Shown: piece after piece, positions 1-64,000 of the stretch
Layout of the letters: every line of letters begins with the position of its first letter
Numbering within the stretch: the first letter of the stretch is position 1
NCBI GenBank assembly: GCA_031291305.1
Contig: JARLJH010000052.1
Location: forward strand, 119,515-183,514
DNA: 64,000 nt
Direction: 5' to 3'
DNA from: Rhodoferax sp.
GTDB taxonomy: Bacteria; Pseudomonadota; Gammaproteobacteria; Burkholderiales; Burkholderiaceae_C
Position numbers and translations under genes: made by a program
Notes under the pieces: generated by a model
What the model was told of the DNA's origin: nothing
Databases searched by the model: none
What the model saw: the letters and a program-made list of their open reading frames with translations, nothing else

Positions 1-365
1 TTGATCAGCGCCAGCATCTCCTTCACCCGCGCATCAATTTGCGCTTGCGGCTGTTTGGCCACCTTCAGGCCAAAACCAATGTTCTCGGCCACCGTCATGT
101 TGGGGAACAGCGCATAGGATTGAAACACCATGCCTACATTGCGCTGGTTGGTGCGCAGATGGGTCACGTCTTTGCCGTCAAACACAATGCTGCCGTGCGT
201 GGGCGACTCGAAACCCGCCAGCATGCGCAGAATCGTGGTCTTGCCACAGCCCGAGGGGCCGAGAAAGGTGATGAACTCGCCTTTCTCCGCCGAAATGGAA
301 AAGTCTTTAACCGCCAGATGGCTGTCAAACTGCTTTTTGAGATTGGATATTTCCAGAAAGGCCAT
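1..365 (-). CDS. ABC transporter ATP-binding protein (partial, N-terminal part)
   Basis: This is the nucleotide-binding subunit of an ABC importer; it hydrolyses ATP on the cytoplasmic face to drive uptake. About 121 N-terminal codons are present, beginning MAFLEISNLKKQFD. The Walker A motif GPSGCGKTT lies near residues 37-45 and the Q-loop context MVFQSYALFPNMTV near residues 80-93; the signature and Walker B motifs fall beyond the window edge. The Q-loop sequence is of the PotA/FbpC (spermidine, iron, phosphonate) type. It is the last gene of the minus-strand operon after the binding protein and two permeases, 38 bases after the second permease. The start is the only ATG compatible with the conserved N-terminus. 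Substrate is inferred only from context. Confidence 0.92.
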   Translation of the reverse strand, partial: MAFLEISNLKKQFDSHLAVKDFSISAEKGEFITFLGPSGCGKTTILRMLAGFESPTHGSIVFDGKDVTHLRTNQRNVGMVFQSYALFPNMTVAENIGFGLKVAKQPQAQIDARVKEMLALI

Positions 366-403
366 GGCGAAATTCTCTTTTTCCTTAGGATTGCTAGGGG
401 GCT

Positions 404-1207
404 CTATGAATGGGCCGGCTTGGTCTTGGCATTGCGCCCGAACACCTGAATCAAGCCCATCGAGGCCCAGGTGATCAGGAAGGCAATCACCGCCAGCGCT
501 GAGGGTTCATAGGCGCGGTTGGCACCAATCAGCTGCAGGTAGGGGCCAAAAGCTGGACGATCCAGCAAACTGGCCATGGTGAATTCACCAATGACCACGG
601 CAAAGGTCAGAAACGCGCCTGACAAAATGGCCGAGGTGATGTTCGGAAAAATCACCTTGAACAAAATCGTGGCACGCCCCGCGCCGAGCACCTCGGCGGC
701 TTCGGTCAGGGTGCGGACATCAATGGTGCGCAGGCCTGTGTCGATGGAGCGGTACATGTAGGGCAGTGACAGGGTGACATAGCTGCACATCAGCAGGAAG
801 TCGGTGGCGCGGTCGCTACCGGTCAGCGGGATGATGGAGCTGCTGTTGTACATGCGCAGGTAGCCGTAGACGATGACGATGGCCGGAATCACCAAGGGAA
901 GCAAGGTGATGAACTCCACCACCGGGCGCATCTTGGGCATCTTCAGGTGCACCCAGTACGCGGTGGGCACGCTGAGCAAAATACCAAACACAATCGTGAC
1001 CAGCGCCATGATCATGGAATAGCCAAAAGTCTGCTGAAACTGCGGGTCGGCAAATACCACACGGTAAGCATCAAAGCTGTATTCACCCCGGCGCATGCGC
1101 AGGCTGAATTCAAAGGTGGCAATCAGTGGAATCAGGAAGTAACTGGCCCCTAGCGCCATGGCGATCCAAGCGCCCAGGCGCGACGACTTGTTGGCGTTAT
1201 GGCTCAT
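404..1207 (-). CDS. ABC transporter permease, second subunit
   Basis: A 267-residue integral inner-membrane permease of the PotC/PhnV/AfuB type. About six hydrophobic segments are visible, the first directly after the short N-terminal stretch MSHNANKSSRLG. The cytoplasmic EAA loop that contacts the ATPase is seen as EAAEVLGAGRATILF (about residues 168-182). Its ATG overlaps the stop of the upstream permease by four bases (ATGA), so the two are translationally coupled and probably form a heterodimeric channel. A substrate cannot be read from the sequence; the PhoB-like site upstream of the operon favours a phosphorus compound such as a phosphonate or phosphate ester. Confidence 0.9.
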   Translation of the reverse strand: MSHNANKSSRLGAWIAMALGASYFLIPLIATFEFSLRMRRGEYSFDAYRVVFADPQFQQTFGYSMIMALVTIVFGILLSVPTAYWVHLKMPKMRPVVEFITLLPLVIPAIVIVYGYLRMYNSSSIIPLTGSDRATDFLLMCSYVTLSLPYMYRSIDTGLRTIDVRTLTEAAEVLGAGRATILFKVIFPNITSAILSGAFLTFAVVIGEFTMASLLDRPAFGPYLQLIGANRAYEPSALAVIAFLITWASMGLIQVFGRNAKTKPAHS

Positions 1208-2097
1208 GCGCTCCTCCGTTCAGACCGGCTGCGCAAGAGCATGTAGCCCAGGTTGGCCAGTCCGGTGATCACGATCATGCCCAGCGCCATGGCGTAACCC
1301 AGGTTGGGGTTGTGCAACACGTCACCGCGAATTTGGGCGTACAGCAAAATGGGCACGATGTTGAGCGAGCTGCCGGTCAACGCATAGGCCGTGGCCACCG
1401 CACCAAAGGCATTGGCAAACAGCAGCAGCATGGCCCCTGCCATGCTGGGCCACAGCACCGGCAACGCCACATAACGCCAGTACTGCAAGGGCGTGCCGCC
1501 CAGGCAATCGCTGGCTTCGCGCCACTCTTTTTTCAGGCCATCCAAGGCCGGGGTGACGATCAACACCATCAACGGAATCTGGAAATACAAATAGGTCAGC
1601 GCCAGGCCGACAAAACTCAAAATGCTGAAACCCGTGGCGTACAGATTCACCCCAAAAAGTGACTTGAGCAAAATGGTGACCAAGCCCATGCGCCCCAGCG
1701 TGGCCAAAAAGGCAAAGGCCAGCGGCACGCCGGCAAAGTTGGAGGCCACGCCGGAAAACGTCATCAGCGTGGGCCGTATCCAGGCGGGCAGTTTGCCCAT
1801 CACCACCGCCCAGGCCAGCAAAGAGCCAAGCACTCCGCCACCGATGGCTGAGGTGGCGCTGATCTTGAAGCTGATCCAATACGCTTCCAGTACATTGGCT
1901 TCAAACAAGCCGCGCAAATTGGCCAGCGTGAAATGACCATCAGCGTCCTGGAAGGCGCCGATCATCAAGTCTGCCGTGGGCAATAGCAGGAACAGTAGCG
2001 CGAACACAAGAAAAGGCAAAACACCCAGCCAGTTCATGGTGGCTGGCTTGGTCAGCGCTTTGGGGGAAAGAGTGTCAGCGGACAAGATCGTGCTCAC
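1204..2097 (-). CDS. ABC transporter permease, first subunit
   Basis: An inner-membrane permease with hydrophobic segments beginning at NWLGVLPFLVFALLF and an EAA-like loop EASDCLGGTPLQYW. It is the first of two permeases in the operon and overlaps the second by four bases. The open frame reaches back to an ATG at 2148, but that would place a perfect 11-bp hairpin (2119-2145) inside the coding sequence, so I prefer the GTG at 2097; an ATG at 2037, directly before the first membrane segment, is also possible. None of the three has a good Shine-Dalgarno sequence, so the start is uncertain while the gene is not. Confidence 0.88.
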   Translation of the reverse strand: MSTILSADTLSPKALTKPATMNWLGVLPFLVFALLFLLLPTADLMIGAFQDADGHFTLANLRGLFEANVLEAYWISFKISATSAIGGGVLGSLLAWAVVMGKLPAWIRPTLMTFSGVASNFAGVPLAFAFLATLGRMGLVTILLKSLFGVNLYATGFSILSFVGLALTYLYFQIPLMVLIVTPALDGLKKEWREASDCLGGTPLQYWRYVALPVLWPSMAGAMLLLFANAFGAVATAYALTGSSLNIVPILLYAQIRGDVLHNPNLGYAMALGMIVITGLANLGYMLLRSRSERRSA

Positions 2098-2118
2098 AGG
2101 TAAAGAGAAATAGCGAAA

Positions 2119-2145
2119 TCGGGCACGGCTTGTGGCCGTGCCCGA
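2119..2145 (-). terminator. Strong intercistronic hairpin between binding-protein and permease genes
   Basis: A perfect 11-bp stem (TCGGGCACGGC with GCCGTGCCCGA) and a 5-base loop lie 23 bases after the binding-protein stop codon. On the transcribed strand it is followed by a U-rich but not pure-U tract. Hairpins here commonly stabilise the upstream mRNA or partly terminate, so that binding protein exceeds membrane subunits. I infer that role from position. Confidence 0.6.
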
Positions 2146-2168
2146 CATTCAGATGCCAGAAGCGTTGC

Positions 2169-3281
2169 TTACTTAACCGTTGCGCCCACCACTTGATCCC
2201 ACTGCTTGGTGATCACTTCCTTGGCAGCACCTTGTTGCTCCAGCGTCGGGAAGGTCGCCTTGGCATAGGCAGCGGCTGGTGGCAGCTTGTCCAGGGATGC
2301 CTGGGTGAATTTCTTTTTGCCGATCAGATCGTTGAAACGGATCGGGTGGCAGTAGCCATTGAGCAAGCCTTGTTGACCTTCGTCAGAGTACAGGTACTCC
2401 ATCCACAGCTTGGCGGCATTGGGGTGAGGTGCGTAAGCGCTGATGGCCTGCACATAAACCCCGGCAACCACACCGGTCTTCGGCACGATCACGTCCACCT
2501 TCGGGTTGCCTTTGAGCGTGTCACGATCTGCCAAAGCGTTGTAGTCCCAGCGCACGATGATGGGCGTGGTGCCTTGGGTGAGAGAAGCGGCCTTGCCGAT
2601 CACCGGTACAAAGTTACCTGCCTTGTTCATATCTCCGAAAAACTTCAAGCCGGCTGCTGCCGCTTTGGAAGCGTCACCCTTGGAGCTAGCCAAGCCAGCA
2701 GCGTAAATACCTTGAATGGCCTGGTTGGCACTGCGCGGGTCACCAGCCAAAGCCACGGCGTTTTTGTATTCCGGCTTGAGCAGGTCAGCCCAGTCGGCAG
2801 GTGCCTTGCTGATCATGTCGCTGTTCACTTGGAACGACAGCACGCCATAGTAGTCGCCGTACCAGTAGCCTTCAGCATCTTTGGCTGTGCCAGGAATCGA
2901 GGACCAGGTGCTCACCTTGTAAGGCATCAGCAAACCAGCGGCTTTGGCAGAGGGGCCAAAGGACAGGCCCACGTCAATGGTGTCAGGCGCTTGCGGGCCC
3001 TTGTTATCCTTGTTGGCCTTGATCGCTTCCACTTCGTCACCAGAACCTGCGTCGGGGTTCAGCTCGTTGACCTGGATGCCGTACTTGGCTTTGAACGCGT
3101 CAATGATCGGACCGTAACCGCACCAGTTACGTGCCAGAGCAATCACGGTCAACTGACCTTCTGCCTTGGCCGCAGCCACCAGTTTCGCCGATTGCGCGTG
3201 GGCACTTTCGACACCGCAAACAGCCAGAGTTGCCAACGCCAAAGCGCTCAACGAGGGACGGGAAAACAAGCAAGACGACAT
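2169..3281 (-). CDS. ABC transporter periplasmic substrate-binding protein
   Basis: A 370-residue extracytoplasmic solute-binding protein of the COG1840 (AfuA/PhnS-like) fold. A Sec signal peptide is clear: MSSCLFSR, a hydrophobic Leu/Ala stretch, then cleavage after the AHA of VESAHAQ. The mature part begins SAKLVAAAKAEGQLTV, typical of the family. An upstream ATG at 3341 would spoil the signal peptide; the chosen ATG has AAAGGAG a few bases ahead. It is the first gene of the operon and lies directly downstream of three PhoB-type repeats. Family members bind iron, thiamin, putrescine or 2-aminoethylphosphonate; the Pho-like box makes a phosphonate or phosphate ester my best guess, but this is inference. 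Confidence 0.9.
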   Translation of the reverse strand: MSSCLFSRPSLSALALATLAVCGVESAHAQSAKLVAAAKAEGQLTVIALARNWCGYGPIIDAFKAKYGIQVNELNPDAGSGDEVEAIKANKDNKGPQAPDTIDVGLSFGPSAKAAGLLMPYKVSTWSSIPGTAKDAEGYWYGDYYGVLSFQVNSDMISKAPADWADLLKPEYKNAVALAGDPRSANQAIQGIYAAGLASSKGDASKAAAAGLKFFGDMNKAGNFVPVIGKAASLTQGTTPIIVRWDYNALADRDTLKGNPKVDVIVPKTGVVAGVYVQAISAYAPHPNAAKLWMEYLYSDEGQQGLLNGYCHPIRFNDLIGKKKFTQASLDKLPPAAAYAKATFPTLEQQGAAKEVITKQWDQVVGATVK

Positions 3282-3322
3282 GAAGGCTCCTTTGAGAAAA
3301 GAGCACCAGTATTGCCAAAGCA

Positions 3323-3352
3323 TGTGACATTCTTGTGACATGGCGTTGACAC
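3323..3352 (-). promoter_or_regulatory. Putative PhoB (Pho box) operator, three 11-bp repeats
   Basis: On the minus strand three TGTCA-type repeats start exactly 11 bp apart (top-strand TGTGACAT at 3323-3330, TGTGACAT at 3334-3341, GTTGACAC at 3345-3352). The Pho box is defined as 7-bp CTGTCAT-like direct repeats separated by 4 bp. A possible -10 (AATACT, minus strand) follows at the right distance before the binding-protein gene. No experimental support. Confidence 0.6.
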
Positions 3353-3452
3353 AACAGTGTGGGTGTTTGCCAGGTAAGAACCCGCAAAACCCAAGGTCAT
3401 GGCGGGGAGAATTGACCTCCGATTTCTTAAACTCATTTTTTTCGGAGACCGC

Positions 3453-4136
3453 ATGAGCTTACGCAAGCTGGCCTTGTTTGACCTTGACCACACCCTGATT
3501 CCAATGGATTCCGACCACGCCTGGGGCGAGTTCACCATGGCGCTGGGCTGGGTCGACCCTGAAGAATTCAAACGCCAAAACGACGCGTTCTACACCCAGT
3601 ACATCAACGGAACCCTCGACATTGCGGCCTACGTGCGCTTCTCAACCGCAGCGTTTTGCCAGCAGGGCCGCGAGAAATCCATGGCGGCGCACACACAGTA
3701 CATGCACCAGGTGGTGCACGCCATGATCCGCCCGCAGGCGGTGGAGCTGATTCGTCAGCACCAGGCGGCAGGCGACGACACGATCATCGTCACCGCCACC
3801 AACGAATTTGTCACCCGTCCGATTGCCAAGATTTTTGGCGTGGACGAACTCATTGCCGTGGACCTGGAGCGCGACACCACACCGGGCAGCGAGGGCTGGT
3901 TCACCAGCACCATCCGTGGCACGCCGTCGTTTCGCGATGGCAAAGTGGCGCGCATCCAGGCCTGGCTGGCCGCGCGCGGCCTGCAATGGGATCAGGTGCA
4001 CACCACGTTCTATTCGGACTCCATCAACGACCTGCCGCTGCTGGAAAAGGTGGATGTACCGGTGGCCACCAACCCTGATAAACGCTTGCGCGCTGTTGCC
4101 GAGGAGCGGGGGTGGCGGATTCTGGAGTTGTTTTAG
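3453..4136 (+). CDS. HAD-superfamily (subfamily IB) hydrolase
   Basis: A 227-residue cytosolic phosphatase of the SerB-like HAD-IB group. Motif I is DLDHTLIP with Asp10 (nucleophile) and Asp12; motif II is the Thr of IIVTATNEF; the motif III lysine is in GKVARIQAW; motif IV is SDSINDLPLL. An upstream in-frame ATG at 3399 exists, but the chosen ATG has TCGGAG just ahead and starts directly before the first beta strand. It is divergent from the ABC operon and shares its 170-bp intergenic region, so it could share the Pho-like control; a role in releasing phosphate from an imported ester is possible but unproven. Similar proteins are annotated as phosphoserine phosphatase-like, with unknown substrate. 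Confidence 0.85.
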   Translation: MSLRKLALFDLDHTLIPMDSDHAWGEFTMALGWVDPEEFKRQNDAFYTQYINGTLDIAAYVRFSTAAFCQQGREKSMAAHTQYMHQVVHAMIRPQAVELIRQHQAAGDDTIIVTATNEFVTRPIAKIFGVDELIAVDLERDTTPGSEGWFTSTIRGTPSFRDGKVARIQAWLAARGLQWDQVHTTFYSDSINDLPLLEKVDVPVATNPDKRLRAVAEERGWRILELF

Positions 4137-4600
4137 AGTTTTTTTCAGCGCTGACCTCTTGGCGACCTGAAGCGCAGAACCTGGCATCAGGCTGCCACAT
4201 TTCAGCCCGTTTTGGCGATCTGCCGAACAAAATAAAAGCAAAAAAAACTTACCCAAACGGACTGTGGGTAGCGTTGTGGACAAGTGTGTTCACAAGCCGC
4301 CAAACCCGCGCCAGTATTGGCTTGGGCTAAGCTGCCTCATTTTTAAGCAGTAATGCTGCGTTGATTTTTTCGTCGCTTGAAGTGTGCTAACACATCACCC
4401 GTCCGATAGACCGCCGCAAAGCGGTCACCTTCCTTGGCACGATTTGCGTCTTACGCGACAACAGGCGAGGGCATGGCAATGCGATCACTGGTGCGCGCCG
4501 CGCAAACAGTCGTTCAGTCAAGTCAAATAAAACTGCGCGTAGTGGCCTACGAGCGCTTGCCATCAAACTGATCGGCGGCGCCCAAACCTATACTGGTCGC
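4137..4600. other. Intergenic region without recognised gene
   Basis: About 460 bases. There are a few small inverted repeats (TACCCA/TGGGTA near 4251-4271, and ACCGC/GCGGT near 4411-4425) but no convincing ORF, RNA gene or terminator. Composition is slightly AT-richer than the flanking genes in the first half. Confidence 0.5.
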
Positions 4601-5422
4601 ATGCCCCGCAACCCCATCCACCGCTTCTGGCGTTCACCGGTCCTGCCGTTTGTAGAGAGCCGCATGGCCCGCGACAGCAGCGCCTGTTATGCACCGCATT
4701 CCCACACCAGTTTGTCGATTGGAGCGGTGGATGGCGGGCGCAGCGTATTCCAGCACGGCAACAAAACCCAATCCTTGTCACGCGGCGACGTGGTGCTGAT
4801 CCCGGCGGGCGATGTGCATGCCTGCAACGCGCAAGACGATGGTCAGTGGAGCTACCAAATGCTCTACCTCGACCCCCACTGGGTGCGTGCGGTGGTTGGT
4901 GAAATGGACAGCTTTGATGCCCAGGTGCTGCAGCACTTGCCCAGACACACAGCACCTCAGCACCTGCACACCCGGTTGACCGAACTGAACCACTGCCTTT
5001 TCGGCGACGCTCCGGTGCAGGACAAGGAAGCCGCGCTGCTGCTGTTCGTGGGCGATTTGTTTGGATCAGTTCAAGCCCGGCGCAGCCACGCCCAACCCGA
5101 TGCAACTCGACTGCGCGGTGTGCAAGCCATGATCCAGGCGCGGTGCACAGAAACACTCACCTTGGATGAGATGGCGGCCCAGGCTTGCATGAGCCGCTAC
5201 CACTTTGTGCGCAGCTTCAAACGCTCGGTGGGCTTGACCCCACACGCCTGGCAACTTGACCAACGCATTCAGCGTGCCCGCCATCTGCTGAAGCAGGGTA
5301 TGGGTCTGGCCGAGGCGGCGCTGCACCTGGGCTTTGCCGACCAAAGCCATTTTCAGCGCGCCTTCAAACAGCGCGTGGCCGCCACGCCGGGCGACTACCT
5401 GCGCAATATTCTTCAAGACTGA
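4601..5422 (+). CDS. AraC family transcriptional regulator
   Basis: A 273-residue regulator. Residues about 15-100 form the cupin-type ligand-binding arm, visible from PFVESRMARDSSACYAPHSH and GDVVLIPAGDVHAC. Residues about 165-270 are the double helix-turn-helix AraC domain (LTLDEMAAQACMSRYHFVRSF and AEAALHLGFADQSHFQRAF). It lies 52 bp upstream of, and on the same strand as, a LysE-type exporter. Comparable AraC-LysE pairs usually have the regulator controlling the exporter, so an amino-acid or related small molecule is the likely ligand. The ligand cannot be read from the sequence. Confidence 0.9.
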   Translation: MPRNPIHRFWRSPVLPFVESRMARDSSACYAPHSHTSLSIGAVDGGRSVFQHGNKTQSLSRGDVVLIPAGDVHACNAQDDGQWSYQMLYLDPHWVRAVVGEMDSFDAQVLQHLPRHTAPQHLHTRLTELNHCLFGDAPVQDKEAALLLFVGDLFGSVQARRSHAQPDATRLRGVQAMIQARCTETLTLDEMAAQACMSRYHFVRSFKRSVGLTPHAWQLDQRIQRARHLLKQGMGLAEAALHLGFADQSHFQRAFKQRVAATPGDYLRNILQD

Positions 5423-5474
5423 AACCGGCTCAAGCGGCGAAGCTGCGTCCTTTGATGAAAAGGACACAACCCTC

Positions 5475-6098
5475 ATGACGCTATGGCAACAATTCTTGAT
5501 GATCGCAGGCCTGCATTTCTTGGCGCTGCTCAGCCCGGGGCCGGACTTTTTTCTGATCGTGCGCAGCGCCGTGGTCAACGGCACGCGGGTGGCCAGCGGG
5601 GTGTGCGTGGGCATTGCCTTGGCGAATGGTTTCTACATTGCCCTGGCCATCAGCGGTGTGGCGGTGCTGCAAGAGGTCAGCGGCTTGATGAATGCGCTGA
5701 CCTGGGGCGGCTGCGCTTACCTGGCCTGGTTGGGCTGGCGCTTTTTGCGTGTGCGTGGCGAGGTGATCCGCCCTAGCGAAAACGGTAGCCAGACGGCCCC
5801 CGGCTCCTGGTGGAAAGAATGCCGTGTGGGGTTTCTCTCCGGCACGCTGAATCCAAAGAACTCGCTGTTTTACGCCAGCCTGTTTTCACTCGGGTTTGGG
5901 CCGTCAACCTCTTTGGCCGTGCAACTGGCTTACGGCGCGTGGATGTTTGCCATCGTACTGCTGTGGGATCTGGGCATTGCCCGTGCCGCCGGTCACCCGC
6001 CGGTAGTGAAGCGTTTTATGGCCCATGTGCGCAAGGTGGAGCGCGCCACCGGGGTGATTCTGCTCAGTCTGGCTGCCGGCATTGTCTGGTCACGTTGA
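5475..6098 (+). CDS. LysE/RhtB family amino-acid exporter
   Basis: A 207-residue inner-membrane exporter with about six hydrophobic segments. The family signature is visible near the N-terminus (LALLSPGPDFFLIVRSAV, about residues 13-30), followed by GFLSGTLNPKNSLFY in the middle, the conserved NPK element. The reading frame extends upstream into the AraC gene, but the chosen ATG has an AAGGA about ten bases ahead and gives the usual family length. Members export threonine, homoserine, lysine or analogues by proton antiport; the actual substrate is unknown here. It probably shares a transcript with the AraC gene. Confidence 0.9.
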   Translation: MTLWQQFLMIAGLHFLALLSPGPDFFLIVRSAVVNGTRVASGVCVGIALANGFYIALAISGVAVLQEVSGLMNALTWGGCAYLAWLGWRFLRVRGEVIRPSENGSQTAPGSWWKECRVGFLSGTLNPKNSLFYASLFSLGFGPSTSLAVQLAYGAWMFAIVLLWDLGIARAAGHPPVVKRFMAHVRKVERATGVILLSLAAGIVWSR

Positions 6099-6288
6099 CA
6101 ACAAAATATGTTTCAAGCCCCCGTCTATAAACAATAAGTAGATATCAATGCTATAGCATTCAGCCAATACACACCGCGCAGCTTGCCAACCATGTTGCCT
6201 GATCGCCGATCAGGATCGTGTGATTGGTTTTATAGATGCCGTTGCACAAGGTATTCAAGCCAAGCGCAACCCCATTACCATCATGGTC

Positions 6289-7047
6289 ATGGCACTCAAA
6301 CCCCGCATCCTTTTGGTCGAAGACGAATCCGGTATTGCTGACACCTTGCAATACGTATTGGCCACCGATGGCTTCACCCCGGTGTGGTGCAGCACGGCTG
6401 AAGAAGCCATTCGCCAATTTCAGGCCGAGCCGCCCGCGCTGGCGGTGCTGGACGTGGGCCTGCCCGACCTGAACGGTTTTGAGTTGTTTCGCCGCCTGCA
6501 AGCCCTGCCCGGTGGCAGCCAGGTGCCCATGGTGTTTTTGACCGCCCGCAGTGACGAGATCGACCGCGTGGTGGGGCTGGAGCTGGGGGCGGACGACTAC
6601 ATTGCCAAACCGTTTTCGCCGCGTGAACTGGTGGCAAGGGTGCGCACGATTCTGCGTCGCAGCGCACGCGTGGGGGTCGTCGCAGCAGCCCCGACGCCTA
6701 TGGCACAGGTTCCTGTGACACTGTCTGCTGTCTGCACTCGGGCCATCTGGCTACTCGACGAAGAGCGCCATCAGATCCGTTTTTATGGCCGTTTGCTGGA
6801 ACTCTCACGCTATGAATATGGCGTGCTGCGCCTGCTGGTACAAAAGCCCGGGCGGGTGTTCACACGCGACGAGTTGCTGCTCACCGTTTGGGGTGACGAC
6901 AACGACAGCTTTGACCGCACAGTGGACGCGCACATCAAAACCCTGCGCGCCAAGCTCAAGCAAGTGGCGCCTGCGCTGGAGCCGATCCGCACGCTGCGCG
7001 GCACGGGTTATGCCTTGAGCGAAACGCTTCCTGAGACACTGTCTTGA
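6289..7047 (+). CDS. creB: Response regulator CreB
   Basis: A 252-residue OmpR/PhoB-type response regulator. The receiver domain (residues about 4-120) has the acidic pair in LLVEDESGIADT, the phospho-acceptor Asp55 in VLDVGLPDLNGFE, the Thr of FLTARSDEIDR and the Lys of DYIAKPFSPRE. The phrases GIADTL, LDVGLPDLNGFEL and ADDYIAKPFSPRE match E. coli CreB closely. The C-terminal winged helix (about 160-245) contains LSRYEYGVLRLL and DRTVDAHIKTLRAKL. The start is uncertain: ATG at 6283 is an alternative and an upstream ATG at 6220 is in frame; none has a strong Shine-Dalgarno. It is followed 44 bp later by its partner kinase and then by genes with a CreB-type box. Confidence 0.88.
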   Translation: MALKPRILLVEDESGIADTLQYVLATDGFTPVWCSTAEEAIRQFQAEPPALAVLDVGLPDLNGFELFRRLQALPGGSQVPMVFLTARSDEIDRVVGLELGADDYIAKPFSPRELVARVRTILRRSARVGVVAAAPTPMAQVPVTLSAVCTRAIWLLDEERHQIRFYGRLLELSRYEYGVLRLLVQKPGRVFTRDELLLTVWGDDNDSFDRTVDAHIKTLRAKLKQVAPALEPIRTLRGTGYALSETLPETLS

Positions 7048-7091
7048 AAACACAAATCGAGCGCCGGGTCGTCCCAAGGCGCTATGCTTAA

Positions 7092-8570
7092 ATGAGCAAG
7101 CGAAGCCGAATCTTCCTTGGCTTGCTGCTGATCTACGCGGTAGGCATCGCGTTTGTGTTGTACCGCGTGGTGTCGGACCTGGACCCGCGCTATCGCGAGT
7201 CAGCAGAAGAGTCACTGGTGGAAACTTCGCAACTGCTGGCCACATTGGTGGAGCAGGATGTGCGTGACGGTGTCATCGACACAGCCCACATGGAATTGCT
7301 GTTCAGGTCAGCCTATGCGCGAGAGTTCGATGTGCAGATTTTCAGCGTCAAGAAAACTCACGTGGAGCTGCGCGCCTATGTGACGGACCGCCACGGCACC
7401 GTGGTGTTTGACTCCACCGGCCAGTCAGTAGGCAAGGATTTTTCACAGTGGCGCGACGTTATGCTGGCGCTCAAAGGCGAGTACGGTGCCCGCACCTCGC
7501 TGGACATCCCGGGCGATGCCAACTCCGCCGTCATGTACGTCGCCGCACCGGTGCGCTGGATCAACACCGCCAACGGCACTGGTACGACGGGGGGTGGGGG
7601 CGAGATCATTGGCACACTGACGGTGGGCAAACCGGTGCAGAGCTTTGGCCAGTTTGTGGTGGCCGCGCGTAGCCGCACGCTGTACGCGGGGTTTCTCTCG
7701 GTGCTGGCGGTGCTGGTGCTGGCGGTCACTGTGTCGGTATGGCTGGTGCGCCCGTTTGGCTTGATTTCGGACTACGCGCACTACGTCAAGGCGCAGCAGG
7801 GTTTTCACCCGCTGCGCCTGCTGCGCCGGGCCTGGGATCTGGTACGCGCCGCCTATGACGAAATGCGTGACGCGCTGGCCGGACGCAACTACGTGGCCGA
7901 CTATGTGCAAACCCTGACGCACGAGGTCAAAAGCCCGCTGTCGGCCATTCGCGGTGCCGCTGAGTTGCTCGAAGAGCCGATGGAAGAAGCCCAGCGCCAG
8001 CAGTTTTTGGGCAACATCCAGCGCGAAACCCAGCGCATCCAGGAGATGGTGGACCGCATGATGGAGCTCACCGCGCTGGAAACCCGCCGCGTGCTCGACA
8101 ACGTGCAGCGTGTGGCTCTGCTGCCCTTGCTGGAAGAGCTGGCCTGCGCCTCGCAAGGCGTGGCCGCGCAGCGCCACATTCGCCTGACGGTGCAGGCGCA
8201 GGCTGATGCCACGGTAGAGGCCGACCCGTTTTTGCTGCGCCGGGGGTTAAGCAACCTGCTGGACAACGCGCTGGATTTTTCGCCTGAAGGTGGGCTGATT
8301 GAACTGGGCCTGCGCCTGGACAAACACTGGGCCTGCATCACCGTGTGCGACCAAGGCCCCGGCATTCCGGCCTATGCGCAAGACAAGGTGTTTGAGAAGT
8401 TTTACTCCCTGGCACGCCCGCACTCCAAGAAGAAAAGCACCGGCCTGGGCCTGAGCTTTGTGAAAGAGATTGCCGCCCTGCACCGCGGGCGGGTCGAGCT
8501 GGGCAACCGTCCCGCGGCGCAAGGGAGCGGCGCGCTGGCCACACTGTGGCTGCGTCTGGCGCCGGCCTGA
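7092..8570 (+). CDS. creC: Sensor histidine kinase CreC
   Basis: A 492-residue inner-membrane sensor kinase. TM1 is at about residues 7-27, a periplasmic sensor domain follows to about 195, TM2 at about 198-220, then a HAMP-like linker. His277 in TLTHEVKSPLSAIRG is the phosphorylation site. The ATPase domain shows the N box NLLDNALDFSPEGG, the G1 box CDQGPGIP and GLGLSFVKEIAALHRG. The N-terminus with DLDPRYRESAEESLVETSQLLATL is typical of CreC. In E. coli CreBC responds to fermentation products and growth state; the signal here is not known. No creD-like gene follows; an exosortase cluster takes that place. Confidence 0.9.
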   Translation: MSKRSRIFLGLLLIYAVGIAFVLYRVVSDLDPRYRESAEESLVETSQLLATLVEQDVRDGVIDTAHMELLFRSAYAREFDVQIFSVKKTHVELRAYVTDRHGTVVFDSTGQSVGKDFSQWRDVMLALKGEYGARTSLDIPGDANSAVMYVAAPVRWINTANGTGTTGGGGEIIGTLTVGKPVQSFGQFVVAARSRTLYAGFLSVLAVLVLAVTVSVWLVRPFGLISDYAHYVKAQQGFHPLRLLRRAWDLVRAAYDEMRDALAGRNYVADYVQTLTHEVKSPLSAIRGAAELLEEPMEEAQRQQFLGNIQRETQRIQEMVDRMMELTALETRRVLDNVQRVALLPLLEELACASQGVAAQRHIRLTVQAQADATVEADPFLLRRGLSNLLDNALDFSPEGGLIELGLRLDKHWACITVCDQGPGIPAYAQDKVFEKFYSLARPHSKKKSTGLGLSFVKEIAALHRGRVELGNRPAAQGSGALATLWLRLAPA

Positions 8571-8580
8571 CGAACATCAA

Positions 8581-8638
8581 AATACTATAAGTAAGGTAGC
8601 TATAGGCCAAGTATATACAAGGGATGCAGGCCATTTTA
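8581..8638. repeat. Dispersed intergenic repeat (TAGCTAT/GCC type), copy 1
   Basis: This AT-rich stretch after creC contains GTAGCTATAGGCCAAG and GGGATGCAGGCCATTTT, the same order of blocks as the other copies in the window. It lies between the creC stop and the CreB-type boxes. Confidence 0.6.
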
Positions 8639-8670
8639 TTATATATCTTCCTCCTACCAGCGTCAGCCAC

Positions 8671-8697
8671 TTCACCCTGACTTCACACAGTTTTCAC
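8671..8697 (+). promoter_or_regulatory. Triple CreB-type cre-tag
   Basis: Three TTCAC boxes at 8671-8675, 8682-8686 and 8693-8697 are separated by exactly 6 bp each (11-bp period). The E. coli CreB recognition site is established as TTCAC-N6-TTCAC. The array lies about 92-118 bp upstream of the vWA/PEP-CTERM gene and just downstream of creBC, so CreB probably activates the exosortase cluster. Binding has not been shown for this organism. Confidence 0.75.
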
Positions 8698-8788
8698 ACA
8701 AGCGCCCAGAGCCTTCCCATTGGCTTCTCCGTGGCGCGGGATGCTCTCTCCACCGTGCAATGTCGCAGGAAGTCTGGAGAACATCACC

Positions 8789-10927
8789 ATGGCCATCGCA
8801 GCCCCCGCAAGCTCAGCGGCGCACAGCGCCTCACGCACCCCGTCGTTCACCGCCCCGCAGGCCGATGCAGCCCCCGAGTACAGCTCGCGCTGGTTGTGGC
8901 TATCCACCACGCTGCTGGCAGCCAGTTGCTTTGTAGCGCTGGTGGCCAGCCCGGCACAAGCGCAAGACCTGGATGCCGCCCCGCGCCAAAAGACCGAGAG
9001 CCCTTACTTCTTCGTCAAAAGCAATGACCCGACGCTGGACCAGTTGCCGCTGAAATCCACGCAAGTCAATGTGCAGGTCAGCGGCGTGATTGCCGACGTG
9101 ACCGTGGTCCAGACCTACAAAAACGAAGGCCAGCGCGCCATTGAAGCCAAGTACGTGTTCCCCGGCTCCACCCGCGCGGCCGTGCATGGCATGAACGTGC
9201 GTCTGGCGGATCGGCTGATCACCGCCAAAATCCGCGAGAAACAACAGGCCAAGATCGAGTACGAGGCCGCCAAACAAGAGGGCAAAACCGCCGCCCTGCT
9301 GGAGCAGCACCTGCCCAACGTGTTCCAGATGAACGTGGCCAACATCATGCCCGGCGACGACGTGAAGGTGGAGTTGCGCTACACCGAGCTGCTGCTGCCG
9401 ACCGACGGAAAATACCAGTTTGTCTTCCCCACCGTGGTCGGCCCGCGCTACAACAGCCCGCAGAGTTCGCAGGCCAATGCCACCTGGGTGGCCCAGCCCA
9501 CGCTGCCGCAGGGCCAGCAAACGCCCACCAGCGCGGCCCAACCTGCGTTTGACATCCACGTCACGCTCAACACCCCTGTTGGCGTGAAAGAGGTGACTTC
9601 GCCCTCACACACCATCCACAACGCCACCGAACAGGGCGGGGCCACTGTGGTCGGCCTGAACCCCACCGACGAGCCCACCAACAACCGCGACTTCATCCTG
9701 AACTACCGCCTGGCCGGTGACAAGATCGAAAGCGGCGTGATGCTCTACAAGGGCCAGGACGAAAACTTCTTCCTCGCCATGGTGGAGCCGCCCAAGGCCC
9801 CGCCAGCGGCCAGCATCAGCCCGCGTGACTACATCTTTGTGGTGGACATTTCAGGCTCCATGCACGGCTTTCCGCTGGACACCGCCAAGGGCGTGCTGCG
9901 TGAACTGATTGGTGGCCTGCGCCCCAGCGACACCTTCAACGTGCTGCTGTTCTCAGGCAGCAACCGCTTCCTGAGTCCGCAGTCGGTGCCCGCCACCAAG
10001 GCCAACATCGAGCAAGCCATCCGCACCATCGACCAGGAAGGCGGCGGTGGCAGCACCGAGCTGATTCCGGCGCTGAAACGTGTCTATGCCCAACCCAAGA
10101 ACGCCGACGTGTCGCGCACCGTGGTGGTGGTGACCGACGGCTATGTCACCGTGGAGCGCGAAGCCTTTGAGCTGGTGCGCCAGCACCTCAGCAGCGCCAA
10201 TGTGTTCTCGTTTGGCATTGGCTCCAGCGTCAACCGCCACCTGATGGAAGGCCTGGCCCGCGCCGGCATGGGCGAGCCTTTCATCATCACCAACCCGGAC
10301 CAGGCCGCGGGTGAAGCCAAGCGCTTTCGCAAAATGATCGACTCCCCCGTGCTGACCAACGTGAAAGTGCGTTTTGAAGGTCTGGACGTGTACGACGTGG
10401 AACCCGCCCAAGTGCCCGACCTGCTGGCCGAGCGCCCCTTGATCGTGTTTGGCAAATGGCGCGGGGAGGCCAAGGGCCAACTGCTGGTGGACGGCAACGC
10501 CGCCAACGGCCCGCTGCACTTGAGCGTGCCCATCAGCGCCAACAACGCATCTGATACCGCTGCCCTGCGCCACCTGTGGGCGCGTCACCGCATTGCCGCA
10601 CTGAGCGACCAGGAAACGCTGGAAGGTGGCGATGCCGCCAAAGAAGCCATCACCGAGCTGGGCCTGAAATACAGCCTGCTGACCCAGTACACCAGCTTCC
10701 TGGCCGTGGACCAGGTGGTGCGCAACACGGCCCCGGCAGACAGTACCAGCGTCAACCAGCCCTTGCCCCTGCCGCAAGGCGTGGAGAACTCGGCCCTGGG
10801 CGCTGAAGTGCCCAGCACCCCTGAACCCGCCACCTGGGGCGCGATGCTGGTGACGATCTCGGTGTTGGCCATGCTGGCGCTGCGCCGCCGCCGTGCCCAA
10901 GCCCGTGCTCACCACTACACCCTGTGA
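8789..10927 (+). CDS. VIT and vWA domain protein with PEP-CTERM sorting tail
   Basis: A 712-residue exported protein. A long N-region precedes a hydrophobic signal segment ending SPAQAQ (about residue 60). A VIT domain follows at about 75-205 (QVNVQVSGVIADVTVVQTYKN onwards), and a von Willebrand A domain at about 345-520 with an intact MIDAS start DISGS (Asp353). The C-terminus has the PEP motif at residues 678-680 (TPEPATW), a hydrophobic helix, and the basic cluster RRRR before the end: an exosortase recognition tail. It resembles inter-alpha-trypsin-inhibitor heavy-chain-like proteins. The ATG was chosen for the GGAGA nine bases ahead. It lies 9 bp from the exosortase gene, so it is presumably that enzyme's dedicated substrate. 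Confidence 0.9.
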   Translation: MAIAAPASSAAHSASRTPSFTAPQADAAPEYSSRWLWLSTTLLAASCFVALVASPAQAQDLDAAPRQKTESPYFFVKSNDPTLDQLPLKSTQVNVQVSGVIADVTVVQTYKNEGQRAIEAKYVFPGSTRAAVHGMNVRLADRLITAKIREKQQAKIEYEAAKQEGKTAALLEQHLPNVFQMNVANIMPGDDVKVELRYTELLLPTDGKYQFVFPTVVGPRYNSPQSSQANATWVAQPTLPQGQQTPTSAAQPAFDIHVTLNTPVGVKEVTSPSHTIHNATEQGGATVVGLNPTDEPTNNRDFILNYRLAGDKIESGVMLYKGQDENFFLAMVEPPKAPPAASISPRDYIFVVDISGSMHGFPLDTAKGVLRELIGGLRPSDTFNVLLFSGSNRFLSPQSVPATKANIEQAIRTIDQEGGGGSTELIPALKRVYAQPKNADVSRTVVVVTDGYVTVEREAFELVRQHLSSANVFSFGIGSSVNRHLMEGLARAGMGEPFIITNPDQAAGEAKRFRKMIDSPVLTNVKVRFEGLDVYDVEPAQVPDLLAERPLIVFGKWRGEAKGQLLVDGNAANGPLHLSVPISANNASDTAALRHLWARHRIAALSDQETLEGGDAAKEAITELGLKYSLLTQYTSFLAVDQVVRNTAPADSTSVNQPLPLPQGVENSALGAEVPSTPEPATWGAMLVTISVLAMLALRRRRAQARAHHYTL

Positions 10928-10936
10928 GCCGACACC

Positions 10937-11806
10937 ATGGCACAAGCACAACTTCTGCACATGCCACGTCTGCTGGACTCGCCCACCTTCGTGCGCTGGG
11001 GTGTTGCCATCGACACCGCCCCCGAGTGGCGCTGGCTGGCCCTGCTGGCCGCAGCCCTGTGGCCCACCTGGTGGTGGATGGCCCAGCGTATGGCAGATGG
11101 CTCCGACGACCCGCTGGGTTTGCTGGCCCTTGCTGCGTTAGCGGGCCTGCTGTGGCAACACCGCCAGCACCTGCGGGCCGCACCACGGCTGGGGCTGCAA
11201 GCCGCAGCACTGGTCGGTGTGGTGCTGGCCACAGGGCTGCACCACCAGTTGCCCGATCTGGCCGTGGCGCTGATTCGCCTGTTGAGCCTGGCTGCCGGCC
11301 TGCTGGCGTTTTTACCCCGGCGGGTGGCCATGGCACCGGTGCTGGGCCTGTCGGTGTTGTCATTGCCGCTGCTGGCCTCGCTGCAGTTTTACGCGGGCTT
11401 TCCGCTGCGTGTGGTCACGGCAGAGATGAGCCGTTGGCTGCTGTCGCTGGCCCACACAGTAGAGCGCAGCGGCAGCAGCCTGGTGGTGGACGGGCAACTC
11501 ATCATCGTAGACGCACCTTGCTCGGGCGTACAAATGGCCTGGCTGGGCTACTTCAGCGCTTGCGTGGTGGCGCTGACTGTTGGCCGCAGCAACCGCAGCT
11601 TTTTGCTGCGCCTGCCACTGGTGGGCGCGCTGGTGCTGCTGGGCAATGTGCTGCGCAACACGGTGCTGGTCGCGCTACAAGCCGCAGGCACACACCTGCC
11701 CGGTTGGGGCCATGACGCCGTGGGCCTGGTGGTGTTGGCTGCCGTGTGCAGTGGCATTGCCTGGGTGATGAGCCGTCAAACCATGTTGGAGCGCAACGCA
11801 TCATGA
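10937..11806 (+). CDS. Exosortase (transpeptidase-like PEP-CTERM sorting enzyme)
   Basis: A 289-residue polytopic membrane protein with about eight hydrophobic segments. The exosortase catalytic triad is readable: Cys195 in DAPCSGVQM, Arg240 in NVLRNTVLV, His259 in GWGHDAVG. Such enzymes recognise the PEP-CTERM tail, cleave it and hand the protein on across or out of the membrane, often in strains producing exopolysaccharide. Here the gene directly follows its likely sole local target and overlaps the next gene by four bases (ATGA). No polysaccharide genes are nearby, which fits a small dedicated exosortase subtype. I cannot assign the subtype letter with confidence. Confidence 0.88.
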   Translation: MAQAQLLHMPRLLDSPTFVRWGVAIDTAPEWRWLALLAAALWPTWWWMAQRMADGSDDPLGLLALAALAGLLWQHRQHLRAAPRLGLQAAALVGVVLATGLHHQLPDLAVALIRLLSLAAGLLAFLPRRVAMAPVLGLSVLSLPLLASLQFYAGFPLRVVTAEMSRWLLSLAHTVERSGSSLVVDGQLIIVDAPCSGVQMAWLGYFSACVVALTVGRSNRSFLLRLPLVGALVLLGNVLRNTVLVALQAAGTHLPGWGHDAVGLVVLAAVCSGIAWVMSRQTMLERNAS

Positions 11807-12360
11807 ACTTCCTGGCAAACCGTTTCGTCAACCGCGTGTTGCACAAAACCCTGTGGGCCGCGCTGCTGCCGCTGTGCGCACTGTGGGGCATCGGCCAGGC
11901 CGTGGCTGATCACGTGACACCGCAGCCAGCGGCCCTGTCCATGCCCAGTGTGGAGTGGCCCACTGAATGGCGGGGCAACCCGTTGCGCCCGCTGGCGCTC
12001 AGCGAGGTGGAACAGCGCTTCGCCAGCCACTTCCCCGGCGCGCTGGCACGCCTGACCGATGGCCGGCAGGTGCTGGTGCTGCGCCAGGTGAACCAGCCCA
12101 CGCGCATGCTGCACCCGGCCACCGACTGCTACCGGGGCCTGGGCTACCGCATCCACAACGAGCAGCTGGAAGTGCAGGCCGACCACGCCCGCTGGCGCTG
12201 CTTTGTGGCCGAGCGCGGTGGCCGTGCCGTGCGCGTGTGCGAACGCATTGAAGACGCGCAGGGCCAGGGTTTTACCGATGCGTCAGCCTGGTACTGGGCC
12301 TCGGTGGCAGGGCAGTCCAGCGGGCCGTGGCGGGCGATGACGGTTGCTACGCCGCTCTAA
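11803..12360 (+). CDS. Exosortase-associated membrane-anchored protein
   Basis: A 185-residue protein whose ATG overlaps the exosortase stop (ATGA), indicating tight co-translation. A single hydrophobic segment at about residues 17-36 would anchor it, with the rest (SVEWPTEWRG..., HPATDCYRGLGYRI, RWRCFVAERGG) in the periplasm. The TDCYRGLGY and W-R-C patterns are reminiscent of the EpsI-like proteins that accompany exosortases, but I cannot name a family with certainty. Three cysteines in the soluble part could form disulfides or bind a ligand. It probably assists processing or presentation of the vWA target. Confidence 0.75.
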   Translation: MNFLANRFVNRVLHKTLWAALLPLCALWGIGQAVADHVTPQPAALSMPSVEWPTEWRGNPLRPLALSEVEQRFASHFPGALARLTDGRQVLVLRQVNQPTRMLHPATDCYRGLGYRIHNEQLEVQADHARWRCFVAERGGRAVRVCERIEDAQGQGFTDASAWYWASVAGQSSGPWRAMTVATPL

Positions 12361-12362
12361 TA

Positions 12363-12408
12363 AATAGAGCTAAATGTCAAGGTTTTACTAGGGCTACAAG
12401 CCAAAATA
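12363..12408. repeat. Dispersed intergenic repeat, copy 2
   Basis: AGAGCTAAATGTCAAGG ... CTAGGGCTACAAGCCAAAAT matches the block order of the other copies. It fills the 59-bp gap between the exosortase-associated gene and the GT51 gene. Confidence 0.5.
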
Positions 12409-12419
12409 ATTCAAAAATC

Positions 12420-13757
12420 ATGAACACCACGTCAGACCCCAGCAGCCATCACTGGCTGCGCGCCTTGCACCGTTTTTGCTTCTGGCTGGGTCTGATCAGC
12501 GTCGGCCTGGCGCTGGTTATGCTGGTCATGTTGGGCGTGCTGCGCTCTGCGTTGCGCCCGCCGCCCGGTGCCTGGTCGACCCGGGTACACGTGGGGCCGG
12601 TCGCCATCGAGGTGGGTGTGCCCTCGCTGATCTGGCTGGGCACTACGCCGTGGCTGGCGCAGCAGTTGGACGGCCACACCCTGCCCACCCGCATCGGCCC
12701 GGTGCGGATGGCGTGGGACGCGCACAGCCACACCATGCGCCTGACCTGCCAGCCTTGCAGCCTGCGCAGTTCCAGTTGGGGCAGTGAGCCATTGCGGCTG
12801 ACCAGCGTGTCCGCCACCGTGCAGCGCCTGGGGGCCATGCAATTGCACGGCACACTGAGCGCAGGCGCCGTCCATGCGACCTGGCACGGTCAACTCCAAC
12901 CCAATGGTTTGCAGCTGGACATGACCCTGGCGCCCACCCCGGTGCGCGACGGCTACGCATTGTTTGCCAGCGCCATCCCCGAGCTGGCTGTGGCGCAAAT
13001 CGACGGCACCTTTGCCCTGCACGCCAGCCTGAGCCTGCCATCCAAAACCCTGACGCTCACGCCACAGTTGCAAGGCATGAGCGTGCAAGGCTTGGGCACC
13101 GCGCAGTGGGCCAACGCCCGCAGCCAGTGTGGCAATGACCTCTCCCCCGCCGCGCTGGCCGCACCGCTGAACGCCCAAAGCCTGCTGGCCCGCGCCGTGA
13201 TCGCCGCCGAGGACCAGCGCTTTTTTGAACACCCCGGCTACGACCTGGCAGAGATGAGCCAGGCCCTGCACAGCAACCAGCGCACCGCCCTTGCGCAAGC
13301 AGAAACCTCGACCACCGATGAAACTTTGACCGCGTCCGGCACCGCACTGCGCGGAGCCAGCACCTTGTCTCAACAAGTGGCCAAGCTGCTGGTCACCGGC
13401 GGCGATCGCTCCCCCGTACGCAAGCTGCGCGAACTGCTCTATGCCGTGGAGATGGAACAAACCCTGGGCAAAGCGCGCATCCTGCGCCTGTACCTGGACA
13501 ACGCGCCGTGGGGTAGCAACCTGTGCGGCGCGCAGGCCGCAGCACAGCACTACTTCAACAAACGCGCCGACCACCTCACCGCCCCCGAGGCCGTCTGGCT
13601 AGCCGCCATGTTGCACAACCCCGCACTGGAAGCGAAGCGCTGGGCCAGCAGCGGGCACATCAATGTGGCGCGGGCGCGGTGGGTGGCGGGGAATTTGCGG
13701 GGGATGGGGAAGAGGCAGAGGGTGCGGCTGATGAAGGGACTGGGGAGTTTGCAATGA
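12420..13757 (+). CDS. GT51 peptidoglycan glycosyltransferase (transglycosylase) domain protein
   Basis: A 445-residue protein with one N-terminal membrane helix (about residues 17-41), a long domain without recognised motifs (about 42-230), and a GT51 transglycosylase domain at about 240-430. Motif EDQRFFEHPG contains the catalytic Glu264; GASTLSQQVAKLL is the second signature; RKLRELLYAVEMEQ and YLDNAPWG follow. There is no penicillin-binding transpeptidase domain, so it is monofunctional, but twice as long as MtgA. A roughly 40-residue insertion with low-complexity character sits between the two motifs. It is the last gene of the CreB-linked cluster, separated from it by one repeat copy, and could remodel the wall for export or anchoring of the vWA protein. 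Confidence 0.85.
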   Translation: MNTTSDPSSHHWLRALHRFCFWLGLISVGLALVMLVMLGVLRSALRPPPGAWSTRVHVGPVAIEVGVPSLIWLGTTPWLAQQLDGHTLPTRIGPVRMAWDAHSHTMRLTCQPCSLRSSSWGSEPLRLTSVSATVQRLGAMQLHGTLSAGAVHATWHGQLQPNGLQLDMTLAPTPVRDGYALFASAIPELAVAQIDGTFALHASLSLPSKTLTLTPQLQGMSVQGLGTAQWANARSQCGNDLSPAALAAPLNAQSLLARAVIAAEDQRFFEHPGYDLAEMSQALHSNQRTALAQAETSTTDETLTASGTALRGASTLSQQVAKLLVTGGDRSPVRKLRELLYAVEMEQTLGKARILRLYLDNAPWGSNLCGAQAAAQHYFNKRADHLTAPEAVWLAAMLHNPALEAKRWASSGHINVARARWVAGNLRGMGKRQRVRLMKGLGSLQ

Positions 13758-13904
13758 GGGGCTGACTGGCACACCAGCCATCTTGGTCATGTAGACTGGG
13801 TTGCCGGAATTCACTTCACCGTGGATCAGCATATTTGCACCGCGTCCATCAGGCTACGCAACTGTCATTGAGTTCCAAAAACAAGACTTCCACAGGAGGA
13901 TGAA

Positions 13905-15197
13905 ATGCATCAATCGCTCATAGCTATTCAGCAGCACTTAAGCCAAGTCATCGCCCAGCTGCGCTTGCTCGTTCCAAACGACGAACCGTTTGGAAACGCG
14001 CAGAACAACTGGAGCTTCCCAGGACTTACACGCGTAGAACTGATCGAAGAAGTGCAATCGATCATTGACCTTATTGAGGATCAAGGAAGCGACGACGTTG
14101 GTGATCACGATGCGCGACTTAATGACTATGTCCGCCGCCTTCAACATCTTCAGCAACACACGATTGCACAGCTTTGGGGCAACGCGGGGCAGGCTGTCCC
14201 CGCTTTTTTGTTCACTTTGGGAGGCCTTCGCAAAGCACTTGCCCCTGTCCTTGTCCGAGACGGACATGCGGAAGCGGTTGTAAAGCTGAGGAAGTTGGCA
14301 GGTCAGCTTCGTGGCATGGAAGCACGGATGAATGGACTGGAGCCTCGCACAGCTGCAATTTCCACGATGGTTGAGCGAATCGAGAATGCATACAACGCTG
14401 CCGATCAACTTCCTACTGATCTCGAGTCACTGTCAGATGCTCGACTGAAAATAGAAGTCCTTGCTCATAAAGCGGAGAAAGATCAAGGCCATGTCTTGAA
14501 CGTTCGAGAGCGAGCAGATGAACTTGATCGGCTGTTGAACAAAAGTGCCAGCGATGCGAAGGATGTACTCGAACGTTGCGAAACAGCCTATTCGGCAGCG
14601 ACCAGCGTCGGATTGGCCGCGGCCTTCAGTGAACGGTCGAGTGCTTTGGCAAAGTCGATGTGGTTTTGGGTAGCAGGGCTCGTCCTAGCGCTTGTGGCAG
14701 GAAGTTATTTCGGTTCCGGACAGCTTCATGCACTTTCTGAGTTGGTCAAGGTTCCGGATGCGCCTACGTCGCTGATTGTTCTTAACCTATTCCTGTCATT
14801 GCTGTCAGTTGGTGCACCGGTCTGGTTTGCGTGGTTGTCAACGAAGCAGATTGGTCAGCGATTCAGACTTGCCGAGGACTACGCCTTTAAGGCATCCATA
14901 TCGCGTGCGTATGAGGGATTCCGTCGCGAGGCTGCGCGATTTGACAAGGATATGGAAGCTCGGCTCCTTTCATCTGCACTGACCCGCCTTGACGAACTTC
15001 CTCTGCGACTGGTTGAACCAACCAGCCACGGCAGCCCTTGGCACGAACTGGTTTCGTCAGACGCTGTAAAGCAAGCAATGAAGTCAGTCCCCGACTTTGC
15101 TGAACAAGTGAAGGAAGTCGCGAATAAAGCGCTGAACGTAATCGGTTCGCGTGGGGTAAAAGTCGTTTCTCCACAGGATGCCGCAACAGAAAAGTAG
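13905..15197 (+). CDS. Hypothetical coiled-coil protein with two membrane helices
   Basis: I do not recognise this 430-residue protein. Residues 1-240 are mostly charged and helical with heptad-like patterns (KLRKLAGQLRGMEARMNGLE, LKIEVLAHKAEKDQGHVLN). Two hydrophobic segments follow at about 252-272 and 287-312, with a short loop between, and a helical cytoplasmic tail rich in Arg/Glu. The start has an excellent AGGAGG six bases ahead. Codon and base use (lower GC, more A/T third positions) differ from the neighbours, and no repeats or partner genes accompany it, which points to acquisition by transfer. A membrane-sensing or abortive-infection role is possible but only a guess. Confidence 0.75.
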   Translation: MHQSLIAIQQHLSQVIAQLRLLVPNDEPFGNAQNNWSFPGLTRVELIEEVQSIIDLIEDQGSDDVGDHDARLNDYVRRLQHLQQHTIAQLWGNAGQAVPAFLFTLGGLRKALAPVLVRDGHAEAVVKLRKLAGQLRGMEARMNGLEPRTAAISTMVERIENAYNAADQLPTDLESLSDARLKIEVLAHKAEKDQGHVLNVRERADELDRLLNKSASDAKDVLERCETAYSAATSVGLAAAFSERSSALAKSMWFWVAGLVLALVAGSYFGSGQLHALSELVKVPDAPTSLIVLNLFLSLLSVGAPVWFAWLSTKQIGQRFRLAEDYAFKASISRAYEGFRREAARFDKDMEARLLSSALTRLDELPLRLVEPTSHGSPWHELVSSDAVKQAMKSVPDFAEQVKEVANKALNVIGSRGVKVVSPQDAATEK

Positions 15198-15310
15198 CGG
15201 CTTTTGGGTATGTCCATGTGTTGCGCACTGGCCGCTCGTTTTTTCAATGTAAGGCAGCTGCATCAGGCCCGCAGCTGAGCATGTAACGCAGCACACTTAC
15301 TATCCAATTT

Positions 15311-15354
15311 ATAGCTTCTTGCGCATGTTCTACCTGGGCTAGAGTGCTATTTTA
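15311..15354. repeat. Dispersed intergenic repeat, copy 3
   Basis: ATAGCTTCTTGCGCATG ... CTGGGCTAGAGTGCTATTTT is one of the best-preserved copies of the family. Confidence 0.7.
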
Positions 15355-15530
15355 TTGTGAACCAAAGCGCATTTCCAAAAAACACCCAGCCAGTATGAGC
15401 AATCCACTGGGTGGGTTGTATGTGGCGTTCGGCCAGCGTCACTGGCGGGCAAGGAGACAAATGCAGATGATTTTTTGGCCTACTTATGATTCAAAATGCT
15501 TCCCTAAAGGAAAGCTAACTTCAATAGTTT

Positions 15531-15585
15531 GATAGCTTTTAATAAAGCATCGTCTTGATAAATTATTCCATATAGGCTACCATTT
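15531..15585. repeat. Dispersed intergenic repeat, copy 4 (diverged)
   Basis: GATAGCTTTTAATAAAGC ... ATATAGGCTACCATTT has the same blocks with more changes. It ends 33 bases before the mobile mystery A gene. Confidence 0.5.
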
Positions 15586-15617
15586 AAGTTAAATCTGATC
15601 GTCTATAGGCTAACAAA

Positions 15618-16079
15618 ATGTCCTCTGAATTCAACCATCTACGGCTAGAGCAACTCCAAGAGGCGGTCGCTGCCTATGGGGTTTTGCTGGCAAAGCGTGC
15701 CCCCTCGCGCGGCTGGCTGAAAGAGATCCGCGAAGCACTGGGCCGCACGGAGCGTCAGCAGGCCGCGCGTCTGGGCATCTCAAGTTCCACGCTGCACAAG
15801 TCTGAGCAATCCGAAGCGCAGGAGCGCATCTCGCTGGCGCAGTTGCGCAAGCTGGCCGACGGGCTGGATTGCGATCTTGTTTACGCCATCGTGCCGCGCC
15901 AGCCTCTGACGGAGGTGGTGCAGAACCGGGCCAAGCAGTTGGCACAGGAAGAGGTGCATGGGGTGGCCCACACCATGAGCCTGGAAGACCAAAGGCCCAC
16001 CGACGAGCGCATCCAAAAGCAGGTGGCGCGCCGTGCCGATGAGCTGCTGCGCGGAAAGTGGTCGCACCTATGGCGCTAA
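15618..16079 (+). CDS. Mobile mystery protein A (HTH antitoxin-like)
   Basis: A 153-residue protein with an XRE-type helix-turn-helix at about residues 40-85 (LGRTERQQAARLGISSSTLH ... LAQLRKLADGLDCDLVYAIVP). The C-terminal helix-rich part (TEVVQNRAKQLAQEEV, ARRADELLRGKW) matches the mobile mystery protein A family, which occurs patchily among bacteria always next to a Fic-domain partner. It overlaps that partner by ten bases. By analogy with Fic toxin-antitoxin pairs it probably represses the operon and may restrain the Fic protein; direct evidence for the family is lacking as far as I know. Confidence 0.85.
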   Translation: MSSEFNHLRLEQLQEAVAAYGVLLAKRAPSRGWLKEIREALGRTERQQAARLGISSSTLHKSEQSEAQERISLAQLRKLADGLDCDLVYAIVPRQPLTEVVQNRAKQLAQEEVHGVAHTMSLEDQRPTDERIQKQVARRADELLRGKWSHLWR

Positions 16080-16669
16080 TCATTGACGACTTTGACGCGC
16101 AAGAAGGCCAGACACCGCTGGACCCGGATGAAAAGGCGGGCCTGATCCCGCGGCATATCGAAACCAAGGGCGCACTCAATGATTGGGAGCAGGAGAACAT
16201 TCTTCAGGCCACCCAATGGCTGCGCCGCGCCAAGCTGCCCGAGGTGTTGTCGGAGAGCTTTTGCCGGGACTTGCACCGCAGGATGTTCAACAAAACCTGG
16301 AAGTGGGCGGGCAAGTTCCGCACCTCGGACAAGAACATTGGCTGTGACTGGACTTTGGTCGCGGTCAAGCTGAATCAATTGCTGGGTAATGCCAAATATT
16401 GGGTCGACAACAAAACGTTTGATCCTGATGAGTTGGCCGCGCGTTTTCACCATGCGCTGGTCTGGATTCATCCGTTCCCCAATGGCAATGGCCGCCACGC
16501 GCGCATGATGGCTGACGCTTTACTCAAGCAATTGGGACGGCCCGCTTTCAGTTGGGGCAGCGGGGCCAACCTGGTCAGTGCCAGCGAGGTGCGGGCGCGT
16601 TACCTTGGCGCATTGCGCGCGGCGGACAAGAATGACTTCACTGATTTATTGATCTTCGTGCGCAGCTAA
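16070..16669 (+). CDS. Mobile mystery protein B (Fic domain protein)
   Basis: A 199-residue Fic-fold protein. The Fic motif HPFPNGNGRHAR (about residues 137-148) is complete, including the catalytic His and the phosphate-binding NGNGR, so AMP (or another NMP) transfer to a target hydroxyl is expected. The N-terminal part (LDPDEKAGLIPRHIETKGALN) is characteristic of the mobile mystery B family. The ATG at 16070 lies inside the end of the A gene; a GTG at 16058 is an alternative. No inhibitory (S/T)xxxE(G/N) helix is obvious, so control presumably depends on partner A. Confidence 0.88.
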   Translation: MALIIDDFDAQEGQTPLDPDEKAGLIPRHIETKGALNDWEQENILQATQWLRRAKLPEVLSESFCRDLHRRMFNKTWKWAGKFRTSDKNIGCDWTLVAVKLNQLLGNAKYWVDNKTFDPDELAARFHHALVWIHPFPNGNGRHARMMADALLKQLGRPAFSWGSGANLVSASEVRARYLGALRAADKNDFTDLLIFVRS

Positions 16670-16765
16670 AACATGCGCAAAGACTAGCAGCCACAGCGGA
16701 CTGAATCACAAGATCATCATCCAGACCTGAAGGCACTAGAGGTTCATGTGGCAGCGCAGCGTCAT

Positions 16766-16822
16766 CAGCTATTGAATGTATAGCTACTTGCCCAGATTCC
16801 ACCTCGGCCAGAAGGTGATTTC
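16766..16822. repeat. Dispersed intergenic repeat, copy 5
   Basis: CAGCTATTGAATGTATAGC followed by TACTTGCCCAGATTCC and GGCCAGAAGGTGATTTC. It lies between the convergent Fic and LysR genes. Confidence 0.7.
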
Positions 16823-16824
16823 TT

Positions 16825-17769
16825 TCACAACCTCACCCCCCCAGAAAAGTGCACACTGGACCGCAGCTGTATGCCGTCATGTTCCTTGAACAAAGCAGCG
16901 ATCCAGTCCACAAAAACGCGCACCTTGCCTGACAGGTGGCGGCGCTGGGGGTAGACCGCGTTCAGCGGCAAGGGGTCGGGCAGCCATTCGCTCAGCACCG
17001 GGTCCAGGCTGCCGCGCTGCATAGCCTCTTTCAGCACAAAGGCCGGTATGCGTGCAATGCCCAGGCCGGCCTCGGCGGCGGCCAGATAGCTGTTCTCGTC
17101 GTTGACGCACAGGCTGCCTTTCACCGGGATTTTCAGGTAGTCGTTGTCCTTGGCAAAGGTCCATTCGGCGAGTCGCCCGGAGTGCTGAAACAGATGCTGA
17201 ACGCACCGGTGCGCCGCCAGATCGCGCGGATGTGCGGGACGGCCATGACTGGCCAGATAACCGGGGGCGGCGCAAGTGGCCAGGTACAGCTGCCCGACCG
17301 GGCGGGCGACCAGGCTGGTGTCTTCAATGTCACCACTCCACACCGCGCAGTCGATGCCGTTTTCCAGCAAAGCGGTGCGGCTTTCGCTGCAGCTCAATTC
17401 GAGCTGGATGTCGGGATACACCGCAAAGAAACTGGGCAGAGCGGGCACGATGACCAAGCGGGCCATCAGCGTGGGCACTTCCACGCGCAGGTGTCCGCTG
17501 GGGGAGGCATAGCGCTGGCCCAGGGATTCCTGCGCATCATGCATTTGCGCCAGGATCGAGCAGCAGTGCTCGTAGTACGCCATGCCGTCCGGCGTGACGC
17601 TGACGTTGCGGGTCGTGCGGTTCAGCAGCCGCACGCCCAGCTGGGCCTCCAGGCGCTGGATCAGCGTGGTGGCGGTGGCATTGGGAACGCCCAGGGCGGC
17701 AGCCGCACGGCTGAAGCTGCCCGCTTCTACGACCCGCGTAAACACCTCCATGGCTTGAAATCGATCCAT
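16825..17769 (-). CDS. LysR family transcriptional regulator
   Basis: A 314-residue LysR regulator. The winged HTH occupies residues 1-60 (MDRFQAMEVFTRVVEAGSFS, AAAALGVPNATATTLIQRLE, VRLLNRTTRNVSVTPDG). The effector domain with two Rossmann-like lobes covers about 90-300 (VEVPTLMARLVIVPALPSFF, LAAAEAGLGIARIPAFVL). It is of the CrgA/PA-type subgroup with a tail slightly longer than usual. It is divergent from a thioredoxin-EthD pair, with a perfect 17-bp palindrome in between that is probably its operator. The effector is unknown. Confidence 0.92.
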   Translation of the reverse strand: MDRFQAMEVFTRVVEAGSFSRAAAALGVPNATATTLIQRLEAQLGVRLLNRTTRNVSVTPDGMAYYEHCCSILAQMHDAQESLGQRYASPSGHLRVEVPTLMARLVIVPALPSFFAVYPDIQLELSCSESRTALLENGIDCAVWSGDIEDTSLVARPVGQLYLATCAAPGYLASHGRPAHPRDLAAHRCVQHLFQHSGRLAEWTFAKDNDYLKIPVKGSLCVNDENSYLAAAEAGLGIARIPAFVLKEAMQRGSLDPVLSEWLPDPLPLNAVYPQRRHLSGKVRVFVDWIAALFKEHDGIQLRSSVHFSGGVRL

Positions 17770-17793
17770 CTTGATTATTCTGAAATGTGAAAG

Positions 17794-17810
17794 GTGATTT
17801 ATTAAATCAC
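17794..17810. promoter_or_regulatory. 17-bp perfect palindrome, likely LysR operator
   Basis: GTGATTTA-T-TAAATCAC is a perfect dyad and contains the T-N11-A geometry of LysR sites. It sits between the divergent LysR and thioredoxin genes, 24 bp from the LysR start codon. Confidence 0.6.
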
Positions 17811-17896
17811 GTCTTTATTCAACGCATATGAACAAATAGACTAGCGCAACCAACTTGCGGCAACAGGGCCGCAAGACCTTACCAAGGAACACAGAT

Positions 17897-18223
17897 ATGA
17901 ACCCCTCCATAGAACACGTCACAGATGCCAGCTTCGATTCCGCCGTACTGGCCTCCGAAAAGCCGGTGCTGATCGATTACTGGGCACCCTGGTGCGGGCC
18001 CTGCAAGATGATTGCGCCCTTGCTGGAGCAGGTGGCGCAAACACAGTCTGACCGGCTGCGCGTTGCCAAGGTCAATGTCGATGAGAACCACGCCATCCCG
18101 GCCAAGTTCGGAATCCGGGGCATACCGACATTGATGCTTTTCAAGTCGGGGCAGTTGCTGGCGACGCGGGTTGGTGCGCTGTCAGAGTCGCAGTTGACAG
18201 AGTTTATTGACGCACACGTCTGA
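17897..18223 (+). CDS. Thioredoxin
   Basis: A 108-residue thioredoxin of full family length. The redox site WCGPC is intact (Cys33 and Cys36), the buried Asp27 is present in LIDYWAPWC, and the cis-Pro loop is seen in RGIPTLMLF. It reduces disulfides in cytosolic proteins using thioredoxin reductase. The ATG has AAGGAAC ahead; the longer frame from 17855 adds a non-conserved leader. It is followed 18 bp later by an EthD-fold protein, and both are divergent from a LysR gene, suggesting a regulated, specialised thioredoxin rather than the main cellular copy. Confidence 0.93.
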   Translation: MNPSIEHVTDASFDSAVLASEKPVLIDYWAPWCGPCKMIAPLLEQVAQTQSDRLRVAKVNVDENHAIPAKFGIRGIPTLMLFKSGQLLATRVGALSESQLTEFIDAHV

Positions 18224-18241
18224 CAGGGCGGGCCAGGCACC

Positions 18242-18562
18242 ATGGTTCGCGTCAGCATCCTCTACCCCCACAGCGAAAATGTTCACTTTGACTGGTCGTA
18301 CTACCTTCAGCAGCACATGCCGATGTCCATCTGCTTGCTCAGCACACATCCCGGTTACGGTGGGGTTTCTGTGGCGCGCGGCATGTCTGGCACAAGCCCT
18401 GGGTCACCCCCCGGGTTTGTGGCGGAGTGCCATTTCATGTTCACCGGGGTCGACGAATTCATCGCCGCCTTCACGCCACACGCTGGTGTGCTGGAGGGGG
18501 ACATTGGCAACTACACCAATGCCCGCCCGCTGATTCAATTCAGCGAGGTCATTGCACTCTGA
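18242..18562 (+). CDS. EthD domain protein
   Basis: A 106-residue protein of the EthD family, a small ferredoxin-like (dimeric alpha/beta barrel) fold. The family opening is clear: VRVSILYPHSENVHFDWSYY and QQHMPM with its conserved histidine, then DEFIAAFTPHA and GDIGNYTNARP. EthD was named from ethyl tert-butyl ether degradation, but most members have no assigned reaction. It is probably co-transcribed with the thioredoxin 18 bp upstream. Confidence 0.85.
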   Translation: MVRVSILYPHSENVHFDWSYYLQQHMPMSICLLSTHPGYGGVSVARGMSGTSPGSPPGFVAECHFMFTGVDEFIAAFTPHAGVLEGDIGNYTNARPLIQFSEVIAL

Positions 18563-18597
18563 GGCAGACCGCGGTGGGCGGCGATAACGCCTTAATT

Positions 18598-18655
18598 TGC
18601 TATTAAATTCATTGCATGCTGCGTAGGATACACCGGGGCTATAAGCTCATTTTCT
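18598..18655. repeat. Dispersed intergenic repeat, copy 6
   Basis: TGCTATTAAATTCATTGC then GCATGCTGCG ... ACCGGGGCTATAAGCTCATTTT. It lies between the convergent EthD and chemoreceptor genes. Confidence 0.7.
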
Positions 18656-18720
18656 TGCACAAAATCAAGCGCCCGACAAGTGCACACCGGATCGTGGTTT
18701 TATACCGCCACGATCCTTGA

Positions 18721-20352
18721 TCACGCGGTGAGTACAGGCAAAACCGTGCGTCCCACGAGCCGTGGCTCGTTACGCCCTCCGTCGCTGAGCAGTTTGAAGG
18801 TATCCACCAGAACAGTGAGCCGATGTGCCTGCTCGCGCATGCTTTGCGCCGTTGCCGCAGACTGTTCGACCAAGGCGGCGTTTTGCTGCGTCATTTGATC
18901 GAGTTCGCTGATGGCGCCGTTAACTTCCGTGATGCCGTGATTCTGCTCACTGGCGGCGGCAGAGATTTCGCCCATCATGTCGGTCACGCGCTGCACCGAG
19001 GCGACGATGTCATTCATGGTCTGGCCAGCATCGGTCACCAGTTTGGTGCCGGCATCGATGCGCTGCACGCTGGCGCCAATCAGGGTTTTGATTTCCTTGG
19101 CGGCTTCTGCAGACCGGCCCGCCAGGCTGCGCACCTCGCTGGCCACCACCGCAAAACCCCGGCCCTGCTCACCCGCCCGAGCCGCCTCGACCGCCGCATT
19201 GAGTGCCAGGATATTGGTTTGAAAGGCGATGCCGTCAATCACGCTGATGATGTCGTTGATCTTTTTCGAGCTGACCTGAATGTCGTTCATGGTGCTCACC
19301 ACCTGGGCCACCACCTGGCCACCCCGGGCGGCCACTTCGCCAGCCGATGCTGCGAGTTGATTAGCTTGGTGGGATGCGGCGGCCGATTGCTGCACCGTGG
19401 CGGTCAACTGGTCCATGCTGGAGGCCGTGTGCTGCAGGTTGCTGGAGGTTTGCTCTGTGCGCATGCTCAAGTCCTGGTTGCCTGAGGCAATTTCAGCGCT
19501 GGCGGTGGACAGGCTGTCCGTGGCCTGACGCACTTGGCCAACCAGACCCGCCAGCGCGCCTTGCATCTCCACCAGCGAACGCAGCAACCGGGCAGCTTCG
19601 TCATTGCCTGCAGTGTCAACGTTTTGCACAGTTAAATCACCTTGTGCAATGGCCCGCGCCATCTGCTCAGCCTGATCAATCGGGCGGCAAATGGAGTTTG
19701 AGTTCAACACGGTCAAGGGTGTGATGATGAGCACGATCAGCAGCGTGATGCCGCCAATCAGCCAGACCACCTGGTTGGCCGCGGTTTGCAGAGTTTTTTG
19801 ACTCGCCTGGGTGGTGTTTTGCAGGTCGGTAGACAAGCTGTTCAGGGCCGTGTCTGCCTTGCTAAAAATGGGCTGCAAATTGCCGATGGTGGCGGAGGCC
19901 ACCTGGGCCGATGGAAAGGCCAGGTTTTCCAGTTGTTTTGCCATGGGTGCGAATTCTTTACCGAATTGGTGCAAGGCGTCCATGGCTTGGGTGAGCTGGG
20001 TACGCTGGCTGTCCTGTGCCAATAAAGGAGTGAGTGCTGCGGCAGATTTTTCAACCTGTGCCATAGCGGCTGTCCAGAGTTCCTCGTAACGAGCGACTTC
20101 CACCGTGTTCTCGTACTCGATGATCATGTTTTTTTCACTCAAGCGTAGATTGCTCATGGCTTGCTGCATGCGCGCAATTTCGGTCAGCGAGGCGACATCG
20201 CGCTTGACTAGGTTGTCAGCAATGCCATTGGCGTAGAGCTGAGCCGCGATACCAATGCATCCCACCAGTATCAACGAGGCCACCACCACGCCGGCGGTCC
20301 CCCACATTCGAAAACGGATGCTCATACGGCGCATCATGGAATCAAAACTCAT
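18721..20352 (-). CDS. Methyl-accepting chemotaxis protein
   Basis: A 543-residue chemoreceptor. TM1 is at about residues 14-36, a four-helix periplasmic sensor domain spans about 37-190, TM2 is at about 195-217, then a HAMP domain and the coiled-coil signalling domain. The highly conserved tip GIAFQTNILALNAAVEAARA is complete, so it should couple to CheW/CheA. There is no C-terminal NWETF-type pentapeptide. The ATG at 20352 has GGAG ahead; the frame continues to an ATG at 20430, which lies inside a hairpin-rich leader. No chemotaxis genes are adjacent. The ligand is unknown. Confidence 0.93.
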   Translation of the reverse strand: MSFDSMMRRMSIRFRMWGTAGVVVASLILVGCIGIAAQLYANGIADNLVKRDVASLTEIARMQQAMSNLRLSEKNMIIEYENTVEVARYEELWTAAMAQVEKSAAALTPLLAQDSQRTQLTQAMDALHQFGKEFAPMAKQLENLAFPSAQVASATIGNLQPIFSKADTALNSLSTDLQNTTQASQKTLQTAANQVVWLIGGITLLIVLIITPLTVLNSNSICRPIDQAEQMARAIAQGDLTVQNVDTAGNDEAARLLRSLVEMQGALAGLVGQVRQATDSLSTASAEIASGNQDLSMRTEQTSSNLQHTASSMDQLTATVQQSAAASHQANQLAASAGEVAARGGQVVAQVVSTMNDIQVSSKKINDIISVIDGIAFQTNILALNAAVEAARAGEQGRGFAVVASEVRSLAGRSAEAAKEIKTLIGASVQRIDAGTKLVTDAGQTMNDIVASVQRVTDMMGEISAAASEQNHGITEVNGAISELDQMTQQNAALVEQSAATAQSMREQAHRLTVLVDTFKLLSDGGRNEPRLVGRTVLPVLTA

Positions 20353-20377
20353 AGTCGTATCTCCAACGAAAAGACGG

Positions 20378-20494
20378 CCTTTTGGGCACGCCAGGTAACC
20401 ACCAAAAGGTCGCGTGATGAAGCGACCCATCAGGTGAACTTGCTGCTCTGGCGCTTACCGCCATTGGCAGATGAGTGGCGAGGTGCGGCCACTC
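20378..20494 (-). other. Structured leader upstream of the chemoreceptor gene
   Basis: Four inverted repeats stand in series: GAGTGGC/GCCACTC (20473-20494), TGGCG/CGCCA (20449-20463), GGTCGC/GCGACC (20408-20427) and CCTTTTGG/CCAAAAGG (20378-20409). The last two share two bases, so they compete slightly. The first may end the ychJ-like transcript; the rest could form an mRNA leader. No known riboswitch consensus is matched. Confidence 0.45.
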
Positions 20495-20555
20495 AACAAG
20501 AGAGATGCTAGCAATAATCGTGCATGCACATGTCATACAAGTTACTCTCGATGTA

Positions 20556-20972
20556 TTAATGGTTAGCGTCTGGCGCCTGCTGCTCACCGTCGATGTAGAG
20601 CCAACGCCCGTCTTCACGGACAAAACGGCTGATTTCGTGCATCCGCATCCCACGCCCGCTGTCACGCAAGCGCGCCACAAATTCCACCACGCCCGCGTCA
20701 CCGCTCATCTGGGCATGACGCACCTCCAGTTCCAGCCACTTGACCGGGGACAGCTCCAGCTCGCCCGGAGCGGTGGACGGGTGCCAGGTGGCCAGCAGGT
20801 AGTCGATCAGCCCCAACACATAGGCGCTGTAGCGTGAGCGCATCAAGGCCTCGGGCGTGGGGGCATGCAAGCCTTCGGTCAAACCGGCGTGCCATTTCCC
20901 GCAACAGTCTGCGTAGGTTTGTCCGCTGCCGCAGGGGCAGGCCGCGTGTTTGGGGTGCGTGTTCTTTTTCAT
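20556..20972 (-). CDS. YchJ-like SEC-C motif protein (UPF0225)
   Basis: A 138-residue protein. The N-terminal SEC-C zinc-binding motif is CPCGSGQTYADCCG (about residues 12-25), with the usual C-x-C-x8-C-C spacing. The rest is the NTF2-like YchJ middle domain (EALMRSRYSAYVLGLIDYLLATWHPST and WLELEVRHAQ). A second C-terminal SEC-C motif, found in some family members, is absent. An in-frame ATG at 21002 is further upstream, but the chosen start fits the family. Function is not established; it is divergent from the methylglyoxal-synthase-like gene. Confidence 0.88.
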   Translation of the reverse strand: MKKNTHPKHAACPCGSGQTYADCCGKWHAGLTEGLHAPTPEALMRSRYSAYVLGLIDYLLATWHPSTAPGELELSPVKWLELEVRHAQMSGDAGVVEFVARLRDSGRGMRMHEISRFVREDGRWLYIDGEQQAPDANH

Positions 20973-21019
20973 GGTTGCATGGTAGCGTCGGGCTGTATCC
21001 ATCCAAAAGGGGAAATCTC

Positions 21020-21886
21020 ATGAAATTTGGACTTGCTGCACATCGCCTGCACCGACTTGGGGCTGATAGCGGCCTTCTTCGCTGGGCACGCGCCTGTGAC
21101 CCCGGCCTACGCGCCTTGGGTCTGAGCCTGCATGCCACCGGCGGCGCGCATGACGCCTTGGCCAGCAAAAACCTGCTTTCCGATCTGCTGGTGCCGCTGG
21201 GCAATGGCCGTGATGGTGGTTTGATGCGCATGGTGTCGCGCATAGCGGGCGGCCTGACGCCGCACGATGCGTTGGACGGCGTGATCTTTCTGGTGGACCC
21301 GGTGGACCCGACATCGATCTACCCGGAGGCGCAAGCGCTCAAACGTCAATGTGTCATTCACGGTAAACCCTACGTGGCCACATTGGCTGGAGCTATTGAA
21401 TGGATAGCGGTTGAGTTAGCTGATGCTGGGCTGACGGCCATGACTCCGCCCGAGTCCGCGTCCTTGTTTCAAATCGAATCCCAGACCGTGGCATTGATTG
21501 CCCACGACGCACTGAAAGACACCATGGTGGCCTTTGCCAACACGCACTTTGACGTGTTGTCGCGTTATGCCGAGCGTGTGGCCACCGGCACCACTGGCAG
21601 CCGTCTCAACGACATGGCCTGGGCGCGCGGCTGGCCTGCCCACACGCCCTGGGTCACCCGCTACCAAAGCGGTCCGTTGGGAGGCGACGCGCAGATTGCC
21701 GAGCTGGTGCTGGAACAACGTTGCCAGAAAGTCATCTTTTTTGAAGATCCGCACGTGGCGCGCCAGCATGAGGCTGACATCCAGCTGCTGGAGCGCGCCG
21801 TGTGCAGCACCAGCAATACCACCTGCTACAACACACCGGCCATGGCCCACCGCTGGGCGCGAACCTTGATCAGCTATAACCCTTGA
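21020..21886 (+). CDS. Methylglyoxal synthase-like protein, tandem duplication
   Basis: A 288-residue cytosolic protein made of two MGS-like halves. The second half (about residues 155-285) has the key signatures ATGTTGSRL and SGPLGGDAQIAELV followed by VIFFEDPH, as in methylglyoxal synthase, which converts dihydroxyacetone phosphate to methylglyoxal and phosphate. The first half repeats the layout in degenerate form: LHATGGAHDAL, VPLGNGRDGGLMRMV and VIFLVDPVDPTSIYPEAQAL. The usual enzyme has about 150 residues and one domain. The start has a GGGGA sequence ahead. A dispersed-repeat-like sequence seems to encode part of the linker near 21391-21440. Activity of the first half is doubtful. Confidence 0.85.
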   Translation: MKFGLAAHRLHRLGADSGLLRWARACDPGLRALGLSLHATGGAHDALASKNLLSDLLVPLGNGRDGGLMRMVSRIAGGLTPHDALDGVIFLVDPVDPTSIYPEAQALKRQCVIHGKPYVATLAGAIEWIAVELADAGLTAMTPPESASLFQIESQTVALIAHDALKDTMVAFANTHFDVLSRYAERVATGTTGSRLNDMAWARGWPAHTPWVTRYQSGPLGGDAQIAELVLEQRCQKVIFFEDPHVARQHEADIQLLERAVCSTSNTTCYNTPAMAHRWARTLISYNP

Positions 21887-21925
21887 CTTTGTGGCGCGTG
21901 GCGACGGTGTTCCCGGTGCGCCCGC

Positions 21926-23071
21926 TCAGTCCCGGAAATACCAATAGCCGCCGTTCACCCATTCAGTGAGTTGGCGTGCGAAATCGGCGTTTTGCAAGCC
22001 ACCTTTCAGCTTGGCAAAAGTCGGTTCATCCTGATCACACAGCGCCAGCACCGCGGCTTTGCAGGCCGGGCCAAAGGCATAGCGCTCGCCGTCCACGTAG
22101 CACACGCCTTGCGCTAGCGTCTCATCGACATAAAAGCAGCGCAGTCCGCCAGTGCGCACCAGTGGCTGCTCCATCAGGGTGTTGATCAGGTCGGCTTCTT
22201 CCATCGGCTCGTCCAGCACTTGCAAGTCGAGCACGCATTTGGTTTTGGAGAAATAACTACCTGCAAAGTCTGCCACCAATGCGTCGTTGTCCAGGATGCT
22301 CTGCAGATGTGCCTTGATACGGGCAAAGTCAGCGGCGTTGATCTGGCCCTGATGCTGGTGAACAGGCCGGTGCGGATCAGTCAGCAGGTGCTGGGCCAGG
22401 TCCTTGTCAAGCACGTAATCCGCCAGGCCGCTGAGCATGTCGCAAGCCGATTTGGCGCGAAAGCCGACTGAGAAACTCATCGACTCTTCCAGCGTCACCC
22501 CGTCATGCGGAAAACCTGGCGGAATGTACAAAATATCGCCAGGCAGCAGCTCGGTGTCGATGATCGGCTCAAACGGGTCGGTGTGTAAGAGCGCCGGATG
22601 CGCGGCAAACTGGCGGTGGTTGCCCACATCGCCCACGCGCCAGTGACGCCGCCCTGAACCCTGGCAGATGAACACGTCATACAGATCAATGTGCGGCCCG
22701 ACGCCGCCGCCCGGCGTGGCGTAGCTGATCATCACATCGTCAAAGCGCCATTTAGGGATAAAGGCAAACGGCTTGACCAGCTCGGCCACCTCGGGTGACC
22801 AGTGGTTCACCGCCTGCACCACCAGCGTCCAGCCCTCGGTGCCAAAACGTTCGAACGATTCAAACGGCCCGAATTCGGCCTGCCACTGGCCGTCTTTCTT
22901 GTACACCATGCGCGATTCAACGTCTTCCTCGCAGGCCAAACCGGCCAGATCGTTGGGGCTGATCAGGTCCGCCCAGCGCTTGAAACCCTGTCGAATCACC
23001 ACCGGCTTTTGCTGCCAGTAGTGGGCCATGAAGTGTTCGAGGGAGAAGTCGGAAAGGTGGAGTTTGAGCAT
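21926..23071 (-). CDS. roxA: Ribosomal protein uL16 arginine hydroxylase RoxA (JmjC-type oxygenase)
   Basis: A 381-residue Fe(II)/2-oxoglutarate oxygenase of the RoxA/YcfD family (E. coli protein 373 residues), which hydroxylates an arginine in ribosomal protein L16. The cupin metal ligands are visible as His127 and Asp129 in GPHIDLYDVF and His189 in IPPGFPHDGV, nearly the numbering of the E. coli enzyme. The C-terminal half is the winged-helix-like dimerisation region. A longer frame reaches 23110 but lacks family similarity. It stands alone, convergent with the MGS-like gene. Confidence 0.88.
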   Translation of the reverse strand: MLKLHLSDFSLEHFMAHYWQQKPVVIRQGFKRWADLISPNDLAGLACEEDVESRMVYKKDGQWQAEFGPFESFERFGTEGWTLVVQAVNHWSPEVAELVKPFAFIPKWRFDDVMISYATPGGGVGPHIDLYDVFICQGSGRRHWRVGDVGNHRQFAAHPALLHTDPFEPIIDTELLPGDILYIPPGFPHDGVTLEESMSFSVGFRAKSACDMLSGLADYVLDKDLAQHLLTDPHRPVHQHQGQINAADFARIKAHLQSILDNDALVADFAGSYFSKTKCVLDLQVLDEPMEEADLINTLMEQPLVRTGGLRCFYVDETLAQGVCYVDGERYAFGPACKAAVLALCDQDEPTFAKLKGGLQNADFARQLTEWVNGGYWYFRD

Positions 23072-23167
23072 GCGCCGAAGTATCGCACCAGCTATTTGGT
23101 GGGCCAGCATTGCAGGAGCGTTGGGAGACGCGCGGGAACGGTAAACGTCGAAGTTGCACGGGAAATT

Positions 23168-23217
23168 GGCCTGTAGCCCAGACAGAACCTGGGCTATCAG
23201 CTATCAATACTGTAACT
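23168..23217. repeat. Dispersed intergenic repeat, copy 7, overlapping a gene end
   Basis: GGCCTGTAGCCCAGACAG ... GGGCTATCAGCTATCAATACTG. The right part supplies the last codons and stop of the AraC gene at 23197. Confidence 0.7.
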
Positions 23218-24039
23218 TAGATCGAGTTTCTCGGGCCCCTTGCGGCGAATCGCCGAAGGCGAAAATTCAAACCGCTGACGAAAGCGTGCGGCAAAGTGCG
23301 ATGGGGTTTGGTAGCCGCAACTCAACGCAATCTGGGTCACAGGCTGTGCGGTGGACAGTAGTAAACCCAGGGCCGACGACAAGCGCACGTCGCTGAGGAT
23401 GTCACTCAGGCAGCTGCCTTCCTCAGCCAGCTTGCGGCGCAACGTGGCCTCGCTCATGGCGAGCGCGCGGGCCACCGCCGTGGCTGCCCATTCCCGCGCC
23501 AAATCCTGACTGATCAACCGCCGCACTTTGGCACTCGAGGTCAGCGTCTCTACCGGTTCAAAGCGTCCACCGTGCAGGGTCAGCCACTGCAACATTTCGG
23601 CGACGCGGTGGCGGGCAATATCCACCGGAATACCTGGATCTTCCATCGCGTGTAGGGCGCGCTGAAAGGCTTGGGCAAATTCGCCACCGGCATCCACAAT
23701 GGGCAGTGCATGACGGATCACCGGCTGGGCCGGGTTGTGCTGCGCATGGGCCGCAATCAGCGCCGGGTCCCACGCCAGCCAGTGCGCCCGGTAGGCGCCG
23801 TTGGGAGCCATGCGGTTGATGATGTCCACCGTCTGCCCGGCCGCCAGGGCAAGCGCTTCACCGGCGCGCATGTGGTACTCACCGTGCGCCCAGCGCAGGG
23901 TCTTGATGCCCTGCAGCACCACAATCAGCACCGGCTGGTCAATCACCAGCCGTTTGAACTCCAGCTCTTGGCGCTGCAGGATGCCCGCGCTTGCGCCCAC
24001 GCCGGGGCGCTGGATGATGCGCGGTGTGGTGGCAGGCAT
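23197..24039 (-). CDS. AraC family transcriptional regulator
   Basis: A 280-residue regulator. The N-terminal half is a sensor-like region (ELEFKRLVIDQPVLIVVLQG ... MRAGEALALAAGQTVDIIN); the C-terminal AraC HTH pair spans about 175-270 (VARALAMSEATLRRKLAEEG and VTQIALSCGYQTPSHFAARF). Its ATG overlaps the stop of the PEBP gene by one base (TGATG), so translation is coupled. The last residues LSYSIDS and the stop are encoded by a copy of the dispersed intergenic repeat, suggesting the original 3' end was replaced. The frame extends back to 24201 inside the PEBP gene, which I reject. Confidence 0.87.
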   Translation of the reverse strand: MPATTPRIIQRPGVGASAGILQRQELEFKRLVIDQPVLIVVLQGIKTLRWAHGEYHMRAGEALALAAGQTVDIINRMAPNGAYRAHWLAWDPALIAAHAQHNPAQPVIRHALPIVDAGGEFAQAFQRALHAMEDPGIPVDIARHRVAEMLQWLTLHGGRFEPVETLTSSAKVRRLISQDLAREWAATAVARALAMSEATLRRKLAEEGSCLSDILSDVRLSSALGLLLSTAQPVTQIALSCGYQTPSHFAARFRQRFEFSPSAIRRKGPEKLDLSYSIDS

Positions 24040-24593
24040 CAGCGTCCTGCCAGCACCGTGGTGCTGGCTTTGCCCAGGCCGTTGGCATAGCTCATGAAAC
24101 CCACCATCGCCGCAGAGGCTGTGGGTGGCAGATCGAGCTTGGCCACCTTCAAGGCCTGCACGGTGATCACGTAGCGGTGGGTTTGCCCCGCTGGCGGGCA
24201 CGCGCCCAGGAAGCTGGTCTGACCAGCGTCATTCCTGAACTGCACCGCGCCTGCGGGCAATTTGCCGGGTTCGCTGCCCGCGCCCAAGCTCAGCTCATGG
24301 ACGCTGGCCGGCAGGTCGGCCAGTACCCAGTGCCACCAACCCGAGCCGGTTGGAGCATCGGGGTCATAGACGGTGACGACAAAGCTTTGGGTGCCCGCCG
24401 GGGCATCCTGCCAGCGGATGTGGGGCGAAACATTGCCGCCGTGGCAGCCAAACACGTTGGCAAATTGCGCGTTAGGGAAGTGGCCGTCCACCTGGCTGTC
24501 GGTCTCGACTTTGAACTCGGCGGCCTGGGCGGCGATGGCCCCAGACAAGGCCAGGCCAGCGATCAAGGTGTGGCAGAAGGAAGTGATTTTCAT
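24039..24593 (-). CDS. YbhB/YbcL family (PEBP, Raf kinase inhibitor-like) protein, secreted
   Basis: A 184-residue phosphatidylethanolamine-binding-protein fold with a Sec signal peptide (MKITSFCHTLIAGLALSGA, cleavage near AQAA). Family landmarks are HGGNVSPHIRWQDAPAG, VVTVYDPDAPTGSGWWHWV and FLGACPPAGQTHRYVITVQAL. Bacterial members are periplasmic or cytosolic and lack a defined ligand. The ATG was chosen as the start of the signal peptide; the frame is open to 24728. It is translationally coupled to the downstream AraC regulator, an uncommon pairing. Confidence 0.9.
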   Translation of the reverse strand: MKITSFCHTLIAGLALSGAIAAQAAEFKVETDSQVDGHFPNAQFANVFGCHGGNVSPHIRWQDAPAGTQSFVVTVYDPDAPTGSGWWHWVLADLPASVHELSLGAGSEPGKLPAGAVQFRNDAGQTSFLGACPPAGQTHRYVITVQALKVAKLDLPPTASAAMVGFMSYANGLGKASTTVLAGR

Positions 24594-24724
24594 GAGGTCA
24601 ACCTTGTGGAATGAAGAAGGTTTCATTGTGGTGATGAGCCTGCTGGCGCGCTGTTCTGTGGCGCGCAAGGATTGTCGCCATTCGATCAAGTTGAGGGGTT
24701 CAGGACAAGGGAGGGCTTGCGAGT

Positions 24725-25714
24725 TCATGTGGGAGCCAAAGGCACCACCGGATGCCGAAAACGCTCCCGGTACTGCGCCGGGCTCAAGCCCGCGGTGCGG
24801 GTGAACAGCTGGCGAAAGGCGCTCACATCGCTGTAGCCGACGCTGTCCACAATTTGCGCCAGGCTCATGCGGCTGTCTTCCAGCAGCACCTTGGCCTGCT
24901 CCACCCGCAGCGCTTGCAGGTAGGCCAGCGGGGCCATGCCCACTGCCGCCTGAAAGCGCCGGTGCAGCGTGCGGTAGCTCACGTGCAGGGCCGCGGCCAG
25001 TTCATCGCAGCTGCAGGTCTGGCGGTAGCGCTGCGCCAGCCAGTCGGCGGCCTGCTGAGCCAGCGGGTCGGCAAAGTGGCGCGACAAGGCCATGAAAGGT
25101 CGCTGCGAGGTTCTGGCCCCATCCACCAGCATGATGCCACCCACGCTGCGGGCCAGCTCGGCCCCCAACAGGCGGCGCAGCACGTGCAGCGACAAATCGG
25201 TGTGCGCCGTCATGGCTCCGGCGGTGATCACCCGCCCGCCGTCCACCAGCGCGCGGTCGGCATCGAGCTTGACCTGTGGGTAGGCTGCAGCAAACGCCGC
25301 TTGCAGCCACCAGGTGGTGGTGGCCGCGCAGCCGTCGAGCAGACCGCTCTCGGCCAGCACAAAGGTGCCGTAGCAACTGGCGGCCAGCAGCGCGTCCGGG
25401 CGCACCGTGGGCAATCGGTCCAGCACCGGCTGCCAAACGCTGTGCAATTGCTGCCTCAAGGAGGGCAGGTCTTCGGCCAAGAAACCGGGCAGGATGACGG
25501 CGGCGTAGTCGGCCAGCGTGTCCGGCAAGGCCTGCGTCTGCACCTGCACGCCATGGGCCAGCGCCACCGGGCCGCCGGAGGTGGACAGCACATCCACCCG
25601 GCAGCTCTGCGCCTGCGGGTAGCGCCGGGCCAGGCTCATCATGTCCAGTGTGGTCATGACGCTGGACAGGGTGGAGCCGGGTTCGATCAGCAGTGCGATG
25701 GCGTGGTTTGGCAT
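24725..25714 (-). CDS. GlxA-type regulator (GATase1-like domain plus AraC HTH)
   Basis: A 329-residue regulator. Residues about 5-185 form a DJ-1/PfpI (class I amidotransferase-like) domain, with ASCYGTFVLAESGLLDG giving the cysteine at the nucleophile elbow. Residues about 225-320 are the AraC double HTH (CDELAAALHVSYRTLHRRF and LAQIVDSVGYSDVSAFRQLF). Members sense small molecules such as carnitine or glycine betaine, but the ligand is unknown here. It is divergent from the SnoaL-like gene, about 90 bp apart, and therefore probably regulates it. The start at MPNHAIALLIEP fits the family better than the upstream ATG at 25774. Confidence 0.9.
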   Translation of the reverse strand: MPNHAIALLIEPGSTLSSVMTTLDMMSLARRYPQAQSCRVDVLSTSGGPVALAHGVQVQTQALPDTLADYAAVILPGFLAEDLPSLRQQLHSVWQPVLDRLPTVRPDALLAASCYGTFVLAESGLLDGCAATTTWWLQAAFAAAYPQVKLDADRALVDGGRVITAGAMTAHTDLSLHVLRRLLGAELARSVGGIMLVDGARTSQRPFMALSRHFADPLAQQAADWLAQRYRQTCSCDELAAALHVSYRTLHRRFQAAVGMAPLAYLQALRVEQAKVLLEDSRMSLAQIVDSVGYSDVSAFRQLFTRTAGLSPAQYRERFRHPVVPLAPT

Positions 25715-25804
25715 TTTTGCCCTTTGTTTTTGGCAATTCTGCCACTTCACGCCGCCCATTCCAACGCGCACCATGGAGGTCTTTTCAACCCCTCAAGCAA
25801 GCCC

Positions 25805-26209
25805 ATGAACCACCACTTTGACACCCCCGTTCAGCAAGACATCTGGCGCACCGTGCGCGCCATGAACGATGCCTGGACGAAGGGCAACCCGGACGATCTG
25901 GTGAACTTCTTTCACCCCCAGATGGTTGCCGTCACCGCCACCGACCGGCTGCGCCGCCTGGGCCAGGCTGAGTGTGTGGCCGGCTGGAAGGGCTTTGCCC
26001 AGGCCGCCACCATCCACCACTGGACCGAGACCGAGCCGCTGATCCAGGTCTACGGCGAGTCTGCGGTGGTGAGCTACTACTTTGACATGGCCTTCACGAT
26101 GGGCGGCCAGCGCATCGAGATGGGCGGGCGCGATCTGTTTTTCTTTGTGCGCGAACAGGGGCACTGGTGGGCGGTGGCGGATCAGCTTTCGGCTTATCCG
26201 GCTGAATGA
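25805..26209 (+). CDS. SnoaL/NTF2-like fold protein
   Basis: A 134-residue protein with the cone-shaped NTF2-like fold. The sequence shows the family layout: an N-terminal helix (DIWRTVRAMNDAWTKGNPDD), the loop FFHPQMVAVTATD, and three beta strands (AVVSYYFDMAFTMGG, RDLFFFVREQGHWWAVAD). Such proteins are small hydrolases, isomerases or binding proteins; no active site can be named. It is divergent from a GlxA-type regulator. Its last 16 bases overlap the end of the convergent thiDE gene. Confidence 0.82.
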   Translation: MNHHFDTPVQQDIWRTVRAMNDAWTKGNPDDLVNFFHPQMVAVTATDRLRRLGQAECVAGWKGFAQAATIHHWTETEPLIQVYGESAVVSYYFDMAFTMGGQRIEMGGRDLFFFVREQGHWWAVADQLSAYPAE

Positions 26210-27840
26210 AGAACTCCCAGCGTCGGCCTGGCCCGCAGCGGCATGGCGGCGCACGTTACTGCCTGACCACGCGCAAACTCCGCCATCAGTTGGCGGCAGG
26301 CCGCATCGGGGTCGCTGGCGCGGGTGATGGCGGTGATGACTGCCGCCCCAGCCACGCCCTGCGCTGCCACCTCGGCCATGTTGCGCGTATCGATCCCGGC
26401 GATACCCACCACCGGCAGGGGCAACACACCCGCCCAGTAGCGCAGGTTGTCCAGCCCCTGGGGAATCCAGGGCATGTCCTTGCTTTGCGTGGCAAAGATG
26501 GGGCCGCAGGCGATGTAGCTGGGGCGCAGCGCCCAGGCGCGGGCCACTTCCCAATAGCTGTGGGTGCTCAGCCCCAAGCGCACACCGGCCTGACGCAGCG
26601 CGGCCAGGTCCACCTGGTCCAGGTCTTCCTGCCCCAGATGCACGCCGTAGGCGCCCAGCTTCAGGGCGAGTTGCCAGTGGTCGTTGATGAAGAGTTGCGC
26701 GCCCGGCGTGGCCTGGGCCTGCGCGATGGCTTCGCGCATTTGCGACTCCAGCGTCGGGTCTTGGGCGTCTTTGATGCGCAATTGCACGGTGCGGATACCC
26801 GCAGCCAGCACCCGGCGCACCCAGGCGGCACTGTCGACCACCGCGTAAACGCCCAGATCGGCTTCGCTCAACGCGGGGAAGGCGCTGGCTTCAAGCGGCG
26901 CCGAGAGCGCGGGCAGATTCATCGCCTGCTGTGCAAAGTCCGGCTGCGCGCAGACTGGCCCGGCGCCGCCGCCAGCGGCATAGGCATGGCGCAGCGCCTG
27001 TGTGGTGGCCATTTTGGCCAGCACCACGGCCTCCGCCACGCAGTAGCCGCTGGCCAATGCGGCAGCGGCGCTGGCGGCAAAGGTGCAGCCTGTGCCGTGG
27101 TGGTGTGGCGTGTCGACACGCGGCAAGCTGAGCCAGCCGCAGGCTTGCGGGCTGTGCAGCCAGTCAGCGGCCACGCCGTCTTGCTGCGAGGCATCACCAC
27201 CAGTGATCACGACTGCCAGCGTTGAGCCTGCCAACTGCGAGAGGGCGCGCGCCACCTCTGAAATCGCCAACGCCGAATGGGACGCGCCAGCCATCCTCGT
27301 CGCGCTGGTCGGCACCGCAGCATGGCCCGCAGTTGAATCGACGGAGCTTTGCGCCGTGGCCAACAAACGCAACGCTTCATCTCGATTCGGCGTCACCAGC
27401 GTGGCGCGCGGCAGCAGCTCGCTCACATAGGCTTGTAGCAGCGCCTCATTGGCAAAGCCCGCGCCAGTGCTGGCGCCCAGCACCGGGTCCACCACCAGGG
27501 CCACGGCCTGGCCATGGGCCCGCAGACGATCCACCCAGCGGCAGACCACGCGCAGGTTGTCCACGCTGCCCAGCAGCCCGGTCTTGATGGCCTGGGGCGG
27601 CAGGTCTTGCGCCAGCGCTGCCAACTGGGCGTCCAGCAGTTCGGCGCTGACGGGTGCCACCTGCGTGACGGCCAGCGAGTTTTGCGCCGTGATGGCAGCC
27701 ACCGCCGTGCAGCCGTGCACGCCAAAGGCGGCCATCGCCTTGAGGTCGGCCTGCAAGCCCGCGCCACCACCGCTGTCGGAGCCTGCGATGCTCCAGACGA
27801 TGGGGCGGTGTGGTGTTTGCGTTGTCAAAGGTTTATGCAT
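26194..27840 (-). CDS. thiDE: Bifunctional HMP(-P) kinase / thiamin-phosphate synthase (ThiD-ThiE fusion)
   Basis: A 548-residue fusion. Residues about 12-290 are ThiD, phosphorylating hydroxymethylpyrimidine to the diphosphate (SIAGSDSGGGAGLQADLKAM, DPVLGASTGAGF, HHHGTGCTFAASAAAAL). Residues about 325-530 are ThiE, joining it to the thiazole phosphate (YAVVDSAAWVRRVLAAGIRT, QLRIKD, FINDHWQLALKLGAYGVHLG, GPIFATQSK). A roughly 30-residue insertion in ThiD (SSVDSTAGHAAVPTSATRMA) is unusual. I chose the ATG at 27840: an AGAGG from the intergenic repeat lies eight bases ahead, while the upstream ATG at 27864 would encode repeat sequence. It is the last gene of the thiamin operon. Confidence 0.92.
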   Translation of the reverse strand: MHKPLTTQTPHRPIVWSIAGSDSGGGAGLQADLKAMAAFGVHGCTAVAAITAQNSLAVTQVAPVSAELLDAQLAALAQDLPPQAIKTGLLGSVDNLRVVCRWVDRLRAHGQAVALVVDPVLGASTGAGFANEALLQAYVSELLPRATLVTPNRDEALRLLATAQSSVDSTAGHAAVPTSATRMAGASHSALAISEVARALSQLAGSTLAVVITGGDASQQDGVAADWLHSPQACGWLSLPRVDTPHHHGTGCTFAASAAAALASGYCVAEAVVLAKMATTQALRHAYAAGGGAGPVCAQPDFAQQAMNLPALSAPLEASAFPALSEADLGVYAVVDSAAWVRRVLAAGIRTVQLRIKDAQDPTLESQMREAIAQAQATPGAQLFINDHWQLALKLGAYGVHLGQEDLDQVDLAALRQAGVRLGLSTHSYWEVARAWALRPSYIACGPIFATQSKDMPWIPQGLDNLRYWAGVLPLPVVGIAGIDTRNMAEVAAQGVAGAAVITAITRASDPDAACRQLMAEFARGQAVTCAAMPLRARPTLGVLHSAG

Positions 27841-27900
27841 AAAAATGGCCTCTAGCCCAGACATTACCTTGGCATGCAGTTACTGAATTCATAGCAATAT
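27841..27900. repeat. Dispersed intergenic repeat, copy 8, bridging thiG and thiDE
   Basis: GGCCTCTAGCCCAGACATTACC ends at the thiDE side and TTCATAGCAATATC at the thiG side. It supplies the thiG stop and last codons and a Shine-Dalgarno-like AGAGG for thiDE. Confidence 0.75.
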
Positions 27901-28782
27901 CGGATACCCCGCCACCGGGGTGGAGGCGACCGCCATGTCTTGCTGGGCCATGACACCGGCCTCAAACGCCAGGCGGCCAGATTCGATGCCGAGTTTGAAG
28001 GCCCGCGCCATGCGCACCGGGTCCAGCGCCTTGGCCACCGCCGTGTTGAGCAGCACGCCGTCCAGCCCCAGCTCCATGGCCTGCACCGCATCGGCTGGCG
28101 AGCCGATGCCCGCGTCCACAATCAGCGGCACACCCGGCAGGCGGGCACGCAAGGTGCGCAGCGCACCGGGGTTGACCAGGCCCTGGCCCGAGCCAATGGG
28201 CGCGCCCCAGGGCATCAAAATCTGGCAGCCCACGTCGAGCAGGCGTTGGCAACTCACCAGGTCATCGGTGCAGTAGGGAAAGACTTCAAAGCCGTCTTTG
28301 ACCAGTTGGCGCGCGGCCTCCACCAACTCAAACGGGTCGGGCTGCAGCGTGTGCTCATCGCCCACCACTTCGAGCTTGATCCAGGGCGTGCCAAACAGCT
28401 CACGCGCCATCTGCGCCAGCGTGACGGCCTCGCGCGCTGTGCGGCAACCGGCGGTGTTGGGCAGCAGGTGGGCGCCGCTGGCTTTGACCATGGCAAAGAA
28501 ATCACTGGCGGGCGCGCCAGTGGCGAGTTGGCGGCGCAGGCCGACGGTGACTACTTGTGCGCCGGAGGCGGCAATGGCCTCTTGCAGCACCGCCGGTGAC
28601 GGGTAGCCCGCCGTGCCCAGCAGGAAGCGGCTCTGTAGTGTGCGACCGCCGATTTTCCAGGGCATTGACGGGTGGAGACTGGGCGCCTGGGCGCTCTGCT
28701 CCGTGTCCCCCGCCCGCTGCGCGGGCTCCTCCTTGACCTGCGCAGAACGCCCTGCTTCCAAATCTCTCGGTGTTGTCGGCAT
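27889..28782 (-). CDS. thiG: Thiazole synthase ThiG (with repeat-derived N-terminal extension)
   Basis: A 297-residue enzyme that forms the thiazole phosphate of thiamin from 1-deoxyxylulose phosphate, dehydroglycine (from ThiO) and sulfur carried on ThiS. The core begins [19 protein letters not shown] and includes [33 protein letters not shown] and [18 protein letters not shown]. The first 39 residues are an extra segment encoded partly by a palindromic repeat element (28681-28758); normal ThiG has about 255-265 residues. The start is well supported by a GGAGG formed by the last Gly-Gly codons of thiS. An internal ATG at 28665 would give the standard length but lacks a ribosome site. Confidence 0.93.
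28681..28758. repeat. Palindromic repeat element (second family) inside thiG
   Basis: Arms GGGCGCTCTGC (28689-28699) and GCAGAACGCCC (28742-28752) flank a core with CGTGTCCCCCGCCCG and GCGGGCTCCTCCTT that is shared with the element at 35839-35924. Here it encodes about residues 9-33 of ThiG. Confidence 0.7.
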
Positions 28783-28786
28783 GTGC

Positions 28787-29014
28787 CTAACCTCCTTCGA
28801 TCGGTTGAAACGTCAGAATGGTGTCGCCCACGGCCAGTGGCTGTTCGCCACGCAAAGCGCGCGGCACAAACTGGCCGTTGACCGCGGTGGCCACGGCCTG
28901 GGGCGGCGTGCCCAGCGCGTCAACCCAGGCCTGCAAGCTGCGGGCACGGGTGTGCTCTGGCTTGCCGTTCACCACCACGGTGAAGGTGTCGGATGCAGTC
29001 TCTGTGCGACTCAT
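28787..29014 (-). CDS. thiS: Sulfur carrier protein ThiS
   Basis: A 75-residue ubiquitin-like protein ending in the essential Gly-Gly (FQPIEGG), which is adenylated and then carries the sulfur used by ThiG. Typical strands are seen in [17 protein letters not shown] and [12 protein letters not shown]. It overlaps thiO by four bases (ATGA) and is followed after four bases by thiG. The codons of the terminal Gly-Gly (GGA GGT) serve as the Shine-Dalgarno of thiG. Confidence 0.92.
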
Positions 29015-30069
29015 AGAAATCCTTCCTGCAGCACCTGCTCCACGATGGCCGGAGCAATCAGCCAGCCGTGGCGGTACAGACCGTTGATGCGGGTGATGCC
29101 GCTGGCGCGCTCAATCAGCGGCAGGTTGTCCGGCAGGGCCGGGCGCAGGTTGGACTCGGAATGCACCACGCGCGCCTCGGCCAGCTCGGGCAGCACGCTG
29201 TGCGCGGCGCTGAGCAGCTCCAGCGTGCTGCGCAGCGACACCGGTGAGCGGTCTTCGCTCTCGATCTCGCTGGCACCCACCACCACCAGGTCGCCCGGGC
29301 GCGGCACGATGTAGACCGAATGGCGCGGGTGCATCAGGCGCAGTGAGCGCGTCAGCACGATGCCTGGCGCATGCAGCCAGAACACCTCGCCGCGCACGCC
29401 GCGCACCGGCAGTTGGGGGCGCGCGCCGGTGCCGCGCACGTCAAACACCTGGTCGAAGCGATGCCGCTCGCCCTGAGCCGATTCCCCCTGAACTTGCACC
29501 GTCAGCACGCCAGCATCTGCGGTCTGCACTGTGCTGTGCCAATGCCATTGCACGCCCTGGGCCGTGCCCTGATAGGCCAGCGCCTGCATGGCTTGCACGG
29601 TGTGGATGTGACCTTCGCTGGGCAGCAACCAGCTCAAGGCCGGGCCGTGAACCGCAGGCTCCAGCTCGGCCAGACGCGCTGCATCCAACGGTTCGGGCTG
29701 GTAGGGCGCGCCGGCCTTGGACTGCAGCAGGCCGACCACGCGTTGCGCGGCACCGGCATCACTGCGGTGGGCCAGCAACAGGCTGCCTTGCAGGCGTAAG
29801 GCCACCGGATCACCCAGGCTTTGCACGATGTCCGGCCAAAGCTGGCAAGATCGCAAGCCCCAGGCAAACACGCGTGCGTCGGCGCACTCCAGCTCGGCCA
29901 CGGGGCTGAGCATGCCCGCCGCCGTCCAGCCCGCCGCCTCGCTGCCCGACTCGACTTTGGGGCCGGGGCCGCTGGCCGGGTCAAACACGTCCACCCGGTG
30001 CCCGGCGCGGCTGAGGTGTAGCGCCAGCAGGCGCCCAAGCAGGCCTGCGCCTGCGATGCCAATGTGCAT
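29011..30069 (-). CDS. thiO: Glycine oxidase ThiO
   Basis: A 352-residue FAD-dependent oxidase of the D-amino-acid-oxidase fold that converts glycine to the imine used for thiazole synthesis. The dinucleotide-binding motif is GIAGAGLLGRLLALHLSRAGH at the N-terminus. YIVPRPGDLVVVGASEIESE and the C-terminal GLYRHGWLIAPAIVEQVL are family landmarks. GGAG stands ten bases before the ATG; the open frame running to 30267 is overlap with thiC. It lies 32 bp after thiC and overlaps thiS by four bases, in an aerobic-type thiazole pathway (ThiO rather than ThiH). Confidence 0.92.
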   Translation of the reverse strand: MHIGIAGAGLLGRLLALHLSRAGHRVDVFDPASGPGPKVESGSEAAGWTAAGMLSPVAELECADARVFAWGLRSCQLWPDIVQSLGDPVALRLQGSLLLAHRSDAGAAQRVVGLLQSKAGAPYQPEPLDAARLAELEPAVHGPALSWLLPSEGHIHTVQAMQALAYQGTAQGVQWHWHSTVQTADAGVLTVQVQGESAQGERHRFDQVFDVRGTGARPQLPVRGVRGEVFWLHAPGIVLTRSLRLMHPRHSVYIVPRPGDLVVVGASEIESEDRSPVSLRSTLELLSAAHSVLPELAEARVVHSESNLRPALPDNLPLIERASGITRINGLYRHGWLIAPAIVEQVLQEGFL

Positions 30070-30101
30070 GTCAGTTCTCCTGATCGTGTGGGTGGTGCGG
30101 G

Positions 30102-32066
<1,965 letters not shown>

Positions 32067-32079
32067 CTAGGCACTGCTC

Positions 32080-32165
32080 TGCACTTCTTACGCTGGTATG
32101 AACCAGATCAAGTTCACGGGTTTGACCATCCATCTCAGCGCAACCGTTGCGCACCCCGGGCTGCG
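32080..32165 (-). ncRNA. TPP riboswitch (THI element)
   Basis: Read on the minus strand, the conserved blocks appear in order: GGGGTGCGCAACG, CTGAGATGG, AAACCCGTGAACTTGATCTG and ATACCAGCGTAAGAAG. This is the thi-box consensus. It lies about 105 bases before the thiC GTG. Binding of thiamin pyrophosphate should lower expression of the whole thiC-O-S-G-DE operon; a following GC-rich hairpin near 32048-32077 may form the expression platform. Confidence 0.93.
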
Positions 32166-32269
32166 CGCAGTGTATGACAAATTTGGACAATGACTGGGTA
32201 CGCAGCCGCAAGCCCATGCTCGGGCCTGTCCCGTATGACAATGGCCAACCGCATCAAGGACTACCGTCG

Positions 32270-33337
32270 ATGAACATCCCCGCCCTGCGCCTGCACCACC
32301 AGCACATTGCCCTGCCGCACCTGAAACGCCCTGAGCAGGTGGTCGCCTGGCTGGGTGGTCTGCAAGGGCAGGACTACCCCGGTGCCAAGTGGTCCATCGC
32401 TCTGCGTTTGCCACACGCCACCGAGGCTGATGTGGCGCAGGCGTTCGATGCCGGCAAGATCGTGCGCAGCTGGCCGATGCGTGGCACGCTGCATGTGGTG
32501 GCGGCCGAAGACTTGCGCTGGATGCTGATGTTGACCTCGCCCAAAAACATCGCCATCAGTGCCAGCCGCCGCCGTGCGCTGGAATTGGACGATGCCACGC
32601 TGGCGCGTTGCCGTGAGGTCTTCACCCAAGCCCTGCAAGGCGGCAAACAGCTCTCACGCGAGGGCATGTATGCCGCCCTGGCGCAGTCCCACATCTCCAC
32701 CGAAGGGTCCCGTGGCTACCACATCCTGTGGAACTGCGCCTTGCACGGTCTGATCTGTTTGGCTGCCACCAACGACAAGGATCAGAACTTTGCCCTGGTC
32801 GAAGAATGGTTGCCACCCACGCCGCCCAAGACCCGAGATGAGGCGCTGGCCGAATTGGCCGCGCGCTACTTTTTGAGTCGTGGCCCGGCCACGCTGCAAG
32901 ACTTCATCTGGTGGTCAGGCTTGAGCGCGACCGAGGCGCGCAGCGGGAACGCGGCGATCCAGTCCCAGTTGGTGAAAGACACCGCGAATGGTCTCAGCTA
33001 CTGGATGCCCGCCGAAAGCCGCTTGCCCAAAGATGCGCCCAGCGCCTTTGCCCTGCCCGGCTTTGACGAATACCTGCTGGGCTACAAAGACCGCAGCGCC
33101 GTGCTGGACGCGGCCCACGCCGAGCAGGTGTGCCCTGGTGGCAACGGTGTGTTCGCCGCCACCATCGTGATCGACGGGCGTGTGGTGGGCACGTGGAAGC
33201 GCGTCTTCAAAAAGGCGGGGATTGAAATCACCGCATCACCGTTCAAGGCCATGAGGCCAGAAGACATGCAGCGTTTCTCCGACGCCGTGCAGCGCTATGG
33301 TGCGTTTTACCAATTGCCGGTGCGGGTGGTTTTATAG
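32270..33337 (+). CDS. Winged-helix DNA-binding domain protein (HTH_42 type)
   Basis: A 355-residue protein of the winged-helix family that includes DNA-interstrand-crosslink glycosylases (YcaQ/AlkX-like). Family landmarks are VVAWLGGLQGQDYPGAKWSI, VRSWPMRGTLHVVAAEDLRW, EGSRGYHILWNCALHGLICL, ATLQDFIWWSGL and PGFDEYLLGYKDRS. The QxQ element expected in active YcaQ glycosylases appears as QGQD (about residues 32-35). AAGGA stands ten bases ahead of the ATG. It is divergent from the thiamin operon and unrelated to it by context. DNA repair is the likely field. Confidence 0.83.
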   Translation: MNIPALRLHHQHIALPHLKRPEQVVAWLGGLQGQDYPGAKWSIALRLPHATEADVAQAFDAGKIVRSWPMRGTLHVVAAEDLRWMLMLTSPKNIAISASRRRALELDDATLARCREVFTQALQGGKQLSREGMYAALAQSHISTEGSRGYHILWNCALHGLICLAATNDKDQNFALVEEWLPPTPPKTRDEALAELAARYFLSRGPATLQDFIWWSGLSATEARSGNAAIQSQLVKDTANGLSYWMPAESRLPKDAPSAFALPGFDEYLLGYKDRSAVLDAAHAEQVCPGGNGVFAATIVIDGRVVGTWKRVFKKAGIEITASPFKAMRPEDMQRFSDAVQRYGAFYQLPVRVVL

Positions 33338-33382
33338 GGTGGTTTTGAGGTGCGATACTTGACCGCTGCAGTTTGCTTCAAC

Positions 33383-33428
33383 TTAAATAGCAATATGCCA
33401 AGCAAATACAATGGCTACAGCCACAAAA
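33383..33428. repeat. Dispersed intergenic repeat, copy 9
   Basis: TTAAATAGCAATATGCCAAG then ATGGCTACAGCCACAAAA. It lies directly upstream of hsdM and may provide its promoter or leader. Confidence 0.55.
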
Positions 33429-33432
33429 CACC

Positions 33433-34989
33433 ATGATTACCGGCGACATCAAAAGCAAAATCGACCAAATCTGGAACGCCTTCTGGTCCGGCGGCATTGC
33501 CAACCCCATCGAAGTCATCGAGCAAATCACCTACCTGCTCTTTCTGCGCCGCCTGGACGACCTGCACACCCTGGAAGAAAACAAGGCCACCCGTCTCAAG
33601 CGCCCCATGGAACGCCGCCTCTTTCCCGCAGGCGCCGACGCACGGGGCCGGGCGTATGACAGCCTGCGCTGGAGCCGCTTCAAGAACGAAGCCCCCAGCG
33701 AAATGTTCGCCATCGTCGGCGAGCACGTCTTCCCCTTTCTGCGCACCCTGGGCTCGGATGACTCCACCTACGCCCACCACATGAAGGATGCCCGCTTCAC
33801 CATCCCCACGCCAGCGCTCTTGGCCAAGGTGGTGGACCTGCTGGATGCCGTGCCCATGGACAACCGCGACACCAAGGGCGACCTTTACGAATACATGCTG
33901 GGCAAAATCGCCAGCGCCGGGCAAAACGGCCAGTTCCGCACCCCACGCCACATCATTCAGCTCATGGTGGAAATGACCGCCCCCACGCCCACCGACACCA
34001 TTTGCGACCCGGCCAGTGGCACTTGCGGCTTCTTGGTAGCGGCGGGCGAATACCTGCGTGAGCAACACGCCAGCCTGTTCCACGATGCCAAGCTCAACCG
34101 GCACTTCAACCATGGCATGTTCCATGGCTACGACTTTGACAACACCATGCTGCGCATCGGCAGCATGAACATGATGCTGCACGGCGTGGACAACCCTGCC
34201 ATCACCTACCGCGACTCGCTGGGCCAGGAGCACAGCTTTGAGGAAGGCCGCTACAGCCTGGTGCTGGCCAATCCCCCGTTCGCCGGCAGCCTGGACTACG
34301 AGAACGTGGCCAAGGACTTGCTGCAAACCGTCAAGACCAAAAAGACCGAGCTGCTCTTCCTGGCCCTGTTCCTGCGCCTGCTCAAACCTGGTGGCCGCGC
34401 GGCGGTGATCGTGCCCGACGGCGTACTCTTTGGCTCCAGCACCGCCCACAAGGCCCTGCGCAAAATGCTGGTGGAAGACCAAAAGTTGGACGGCATCGTC
34501 AGCCTGCCCGGCGGCGTGTTCAAGCCCTACGCGGGTGTCAGCACCGCAATCCTGTTCTTCACCAAGACCAACAGCGGCGGCACCGAGCAAGTCTGGTTCT
34601 ACGACATGCAGGCCGACGGCTACAGCCTGGACGACAAGCGCCAGCCGCTCTTGCCTGAAGATAAATTGGGCCTGCAGCCCTTGAAAGACAAGCGCAACCA
34701 GCTATTAAAGGAAGAGCACATCAAAAACAACCTGCCCGATGTGCTGGCCCGCTGGGCGCAGCGTGGGGGCACGGAACGCCAGCGCAGCCGCACCGAACAA
34801 AGCTTCTGCGTGCCGAAGGCTGACATTGCCGCCAACGGCTACGACCTGAGCATCAACCGCTACAAGGAAGTGGTGCATGCGCAAGTGCAGCACCGTGCGC
34901 CCTCGGAGATCTTGGCGGAGCTGGCCAAGCTGGAGGACGAAATTGCGGCGGGGATGAAGGCGTTGGAGGGGATGCTGGAAGTCAAATAA
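33433..34989 (+). CDS. hsdM: Type I restriction-modification methyltransferase subunit HsdM
   Basis: A 518-residue N6-adenine methyltransferase. The N-terminal helical domain (about 1-130) is followed by the SAM-binding motif DPASGTCGFL (about residues 194-203) and the catalytic NPPF (about 279-282). It works as M2S with HsdS to methylate, and as R2M2S with HsdR to restrict, unmodified DNA. The C-terminus reads AAGMKALEGMLEVK; the same DNA, slightly altered, recurs 1051 bp downstream just before hsdS, marking the place where a toxin-antitoxin cassette separated hsdM from hsdS. The ATG starts five bases after the repeat copy. Confidence 0.95.
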   Translation: MITGDIKSKIDQIWNAFWSGGIANPIEVIEQITYLLFLRRLDDLHTLEENKATRLKRPMERRLFPAGADARGRAYDSLRWSRFKNEAPSEMFAIVGEHVFPFLRTLGSDDSTYAHHMKDARFTIPTPALLAKVVDLLDAVPMDNRDTKGDLYEYMLGKIASAGQNGQFRTPRHIIQLMVEMTAPTPTDTICDPASGTCGFLVAAGEYLREQHASLFHDAKLNRHFNHGMFHGYDFDNTMLRIGSMNMMLHGVDNPAITYRDSLGQEHSFEEGRYSLVLANPPFAGSLDYENVAKDLLQTVKTKKTELLFLALFLRLLKPGGRAAVIVPDGVLFGSSTAHKALRKMLVEDQKLDGIVSLPGGVFKPYAGVSTAILFFTKTNSGGTEQVWFYDMQADGYSLDDKRQPLLPEDKLGLQPLKDKRNQLLKEEHIKNNLPDVLARWAQRGGTERQRSRTEQSFCVPKADIAANGYDLSINRYKEVVHAQVQHRAPSEILAELAKLEDEIAAGMKALEGMLEVK

Positions 34990-35015
34990 TAGTTACTTGA
35001 TGTTCATTTAACTAT
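34989..35015. promoter_or_regulatory. Inverted repeat upstream of the toxin-antitoxin pair
   Basis: ATAGTTA (34989-34995) and TAACTAT (35009-35015) are perfect 7-bp arms with a 13-bp spacer, between hsdM and the antitoxin gene. It may be the autoregulatory operator, or a relic of the dispersed repeat. Confidence 0.4.
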
Positions 35016-35051
35016 TAAAATTCATCTCATTCAATTGTTGAGAGCCTCGCC

Positions 35052-35528
35052 ATGCACACCCTGAATCTCGAACAGCTCAAAGCTGCCACGCTCTCCGGTG
35101 GCGTGACGGATGTCACCCTGCGTGGCGATGGCGCGGCCTTTGTCGTCAGCATCCAGACGCGTAGCGGCGAGGCCGTCATGGTCACCACCCGCAAGCAGCC
35201 GCGCCGCTTTGCCGATCCGCGCAAAGCCCTGCAACTGCTGCGCGGCATCGGTTTGCACGAGTGCCGCATCAACGCCACCGACTGGCACCCCGAAGCCCAC
35301 GCGCTCGAAAAGGTGGCCCGCCCAGACCGCAGCGCAGCCCTCAAAGCCGCGCATGAAGCCGCCCAGGCCGATGCCGACTATGACAAGTGGTTTCGCGCCA
35401 AAGTGCAGGCCTCCATTGACGGCCTGGCGGACGGCAGCAACCGGGTGCTCACGGACGAGGAAGTGCAAACCCGCCGCGCGGCGCTGCAAGCACGCCTGAA
35501 GGCGATGCAATCGGCGCGAGCTGCCTAA
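35052..35528 (+). CDS. PaaA2/ParD-like antitoxin
   Basis: A 158-residue protein. The N-terminal part (residues 1-80, LRGDGAAFVVSIQTRSGEAV, TTRKQPRRFADPRKALQLLR) resembles ParC-like partition-associated accessory proteins. The C-terminal part, ADYDKWFRAKVQASIDGLAD followed by VLTDEEVQTRRAALQARL, matches the PaaA2/RelB-type antitoxin tail. This looks like a fusion of the PaaR/ParC-like regulator and the antitoxin of three-gene ParE systems. It is immediately followed (stop TAA, then ATG) by the toxin gene. It should bind and neutralise the toxin and repress the operon. Confidence 0.8.
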   Translation: MHTLNLEQLKAATLSGGVTDVTLRGDGAAFVVSIQTRSGEAVMVTTRKQPRRFADPRKALQLLRGIGLHECRINATDWHPEAHALEKVARPDRSAALKAAHEAAQADADYDKWFRAKVQASIDGLADGSNRVLTDEEVQTRRAALQARLKAMQSARAA

Positions 35529-35810
35529 ATGACTGCATTGCAGGTCATCAAGACCGACCAGTTTTTGCTGGACTTGGAGGCAGTGGTTCTCTTCATTGCG
35601 CAAGACAACGTGATTGCAGCGCTGGATTTGGAACAACACGTTCACAGCCAAGTCGACAGCCTGGCTGACCCCAACTTTCCGCGCCGTCTAGGCCGCGCCC
35701 CCGGCACGCTGGAGTTGGTGGTTCATCCCAACTACGTGGTGGTTCTTCGGCAAACGGATACAACGGTGACGGTGCTCAATCTGCTGCACGTTGCGCGGCA
35801 ATACCCATGA
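35529..35810 (+). CDS. ParE/RelE superfamily toxin
   Basis: A 93-residue protein of the RelE/ParE fold (usual 90-105). The pattern is TDQFLLDLEAVVLFIAQDN for the two N-terminal helices, then FPRRLGRAPGTLELVVHPNYVVVLRQTDTTVTVLNLLHV for the beta sheet; the final LLHVARQYP is the standard family end. ParE members poison gyrase, RelE members cut mRNA on ribosomes; the lack of RelE's catalytic Arg/Lys cluster and the REL(V)-like strand favour the ParE side, without certainty. Its stop overlaps the ATG of the next small ORF (ATGA). Confidence 0.85.
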   Translation: MTALQVIKTDQFLLDLEAVVLFIAQDNVIAALDLEQHVHSQVDSLADPNFPRRLGRAPGTLELVVHPNYVVVLRQTDTTVTVLNLLHVARQYP

Positions 35811-36034
35811 AACTGCAAACCCCTTTTTCTGTGGCGTGCCTTGGAGGCAGGGTGTTCTGCTTCGTGTCCCCCGCCCGTGTTGCGGGCTCCTCCTTAACCT
35901 ACGCAGAACGCCCTGCCTCCAAGGCTTATGGCCCGCGTGGAATGTGCATTCGCAGCTATTTAAATGAGAGTTATATGAAGAAGTTTGGGACGTTTGCAGC
36001 GGGGATGAAGGCGTTGGAGGGGATGTTGAAGTGA
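35807..36034 (+). pseudogene. Small bridging ORF: palindromic repeat plus duplicated hsdM 3' end
   Basis: A 75-codon frame that begins at the ATGA overlap with the toxin stop and ends at a GTGA overlap with the hsdS start. Its middle (about codons 12-40) is the palindromic repeat 35839-35924; its end (AAGMKALEGMLK) is a 29/30-base copy of the hsdM 3' end. No known domain is present, so its product is probably unimportant. Its value may be as a translational relay that restores hsdM-hsdS-like coupling after insertion of the cassette. I list it as a remnant rather than a true gene. Confidence 0.6.
35839..35924. repeat. Palindromic repeat element (second family), complete copy
   Basis: 22-bp arms 35839-35860 and 35903-35924 match at 21 of 22 positions (arm core GGAGGCAGGGTGTTCTGC) around a 42-bp loop containing CGTGTCCCCCGCCCG. 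It shares arms and loop with the element inside thiG. Confidence 0.8.
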
Positions 36035-37776
36035 GCGGTCGTAGTTTGGCTCAGCTTGGGACTTGCCTCAGTCGTGCGTCAACTTGGAATCCACTCCGAG
36101 CGAGTGCCGACGACTTGTTTCGGTACATTGACCTCAGTTCGGTGGACCAAGACACAAAATCAATTTCGGATGCGCGTGAAGTGGCATGTGGCGAAGCGCC
36201 AAGCCGTGCACGTCAGTTGGTGATAACGGGTGACGTTCTAGTTTCTACGGTGCGTCCAAATTTAAACGGGGTTGCACGCGTTCCCTCGGCGCTTGATGGC
36301 GCAACTGCGTCTACCGGCTTTTGCGTGCTCCGTCCCGAGCCGACGAAGATAGACGGAAGCTACCTGTTCCAGTGGGTGAAGTCTTCGGCGTTTGTTAGCG
36401 ACATGGTGAGCAAAGCCACTGGTGCAAGTTATCCAGCAGTTTCGGATCGCATCATTTTCGAGTCCTCAATTCCACTGCCGCCACTGGAAGAGCAACGCCG
36501 CATCGCCGCCATCCTGGATCAGGCCGAAACCCTCCGAGCCCAACGCCGCCAAGCCCTGGCCCACCTCGACACCCTCACCCAGTCCCTCTTTCTCGATATG
36601 TTTGGCGACGATGTGCAAGGAAAGCCGAGGTTCCCCGTTGTCGCGCTGGTTGATGTGCTTGAAACTCCCCTGCAAAACGGCGCGTATTACCCGAAAGAGG
36701 AGTACACCGTAGAGGGTGGCGTTGAAATGGTTCACATGAGCGATGCGTTCAATGGCATCGTTCATCGCGGCGGTCTGAAACGAGTGAATTGCTCGGACGC
36801 AGATTTGAAGAAATATTTGCTCGGGGAAGCGGACATATTGCTGGCGCGACGGTCGCTCACTTATGAAGGTGCTGCGAAACCATGTCTTATTCCGCCAGAC
36901 ACCGAGCCATTATTGTTTGAGTCTTCGTTCATTCGCGTGACACCTGACAGAACGAAGCTCTTGGTTCCTTACCTGTTTCACTACCTGGGAAATGAGACTA
37001 TCCGTGACAAGCGCGTGCGACCATTCATTACGCAGTCAACGATTTCAGGCATTAATCAGTCCAATCTGGAGCAGGTACCAGTAGTGGTACCCCCACTCCC
37101 CCTCCAACAAACCTTCGCCACCCGCATCCAAGCCATCGAAGCCCTCAAAGCCACCCACCGCACCGCCCTGGCCCAGCTCGATGCCCTGTTCGCCTCGCTG
37201 CAGCAGCGGGCGTTCAGCGGTGAGCTGACCCGTGCAGCAGTGCCCACGCGCACCAAACCTGACCTCAGCACCCTATGCACGCTGGAAGTCAAGAAAATGC
37301 TGGAGGCGCTGATTTATGTTGCCAAGCGTATGCCGGGGCACGACTTCTACAAATCGCTCAAGGCGCTGTATGCGGGTGACAGGCAGCACCTGGAACACCA
37401 CGGCTGTTTCATCTATGGAGAAACCTACGAAGCCTTGGAGCACGGCCCGGTGCCAAAGGCTGCCTACGCGCTTACCAAGCAATTGGAAGAGGCCACCGTC
37501 AGCAACCTCTTTGCCGATGACCCCATGTCGATTCCGTTGCAGCGCACCGGCAACCAATTGATCCCTGCCCGCGATGCAGACTTTGGCGTGCTCAGTGCCA
37601 GCGAACGCAAGAGCTTGGATTGGGCCATCAAGTACTTCGCCCCCATGAGTTTTGGTGAGACCAAAACCGCCACTCACGATTCAGCCTATCTGGCCACCGC
37701 GCCCAACGCACCCTTGGCGATAGAAGCGATCATCCGCACGCTGCCAGAGGCAGCGCAACGGCGTTTCTTTGGCTGA
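36031..37776 (+). CDS. hsdS: Type I RM specificity subunit HsdS fused to a Panacea (SocA-like) domain
   Basis: A 581-residue protein. Target recognition domain 1 covers about 1-145 and TRD2 about 200-345; each is followed by the conserved coiled-coil element (PLPPLEEQRRIAAILDQAET and PPLPLQQTFATRIQAIEALK). Up to about residue 410 this is an ordinary HsdS. Residues about 417-581 form an extra Panacea/DUF4065 domain: KSLKALYAGDRQHLEHHG, then FIYGETYEALEHGPVPKAAY. Panacea domains act as general antitoxins in many toxin-antitoxin pairs. The GTG start overlaps the stop of the bridging ORF (GTGA). TRD1 seems short at its N-terminus. Confidence 0.9.
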   Translation: MSGRSLAQLGTCLSRASTWNPLRASADDLFRYIDLSSVDQDTKSISDAREVACGEAPSRARQLVITGDVLVSTVRPNLNGVARVPSALDGATASTGFCVLRPEPTKIDGSYLFQWVKSSAFVSDMVSKATGASYPAVSDRIIFESSIPLPPLEEQRRIAAILDQAETLRAQRRQALAHLDTLTQSLFLDMFGDDVQGKPRFPVVALVDVLETPLQNGAYYPKEEYTVEGGVEMVHMSDAFNGIVHRGGLKRVNCSDADLKKYLLGEADILLARRSLTYEGAAKPCLIPPDTEPLLFESSFIRVTPDRTKLLVPYLFHYLGNETIRDKRVRPFITQSTISGINQSNLEQVPVVVPPLPLQQTFATRIQAIEALKATHRTALAQLDALFASLQQRAFSGELTRAAVPTRTKPDLSTLCTLEVKKMLEALIYVAKRMPGHDFYKSLKALYAGDRQHLEHHGCFIYGETYEALEHGPVPKAAYALTKQLEEATVSNLFADDPMSIPLQRTGNQLIPARDADFGVLSASERKSLDWAIKYFAPMSFGETKTATHDSAYLATAPNAPLAIEAIIRTLPEAAQRRFFG

Positions 37777-37797
37777 GTTCATCGTCTCAATGTGTAT

Positions 37798-37833
37798 TTT
37801 TGCCACAAATAGTTATTTGTTTTTGTGGCAAAA
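37798..37833. promoter_or_regulatory. AbiEi-type operator, inverted repeat 1
   Basis: Perfect 10-bp arms TTTTGCCACA and TGTGGCAAAA with a 16-bp spacer, upstream of abiEi. From GCCAC to GTGGC spans 28 bp, identical to the second site. Confidence 0.7.
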
Positions 37834-37859
37834 GTAGCCAATGCATCTGGCTCATCTTG

Positions 37860-37896
37860 TTTTCGCCACAAATACATGTTATTTTTCGTGGCAAAA
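37860..37896. promoter_or_regulatory. AbiEi-type operator, inverted repeat 2
   Basis: TTTTCGCCACAAAT and ATTTTTCGTGGCAAAA form the second inverted repeat, with the same 28-bp GCCAC-GTGGC geometry and offset 63 bp (six helical turns) from the first. It ends two bases before the abiEi start codon. AbiEi antitoxins are known to repress their own promoters through inverted repeats. Confidence 0.7.
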
Positions 37897-37898
37897 AA

Positions 37899-38510
37899 AT
37901 GGGCAAACACACTGAATCCACCGATACGCAGGTTCTGCAGCGCATCCAGTCGCATGAGGCGGGCTGGGTGTTTACGCCTGCCGACTTTGCAGACCTTGGC
38001 AGCCGCGATGCGGTGGCCACCGCACTCAAGCGACACAAGGCTGCAGGAACCATTCGACTGCTGGGGCGCGGCTTGTACGATGTGCCCCGCCAGCATGATT
38101 TGTTGGGCACCTTGTGGCCGTCGGTGGAGCAGATGGTCGATGCCATTGCCCGCAAAGATGGGCTGCGTCTGCAACCCATTGGGGTGTATGCGGCCAACTT
38201 GCTGGGCCTGTCAGAACAGGTGCCCGCGCAGGTGGTGTATTTGACCGATGGCGCAACGCGCAAGGTCAAAGTGGGACCGATGGAGATTGTGTTCAAGCGC
38301 ACCACACCGCGCCAGATGGCCGCGGCGGGGCGGCTCAGCGGCTTGCTGATTCAGGGCTTTCGCAGCATGGGCGTGAAGCATGTCCAGCCCAAGCACATTG
38401 AGAGTTTGCGCAACCGCATTCCAGCAGAAGAGCGGGCCAAAGTGCTGGCAGACCTGTCCTTGGCACCGGCCTGGATGCACGCACACCTGAAGGAGATTGC
38501 CAAGCCATGA
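37899..38510 (+). CDS. abiEi: AbiEi-family antitoxin (type IV toxin-antitoxin)
   Basis: A 203-residue antitoxin and repressor. The N-terminal winged helix (about 1-70: QVLQRIQSHEAGWVFTPADF, DAVATALKRHKAAGTIRLLG, RGLYDVPR) is followed by the antitoxin domain (GLRLQPIGVYAANLLGLSEQ, VYLTDGATRKVKVG, IVFKRTTPRQM). The frame extends 33 codons upstream through the operators, which I exclude; the ATG stands right behind operator 2. The stop overlaps the toxin start (ATGA). It should neutralise AbiEii without direct complex formation and repress the pair by binding the two inverted repeats. Confidence 0.9.
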   Translation: MGKHTESTDTQVLQRIQSHEAGWVFTPADFADLGSRDAVATALKRHKAAGTIRLLGRGLYDVPRQHDLLGTLWPSVEQMVDAIARKDGLRLQPIGVYAANLLGLSEQVPAQVVYLTDGATRKVKVGPMEIVFKRTTPRQMAAAGRLSGLLIQGFRSMGVKHVQPKHIESLRNRIPAEERAKVLADLSLAPAWMHAHLKEIAKP

Positions 38511-39532
38511 TTCATCAACTTCTGTCTGTATCGCAAGCCGATCAAAAGCTGGCCTACCAGAATGCCGCGCTCACACTCAAGACAGAGGCAGTCATTCTGG
38601 AAAAAGACTTCTGGGTGAGCTGGCTCCTGGGTGTGTTGTTCACGCTGCCAGAGATCGCGCCGCATCTGGTGTTCAAAGGCGGCACGTCGCTGTCCAAAGT
38701 GTTTGGGGTGATTGACCGGTTTTCAGAAGACATCGATCTGTGCCTGGTGCCCGAGTTTGTGGGGGCGGATGCGGCGGGGTTTGACGTACTCACCAGTCGG
38801 GGTAAGCGCGATGCTGCGGTGATGGAAATGCAGGCCCTGTGCAGCGCCAAGGCGCAAGCGGTGCTGATGCCCGCGCTGGAGGCCGCCATTGCCAACGCTC
38901 TGGGCGACTCCAAGACGGGCGGCTGGCTGCGCTTTGAGATGGATGCCGATACCAAGTCGCCCATCGTGTACTTTGCCTACCCCAGCACCCAAGGGGGCGG
39001 GTTTAACTACCTGCGCCGCGAGGTCAAGCTGGAGCTGGGCACGCTGACCGACCAGCAGCCGACGGGCAGCTATGCCATCAAGCCCTTGCTGGCGGATGTT
39101 TTCCCCAAGTTGTTTGAGGGCTGGGCCTGCAAGGTAACGGCGCTGGAGCTGGAGCGCACATTTTGGGAGAAGGCCACCATCCTGCATGCCGAGTTTCACC
39201 GCCCGGCGGAGTCGCCCACCCCCACGCGATATGCCCGGCATTACTTTGACATGGCGAAACTGCTGGGCCACCCCCATGCCGCGCAGTACCTGGCCGACAA
39301 GACCCAATGCCAGCGTGTGGTGGACTGGAAAAGCCGTGTGTTTGCCCGCGGCTGGGCACGCTATGACCTGGCTGCGCACGGCACATTCCGTCTGACTCCG
39401 GCCCCACAGCGGCAAGCCGATCTGGCGCAAGACTATGCAACGATGCGCCCCATGTTCATGACCGAACCGCCCCCATTTGCAGAGCTGATGCGGCGACTGG
39501 CAGAGGCAGAAGCCACCTTGAACGCGCAATAA
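38507..39532 (+). CDS. abiEii: AbiEii nucleotidyltransferase toxin
   Basis: A 341-residue nucleotidyltransferase-fold toxin of type IV systems that give abortive infection against phages. The diagnostic motif I is [17 protein letters not shown] followed by [11 protein letters not shown] (about residues 54-79), with catalytic Ser/Asp pair; the later conserved lysine and aspartate lie in [20 protein letters not shown] and [10 protein letters not shown]. Members transfer nucleotides, in some cases to tRNA acceptor ends. It overlaps abiEi by four bases and lies 40 bp before hsdR, so it sits inside the type I RM operon. Confidence 0.93.
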
Positions 39533-39572
39533 GACGCGAGGCAGGCAAGAGCAATACACCGTAGGGAGTTTG

Positions 39573-43079
<3,507 letters not shown>

Positions 43080-43185
43080 TAGCTGAATCGTGCCCGCAGC
43101 CAAGGAACATCCTTGCATGGCAGACACATATCGAACAAAAAAGGACATCATCGACCCCGCTTAGCCGGATGGTCAGCGCGCCAGC

Positions 43186-43905
43186 CTACCCCTCTTGCGC
43201 CCACTTCGCCTTCGCTTCGGCTGGCACAACGGTACGCAGAAAATCGGCCAGTGTCTTGCCAGGCTCGTCACGAAACGTGCCGACTGCGCCGTCCACAGTT
43301 TGCACGTCCAGCATGCGGTCGATCCGAAAACTTCTGAACGCGTGGCGCGCCTCGCACCAGGCTACCAGCGTCCAGACCTTGCCCCAGTAAAAACAGCCCA
43401 GCGGGCGCAGCGTGCGTTCACTGGGCTGGCCTTGCGCATCGCTGTAACTCACCCGCAACTTGCGGTGTGCCTGTGCCGCCTCGCGCAGGGTTTGCAGCGT
43501 GGCCTGCACGGCGGGCTCCAGCCCCATGGGTGGCGCGTACACCGCCATGCTCTCCGCCGCCACCCGAGCCGCCGCAGGCAACACCGACAGAATTTTGCCC
43601 AACGCTACTTGCGAGGCCCGTGCCAGCGCCGGGTCTTGCCACACCTGCGCCATGCGCACCGAGGCCACCAGCGCACGCGCCTCGTCGACGGTGAACATCA
43701 GCGGTGGCAAGTCAAACCCCGCGCCCAGCCGGTAGCCAACACCGGCCTCGCCCTCGATTGGCACACCCTGATGCTGCAGGTCGGCTACATCGCGGTACAC
43801 CGTGCGTTCGGACACCTCCAGCCGCTGTGCCAGATAAGCCGCCGTGGTCAGCCGCCGCCCACGGATAAGCTGGACGATTTGGAACAGGCGGTCGGCGCGG
43901 CGCAT
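43186..43905 (-). CDS. WYL-domain transcriptional regulator (YafY/DeoR-like HTH)
   Basis: A 239-residue regulator. The N-terminal winged helix is clear: LTTAAYLAQRLEVSERTVYR, DVADLQHQGVPIEGEAGVGY. The C-terminal WYL-type domain covers about 135-230 (KLRVSYSDAQGQPSERTLRP, WTLVAWCEARHAFRSFRIDR). WYL regulators often control stress, DNA repair or defence genes and respond to nucleic-acid-like ligands. It lies convergent to hsdR, 106 bp from its stop; whether it governs the defence island is unclear, since BrxR/CapW-type regulators usually stand upstream of their targets. Confidence 0.9.
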   Translation of the reverse strand: MRRADRLFQIVQLIRGRRLTTAAYLAQRLEVSERTVYRDVADLQHQGVPIEGEAGVGYRLGAGFDLPPLMFTVDEARALVASVRMAQVWQDPALARASQVALGKILSVLPAAARVAAESMAVYAPPMGLEPAVQATLQTLREAAQAHRKLRVSYSDAQGQPSERTLRPLGCFYWGKVWTLVAWCEARHAFRSFRIDRMLDVQTVDGAVGTFRDEPGKTLADFLRTVVPAEAKAKWAQEG

Positions 43906-43922
43906 GGGGTATGTGATGTTTT

Positions 43923-43976
43923 AGGCTTGTAGCCCAGATGATACAAGGGCATGCAGCTATCACTGAAATAGCAATC
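43923..43976. repeat. Dispersed intergenic repeat, copy 10
   Basis: GGCTTGTAGCCCAGATGATAC then GGGCATGCAGCTATCACTG and ATAGCAATC: a near-consensus copy between the VOC and WYL genes. Confidence 0.75.
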
Positions 43977-44013
43977 AGGAAAGAGTAAGGCTCGCTTCCC
44001 GTGCAGGTGCGCT

Positions 44014-44391
44014 TCAGGCCAGCGCGTGCAAGCCGACGCGGTTGCCGTCCAGGTCGGTGATGTGTGCAAAAAAGCCCATGCCCGGCGGCAAGGCCTGGCG
44101 TGGCAAGGCAATCTGTCCACCCGCCGCCGTGACGCGCAGCAGCGCCGCGTCCAGCGAGGGCGATGCATCCAGATACACCAGTGTGCCGCCGCTGCCCTTG
44201 GTGGGTGCCGTTGGCCCACACATCAGCGCGCCGCCGACACCGTCACTGACGCGGTCATAGGGGAACACCGCGCCTTCCGATGGGCCCATGGCTTCGCGGC
44301 GCAGACTGCAGCCCAGCACGGCCTCGTAAAAAGTCTGAGCTTTGTCCAGATCGGCGGTGGCAATTTCAAACCAGCTGATGGCGTTTTTCAT
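44014..44391 (-). CDS. VOC family (glyoxalase/bleomycin-resistance fold) protein
   Basis: A 125-residue single-module vicinal-oxygen-chelate protein of the PhnB/YdcE-like group. The two beta-alpha-beta-beta-beta halves are visible: SWFEIATADLDKAQTFYEAV and LVYLDASPSLDAALLRVTAA, ending FFAHITDLDGNRVGLHAL, where the Glu normally found as metal ligand in EP.GN is replaced by Asp-Gly-Asn. The frequent name is predicted enzyme related to lactoylglutathione lyase; no substrate can be given. Confidence 0.87.
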   Translation of the reverse strand: MKNAISWFEIATADLDKAQTFYEAVLGCSLRREAMGPSEGAVFPYDRVSDGVGGALMCGPTAPTKGSGGTLVYLDASPSLDAALLRVTAAGGQIALPRQALPPGMGFFAHITDLDGNRVGLHALA

Positions 44392-44568
44392 GAGGATTGT
44401 TCCTGTAAGTTGAAGAAGCCTCGATGATGCGCAGGGGCTGCTGACAACGTGGTGTCAGCAGGGTGGCGGGCCGTATCATCAGCACAGGAATGACACGCCG
44501 GGCGCCGAGTGTTGGTGATCGTTGATCAGTGATGCTCGTCTGATCGGTTTTTGACTGGAGATACGCTT

Positions 44569-45210
44569 GTGACGGTTGAAACAATATTGGCCTTTTCGAT
44601 TGTTGCGGGCCTGGTGACGCTCAGCCCCGGCCCCGCCGTTTTGCTGGCGCTGCGAAACGGCATGGCACATGGCCTTCGTGGTGCCCTGTGGTCAACGCTG
44701 GGCAATGTTTCGGGGCTGTTCTGCCTGTCAGCCGCAGCGATGCTGGGTTTGGGCGTGTTGCTGAAGTCTTCGGCGCTTCTGTTTGGGGCTGTCAAAGTGC
44801 TCGGTGCGATCTATCTTTTTTACATCGGACTTCGGCATGTGTTCGGTCATGCGTCGGCGCTCAAGCCCACAGTCGACACCACTTCAGACACCTCGGCGCC
44901 GAAACCGCTGGCGCTGTACCGCGAGGCCTTCCTCATGGCCGCTACCAATCCCAAGCCGATTCTCTTTTTAACCGCACTCTTTCCGCAGTTCATCAGCGCC
45001 CATGCGCCCTTGCTGCCACAGTTTTTTGTTCTGACAGGCATCTACATGGCGCTGTCATTTGTCTGCCTGCTCGGGTATGCGATGGTCGCCGTGCGCGCGA
45101 GAAAGGTTCTTCTCAGGCCGAACTTCGCCAAGTGGGTCAACCGTGTCGTCGGCTCGGTCTTCATTTCCTTTGGTGCCGCGCTACTGGCACTGCGCCGCCC
45201 GGTGGTCTAA
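44569..45210 (+). CDS. LysE/RhtB family exporter
   Basis: A 213-residue membrane exporter with about six hydrophobic segments. Family signatures are LVTLSPGPAVLLALRNGMAH near the N-terminus and MAATNPKPILFLTALFPQF in the middle. I start at the GTG at 44569 because GGAG lies eight bases ahead; a TTG at 44551 is in frame. Its last four bases overlap the end of the convergent tautomerase gene. It is the second LysE-type exporter of the window and not closely similar to the one at 5475. The substrate is unknown. Confidence 0.88.
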   Translation: MTVETILAFSIVAGLVTLSPGPAVLLALRNGMAHGLRGALWSTLGNVSGLFCLSAAAMLGLGVLLKSSALLFGAVKVLGAIYLFYIGLRHVFGHASALKPTVDTTSDTSAPKPLALYREAFLMAATNPKPILFLTALFPQFISAHAPLLPQFFVLTGIYMALSFVCLLGYAMVAVRARKVLLRPNFAKWVNRVVGSVFISFGAALLALRRPVV

Positions 45211-45614
45211 TCTTTGACTGCGGCGACCGCCAGCTTGCGCGCCGCCTGTGTTTGCCCACCGTAGCCCCAGTCGGTGGCAGGCACTTCGCGCACGATCACG
45301 TAGCTGGCAGGCTCAAGCGCTTGGCCTGCGCCCAGCTGGGTTTGTAGCTCGGCAAAGGCGGCGGCAATGAAGGCAGCTTTTTCTTGCGCCGTGTTGGTGC
45401 CTTGGGTGATACTGATCTCCAGGCAGGCGGTCTGCCCTTGCACCTCGTGCCCACCCATGTGCCAATGGGCGGCGGGCAAGTCTTCAATCATCACTGCGGT
45501 GACCTCCTTGCGCTTGCCCAGCAGCTGGGCAGTCAATTCGGTCAGTGCCTGCGACAACAAACGGTAGCGTGACGGGTTTTGCAAAGGGGAGACTTTGAGT
45601 TGCAGTGTTGGCAT
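45207..45614 (-). CDS. Tautomerase superfamily protein (4-oxalocrotonate tautomerase-like)
   Basis: A 135-residue protein with the catalytic N-terminal proline exposed after removal of Met (MPTLQLKVSP). The length and the internal second unit (MGGHEVQGQTACLEISITQG, EKAAFIAAAFAELQ, YVIVREVPATDWGYGG) indicate a fused or long tautomerase monomer rather than the 62-residue 4-OT type. These enzymes shift protons between keto and enol forms of 2-oxo acids. GGAGC stands nine bases ahead of the ATG. It is translated after the small gene directly upstream (two bases between them) and is divergent, through that gene, from a LysR regulator. Confidence 0.82.
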   Translation of the reverse strand: MPTLQLKVSPLQNPSRYRLLSQALTELTAQLLGKRKEVTAVMIEDLPAAHWHMGGHEVQGQTACLEISITQGTNTAQEKAAFIAAAFAELQTQLGAGQALEPASYVIVREVPATDWGYGGQTQAARKLAVAAVKD

Positions 45615-45616
45615 GT

Positions 45617-45886
45617 TCAGGCTCCGGGCGTCATGGTGGAAGTTGGGATAAGCCGGTCACGTGTTCGCCTCGCCAGCCGGGATTGCAATCGGGTGGCACT
45701 GCGTTCGGCCAGGGTGTGGCTGGCTTCCAGACAACGCTGGTAAACGGCATCGGCGCCGCGCCAGAAGTCGTCTACCGCGTCATGACCAAAGTCGCGCATG
45801 GCCTGGTGGCGCAGGCGCTCGGCCTCGGCCTTGGCCAGGTCGTGCAAATGGGGTGGGGTAACGACCTCAAAGGCGTTGTGGGTCAT
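45617..45886 (-). CDS. Small hypothetical protein upstream of the tautomerase
   Basis: An 89-residue, basic, mostly helical protein (FEVVTPPHLHDLAKAEAERL, RHQAMRDFGHDAVDDFWRGA). I do not recognise a named domain. It resembles short proteins of the RSP_7527 type in starting with NAFEVVTPPHLHDL, though I am unsure. GGAG is nine bases ahead of the ATG, and the downstream tautomerase starts two bases after the stop, so the two form an operon. Divergent from a LysR regulator that may control both. Confidence 0.7.
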   Translation of the reverse strand: MTHNAFEVVTPPHLHDLAKAEAERLRHQAMRDFGHDAVDDFWRGADAVYQRCLEASHTLAERSATRLQSRLARRTRDRLIPTSTMTPGA

Positions 45887-45967
45887 GGTGGGCTCCGGGT
45901 GGGTGGGCGATGGTTTGAACTTTATTGAATAAGCCAATGCTAGGAAACCGCACCAAATCCAAATCGG

Positions 45968-45986
45968 TTTTGCGATTTTTGCAAAA
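45968..45986. promoter_or_regulatory. Inverted repeat, possible LysR site
   Basis: TTTTGC (45968-45973) and GCAAAA (45981-45986) form 6-bp arms with a 7-bp spacer, 18 bp before the LysR start codon, in the divergent promoter region. Confidence 0.4.
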
Positions 45987-46004
45987 CAAAGTCAAAATCC
46001 TGTC

Positions 46005-46916
46005 ATGCAACTCAACCTGGACGACATCGCCCTGTTCACCCGCATTGCCGAACTCGGCAGCCTGTCGGCCGCCGCGCGGGAGCGCAACGTGCCGGTCAGT
46101 CAGGTCACCCGCTCGCTGGCCCGAATGGAGGCGGCGGCCAAGGTGCGGCTGCTGCACCGCAGCACCCACGGCCTGAGCCTGACCGACGAGGGCGACACCT
46201 TTTTGGGCTATGGCCGCCAGTTGCTGGCGACAAGGGACGAACTGGCGGGCGAACTCACCGGCAAGCTCAGTGAGCCCAGTGGCTGGGTGCGCGTCAGCGT
46301 CAGCCCGGCGCTGGCCGAATGCGTGGTGGCCCCCAGCCTGTGCGGCCTGTACCAGCGCTACCCGCAATTGCATCTGGACATCAACGCCGATGACCGCATG
46401 GCCGACATGGCGCGTGATGGCATCGACATTGCCATCCGCAGCGGCAATGTCAACAGCGACACCCTGGTGGCGCGCCAGATTGGCAGCCATGGCCGCATCT
46501 TGTGCGCCTCACCGGCCTACCTGCAAGCGTTTGGTGCGCCCAAGCACCCGGATGATCTGCAGCACCACCGCCTGATCGCCAGCAGCGCCAGCCCGGCGCT
46601 GAATCGCTGGACCATGGCTGAGGGTCATGGCCAAAAAGAGCTGATCGTCAAGGGCCACACCCGTGCCGACAACACGGCTCTGCTGCTTAACCTGGTGCTC
46701 AATGGCGTGGGCATCTCGCGCATCAACGATTTATTTGCCTTGCCGCTGGTGCGCGAAGGCCGCCTGGTGCCGCTGCTGCAAACGCAGTTTGTCAGCCCGC
46801 GCGTGCCCATTTACGCCGTGATGCTGCAAGAACGCCAGCGCCTGCCCAAAATCCGCGCTTGTATTGATTACTGGGCGCAGTGGCTGGCACAGCAGCGTGA
46901 ACGTGTTGCGAATTAA
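46005..46916 (+). CDS. LysR family transcriptional regulator
   Basis: A 303-residue regulator with winged HTH at residues 1-60 (LDDIALFTRIAELGSLSAAA, VPVSQVTRSLARMEAAAKV) and the effector-binding domain at about 90-295 (LHLDINADDRMADMARDGID, LVLNGVGISRINDLFALPLV). It belongs to the PA-type branch related to DmlR. It is divergent from the tautomerase operon and upstream of the FAD dehydrogenase and ThDP enzyme genes; either could be the target. The effector is unknown. Confidence 0.92.
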   Translation: MQLNLDDIALFTRIAELGSLSAAARERNVPVSQVTRSLARMEAAAKVRLLHRSTHGLSLTDEGDTFLGYGRQLLATRDELAGELTGKLSEPSGWVRVSVSPALAECVVAPSLCGLYQRYPQLHLDINADDRMADMARDGIDIAIRSGNVNSDTLVARQIGSHGRILCASPAYLQAFGAPKHPDDLQHHRLIASSASPALNRWTMAEGHGQKELIVKGHTRADNTALLLNLVLNGVGISRINDLFALPLVREGRLVPLLQTQFVSPRVPIYAVMLQERQRLPKIRACIDYWAQWLAQQRERVAN

Positions 46917-47037
46917 TCGGTTTTCGACGATGGCTATGCAGGCAGAATGAGCAGGTAGCAAACCGCCAGCAAACAACGCGGCGATGCGCGTTCAGTTACA
47001 AGAATAGTAGCGGTCCAACAATAACGAGGAGCAAACC

Positions 47038-48648
47038 ATGCAAACCTACCGCAGCGATGTGCTGGTCGTCGGCGGCGGCATTGCCGGCATCACCACCGCG
47101 CTGGAATTGCTGGGCAGCGGCAAGTCGGTGGTCTTGCTGGACCGCGATGTACAAGCCGCGTTCGGTGGCCTGGCGCGTGAAAGCTTTGGCGGCATGTTTT
47201 TTGTTGACACTCCCGAGCAGCGCCGCCTCGGCATGCGCGACTCGGTGGACCTGGCCTTGCGCGACTGGTGCAGCTTTGCCGAGTTTGGCCCGGACGACCA
47301 CTGGCCCAAGGCCTGGGCGCACACCTATGTGAACCGCTGCACGCCCGATGTCTACCACTGGCTGCGCCAGCATGGCATTGGCTTCTTCCCGGTGGTGAAC
47401 TGGGTCGAGCGCGGCGAGTTTCGCCCCGGCAATTCGCTGCCACGTTTTCACCTGGTCTGGGGTACCGGCAAACGCCTGGCCGAGCAGTTGATGGCCGCGC
47501 TGCAAAACCATGCCAATGCGGGCAAGCTGACGCTGCGCTTTGGCCACCGCGTGGAGCAGCTGTTGCTGGAAAACGCCCGCGTCTGTGGCGCACAGGGGGT
47601 GCTGGAAGACAGCGGCATCCCCTTCGAAGCCCGAGCCGACCAGGTGGTGGTGGCCACCGGCGGCATCAACGGCAGCATGGAGATGGTGCGCCAGCACTGG
47701 CATGCCGACTGGCACCAGCCGCCCGAGACGATTCTGAATGGCTCACACCGTTTTGCGGATGGCACACTGCACCACGCGGTGGCCGCTGCGGGCGGCCATC
47801 TGACCCATCTGGACAAGATGTGGAACTACGCCGCAGGTGTGCACCACCCGCGCCCACGCAAGCCCGACCACGGCCTGTCGCTGGTGCCCTCACGCTCGGC
47901 GCTGTGGCTGAACTGGCGCGGTGAGCGCATGGGGCCGCAGCCGCTGGTGTCGGGTTTTGACACGCGCCGTCTGGTGACGGACATCTGCGCCCAGGACAAA
48001 GCGTATTCCTGGCAAGTGCTCAACCACCGCATTGCGCTCAAAGAGCTGGCGATCTCGGGGGCCGAGTTCAACCCCTCGGTGCGCGACCGCAAGCTGTTGG
48101 GCTTTCTGCGCGACGTGTTGCTGGGCAACCGCTGGCTGGTCAACGACATGCTGACCAACTGCCCCGACTTTGTGACGGCCCAAAGTCTGCCCGAGCTGGT
48201 GGAAAAAATGAACACGCTGCAAGGCGATAACGCGGTGCAACTGCAGACGGTGACCGACGCCGTCACGCACTACGACGAAACAATAGCCCGAGGCCGCACC
48301 TACATGAACGACGAGCAGTTGCGCCGCCTTGCCGAGCTGCGCCAGTACCGGGGCGACAAGGTGCGGCTGTGCAAATTTCAGCCCATCAATGATGCCAAGG
48401 CGTTGCCGCTGATCGCGATTCGCGAATTCATCATCAGCCGCAAGAGCCTGGGCGGCATCCAGACCGACTTGCACAGCCGGGTACTGAGTGCGGCCAACCA
48501 GCCCATTCCCGGCCTGTTTGCCGTGGGCGAGGCCGCTGGCTTTGGTGGCGGCGGGGTACACGGCCTGCGTGCGCTCGAAGGCACGTTTCTGGGCGGCTGC
48601 ATCCTGTCGGCACGCATCGCGGCGCAGGCCATCAGCCAGACGGTGTGA
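47038..48648 (+). CDS. FAD-binding dehydrogenase (KstD/fumarate reductase-like, COG3573 type)
   Basis: A 536-residue flavoprotein. The N-terminal Rossmann fingerprint is VLVVGGGIAGITTALELLGS, with the acidic ribose-binding residue in VVLLDRD. The C-terminal FAD motif is PGLFAVGEAAGFGGGGVHGL followed by RALEGTFLGGCILSARIAA. Such enzymes dehydrogenate or reduce carbon-carbon bonds next to carbonyls in steroids, dicarboxylates or other organic acids. The gene is followed 41 bp later by a ThDP-dependent enzyme, so the two probably act in one catabolic step sequence. The substrate is unknown. Confidence 0.87.
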   Translation: MQTYRSDVLVVGGGIAGITTALELLGSGKSVVLLDRDVQAAFGGLARESFGGMFFVDTPEQRRLGMRDSVDLALRDWCSFAEFGPDDHWPKAWAHTYVNRCTPDVYHWLRQHGIGFFPVVNWVERGEFRPGNSLPRFHLVWGTGKRLAEQLMAALQNHANAGKLTLRFGHRVEQLLLENARVCGAQGVLEDSGIPFEARADQVVVATGGINGSMEMVRQHWHADWHQPPETILNGSHRFADGTLHHAVAAAGGHLTHLDKMWNYAAGVHHPRPRKPDHGLSLVPSRSALWLNWRGERMGPQPLVSGFDTRRLVTDICAQDKAYSWQVLNHRIALKELAISGAEFNPSVRDRKLLGFLRDVLLGNRWLVNDMLTNCPDFVTAQSLPELVEKMNTLQGDNAVQLQTVTDAVTHYDETIARGRTYMNDEQLRRLAELRQYRGDKVRLCKFQPINDAKALPLIAIREFIISRKSLGGIQTDLHSRVLSAANQPIPGLFAVGEAAGFGGGGVHGLRALEGTFLGGCILSARIAAQAISQTV

Positions 48649-48689
48649 ACGGATTTTTTCAATCACTACAAACATCAGGAGACATCCCC

Positions 48690-50423
48690 ATGAAAAAAAC
48701 CGGCGCCTGGCTGGCCACCTACGCCCTGGAGCAGATCGGCGCGCGCTTCACTTTTGGCATTCCCGGCGTGCACACCACCGAGCTGTACGACGCGCTGAAC
48801 AACTCGCAACAGATCACGCCCGTGCTGGTCACCCACGAAGGCGGCGGCGCCTTCATGGCCGATGCCATCAGCCGCCTGTCGGACGGCATCGGCGTGCTCA
48901 CCGTGGTGCCGGCTGCCGGGCTGACGCACGCCAGCAGCGGCATTGGCGAGGCGTTTTTGGACGGTGTGCCGATGCTGGTGATCTGCGGCGGCCCGCGCAC
49001 CGACTCGCCGCACAAATTTCAACTGCACCAGATGGACATGCACAAGTTCATGTCCGGCCTGACCAAGGCCACGTTCAAGGTGGAAAGCCATGCGCAGGTG
49101 GTGTCCACCCTGTTTGAGGCCTACCGCATCGCCACCAGCGGCGAGCCTGGGCCGGTGTTTGTCGAGCTGCCGGTGAACGTCCTGCTCTACACCGCCGAAA
49201 TCGCAGAACTGCCACGCTACCAGCCCGCCCCACCCACGTCGGTGGGCCACGAGGCCAACATCCTGCGCGCCGTCGAGTTGCTGCGCCAGGCCAAAAACCC
49301 GTGCCTGTTTGTCGGCTGGGGCACACGTGATGCGTATGCGCAGGCCAAGGCCGTGGCCGAGTGGCTGGAGGCCCCGGTGGCCACCACGCTGCAAGGCCTG
49401 TCGTGCTTTCCCGCCAACCACCCGCTGCATGTCGGCTTTGGCTTTGGCCAGTCCGCCGTGCCAGCAGCGCGCAACGCCTTCAAACACTGCGACTGCCTGC
49501 TGGCCGTGGGCACACGTTTCTCGGAAATTGCCACCGGTAGCTACGGCATCACGGTGCCTGAGAATCTGATCCACATCGACATCAACCCCGAGACGATTGG
49601 CGTGAACTACCCGGCCAAGGTGGGTATTCCCGGTGACGCGGCACGGGTGCTCACGCAACTGCTGGCCGCCTTGCAAGCAGCAGGGCCAAAGCCCGCCGAG
49701 CGACCCGCCCTGCGTCCGCAAATCCAGAGCGACAAAGCCGCTTACCGCCAGACTTGGTACAAAACCGACGTGGCAGACCGTGTCAACCCGGCGCGCTTCT
49801 TTGACGCCCTGCGCCAGCAAACGCCCGATGACGGCATCTTCGTCATCGACGACGGCAACCACACTTTTTTGACCGCCGAGCTGATGCCCATCCACGCGCC
49901 CAAAAGCGTGATCCTGCCAACCGACTTCAACTGCATGGGCTACGCCGTGCCAGCAGCCATCGGCGCCAAGCTGGCGAACCCGGCGCGTGTGGTGCAAACC
50001 ATCGTGGGTGACGGCGCTTTTCTGATGACCTGCATGGAAATCCTGACCGCCACAACGAACCAACTGGGCGTGGTGTACTACGTGTTCAACGACGGCGCGC
50101 TGTCGCAAATTGCCCAGGCGCAAGAGATTCCCTACAACCGCAAACCGTGCACCACGCTGGGCCAGGCGAATCTGGAAGGTGTGGCCCTGGCCACCGGCGC
50201 CGCCTACATCGCCATCGGCAGCAATGCTGACCTAGACGCAGCCGTGCGACAGGCTCAGGCGTTTGCGGCCCAAGGGCAGCCGGTGGTGGTGAACGTGAAG
50301 ATCGACTACGCCAAGCAAACGGCGTTCACCGAAGGCGCGGTCAAAACCAACTTCGGCCGCTTTCCGCTGAACGAGAAAGTGCGCACGCTGACCAGGGCGT
50401 TGGCACGGCGGATTACCGGGTAG
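48690..50423 (+). CDS. Thiamin-diphosphate-dependent enzyme (acetolactate synthase-like)
   Basis: A 577-residue ThDP enzyme. The catalytic Glu50 is in VTHEGGGAFMADA, the central domain spans about 190-330, and the ThDP/Mg motif is GDGAFLMTCMEILTATTNQL followed by the Asn of VFND. The overall type is acetolactate synthase / benzoylformate decarboxylase; without a small ILV subunit gene nearby it is more probably a decarboxylase or carboligase of a special pathway. CAGGAG stands eight bases ahead of the ATG. It is paired with the FAD dehydrogenase upstream. Confidence 0.88.
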   Translation: MKKTGAWLATYALEQIGARFTFGIPGVHTTELYDALNNSQQITPVLVTHEGGGAFMADAISRLSDGIGVLTVVPAAGLTHASSGIGEAFLDGVPMLVICGGPRTDSPHKFQLHQMDMHKFMSGLTKATFKVESHAQVVSTLFEAYRIATSGEPGPVFVELPVNVLLYTAEIAELPRYQPAPPTSVGHEANILRAVELLRQAKNPCLFVGWGTRDAYAQAKAVAEWLEAPVATTLQGLSCFPANHPLHVGFGFGQSAVPAARNAFKHCDCLLAVGTRFSEIATGSYGITVPENLIHIDINPETIGVNYPAKVGIPGDAARVLTQLLAALQAAGPKPAERPALRPQIQSDKAAYRQTWYKTDVADRVNPARFFDALRQQTPDDGIFVIDDGNHTFLTAELMPIHAPKSVILPTDFNCMGYAVPAAIGAKLANPARVVQTIVGDGAFLMTCMEILTATTNQLGVVYYVFNDGALSQIAQAQEIPYNRKPCTTLGQANLEGVALATGAAYIAIGSNADLDAAVRQAQAFAAQGQPVVVNVKIDYAKQTAFTEGAVKTNFGRFPLNEKVRTLTRALARRITG

Positions 50424-50454
50424 CGCGGCGTGGCTATTCTGTTATTAAGCGTTT

Positions 50455-50510
50455 TTGGCCTCTAGCCCAGGAAATGTTTGGACTTCAAGCTATATAAAAT
50501 ATAGCTAATC
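50455..50510. repeat. Dispersed intergenic repeat, copy 11
   Basis: GGCCTCTAGCCCAGGAAATG then TTCAAGCTATATAAAATATAGC: a well-preserved copy between convergent genes. Confidence 0.75.
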
Positions 50511-50584
50511 AAGCCGCTGCGTCTTCACCGGGACGACCCTGAACGCCTGGCCGTTGGCTCAGGCCGACGGCCCCAAGATCGCTT

Positions 50585-51622
50585 TCAGGCTGGCCGGAAC
50601 ACCAGCACCGTCGTCTGGCGGTAGGTTTCGCCGGGCAGCAGCCAGCAGTTGGATTCCGGCCACTCGGGGTGATTCGGACAATCGGGCAAGAACTCGGTTT
50701 CCAGCGCCAGCCCTTGATGCGCCGAATAGGTGCCACCGTCGCGTGCCGAAATCCCGGCCAGATAGTTGCCGCTGTAGAACTGCACGGCGGGCTTGGTGGT
50801 CAGCAGATCCATGGCCAGTTGCCCATCGCCGGACACAAGCGTCGCGGCAACCGCTTTCAAGCCCCGGCAGGATGGATCAAGCTGGAACGCGTGGTCGTAC
50901 CCGAGCGCGGTCTTCTGCTGCGCATCAACGAGGAAATCGGCCCCGATCTTCTTGGGCGCATTGAAATCGAAACCCGTGCCGGCCACCGGTGCCAGCTGGC
51001 CCAGCGGAATCGAATCCTTGTCGATGGGCAAGTAGTCGTGCGCGGCAATCGACAGCACGTGTTGGCGAACGTCGGTGGCCGCGCCATCCAGATTGAAGTA
51101 GGCGTGGTTGGTCAGGTTCACCGGGCAAGGCGCATCCACGGTGGCGGTGTATGCCATGCTCACGCGCAGCCCGTCTTCCAGCCGGTAGCACACCGTCGCA
51201 GTCAAATTGCCGGGGTAGCCCTGATCGCCGTCGGGCGATTCGATGCCAAGCAGCACGTGCTCCGCACTCTGTTCAAGTATGTTCCAGCGACGACGATCAA
51301 ACCCGTCCGGCCCGCCATGCAACTGGTGTACACCCTGGTTGGGGGTGAGCTGAAACACGCGACCATCGCGCTCGATTCTGGCGTTGCCGACCCGGTTGGC
51401 GAAGCGGCCAACGGTCGCGCCCAGGTAGCCTTGCTCAGAGAAGTAGCCTGCCAGCGTGGCATGGCCGAGCAGCGTCTCGCGCTCCACGCCCGCCACCGGC
51501 ATCCGGCAGGAGACCCAGGTTGCGCCCCAGTCGATCAGGTCAAGCTTTAGCCCCGAGGCATGGGACAGTTGGATCAGTTTGAGTGGCTGCCCGTCCGGGC
51601 AAAGGATGTCGGTGTTTGTCAT
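50585..51622 (-). CDS. galM: Galactose mutarotase (aldose 1-epimerase)
   Basis: A 345-residue enzyme of the usual GalM length that interconverts alpha and beta anomers of hexoses. Landmarks are GATVGRFANRVGNARIERDG, HQLHGGPDGFDRRRW, the catalytic His in NLTNHAYFNLDG and GYDHAFQLD. The late catalytic Glu is in LALETEFLPDCPNHPEWPES. It stands alone, with no sugar transport or Leloir genes close by. Confidence 0.93.
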   Translation of the reverse strand: MTNTDILCPDGQPLKLIQLSHASGLKLDLIDWGATWVSCRMPVAGVERETLLGHATLAGYFSEQGYLGATVGRFANRVGNARIERDGRVFQLTPNQGVHQLHGGPDGFDRRRWNILEQSAEHVLLGIESPDGDQGYPGNLTATVCYRLEDGLRVSMAYTATVDAPCPVNLTNHAYFNLDGAATDVRQHVLSIAAHDYLPIDKDSIPLGQLAPVAGTGFDFNAPKKIGADFLVDAQQKTALGYDHAFQLDPSCRGLKAVAATLVSGDGQLAMDLLTTKPAVQFYSGNYLAGISARDGGTYSAHQGLALETEFLPDCPNHPEWPESNCWLLPGETYRQTTVLVFRPA

Positions 51623-51664
51623 GGCTGAACCTCGATCACAGGGGTGTTGCTGGGTAGGAAGGCA

Positions 51665-51740
51665 AGTATGGCACGGCTTTGGCCACCAGCAGCTCGGTCA
51701 CTTCTTCGCCAATCGCCACCCGCCATCGCGACGATGCAGG
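51665..51740 (-). pseudogene. Remnant of a second eutC gene
   Basis: On the minus strand the reading RVAIGEEVTELLVAKAV resembles intact EutC at [17 protein letters not shown] (12 of 17 identical), and the DNA shares GGGTGGCGATTGGCGA exactly. Upstream similarity (TGCATCGTCG) requires a frameshift. Only about 25 codons survive, 850 bases downstream (in eut transcription sense) of the real eutC. Confidence 0.6.
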
Positions 51741-51832
51741 CCGACACGATGGACTTGTTCCACCACCTTCCCCGGCAAGGTTTTTAGGCGGGCCGGACAA
51801 TGCGGGCCTGTTCAACCAGCAAGCTTCCCACC

Positions 51833-52489
51833 ATGGCCTCCACCCTTCAGATTGATTTTGTGTCCGATGTCTCCTGCCCGTGGTGCGCCATTGGCTTGAC
51901 GGCGCTGGAGCAGGCGCTGCAGCAGGTGCAGCCCGAGGTGACCGCGCAGATTCACCTGCAGCCGTTTGAGTTGAACCCGGACATGCCCGCCGGTGGCCAG
52001 GACATTGGCGAACACCTGGCGCAAAAGTATGGCTCCACCCCCGAGCAGCAGGCGCAGATTCGCGCCACCATTGCCCAGCGCGGGGCTGACGTGGGCTTTA
52101 CCTTCAGCCCCGACGGGCGAGGCCGCATTTACAACACCTTTGATGCCCACCGCCTGCTGCATTGGGCGGGCCTGGAGTATGCCGCGCAGCAACTGGCTTT
52201 GAAAAAAGCGCTGCTGGTGGACTGCCATGGCCAGCGTCAGGCCATGGATTCGCCCGAGGTGCTGCTGGCCGCCGTGGCGCAGGTCGGGCTGGACGTGGCC
52301 CGTGCCCAGAGCATTTTGGCCAGCGACGAATTTGCCGCCGAGGTGCGTGCCGCTGAAACCTTCTTCACGGGCCAGGGCATCCACTCGGTGCCCGCCGTCA
52401 TCATCAACCGCAAACACCTGATCTCAGGCGGGCAACCGGTGGCCGTGTTTGCCCAGGCGTTGCGCCAGATTGCTGCTGAGGATTTGTAA
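51833..52489 (+). CDS. DsbA-family (FrnE-like) oxidoreductase
   Basis: A 218-residue cytosolic thioredoxin-fold protein. The active site is SCPWC with Cys15 and Cys18, close to the N-terminus without a signal peptide; the helical insertion and the GIHSVPAVIINRKHLISGGQ end with cis-Pro are typical of FrnE/2-hydroxychromene-2-carboxylate isomerase-like members. Roles proposed for relatives are disulfide reduction, oxidative-stress resistance or polyketide chemistry. I start at the ATG before ASTLQIDFVSD; an ATG eleven codons earlier is in frame. Confidence 0.9.
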   Translation: MASTLQIDFVSDVSCPWCAIGLTALEQALQQVQPEVTAQIHLQPFELNPDMPAGGQDIGEHLAQKYGSTPEQQAQIRATIAQRGADVGFTFSPDGRGRIYNTFDAHRLLHWAGLEYAAQQLALKKALLVDCHGQRQAMDSPEVLLAAVAQVGLDVARAQSILASDEFAAEVRAAETFFTGQGIHSVPAVIINRKHLISGGQPVAVFAQALRQIAAEDL

Positions 52490-52495
52490 AAAATC

Positions 52496-52548
52496 AGGCT
52501 GTAGCCCATGTAACAACTGAGCAATCAGCTATTGCATATATAGCAACT
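52496..52548. repeat. Dispersed intergenic repeat, copy 12
   Basis: GGCTGTAGCCCATGTAAC then GCAATCAGCTATTGC and ATATAGCAAC. It lies between the convergent DsbA-like and eutC genes. Confidence 0.75.
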
Positions 52549-52588
52549 CTACCTCGCTGCTATCGCTTCGGATAGGCGATACCCGCCC

Positions 52589-53419
52589 TCACAACAGGAA
52601 GTTCTTGGCGCCCTGAGCCAGCAACTCCGTCCCATCGCCGGTTTCATCCTTGAGTTCCACCCCAGACAACTGCCGCTGCCGCGCTTGCGCCAGCAGGTAG
52701 TGCAGCTTGTAAGCCGCGTCTTCATACCGCAAGCCTGCCGGGCGCACGTTGGAGATGCAGTTGCGGCTGGCGTCCGTCAGGCCTGCGCGGGGCATCCAGG
52801 TCAGGTACAGACCCATGCTGTCGGGCGAACTCAAACCTGGGCGCTCACCAATCAGCACCACCACGGCTTTGGCGCCCAGCCGCTCGGCCACCTCGTCGCC
52901 AATCGCCACCCGGCCCTGCTCGACGATGCAGATCGGGGCGATGGACCAGTGCTCGGGTGCGATGCGCTCTTGCAGTTGCGTCAAAAACGGCGCGACGTTT
53001 TGCTCGATGGCCAGGGCCGACAAGCCATCGACCACCACGAAGGCCAGGTCGTAAGGGCGCTCTGACTGCGACTTGGACGCCGGGCGCGGCAAGGCGTTCA
53101 GGCGCTCGCGTGAATCGGCGTCCAGCTTGCGGCCCAGGTCCGGGCGTTGCAGGTAGACGCTGCGGTCGGCGGCAGCGCTGTGCAGCGTGAGGCAAGGTGC
53201 GGTGGGGTTGGGCAGCGCGGCATCCAGCGTTGGCGCCAACGTGCGCACGTCCAGCGCTAGGTGCACGGCGTCGCGGGCCTGGGCGTGGGCCAGTTGAAAG
53301 TCCAGGTGCGCCTGGGTGGGCAGGCTGACACCGGCACGGCCCAGCGCAATGCGGGCATCGGTGAACTGGCGCAGCGCGGCCCAGGGGTTGGCGGTGACGG
53401 GGGTGGTGGGTTCGTTCAT
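52589..53419 (-). CDS. eutC: Ethanolamine ammonia-lyase small subunit EutC
   Basis: A 276-residue subunit of the adenosylcobalamin-dependent lyase that splits ethanolamine to acetaldehyde and ammonia. Landmarks are [67 protein letters not shown] and [20 protein letters not shown]. It starts 7 bp after eutB. No carboxysome-type shell genes or eutA reactivase are present, so this is the short, microcompartment-free eut operon. The product acetaldehyde must be oxidised by enzymes encoded elsewhere. Confidence 0.95.
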
Positions 53420-53426
53420 CGCAAGT

Positions 53427-54830
53427 TCAATTCAGGCGCAGCAGCGCTTTTTGGAAGGCGGCGGGCAGCGCGGCGTTGAGGCGGAACTGCTCGTCGGCGC
53501 TGAATATCTGCATCTTTTGCAGCCAGGCCTCGAACTCGGGCGCGGGTTTGTGGCCCAGCACGCGGCGCACATACAGCGCGTCGTGGAACGAGGTGGTCTG
53601 GTAATTGAGCATGATGTCGTCCGAGCCGGGAATGCCCATGACGAAGTTGCAACCGGCCACGCCCAGCAAGGTCAGCAGCACGTCCATGTCGTTTTGGTCG
53701 GCCTCGGCGTGGTTGGTGTAGCACACGTCGCAGCCCATGGGCAGGCCGAGCAGTTTGGCGCAGAAGTGGTCTTCCAGCCCGGCGCGGATGATCTGTTTGC
53801 CGTCAAACAAATACTCCGGCCCGATGAAGCCGACCACGGTATTGACCAGCAGCGGCTTGAATCGCCGTGCCACCGCGTAGGCCCGCGCCTCGCAGGTTTG
53901 CTGGTCCACGCCATGGTGGCCATTGGCCGACAAGGCGCTGCCCTGGCCGGTCTCAAAATACATCACGTTGTCACCCACCGTGCCGCGCTTGAGCGACAAG
54001 GCGGCGCTGCGCGCCTCGCCCAGTAGCTCCAGGCTCACGCCAAAACTGCGGTTGGTGGCCTCGGTGCCGCCAATGGACTGGAACACCAGGTCCACCGGCG
54101 CGCCGCGGTGGATGGCCTCAATGGTGTTGGTCACGTGCGTGAGCACGCAAGACTGGGTGGGAATCTCGTACTGCTGGATGATGTCGCTCATCATCGTCAC
54201 CAGCTTGATGACTTGCGGCACGTTGTCAGTGGCCGGGTTGATGCCAATCACCGCGTCACCACTGCCGTACAGCAGGCCGTCAAGCAGACTGGCGGCAATG
54301 CCGGTGGCATCGTCGGTGGGGTGGTTGGGTTGCAGGCGCGTGGCCATGCGGCCAGGCAGGCCGATGGTGTTGCGAAACTGCGTGACCACGCGGCATTTTT
54401 TGGCGACCAGAATCAAGTCCTGGTTGCGCATGATTTTGGAAACGGCAGCGGCCATTTCGGGGGTGATGCCTGGGGCCAGGGCCGTCAGCACTGCGCTGTC
54501 TACCTCGTCACTCAATAGCCAGTTGCGAAAGTCGCCCACCGTCAGGTGGCTGACAGGGGCGAAGGCCTGGGCGTCGTGGCTGTCGATGATCAGACGGGTG
54601 ATTTCGTCGTCTTCATACGGCACCAGCGCATCGGTCAAAAAGGTTTTGAGTGGCACATCGGCCAATGCCATTTGTGCCACAGCGCGCTCCTGCGCACTGT
54701 GGGCGGCCACGCCGGCCAGCAGGTCGCCCGAGCGTGCTGGCGTGGCCTTGGCCATCAGGTCCTTCAAATCGCGAAAGCTGTAGCTTTTGGCGCCAACGCT
54801 ATGGGTGTACTGATGGTTTTGCACGGTCAT
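53427..54830 (-). CDS. eutB: Ethanolamine ammonia-lyase large subunit EutB
   Basis: A 467-residue catalytic subunit (TIM barrel) of the ethanolamine lyase. Characteristic segments are [100 protein letters not shown] and [20 protein letters not shown]. It starts four bases after the permease stop. A TTG six codons upstream is possible. The enzyme needs adenosylcobalamin, so the cell must make or import B12. Confidence 0.95.
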
Positions 54831-54834
54831 GGTT

Positions 54835-56238
54835 TCAGGTGGGGTCAACCGCCATGGTGTTCATGGCGATGGCGTTGCTGCGGTGGTGGCCGGTCATCAA
54901 AAAGTAGACGTAACCGAGTGCCAGGAAGCCCAAGAATATACCGAAGATCAGCGCGTTGTAGTAAATCATGGTGACCATGCACACGGCTGCACCGATCAGC
55001 GCAAACGCCGGGAAGTAGGGGTAAAACGGTGCCTTGAAAGGGCGCACCATGTTCGGCGCCGTGCGGCGCAATTTGAACAGGCTGAGCATGCTGATGATGT
55101 ACATCAGGATGGCGCCAAACACCGACATGGTGACGATGTTGGCGGTCAACGTCTGGCCCCCGATCTGGATCAACTCATCGCTGAAGATGGCGGCAATGCC
55201 GATAGCGCCACCGGCCAGAATCGCGCGGTGTGGGGTCTTGAAGCGCGGGTGCAGTTTGGCAAAAAACGGCGGCAGGTAGCCTTCACGGGACAGCGCAAAG
55301 ATCTGGCGTGAGTAGCCCAGAATAATGCCGTGGAACGAGGCCACCAAACCAAACAAGCCCAGCCACACCAGCATGTGCAGCCAGCCGCTGTTGTCGCCAA
55401 CGATCATCTTCATGGCTTGCGGCAGTGGGTCGTTGATGTTGGCCAGCTTGGTCCAGTCGCCAGCGCCACCGGCAAACACCATCACGCCAATGGCCAGCAC
55501 CACCAGAGTCAGAATGCCGGTGATGTAGGCCACGGGAATCGAACGCTTGGGGTCTTTGGCTTCTTCAGCCGCCATGGCCACGCCTTCAATCGCCAGGAAG
55601 AACCAGATGGCAAACGGAATGGCGGCAAACATGCCGGGAATGGACGCCAGACTGAAGCTATCTTGCCCGGACCAACCGCCCTTGGTGAAGTGCGCCACTG
55701 AGAAGCCCGGCGACACCACACCCATGAAAACCAGCAACTCAAAAATCGCCAGCAGGGTCACGGCCAGCTCAAAGGTGGCAGCAATTTGCACGCCCACAAT
55801 GTTGAGCGTCATGAACACCAGGTAGGCGCCGAGTGCCGCCATTTTGGGGTCAAGAGACGGGAATTGCACGTTCAGGTAAGCACCAATGGCCAGCGCAATG
55901 GCCGGTGGCGCAAACACAAATTCGATCAGCGTGGCAGCACCGGCCAGATAGCCGCCCACCGGGCCAAAGGCGCGCTTGCTGTAGGCAAACGGGCCACCAG
56001 CATGGGGAATGGAGGTGGTCAGCTCGGTAAAGCTGAAGATGAAGGTGGCGTACATCGCGGCGATAAAGATCGAGGTGATGGTGAAGCCCAGCGTGCCGGC
56101 CGAGGCCCAGCCAAAGCTCCAGCCAAAGTATTCACCAGAGATCACCAGGCCGACGGCGATGCCCCAGAGTTGCAGGGTGCTGAGCACCGGTTTGAGCACG
56201 TGGGTGCCGCTGTGGTGAGAAGGGTCCAACGGATTCAT
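54835..56238 (-). CDS. eat: Ethanolamine permease
   Basis: A 467-residue APC-superfamily transporter with about 12 hydrophobic segments. GIAVGLVISGEYFGWSFGWA near the N-terminus, SIPHAGGPFAYSKRAFGPVG and AIPFAIWFFLAIEGVAMAAE are typical of ethanolamine permeases, which match the family length. It is the first gene of the permease-eutB-eutC operon; GGAGT stands ten bases ahead of the ATG. Divergent is the EutR-like activator, giving a complete uptake-and-degradation unit for ethanolamine as a nitrogen or carbon source. Confidence 0.93.
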   Translation of the reverse strand: MNPLDPSHHSGTHVLKPVLSTLQLWGIAVGLVISGEYFGWSFGWASAGTLGFTITSIFIAAMYATFIFSFTELTTSIPHAGGPFAYSKRAFGPVGGYLAGAATLIEFVFAPPAIALAIGAYLNVQFPSLDPKMAALGAYLVFMTLNIVGVQIAATFELAVTLLAIFELLVFMGVVSPGFSVAHFTKGGWSGQDSFSLASIPGMFAAIPFAIWFFLAIEGVAMAAEEAKDPKRSIPVAYITGILTLVVLAIGVMVFAGGAGDWTKLANINDPLPQAMKMIVGDNSGWLHMLVWLGLFGLVASFHGIILGYSRQIFALSREGYLPPFFAKLHPRFKTPHRAILAGGAIGIAAIFSDELIQIGGQTLTANIVTMSVFGAILMYIISMLSLFKLRRTAPNMVRPFKAPFYPYFPAFALIGAAVCMVTMIYYNALIFGIFLGFLALGYVYFLMTGHHRSNAIAMNTMAVDPT

Positions 56239-56456
56239 GGAATGACTCCTATCAAGTGCAGAGGGTTGCGGGATTGAACAAAAACGGTTTGGGCATGAGG
56301 TTTGCTTGCCCTGATCTTTATCCAGACCGGCTTTTTCGCGTTATCGAATTTCGGCAAAGTTTCAAACAGAGGCTTTTTGACACGGGTTAACCCCGTTGCC
56401 GCCTTCAATACGCCAGGGCTCCAATCCACGCTACCCGAATCACGAGGACGCACACC

Positions 56457-57449
56457 ATGGCACCTGCCTCTTCTTGTTACATCGATTCCATGGCCTTTGA
56501 TGCGCCATTTGTGGGCAACACGCACCAGATTCGCACCGTCGAGGCATTTGATGCCGACGAGCACGCGCATAACCTCACCGATTGGGAACAAAGTTACGAC
56601 CAGATCACGCGCGGGCGCTTTCACGGCTCCCTGGCGGAGCTGCAATTACCCCAGATGCAGGTATTTCGCGAGTGCACCAGCCAGGCGGTGCGCCAGTCCT
56701 GCTGCGTCTGGCCCGATGCCTTCTGGTTTGGCCTGCCCGAACAGTCCGACCAGACCCGCATCAATGGTCGATTGGCGGGCGAACACGCCATCATGGTGCG
56801 CCCAGGCGACTGCGAGTTTGAGCTGGTGACGCCGTCGGACTACGCCATCTACGGCATCGTGATCCGCCGCGAGGCTTTGTTGCAAGCTGCCGAGTTGAGC
56901 GGCAGCCGCATCGACTGGGCGCAACTGACCCGTGCAGAGGTGATGCACGTGGACCACAACTCCCGCGTCTCCTTGATCCAGACGCTGGGCGGATTACTGA
57001 AGAACGACGAGGTGTGTACTGACAATGATTTGCGCCAGCAAGTGCTGGTCAACGCCTTGCTCGCCCTGCTGGACACCAGCGCCGTGGACAGCGCAGTCAG
57101 CAGCAGCTTTCAGCGCCGTCAACGCATCGTGGCCAAGGCGCGCGATCTGGTGCTGGCACAGCGCGATCAGGCCATCACCGTGCCGCAGTTGTGCGAACAG
57201 CTGTTTGTCAGCCGCCGCACCTTGCAGTATTGCTTTGAGGATGTGTTGGGCATGAGCCCGATGCAGTACTTGCGGCTGATCCGCCTCAACGGCGCGCGCC
57301 GCCATTTGCGGCAAGCCTCATCCCACGCCTGGTCGGTGCAGGATGTGGCCACCGATTGGGGTTTTTGGCATTTCAGCCAATTCTCCAGCGACTACCGCAA
57401 GCTGTTTGGGGAAAGCCCGTCGCAGTCGATGCAGTCCAACGTGCATTGA
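56457..57449 (+). CDS. eutR: EutR-like AraC family activator
   Basis: A 330-residue AraC regulator (E. coli EutR has 350). The N-terminal half (residues 20-200, TVEAFDADEHAHNLTDWEQS, MQVFRECTSQAVRQSCCVWP) is the ligand-sensing part; the C-terminal double HTH is at about 225-325 (VPQLCEQLFVSRRTLQYCFE and VQDVATDWGFWHFSQFSSDY). It is divergent from the ethanolamine operon across 218 bp. EutR proteins respond to ethanolamine together with adenosylcobalamin. GAGGA stands eight bases ahead of the ATG; another ATG follows at codon 12. Confidence 0.88.
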   Translation: MAPASSCYIDSMAFDAPFVGNTHQIRTVEAFDADEHAHNLTDWEQSYDQITRGRFHGSLAELQLPQMQVFRECTSQAVRQSCCVWPDAFWFGLPEQSDQTRINGRLAGEHAIMVRPGDCEFELVTPSDYAIYGIVIRREALLQAAELSGSRIDWAQLTRAEVMHVDHNSRVSLIQTLGGLLKNDEVCTDNDLRQQVLVNALLALLDTSAVDSAVSSSFQRRQRIVAKARDLVLAQRDQAITVPQLCEQLFVSRRTLQYCFEDVLGMSPMQYLRLIRLNGARRHLRQASSHAWSVQDVATDWGFWHFSQFSSDYRKLFGESPSQSMQSNVH

Positions 57450-57505
57450 CGTGCTTCAGCAGGCGCGTGCGGCGGCCAAGGTGCCGCTGCTGCTAGCCAA
57501 TATAT

Positions 57506-58036
57506 TTATGAGTTTCTGATCTTTTTCACCAGCGCGGTGGTGGAGTAGCCTTGAACAAACGGCAAGGCCAGTGCCCGCCCGCCGTAGGCCTGCACCACCG
57601 CTGTCTCGGCCAGCTTGCTCATGTCGTAGTCGCCGCCTTTGACGAGGATATCGGGGCGGACCAGACGGATCAGCTCTAGCGGGGTATCTTCGTCAAACCA
57701 GGTCACCAACGAGCTGCTGGCCAGCGCGGCAATCACGCAGGCACGGTCCACCTCGTTGTTGAGCGGGCGGTCCGGGCCTTTGCCCAGACGCCTGGCCGAG
57801 GCATCGGTGTTGAGTGCTACCAGCAGGCTGGCGCCAAGCGCACGCGCCTGCTCCAGATACATCACATGGCCGCGGTGCAGCACATCGAACACGCCGTTGG
57901 TAAATATTAGCGGTCGGGGCAGAGCCGCCAGTCTGGACGCGAGCAGGTCTGGGCGGCACAGCTTGTCAGCCAGCAAAATGGTCTCAGGTAGGGGCGCAAA
58001 AGCATAAACAGGGCGGGTTTGAGGCATGTATTGCAT
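57506..58036 (-). CDS. Heptose-1-phosphate adenylyltransferase-like (RfaE2/HldE C-domain) protein
   Basis: A 176-residue cytidylyltransferase-fold protein. FTNGVFDVLHRGHVMYLEQA contains the HxGH nucleotide-binding motif; ALNTDASARRLGKGPDRPLN and DILVKGGDYDMSKLAE are typical of RfaE domain II. It would activate D-glycero-beta-D-manno-heptose 1-phosphate with ATP for LPS core synthesis. Free-standing second domains are usual in Betaproteobacteria. Start uncertain (ATG at 58036 or 58027; no clear ribosome site). Confidence 0.88.
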   Translation of the reverse strand: MQYMPQTRPVYAFAPLPETILLADKLCRPDLLASRLAALPRPLIFTNGVFDVLHRGHVMYLEQARALGASLLVALNTDASARRLGKGPDRPLNNEVDRACVIAALASSSLVTWFDEDTPLELIRLVRPDILVKGGDYDMSKLAETAVVQAYGGRALALPFVQGYSTTALVKKIRNS

Positions 58037-58114
58037 GCTACCAGCAGATGTGGCCGGGTTATTCTCAAATCCCGTCTTGCTGCGTCAAGACTGCTGGGCA
58101 TAATCCGAGCCACT

Positions 58115-59350
58115 ATGAATTTGGTCCCTGTCAGTATCGAATCTATCCTTATCGGTCAGCCGTTGCCGTGTGCGCTGCGCGATCAGAGCGGGGTGCTGCT
58201 GGCCAGCGCGGGTTTTATGGTGAGCAGCAAGCAGGCGCTGGAGTCCATGGTGGGTCGGCGTAGTGAGATTTACATTGACTTTGACCAGTCTGATAACTTC
58301 CGTCGTGGCTACGTCAACCGACTCAATAACCTGGTGATGGAAGACAAGTCGCTAGGCCAGATTGCCGAGGTGCAGATTTCTCCCTACGACGCCAAGCGGT
58401 CGAAGGGTGTTGAGGTGGAAAACGTCGAGGCCGACTGGCTGGACCTGCAAACCCAGGCGCACGCCATGCTGCGCGACACCCAGGGCGACACTTTTTTGCC
58501 GCGCCTGGAACGTCTGCAAAATGAACTTGATCGTGAAGTCCAGCGCAACCCGGACGGCACCTTGTTTGCGCTGATTCACCTGGCGGGCAGCGAGGTGCGC
58601 CAGTACAGCGCTACCCACGCCATGCTGGTCATGGTGATGTGCTGCCTAGCTGCGCGTGAGGTGCTGAAATGGCCGCAAGCACACATGAAAGCCCTGGGTA
58701 GCGCTGCACTCACCATGAACATCAGTATGACCGAGTTGCAGGACCGGCTGGCAGTGCAGAAGGAACCCCCGACCACAGCCCAGTTGCAGCGTATTCAGAC
58801 GCATGCGCCGCGCTCGGTCGATCTTTTGCAGCAGATGGGCGTGTCGGATGCGCTTTGGCTGGAAGCTGTGCTCAACCACGGCACAAAATCTCCGGGACCC
58901 CTGGCCGGTCGTAGCGAAGGGCAGCGCCTGGCGCGTCTGATCCAGCGTGCCGACATGTTCGCTGCCCGTCTGTCACCTCGTGCCTCACGTGTGCCCGAAG
59001 CACCGGGTGTCGCCATGCAGTCATGTTATTTCGATGAAAACAAGCAGATTGACGAGGCCGGTGCGGCGCTGATCAAGGCGGTGGGTATTTATTCACCCGG
59101 TACCTACGTCAAGCTGGCCTCGCAGGAAATTGCGGTGGTCATCAAGCGTGGCCTTAACACCACCATGCCCAAGGTAGCCGTGTTGATCAACCGCCATGGC
59201 ATGCCTACCGGCGAGCCCATTCTGCGCGATACCAGCCAAGTCGATTACCGTATCACGGCCAGCGTGCCGTTTCGCGATGTCAAGGTCAGCCATCACCTGG
59301 ACAAATTGATGGCCTTGACGCGCCAGGCTGCTTCTGAGCGGCCTTGGTAG
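58115..59350 (+). CDS. Degenerate HD-GYP-like protein
   Basis: A 411-residue protein built like a c-di-GMP HD-GYP phosphodiesterase. An N-terminal domain (about 1-110) precedes the helical HD-GYP-like domain (about 145-340). The first His is present (YSATHAML), but at the position of the catalytic His-Asp pair the sequence is LTMNISM (Thr200-Met201). One His remains in LNHGTKSP, where HHExxDGxGYP would be expected, and the GYP itself is absent. It is therefore probably not a hydrolase and may bind or signal by contact. A possible promoter (TTGCTG, 16 bp, CATAAT) lies at 58077-58104. It is divergent from the heptose adenylyltransferase gene. Confidence 0.8.
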   Translation: MNLVPVSIESILIGQPLPCALRDQSGVLLASAGFMVSSKQALESMVGRRSEIYIDFDQSDNFRRGYVNRLNNLVMEDKSLGQIAEVQISPYDAKRSKGVEVENVEADWLDLQTQAHAMLRDTQGDTFLPRLERLQNELDREVQRNPDGTLFALIHLAGSEVRQYSATHAMLVMVMCCLAAREVLKWPQAHMKALGSAALTMNISMTELQDRLAVQKEPPTTAQLQRIQTHAPRSVDLLQQMGVSDALWLEAVLNHGTKSPGPLAGRSEGQRLARLIQRADMFAARLSPRASRVPEAPGVAMQSCYFDENKQIDEAGAALIKAVGIYSPGTYVKLASQEIAVVIKRGLNTTMPKVAVLINRHGMPTGEPILRDTSQVDYRITASVPFRDVKVSHHLDKLMALTRQAASERPW

Positions 59351-59408
59351 GCGGCGTGTAATACGCTGACCTGCTGACGCCAGACCGGTGTCAGCAGAGG
59401 CAATTGGC

Positions 59409-60023
59409 TTAAAACGGTTTGGTGTCGATGAAGCTGGGGCGCAGCATCAGCTTGTCATACAGCTTGTGAAGGTTGGTGTGTGACTCACGCCAATTGATCT
59501 CGGGAAAGCGGAAGTCCAGATAACCCAGCGCCACGCCCACGGCAATGTCGGCCAAGCTGAGGTGCGCGCCGGTGTAAAACGGCTTGTCGCCCAGACCACT
59601 GCTCATGGCTTGCAGGGCGGCAGTGACCTTGCCCAATTGCCGGTCAATCCAGGCCTGGCAGCGCTGCCCGTCGGTGCGCCCGTCCCAGGTGGCTTCCAGT
59701 CGCGCCAGCAGTGCGGCGTCCAGCACCCCGTCGGCCAGCGCCTCCCAGGTTTTGACCTCGGCGCGTTCACGGCCTACGGATGGCAACAGTTTGCCCACCG
59801 GCGATAGCGTGTCGAAGTATTCAACGATCACGCGCGAATCGGAAATAACCTCGCCATTTTCCAGAACCAGACACGGCACCTTGCCCAGCGGATTGAATTG
59901 ACTGATGCCGGTCGTGCTTGTCCACACATCTTCCAGCACGTAGTCGTAGTCGAGTTTTTTCTCGGCCATCACCACACGTACCTTGCGTACGTAAGGGCTG
60001 GTGTTGGATCCGATAAGTTTCAT
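59409..60023 (-). CDS. Glutathione S-transferase family protein
   Basis: A 204-residue GST. The N-terminal thioredoxin-like domain has MKLIGSNTSPYVRKVRVVMA with the catalytic Ser in TSPYVRKV, the cis-Pro in GKVPCLVLENGEVISDSRVI (glutathione-binding E/D-S) and the C-terminal all-helical domain with YTGAHLSLADIAVGVALGYL. It conjugates or reduces electrophiles with glutathione; a specific substrate cannot be assigned. The open frame upstream to 60176 overlaps purB antisense and is not used. Confidence 0.9.
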   Translation of the reverse strand: MKLIGSNTSPYVRKVRVVMAEKKLDYDYVLEDVWTSTTGISQFNPLGKVPCLVLENGEVISDSRVIVEYFDTLSPVGKLLPSVGRERAEVKTWEALADGVLDAALLARLEATWDGRTDGQRCQAWIDRQLGKVTAALQAMSSGLGDKPFYTGAHLSLADIAVGVALGYLDFRFPEINWRESHTNLHKLYDKLMLRPSFIDTKPF

Positions 60024-60078
60024 GGGCATGTGACAGACGATTTGAGTTGTTTTTGGGCATTCTATCCACCGACATTGA

Positions 60079-61539
<1,461 letters not shown>

Positions 61540-61546
61540 CCAGCTG

Positions 61547-62107
61547 ATGGCCACCAAATCCACCATCTTCAAAGCCAGTCTGCAAATTGCGGACATCGAT
61601 CACAACTACTACGCCGATCACGCGCTGACGCTGGCGCGCCATCCCAGCGAGACCGATGAACGCATGATGGTGCGCTTGTGCGCGCTGGCTCTGCAAGCGC
61701 ACCAGTTGCAAAGCGTCTGCGGCGGTGACGGCACGCTGGCCTTTGGCGCGGGCCTTTCTGACCCCGACGAGCCCGATGTCTGGCTGCGCGATTTCACTGG
61801 CCTGACGCGCTTGTGGATTGAAGTGGGCCAGCCCGAAGATAAACCCCTGAGTAAAGCCTGCAACAAGGCCGACGCCGTGGTCCTCTATGCCTTTGGCCAG
61901 GCGGCCGATGTGTGGTGGCGTGGTATCGAGACCAAACTAACCCGGCTGGACCGGCTGCAAGTGTGGCGCATTCCCAGCGCCACGGCGCAGGCACTGATTC
62001 CATTGGCGCAGCGCAGCATGAACCTGCAAGCGACGATTCAGGAAGGCGTGCTGATGCTAGGCGACGGTACGCACAACATCGACATTGAGCCGGTTCGCTG
62101 GAAATAG
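61547..62107 (+). CDS. YaeQ family protein
   Basis: A 186-residue protein of the YaeQ family, which has a PD-(D/E)xK-like nuclease fold. Landmarks are MATKSTIFKASLQIADIDHN, LTLARHPSETDERMMVRLCA, PDVWLRDFTGLTRLWIEVGQ and the lysines in PEDKPLSKACNKADAVVLYA. E. coli YaeQ is often described as an RfaH-suppressing factor, but its reaction is not established. It probably shares the purB transcript. Confidence 0.9.
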   Translation: MATKSTIFKASLQIADIDHNYYADHALTLARHPSETDERMMVRLCALALQAHQLQSVCGGDGTLAFGAGLSDPDEPDVWLRDFTGLTRLWIEVGQPEDKPLSKACNKADAVVLYAFGQAADVWWRGIETKLTRLDRLQVWRIPSATAQALIPLAQRSMNLQATIQEGVLMLGDGTHNIDIEPVRWK

Positions 62108-62164
62108 CCGCACCACTTGCGGTTTTTTGGTACAAAGGCAGACCTTTCACCTGCCGGAGACACC

Positions 62165-62956
62165 ATGAACACTGCCGCTGAACCTCTTGTCCTGACAGCC
62201 CGTGACCCGCGTGGTCTGGTCACCCTGACGCTGAACCGACCCACGGCGTTCAACGCACTGTCTGAGGGGTTGATGACGGCGCTGCAGCATGAGTTGGACA
62301 CTCTGGCAGCAGACGACAGCGTGCGCGTGGTGGTGATCGCCGCCGCTGGCAAAGCCTTCTGCGCGGGGCATGATCTGGTTGAAATGCGCGCCCAGCCCTC
62401 GCATGAGTATTACCAGACGCTGTTTAGACAATGCGCCAAGGTGATGATGAGCGTCCAAAAGCTGCCGGTGCCGGTGATTGCACGGGTGCACGGCGTGGCC
62501 ACGGCAGCGGGCTGCCAGCTGGTGGCCATGTGCGACCTGGCGGTGGCCTCCAGTACCGCCAAATTTGCCGTGAGCGGTGTCAACCTGGGCCTGTTTTGCA
62601 GCACCCCCGGCGTCGCGCTGGCGCGCAACCTGGGCCGCAAGGCGGCGTTCGAGATGCTGGTCACCGGCGAATTCATCAGCGCCCAGAAAGCCTTGGCAGA
62701 AGGCTTGATCAACCGCGTGGCCGAGCCCGACCAACTCGACGCCGAGTTGGCCCGCCTGGTGGACAGCATCCTGGCCAAACCCCGCGCCGCCGTGGTGCTG
62801 GGCAAGACGCTGTTTTACCGCCAGTTGGAAAGCGGCATCGAGGCCGCGTATACAGACGCAGCCCAGACCATGGCCTGCAACATGATGGATGACAGCGCGC
62901 TTGAAGGCGTGCAGGCGTTTATCGAAAAGAGGCCGCCGACTTGGCTAAAGCCCTGA
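62165..62956 (+). CDS. Enoyl-CoA hydratase/isomerase family protein (ECHDC3-like)
   Basis: A 263-residue crotonase-fold protein. The oxyanion-hole segment is FCAGHDLVEMRA and the second is VHGVATAAGCQLVAMCDLAV. The two catalytic glutamates of true enoyl-CoA hydratases are missing: Gln stands in GCQLVAMCD, and the second position is in the SGVNLGLFCSTPG segment without Glu. This matches the ECHDC3-like branch, for which hydratase activity is doubtful. GGAGA stands seven bases ahead of the ATG. Its place in metabolism is unclear. Confidence 0.88.
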   Translation: MNTAAEPLVLTARDPRGLVTLTLNRPTAFNALSEGLMTALQHELDTLAADDSVRVVVIAAAGKAFCAGHDLVEMRAQPSHEYYQTLFRQCAKVMMSVQKLPVPVIARVHGVATAAGCQLVAMCDLAVASSTAKFAVSGVNLGLFCSTPGVALARNLGRKAAFEMLVTGEFISAQKALAEGLINRVAEPDQLDAELARLVDSILAKPRAAVVLGKTLFYRQLESGIEAAYTDAAQTMACNMMDDSALEGVQAFIEKRPPTWLKP

Positions 62957-63032
62957 GGTGCTATCGGCAATGTGCTCATTGCGCTAGACAAGTCCAGCCC
63001 TAATGGCTTGAATACTCTTAGGGTTCTGGACG

Positions 63033-63437
63033 TCAGGAACTGAGCGCCCAGTTCTCAACAACGAGCCCTGGGTAGTCTTTGAAGTCTGCTTCATTGTTGG
63101 TAACAAGGATAGTGCCCGAGTTAACAGCATGCGCCGCGATGAGCCGGTCCATGGTGTTGCGGCTTCGGACCCGAACTGATGCTCGCAGTACGCCAAAACT
63201 CTCAGCGTCCGATTCCGTAAATGGCAACACGGGAATTCTGCTTACCAACAAGGACAAGACGTGTTCATCCAGTTCCCGATGTGTGGTTTGAATTTCCAGG
63301 CCGGCCCGTAGCTCCGCGTAAGTGACAACGGACATCACCGCTTCACCCTGATTCAAGGCTCCCAGCCGACGCAGCACTTGAGGGGGATGGTTCTTGATGA
63401 GGTAGATACAGATGTTGGTATCGAGCATGTAGCGCAT
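63033..63437 (-). CDS. vapC: VapC PIN-domain toxin
   Basis: A 134-residue PIN-domain ribonuclease. The acidic active site is readable: Asp6 in MRYMLDTNICIYLIK, Glu42 in SVVTYAELRAGLEIQ, Asp97 in NTMDRLIAAHAV and Asp118 in VTNNEADFKDYPG. Relatives cleave initiator tRNA or other RNAs. The ATG lies just after the VapB stop. The frame extends upstream to 63482 inside vapB, which I do not use. Confidence 0.94.
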   Translation of the reverse strand: MRYMLDTNICIYLIKNHPPQVLRRLGALNQGEAVMSVVTYAELRAGLEIQTTHRELDEHVLSLLVSRIPVLPFTESDAESFGVLRASVRVRSRNTMDRLIAAHAVNSGTILVTNNEADFKDYPGLVVENWALSS

Positions 63438-63439
63438 GG

Positions 63440-63709
63440 TCAGCCTTGCGCTTTCGCAGCTAAGGGGGGCATATTCCCCCAATCGCGCTCATGCTCCTCA
63501 TGGAACTCACGTCCCTCCGCCATGAAGTTTGGACTGAACATCGAGAAAATTTTCCCGATGTCGGCCAAGGTTTTCTGCTCCACCAAACGCAGGACCAACG
63601 TGTTGCCGACACGCTCGACTTCAACGTCCTGTGCAGCATCGACGAACCCAAGTTCTTTGGGAATGCGAATTGCCAGTGAGTTACCGCTTTTGAATACTCT
63701 GGTAAGCAT
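63440..63709 (-). CDS. vapB: VapB antitoxin (AbrB-type)
   Basis: An 89-residue antitoxin. The N-terminal swapped-hairpin AbrB domain reads TRVFKSGNSLAIRIPKELGF and VEVERVGNTLVLRL, the C-terminal tail (FMAEGREFHEEHERDWGNMP) binds VapC. AGGA stands ten bases ahead of the ATG. It should repress its own promoter through the GTATATAC operator directly upstream. Gene order vapB-vapC is standard. Confidence 0.93.
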   Translation of the reverse strand: MLTRVFKSGNSLAIRIPKELGFVDAAQDVEVERVGNTLVLRLVEQKTLADIGKIFSMFSPNFMAEGREFHEEHERDWGNMPPLAAKAQG

Positions 63710-63730
63710 GTTTGTCCTTGTTGAATTATG

Positions 63731-63747
63731 GTATATACAGTATATAC
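63731..63747 (-). promoter_or_regulatory. vapBC operator
   Basis: Two copies of the self-complementary octamer GTATATAC (63731-63738 and 63740-63747) are separated by one base, 22 bp upstream of vapB. It overlaps a likely -10 region and has the look of an AbrB-type autoregulation site. Confidence 0.65.
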
Positions 63748-63770
63748 ATGAATTCCTGTCAATGAAAGCA

Positions 63771-63835
63771 TGAGCCTTGTCCAATGAGGTATGAGCCTGA
63801 ACGGTTTGCGTATTTCCACCCAGGAGTGAGCCTGA
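63771..63835. repeat. Iterated TGAGCCT repeats at a likely IS end
   Basis: TGAGCCT (63771), TGAGCCTGA (63792) and TGAGCCTGA (63827) stand in the same orientation upstream of a transposase-like start. Such subterminal direct repeats are typical transposase-binding sites at the end of some insertion sequences. Confidence 0.5.
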
Positions 63836-63890
63836 GTCGACGAATTTACGGTTGAACTGGTTGCTTGATCATCCAAGGATGGTGATCAAT

Positions 63891-64000
63891 ATGGACGAGG
63901 CCAAACTGCGCACGATTGCGCAACTGCAGGAGTTTTTGAACGCGACCCAGGAGGTCAGTTTCACAGTAGGGCCAGGCGGCAGTGACCAGCAGCGCTACGA
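63891..64000 (+). CDS. Transposase/integrase-core protein, N-terminal fragment (partial)
   Basis: The first 36 codons of a gene running off the window edge: MDEAKLRTIAQLQEFLNATQ, then EVSFTVGPGGSDQQRYE. The pattern of TIAQLQEFL, a T-Q/A-E-V stretch, then a charged segment ending RYE resembles the N-terminus of DDE transposases with an integrase catalytic core that begin with an HTH after about residue 40. The catalytic part is outside, so family assignment is tentative. No strong Shine-Dalgarno (AAGGA is about 12 bases ahead). Confidence 0.5.
   Translation, partial: MDEAKLRTIAQLQEFLNATQEVSFTVGPGGSDQQRY

Follow-up and report, generated by a model that had tools for sequence, protein, structure and literature searches.

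The CreBC two-component system was recognised long ago, but there is no consensus on its purpose. The tag TTCACN6TTCAC is the CreB/BlrA site and is described as critical for both regulators in the available parts of two papers (PMC4689548, PMC3660660), in which creD and Aeromonas beta-lactamases appear as tag targets. Activation of creD by CreBC has been described for E. coli and P. aeruginosa (PMC4689548, available part), and an accessible portion of PMC2654508 states that CreD sits in the inner membrane, with its function still unknown, and that loss of PBP4 activates CreBC in P. aeruginosa.

The proteobacterial dedicated sortase system (TIGR03785/03787/03788) likewise combines, by its model names, a sorting enzyme of its own with a VIT/vWA-type target and a two-component pair. 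It uses a sortase and its own regulator family, unlike the exosortase and CreBC of the locus described here, and the proteins of this locus score below its models (response regulator TIGR03787, 125.8 versus 335.7; histidine kinase TIGR03785, 115.2 versus 612.2; target TIGR03788, 436.8 versus 551.65). The PrsK/PrsR pair, in the part available of a 2006 study (PMC1569441), is another two-component pair proposed to control PEP-CTERM genes via a shared upstream site; it is NtrC-like and works with sigma-54, unlike CreBC. Sigma-54/PrsR-type control was considered for the present loci and rejected, a crude sigma-54 pattern occurring in 0 of 61 upstream regions of 300 bp. The literature searched yielded no regulator of XrtQ (subscription papers lay mostly outside its scope) and no exosortase-CreB or exosortase-CreD link (NCBIfam notes on XrtQ lay outside it).

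The window, that is, the whole 64-kb stretch of DNA analysed, stems from a genome of 4.98 Mb. With the Cre/Blr regulon of E. coli, Aeromonas, Pseudomonas and Stenotrophomonas it shares the tag and its orientation, CreB/CreC orthologues as judged by curated models, and a near-identical recognition helix. It differs in that the target is a predicted exosortase operon, that its CreBC is a distinct subfamily, and that creD was not found in the genome. As in exosortase Q systems (NF012182), its XrtQ lies over the curated cut-off and has a PEP-CTERM neighbour. The evidence points to 8671-8745 as a CreB-activated promoter of the VIT/vWA(PEP-CTERM)-xrtQ-epsI-transglycosylase gene set, a reading to which we assign a probability of about 0.87, and we infer that CreB would control this gene set directly.

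The tagged locus and its genes

The features of the locus are as follows.
6283..7047, + strand: creB, OmpR-family response regulator (NF008296 CreB, 301 bits versus cut-off 273; Response_reg and Trans_reg_C)
7092..8570, + strand: creC, sensor histidine kinase of an XrtQ-associated subfamily (NF008312 CreC, 566 bits versus cut-off 356; tree)
8671-8675, 8682-8686 and 8693-8697, + strand: three TTCAC boxes, strict cre/blr tag (from the sequence; kept in relatives)
8714..8729, + strand: degenerate second pair, TTCCC-N6-TTCTC (TTC pairs at offset 11 in relatives)
8740..8745, + strand: predicted -10 element, reading GATGCT, 15 nt downstream of where the last box starts
8789..10927, + strand: VIT and vWA protein whose C-terminus bears a PEP-CTERM-type sorting signal (VPSTPEP, membrane segment, basic tail; PF08487, PF13768)
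10937..11806, + strand: xrtQ, exosortase Q (NF012182, 392 bits versus cut-off 270)
11803..12360, + strand: EpsI-like protein (C-terminal part of XrtT NF033770; conserved neighbour)
12420..13757, + strand: peptidoglycan glycosyltransferase (transglycosylase) domain protein (PF00912, E 5.5e-39; conserved neighbour)

The sequence-only reading had placed three TTCAC boxes with exact 6-bp spacers between creBC and the vWA/PEP-CTERM gene. This was borne out at 8671-8697, where the spacers are CCTGAC and ACAGTT, 6 bp each, and the curated models agree with the neighbours that it had named: CreB, CreC and the exosortase, here XrtQ, all score over their cut-offs. Two TTCAC boxes with a 6-bp spacer in the promoter are what the CreB regulon has, and they are present here. 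The open frame of creB has an alternative start at 6220. An AT-rich stretch lies at 8590-8655, between creC and the boxes.

The exact pair TTCAC-N6-TTCAC occurs in the 64-kb window as just two overlapping pairs, both formed by these boxes. With up to one mismatch, 7 pair matches were found, versus a shuffle mean of 3.07 (n = 100), and 7 was reached in 5 of the 100 shuffles. Across the whole genome there were 10 exact pairs versus 8 for the reversed control pattern, so that a single two-box match is not rare genome-wide; it is because of its place and its conservation in relatives that the tag stands above chance. Seven of the remaining eight genomic places lie within open frames of at least 139 codons, not all of them sure genes, and the eighth (L098) lies between frames, before one of 148 codons. 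A wider CreB regulon within this genome was set aside, with seven of the eight other exact-pair places being inside open frames.

The VIT/vWA protein reached 437 bits against TIGR03788, below the cut-off of 552. Its PEP-CTERM signal scored 19.7 bits by hmmscan, just below the cut-off of 20.7, and 24.5 bits, above it, in the genome search; among the vWA proteins of the 61 loci, 57 have PEP or PAP within the last 50 residues. Exosortase Q is expected next to a PEP-CTERM target, which is found here, and with Cys, Arg and His kept: C171, R216 and H235 (numbering of the aligned piece) are invariant in 11 aligned sequences, and XrtQ is over the curated cut-off. The EpsI-like protein matched NF033770 with E 1.9e-8 and 33 bits, far under the cut-off of 250, and no Pfam family matched it. 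Because of their spacing and conserved order, the four genes from vWA to transglycosylase are predicted to form one operon.

The genome encodes a second exosortase on contig 68 (18894-19646, PF09721, 256 bits). Five other PEP-CTERM matches over the cut-off were found in the genome, and contig 68 carries a PEP-CTERM match at 8502-8576. The idea of XrtQ as the sole exosortase of the genome is ruled out by the PF09721 match. The proposal that CreB controls protein sorting should be narrowed accordingly: given the second exosortase, CreB would control the XrtQ branch only.

Conservation of the tag in XrtQ loci

XrtQ scored over the cut-off in 61 of 399 genomes of the same family, the window's own counted. 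The first set consisted of 62 loci, from the other 60 XrtQ genomes plus two partial matches (L062, L063). The latter two, without a vWA match, were dropped and the window was added, giving 61 regions, of which L051 and L085 were dropped for having less than 200 bp upstream of the vWA match, which left 59 usable regions. A partial match of G148 was kept out of the locus set, as were weak XrtQ matches (E 1e-8 to 4e-4), which were taken as other exosortases or fragments. The named set comprised 80 loci, reduced to 76 by dropping L187, L228 and L249 (short upstream) and L214 (no vWA match). It overlaps the first set, some genomes being common to both, as in the case of L252 and L042.

A search for the tag upstream of the vWA gene in syntenic loci had been set beforehand as the test that could refute the proposed link, and it found the exact pair on the gene strand in 54 of 59 regions (window included) and in 72 of 76 of the named set, species overlapping between the two. 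Shuffled upstream regions had the pair in a mean of 0.01 of 59, with a maximum of 1. The arrangement is specific in spacing and orientation: with spacings of 0 to 30 searched, the reverse strand had no pair in any of the 59 regions, and on the gene strand every spacing other than 6 occurred in at most 2 regions, except for 17, which reflects the third box and occurred in 9 of 59. The reversed control CACTT-N6-CACTT was found in 1 of 59 regions, and other 500-bp tiles of the same loci had the pair on the plus strand, as oriented, in 1 of 1234. The boxes are conserved, the flanking sequence far less so.

Regions without an exact pair fall into several kinds. L056, L058 and L088 carry a one-mismatch tag. 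L043, counted as a miss, has a run of N directly before the vWA match, and this miss is uninformative because of that assembly gap. In L042/L252, which represent one genome, XrtQ-type creBC lies beside the operon, and no tag was found even at one mismatch. When up to one mismatch was allowed, 75 of the 76 regions of the named set had the tag.

The number of pairs per region was one in 45, two (three boxes) in 8 and three (four boxes) in 1. Three boxes were present in 17 of the 76 named regions, including all 12 of L174-L185. The nearest named XrtQ relatives of the window are Rhodoferax, Curvibacter, Comamonadaceae and other MAGs, and the third box is a trait of a Rhodoferax/Curvibacter-like clade plus a few others. 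The tag that the sequence-only reading had called triple is therefore so in the window and in some clades (9/59 and 17/76) but not as a general unit: the conserved unit is two boxes, and the third box is clade-specific.

In the rest of the order, five genomes outside the family had XrtQ-like matches at E <1e-30, one of them over the cut-off, and four of the five loci have the exact tag. It lies directly 5' of the target frame in L170, L172 and L173. In L171 a frame of 295 codons stands between the tag and the vWA frame, and in L169 the vWA frame is preceded by a tag with one mismatch. The targets of L172 and L173 are frames of about 800 codons (7467-9935 and 7504-9903, reverse complement) with a PEP-CTERM-like tail by eye, and neither had a BLAST match to the window's VIT/vWA protein. 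L170 has the same 20-bp tagged stretch twice (7006 and 7597, reverse complement). The two copies, separated by about 590 bp, precede two consecutive frames and have the look of a duplicated regulatory site. In the wider class, XrtQ matched in 13 of 369 genomes, two over the cut-off (window's own included), and the three best other matches had no exact pair in short loci that perhaps do not reach the target promoter.

A predicted larger promoter that includes the tag

The tagged site appears to belong to a larger promoter, to which a -10-like element and a further, degenerate pair of TTC boxes also belong. Of the 54 loci with the strict pair, 52 have a second TTC pair, its boxes 11 nt apart, further downstream (mononucleotide shuffles: mean 0.58, maximum 4), as do 71 of 72 in the named set. 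In every locus with a second pair (52/52 and 71/71, any pair counted), the distance from the start of the pair's second box to the pattern xAxxxT is exactly 15 nt; at any other offset from 8 to 23 it was seen in at most 12 loci. This plan was found by inspection, and the named set in which it recurred has genomes in common with the first set. The pair bearing the -10-like element begins 30-34 nt downstream of the last strict pair in 34 loci, 41-42 nt in 7, 52-53 nt in 8 and 62-74 nt in 3; these distances are mostly whole helical turns, about three, four or five. Transcription in the window is predicted to start at about 8750-8755. Many loci also have a short inverted repeat just past the predicted start site (e.g., CCGTGC-N6-GCACGG); as a raw count, 31 of 52 loci show arms that pair perfectly over 5 bp or more, and the arm sequences differ. 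In the window the repeat is at 8751-8768 and imperfect. It may form a hairpin at the 5' end of the RNA.

The plan resembles that of the creD promoters, which are one turn tighter. Those with an exact tag (n = 29, 28 relatives plus E. coli) have boxes at 0, 11, 20 and 31 and a -10 element at 46, position 47 being A in 25 of 29 and position 51 being T in 24 of 29. Their second pair reads about TTCAT-N6-CTCAC, and the TTC-N8-TTC pattern was found at offset 11 in 0 of 29. E. coli creD fits loosely, with boxes at 0, 11, 21 and 32 and TATCCT at 47. The E. coli cbr genes are known CreB targets; exact tags stand before cbrA and cbrB, and no obvious second pair was seen at either of them.

This layout bears on whether CreB activates. 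CreB might instead repress or only modulate the genes, with basal transcription coming from the upstream AT-rich, sigma-70-like promoter or from creBC read-through; a sigma-70-like match at 8614-8642, upstream of the boxes, and the lack of a terminator-like site in 8500-8850 would suit such a scheme. It has to contend, however, with the -10-like element that every locus with a second pair has at a fixed 15 nt from where the last box starts, with the many loci where creBC is not directly upstream, and with creD, whose promoters are of like layout and which CreBC regulates positively in both E. coli and P. aeruginosa (PMC4689548, available part). We regard repression or mere modulation as unlikely and retain activation by CreB as the preferred reading.

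A CreBC subfamily associated with exosortase Q

The recognition helix of the window's CreB is DRTVDAHIKTLRAKL versus DRTVDTHIKTLRAKL in E. coli, a difference of one residue, so that the genome has a CreB orthologue whose helix matches that of E. coli CreB closely. CreC was over the cut-off in 60 of the 61 genomes with XrtQ versus 100 of the 338 others (Fisher p 2e-26, relatedness ignored); the exception, the genome G104, is 76% complete. It was also over the cut-off in 5 of 5 genomes outside the family with XrtQ-like loci. A tree was built from 97 CreC proteins, taking solely rows with most of CreC aligned. It contains a 59-row group (SH-aLRT 100), in which 56 rows come from XrtQ-bearing loci or genomes and three do not; the 56 include L119, where the end of the contig cuts the vWA gene, L063, which has a partial xrtQ, and L273, which is of another family. 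Outside the group are 38 rows: E. coli, 36 genomes in which XrtQ was not detected, and G188, in which XrtQ is present yet the fetched CreC belongs to the classical group. The window's CreBC thus falls, by the tree, into a subfamily that goes with XrtQ.

Where creC lies outside the fetched XrtQ locus, 20 stretches were fetched around it, some about 10 kb off and some far away or on another contig. XrtQ-subfamily CreC was found in 19 of these 20, and an exact tag beside creBC in 0 of 20 (3.9 to 7.6 kb), so that there is no sign of creBC self-regulation. A further 40 CreC loci were fetched from the 100 CreC-positive genomes without XrtQ over the cut-off, and four had a CreC of the XrtQ subfamily (L119, L128, L131, L137). 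In L128, the tag is followed by creD and an alpha-2-macroglobulin gene. L131 (6462-8088) has XrtQ-type creBC, the tag and directly the transglycosylase gene, with no vWA or xrtQ in the stretch, and the glycosyltransferase may therefore be a CreB target in its own right. L137 has XrtQ-type creBC without tag or XrtQ.

Among the remaining CreC loci and E. coli, CreD is present in 36, and L103 is without it. In these classical loci, E. coli included, the tag before creD is exact in 29 of 36 and has at most one mismatch in 34 of 36. CreD (PF06123) was found in 24 of the 61 XrtQ-positive genomes. The window's genome gave no PF06123 match, and the classical creBCD arrangement, with creD next to or controlled with creBC, was not found in it. 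A CreD match within an XrtQ locus is always divergent from the vWA gene (12/12 in the first set; 42/42, among 76 loci, in the named set), and the strand facing creD often has a degenerate TTCAC-like box by eye.

These data weigh on the possibility that a different OmpR-family regulator uses the TTCAC repeats and that creBC is merely a neighbour. Direct repeats one helical turn apart are usual throughout this family, and the tag is retained at loci whose creBC is outside the fetched XrtQ locus. It is difficult, however, to reconcile another regulator with the same tag before creD in 29 of 36 classical-creBC loci, with the joint occurrence of XrtQ and the CreBC subfamily, and with a recognition helix that is nearly that of E. 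coli CreB. Such a regulator seems quite improbable, and CreB remains the favoured candidate.

Other tagged genes in relatives

The extended motif TTCACNCNGNCTTCACAC had 45 matches in 40 of the 61 XrtQ-positive genomes, and its reversed control had 0. By coordinate comparison, 38 of the 45 are located at the vWA gene, 5' of xrtQ. The remaining seven are before a MurA paralogue (four), a VanW-like gene and a weak alpha-2-macroglobulin-like gene (a match below the cut-off, the gene being cut by the end of the stretch), with one lacking a clear gene. That the boxes are a chance run, for which the 10 genome matches versus 8 for the control and the seven of eight other places in open frames could be cited, is hardly credible against 54/59 and 72/76 regions with one spacing and one orientation, the shuffle mean of 0.01 and the extended motif without any control match.

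The MurA paralogue (E 1e-100) is present in 20 of the 61 XrtQ-positive genomes, and none of its matches falls in the window's genome. Its tag is exact in 6 of 20, has at most one mismatch in 12 of 20 and is missing in 8 of 20; among the 12, that of L157 is near the gene start and perhaps due to chance. As a candidate general CreB target, the MurA paralogue thus gives a partial result. The common theme of the tagged genes is peptidoglycan and envelope.

Proposed mechanism and biological meaning

In the mechanism that we propose, CreC would sense envelope (peptidoglycan) stress and phosphorylate CreB. CreB dimers would bind the strict pair first and then the degenerate pair over the -35 position, in tandem and on the same DNA face, from where they could recruit RNA polymerase. 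Activation would raise the surface VIT/vWA protein, the neighbouring sorting enzyme and the wall glycosyltransferase together. The third box, where present, might add one monomer site, giving stronger or earlier switching.

Since the same motif precedes creD, MurA paralogue, VanW-like and alpha-2-macroglobulin-like genes in relatives, exosortase sorting would join the envelope repair response. The odds are about even for a wider view, in which this CreBC subfamily evolved with exosortase Q as a cell-wall-damage switch for a transglycosylase and for a surface VIT/vWA protein together with the enzyme that sorts it, exosortase sorting is part of envelope repair, and CreB promoters in this lineage are arrays of four boxes, the known cre tag being just the upstream half.

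The findings bear on the regulators and motifs of PEP-CTERM/EpsH systems, further ones of which were, in the part available of the 2006 study, still to be discovered (PMC1569441). A tag kept in nearly all the related loci examined suggests a new job for CreBC, a regulator with an unclear role: it probably switches on a small gene set for cell-wall building and for the anchoring of a single surface protein. The conserved target set of a sorted surface protein, an exosortase and a wall-building enzyme would give the purpose of CreBC a concrete form, and the exosortase system would gain a predicted signal, peptidoglycan stress.
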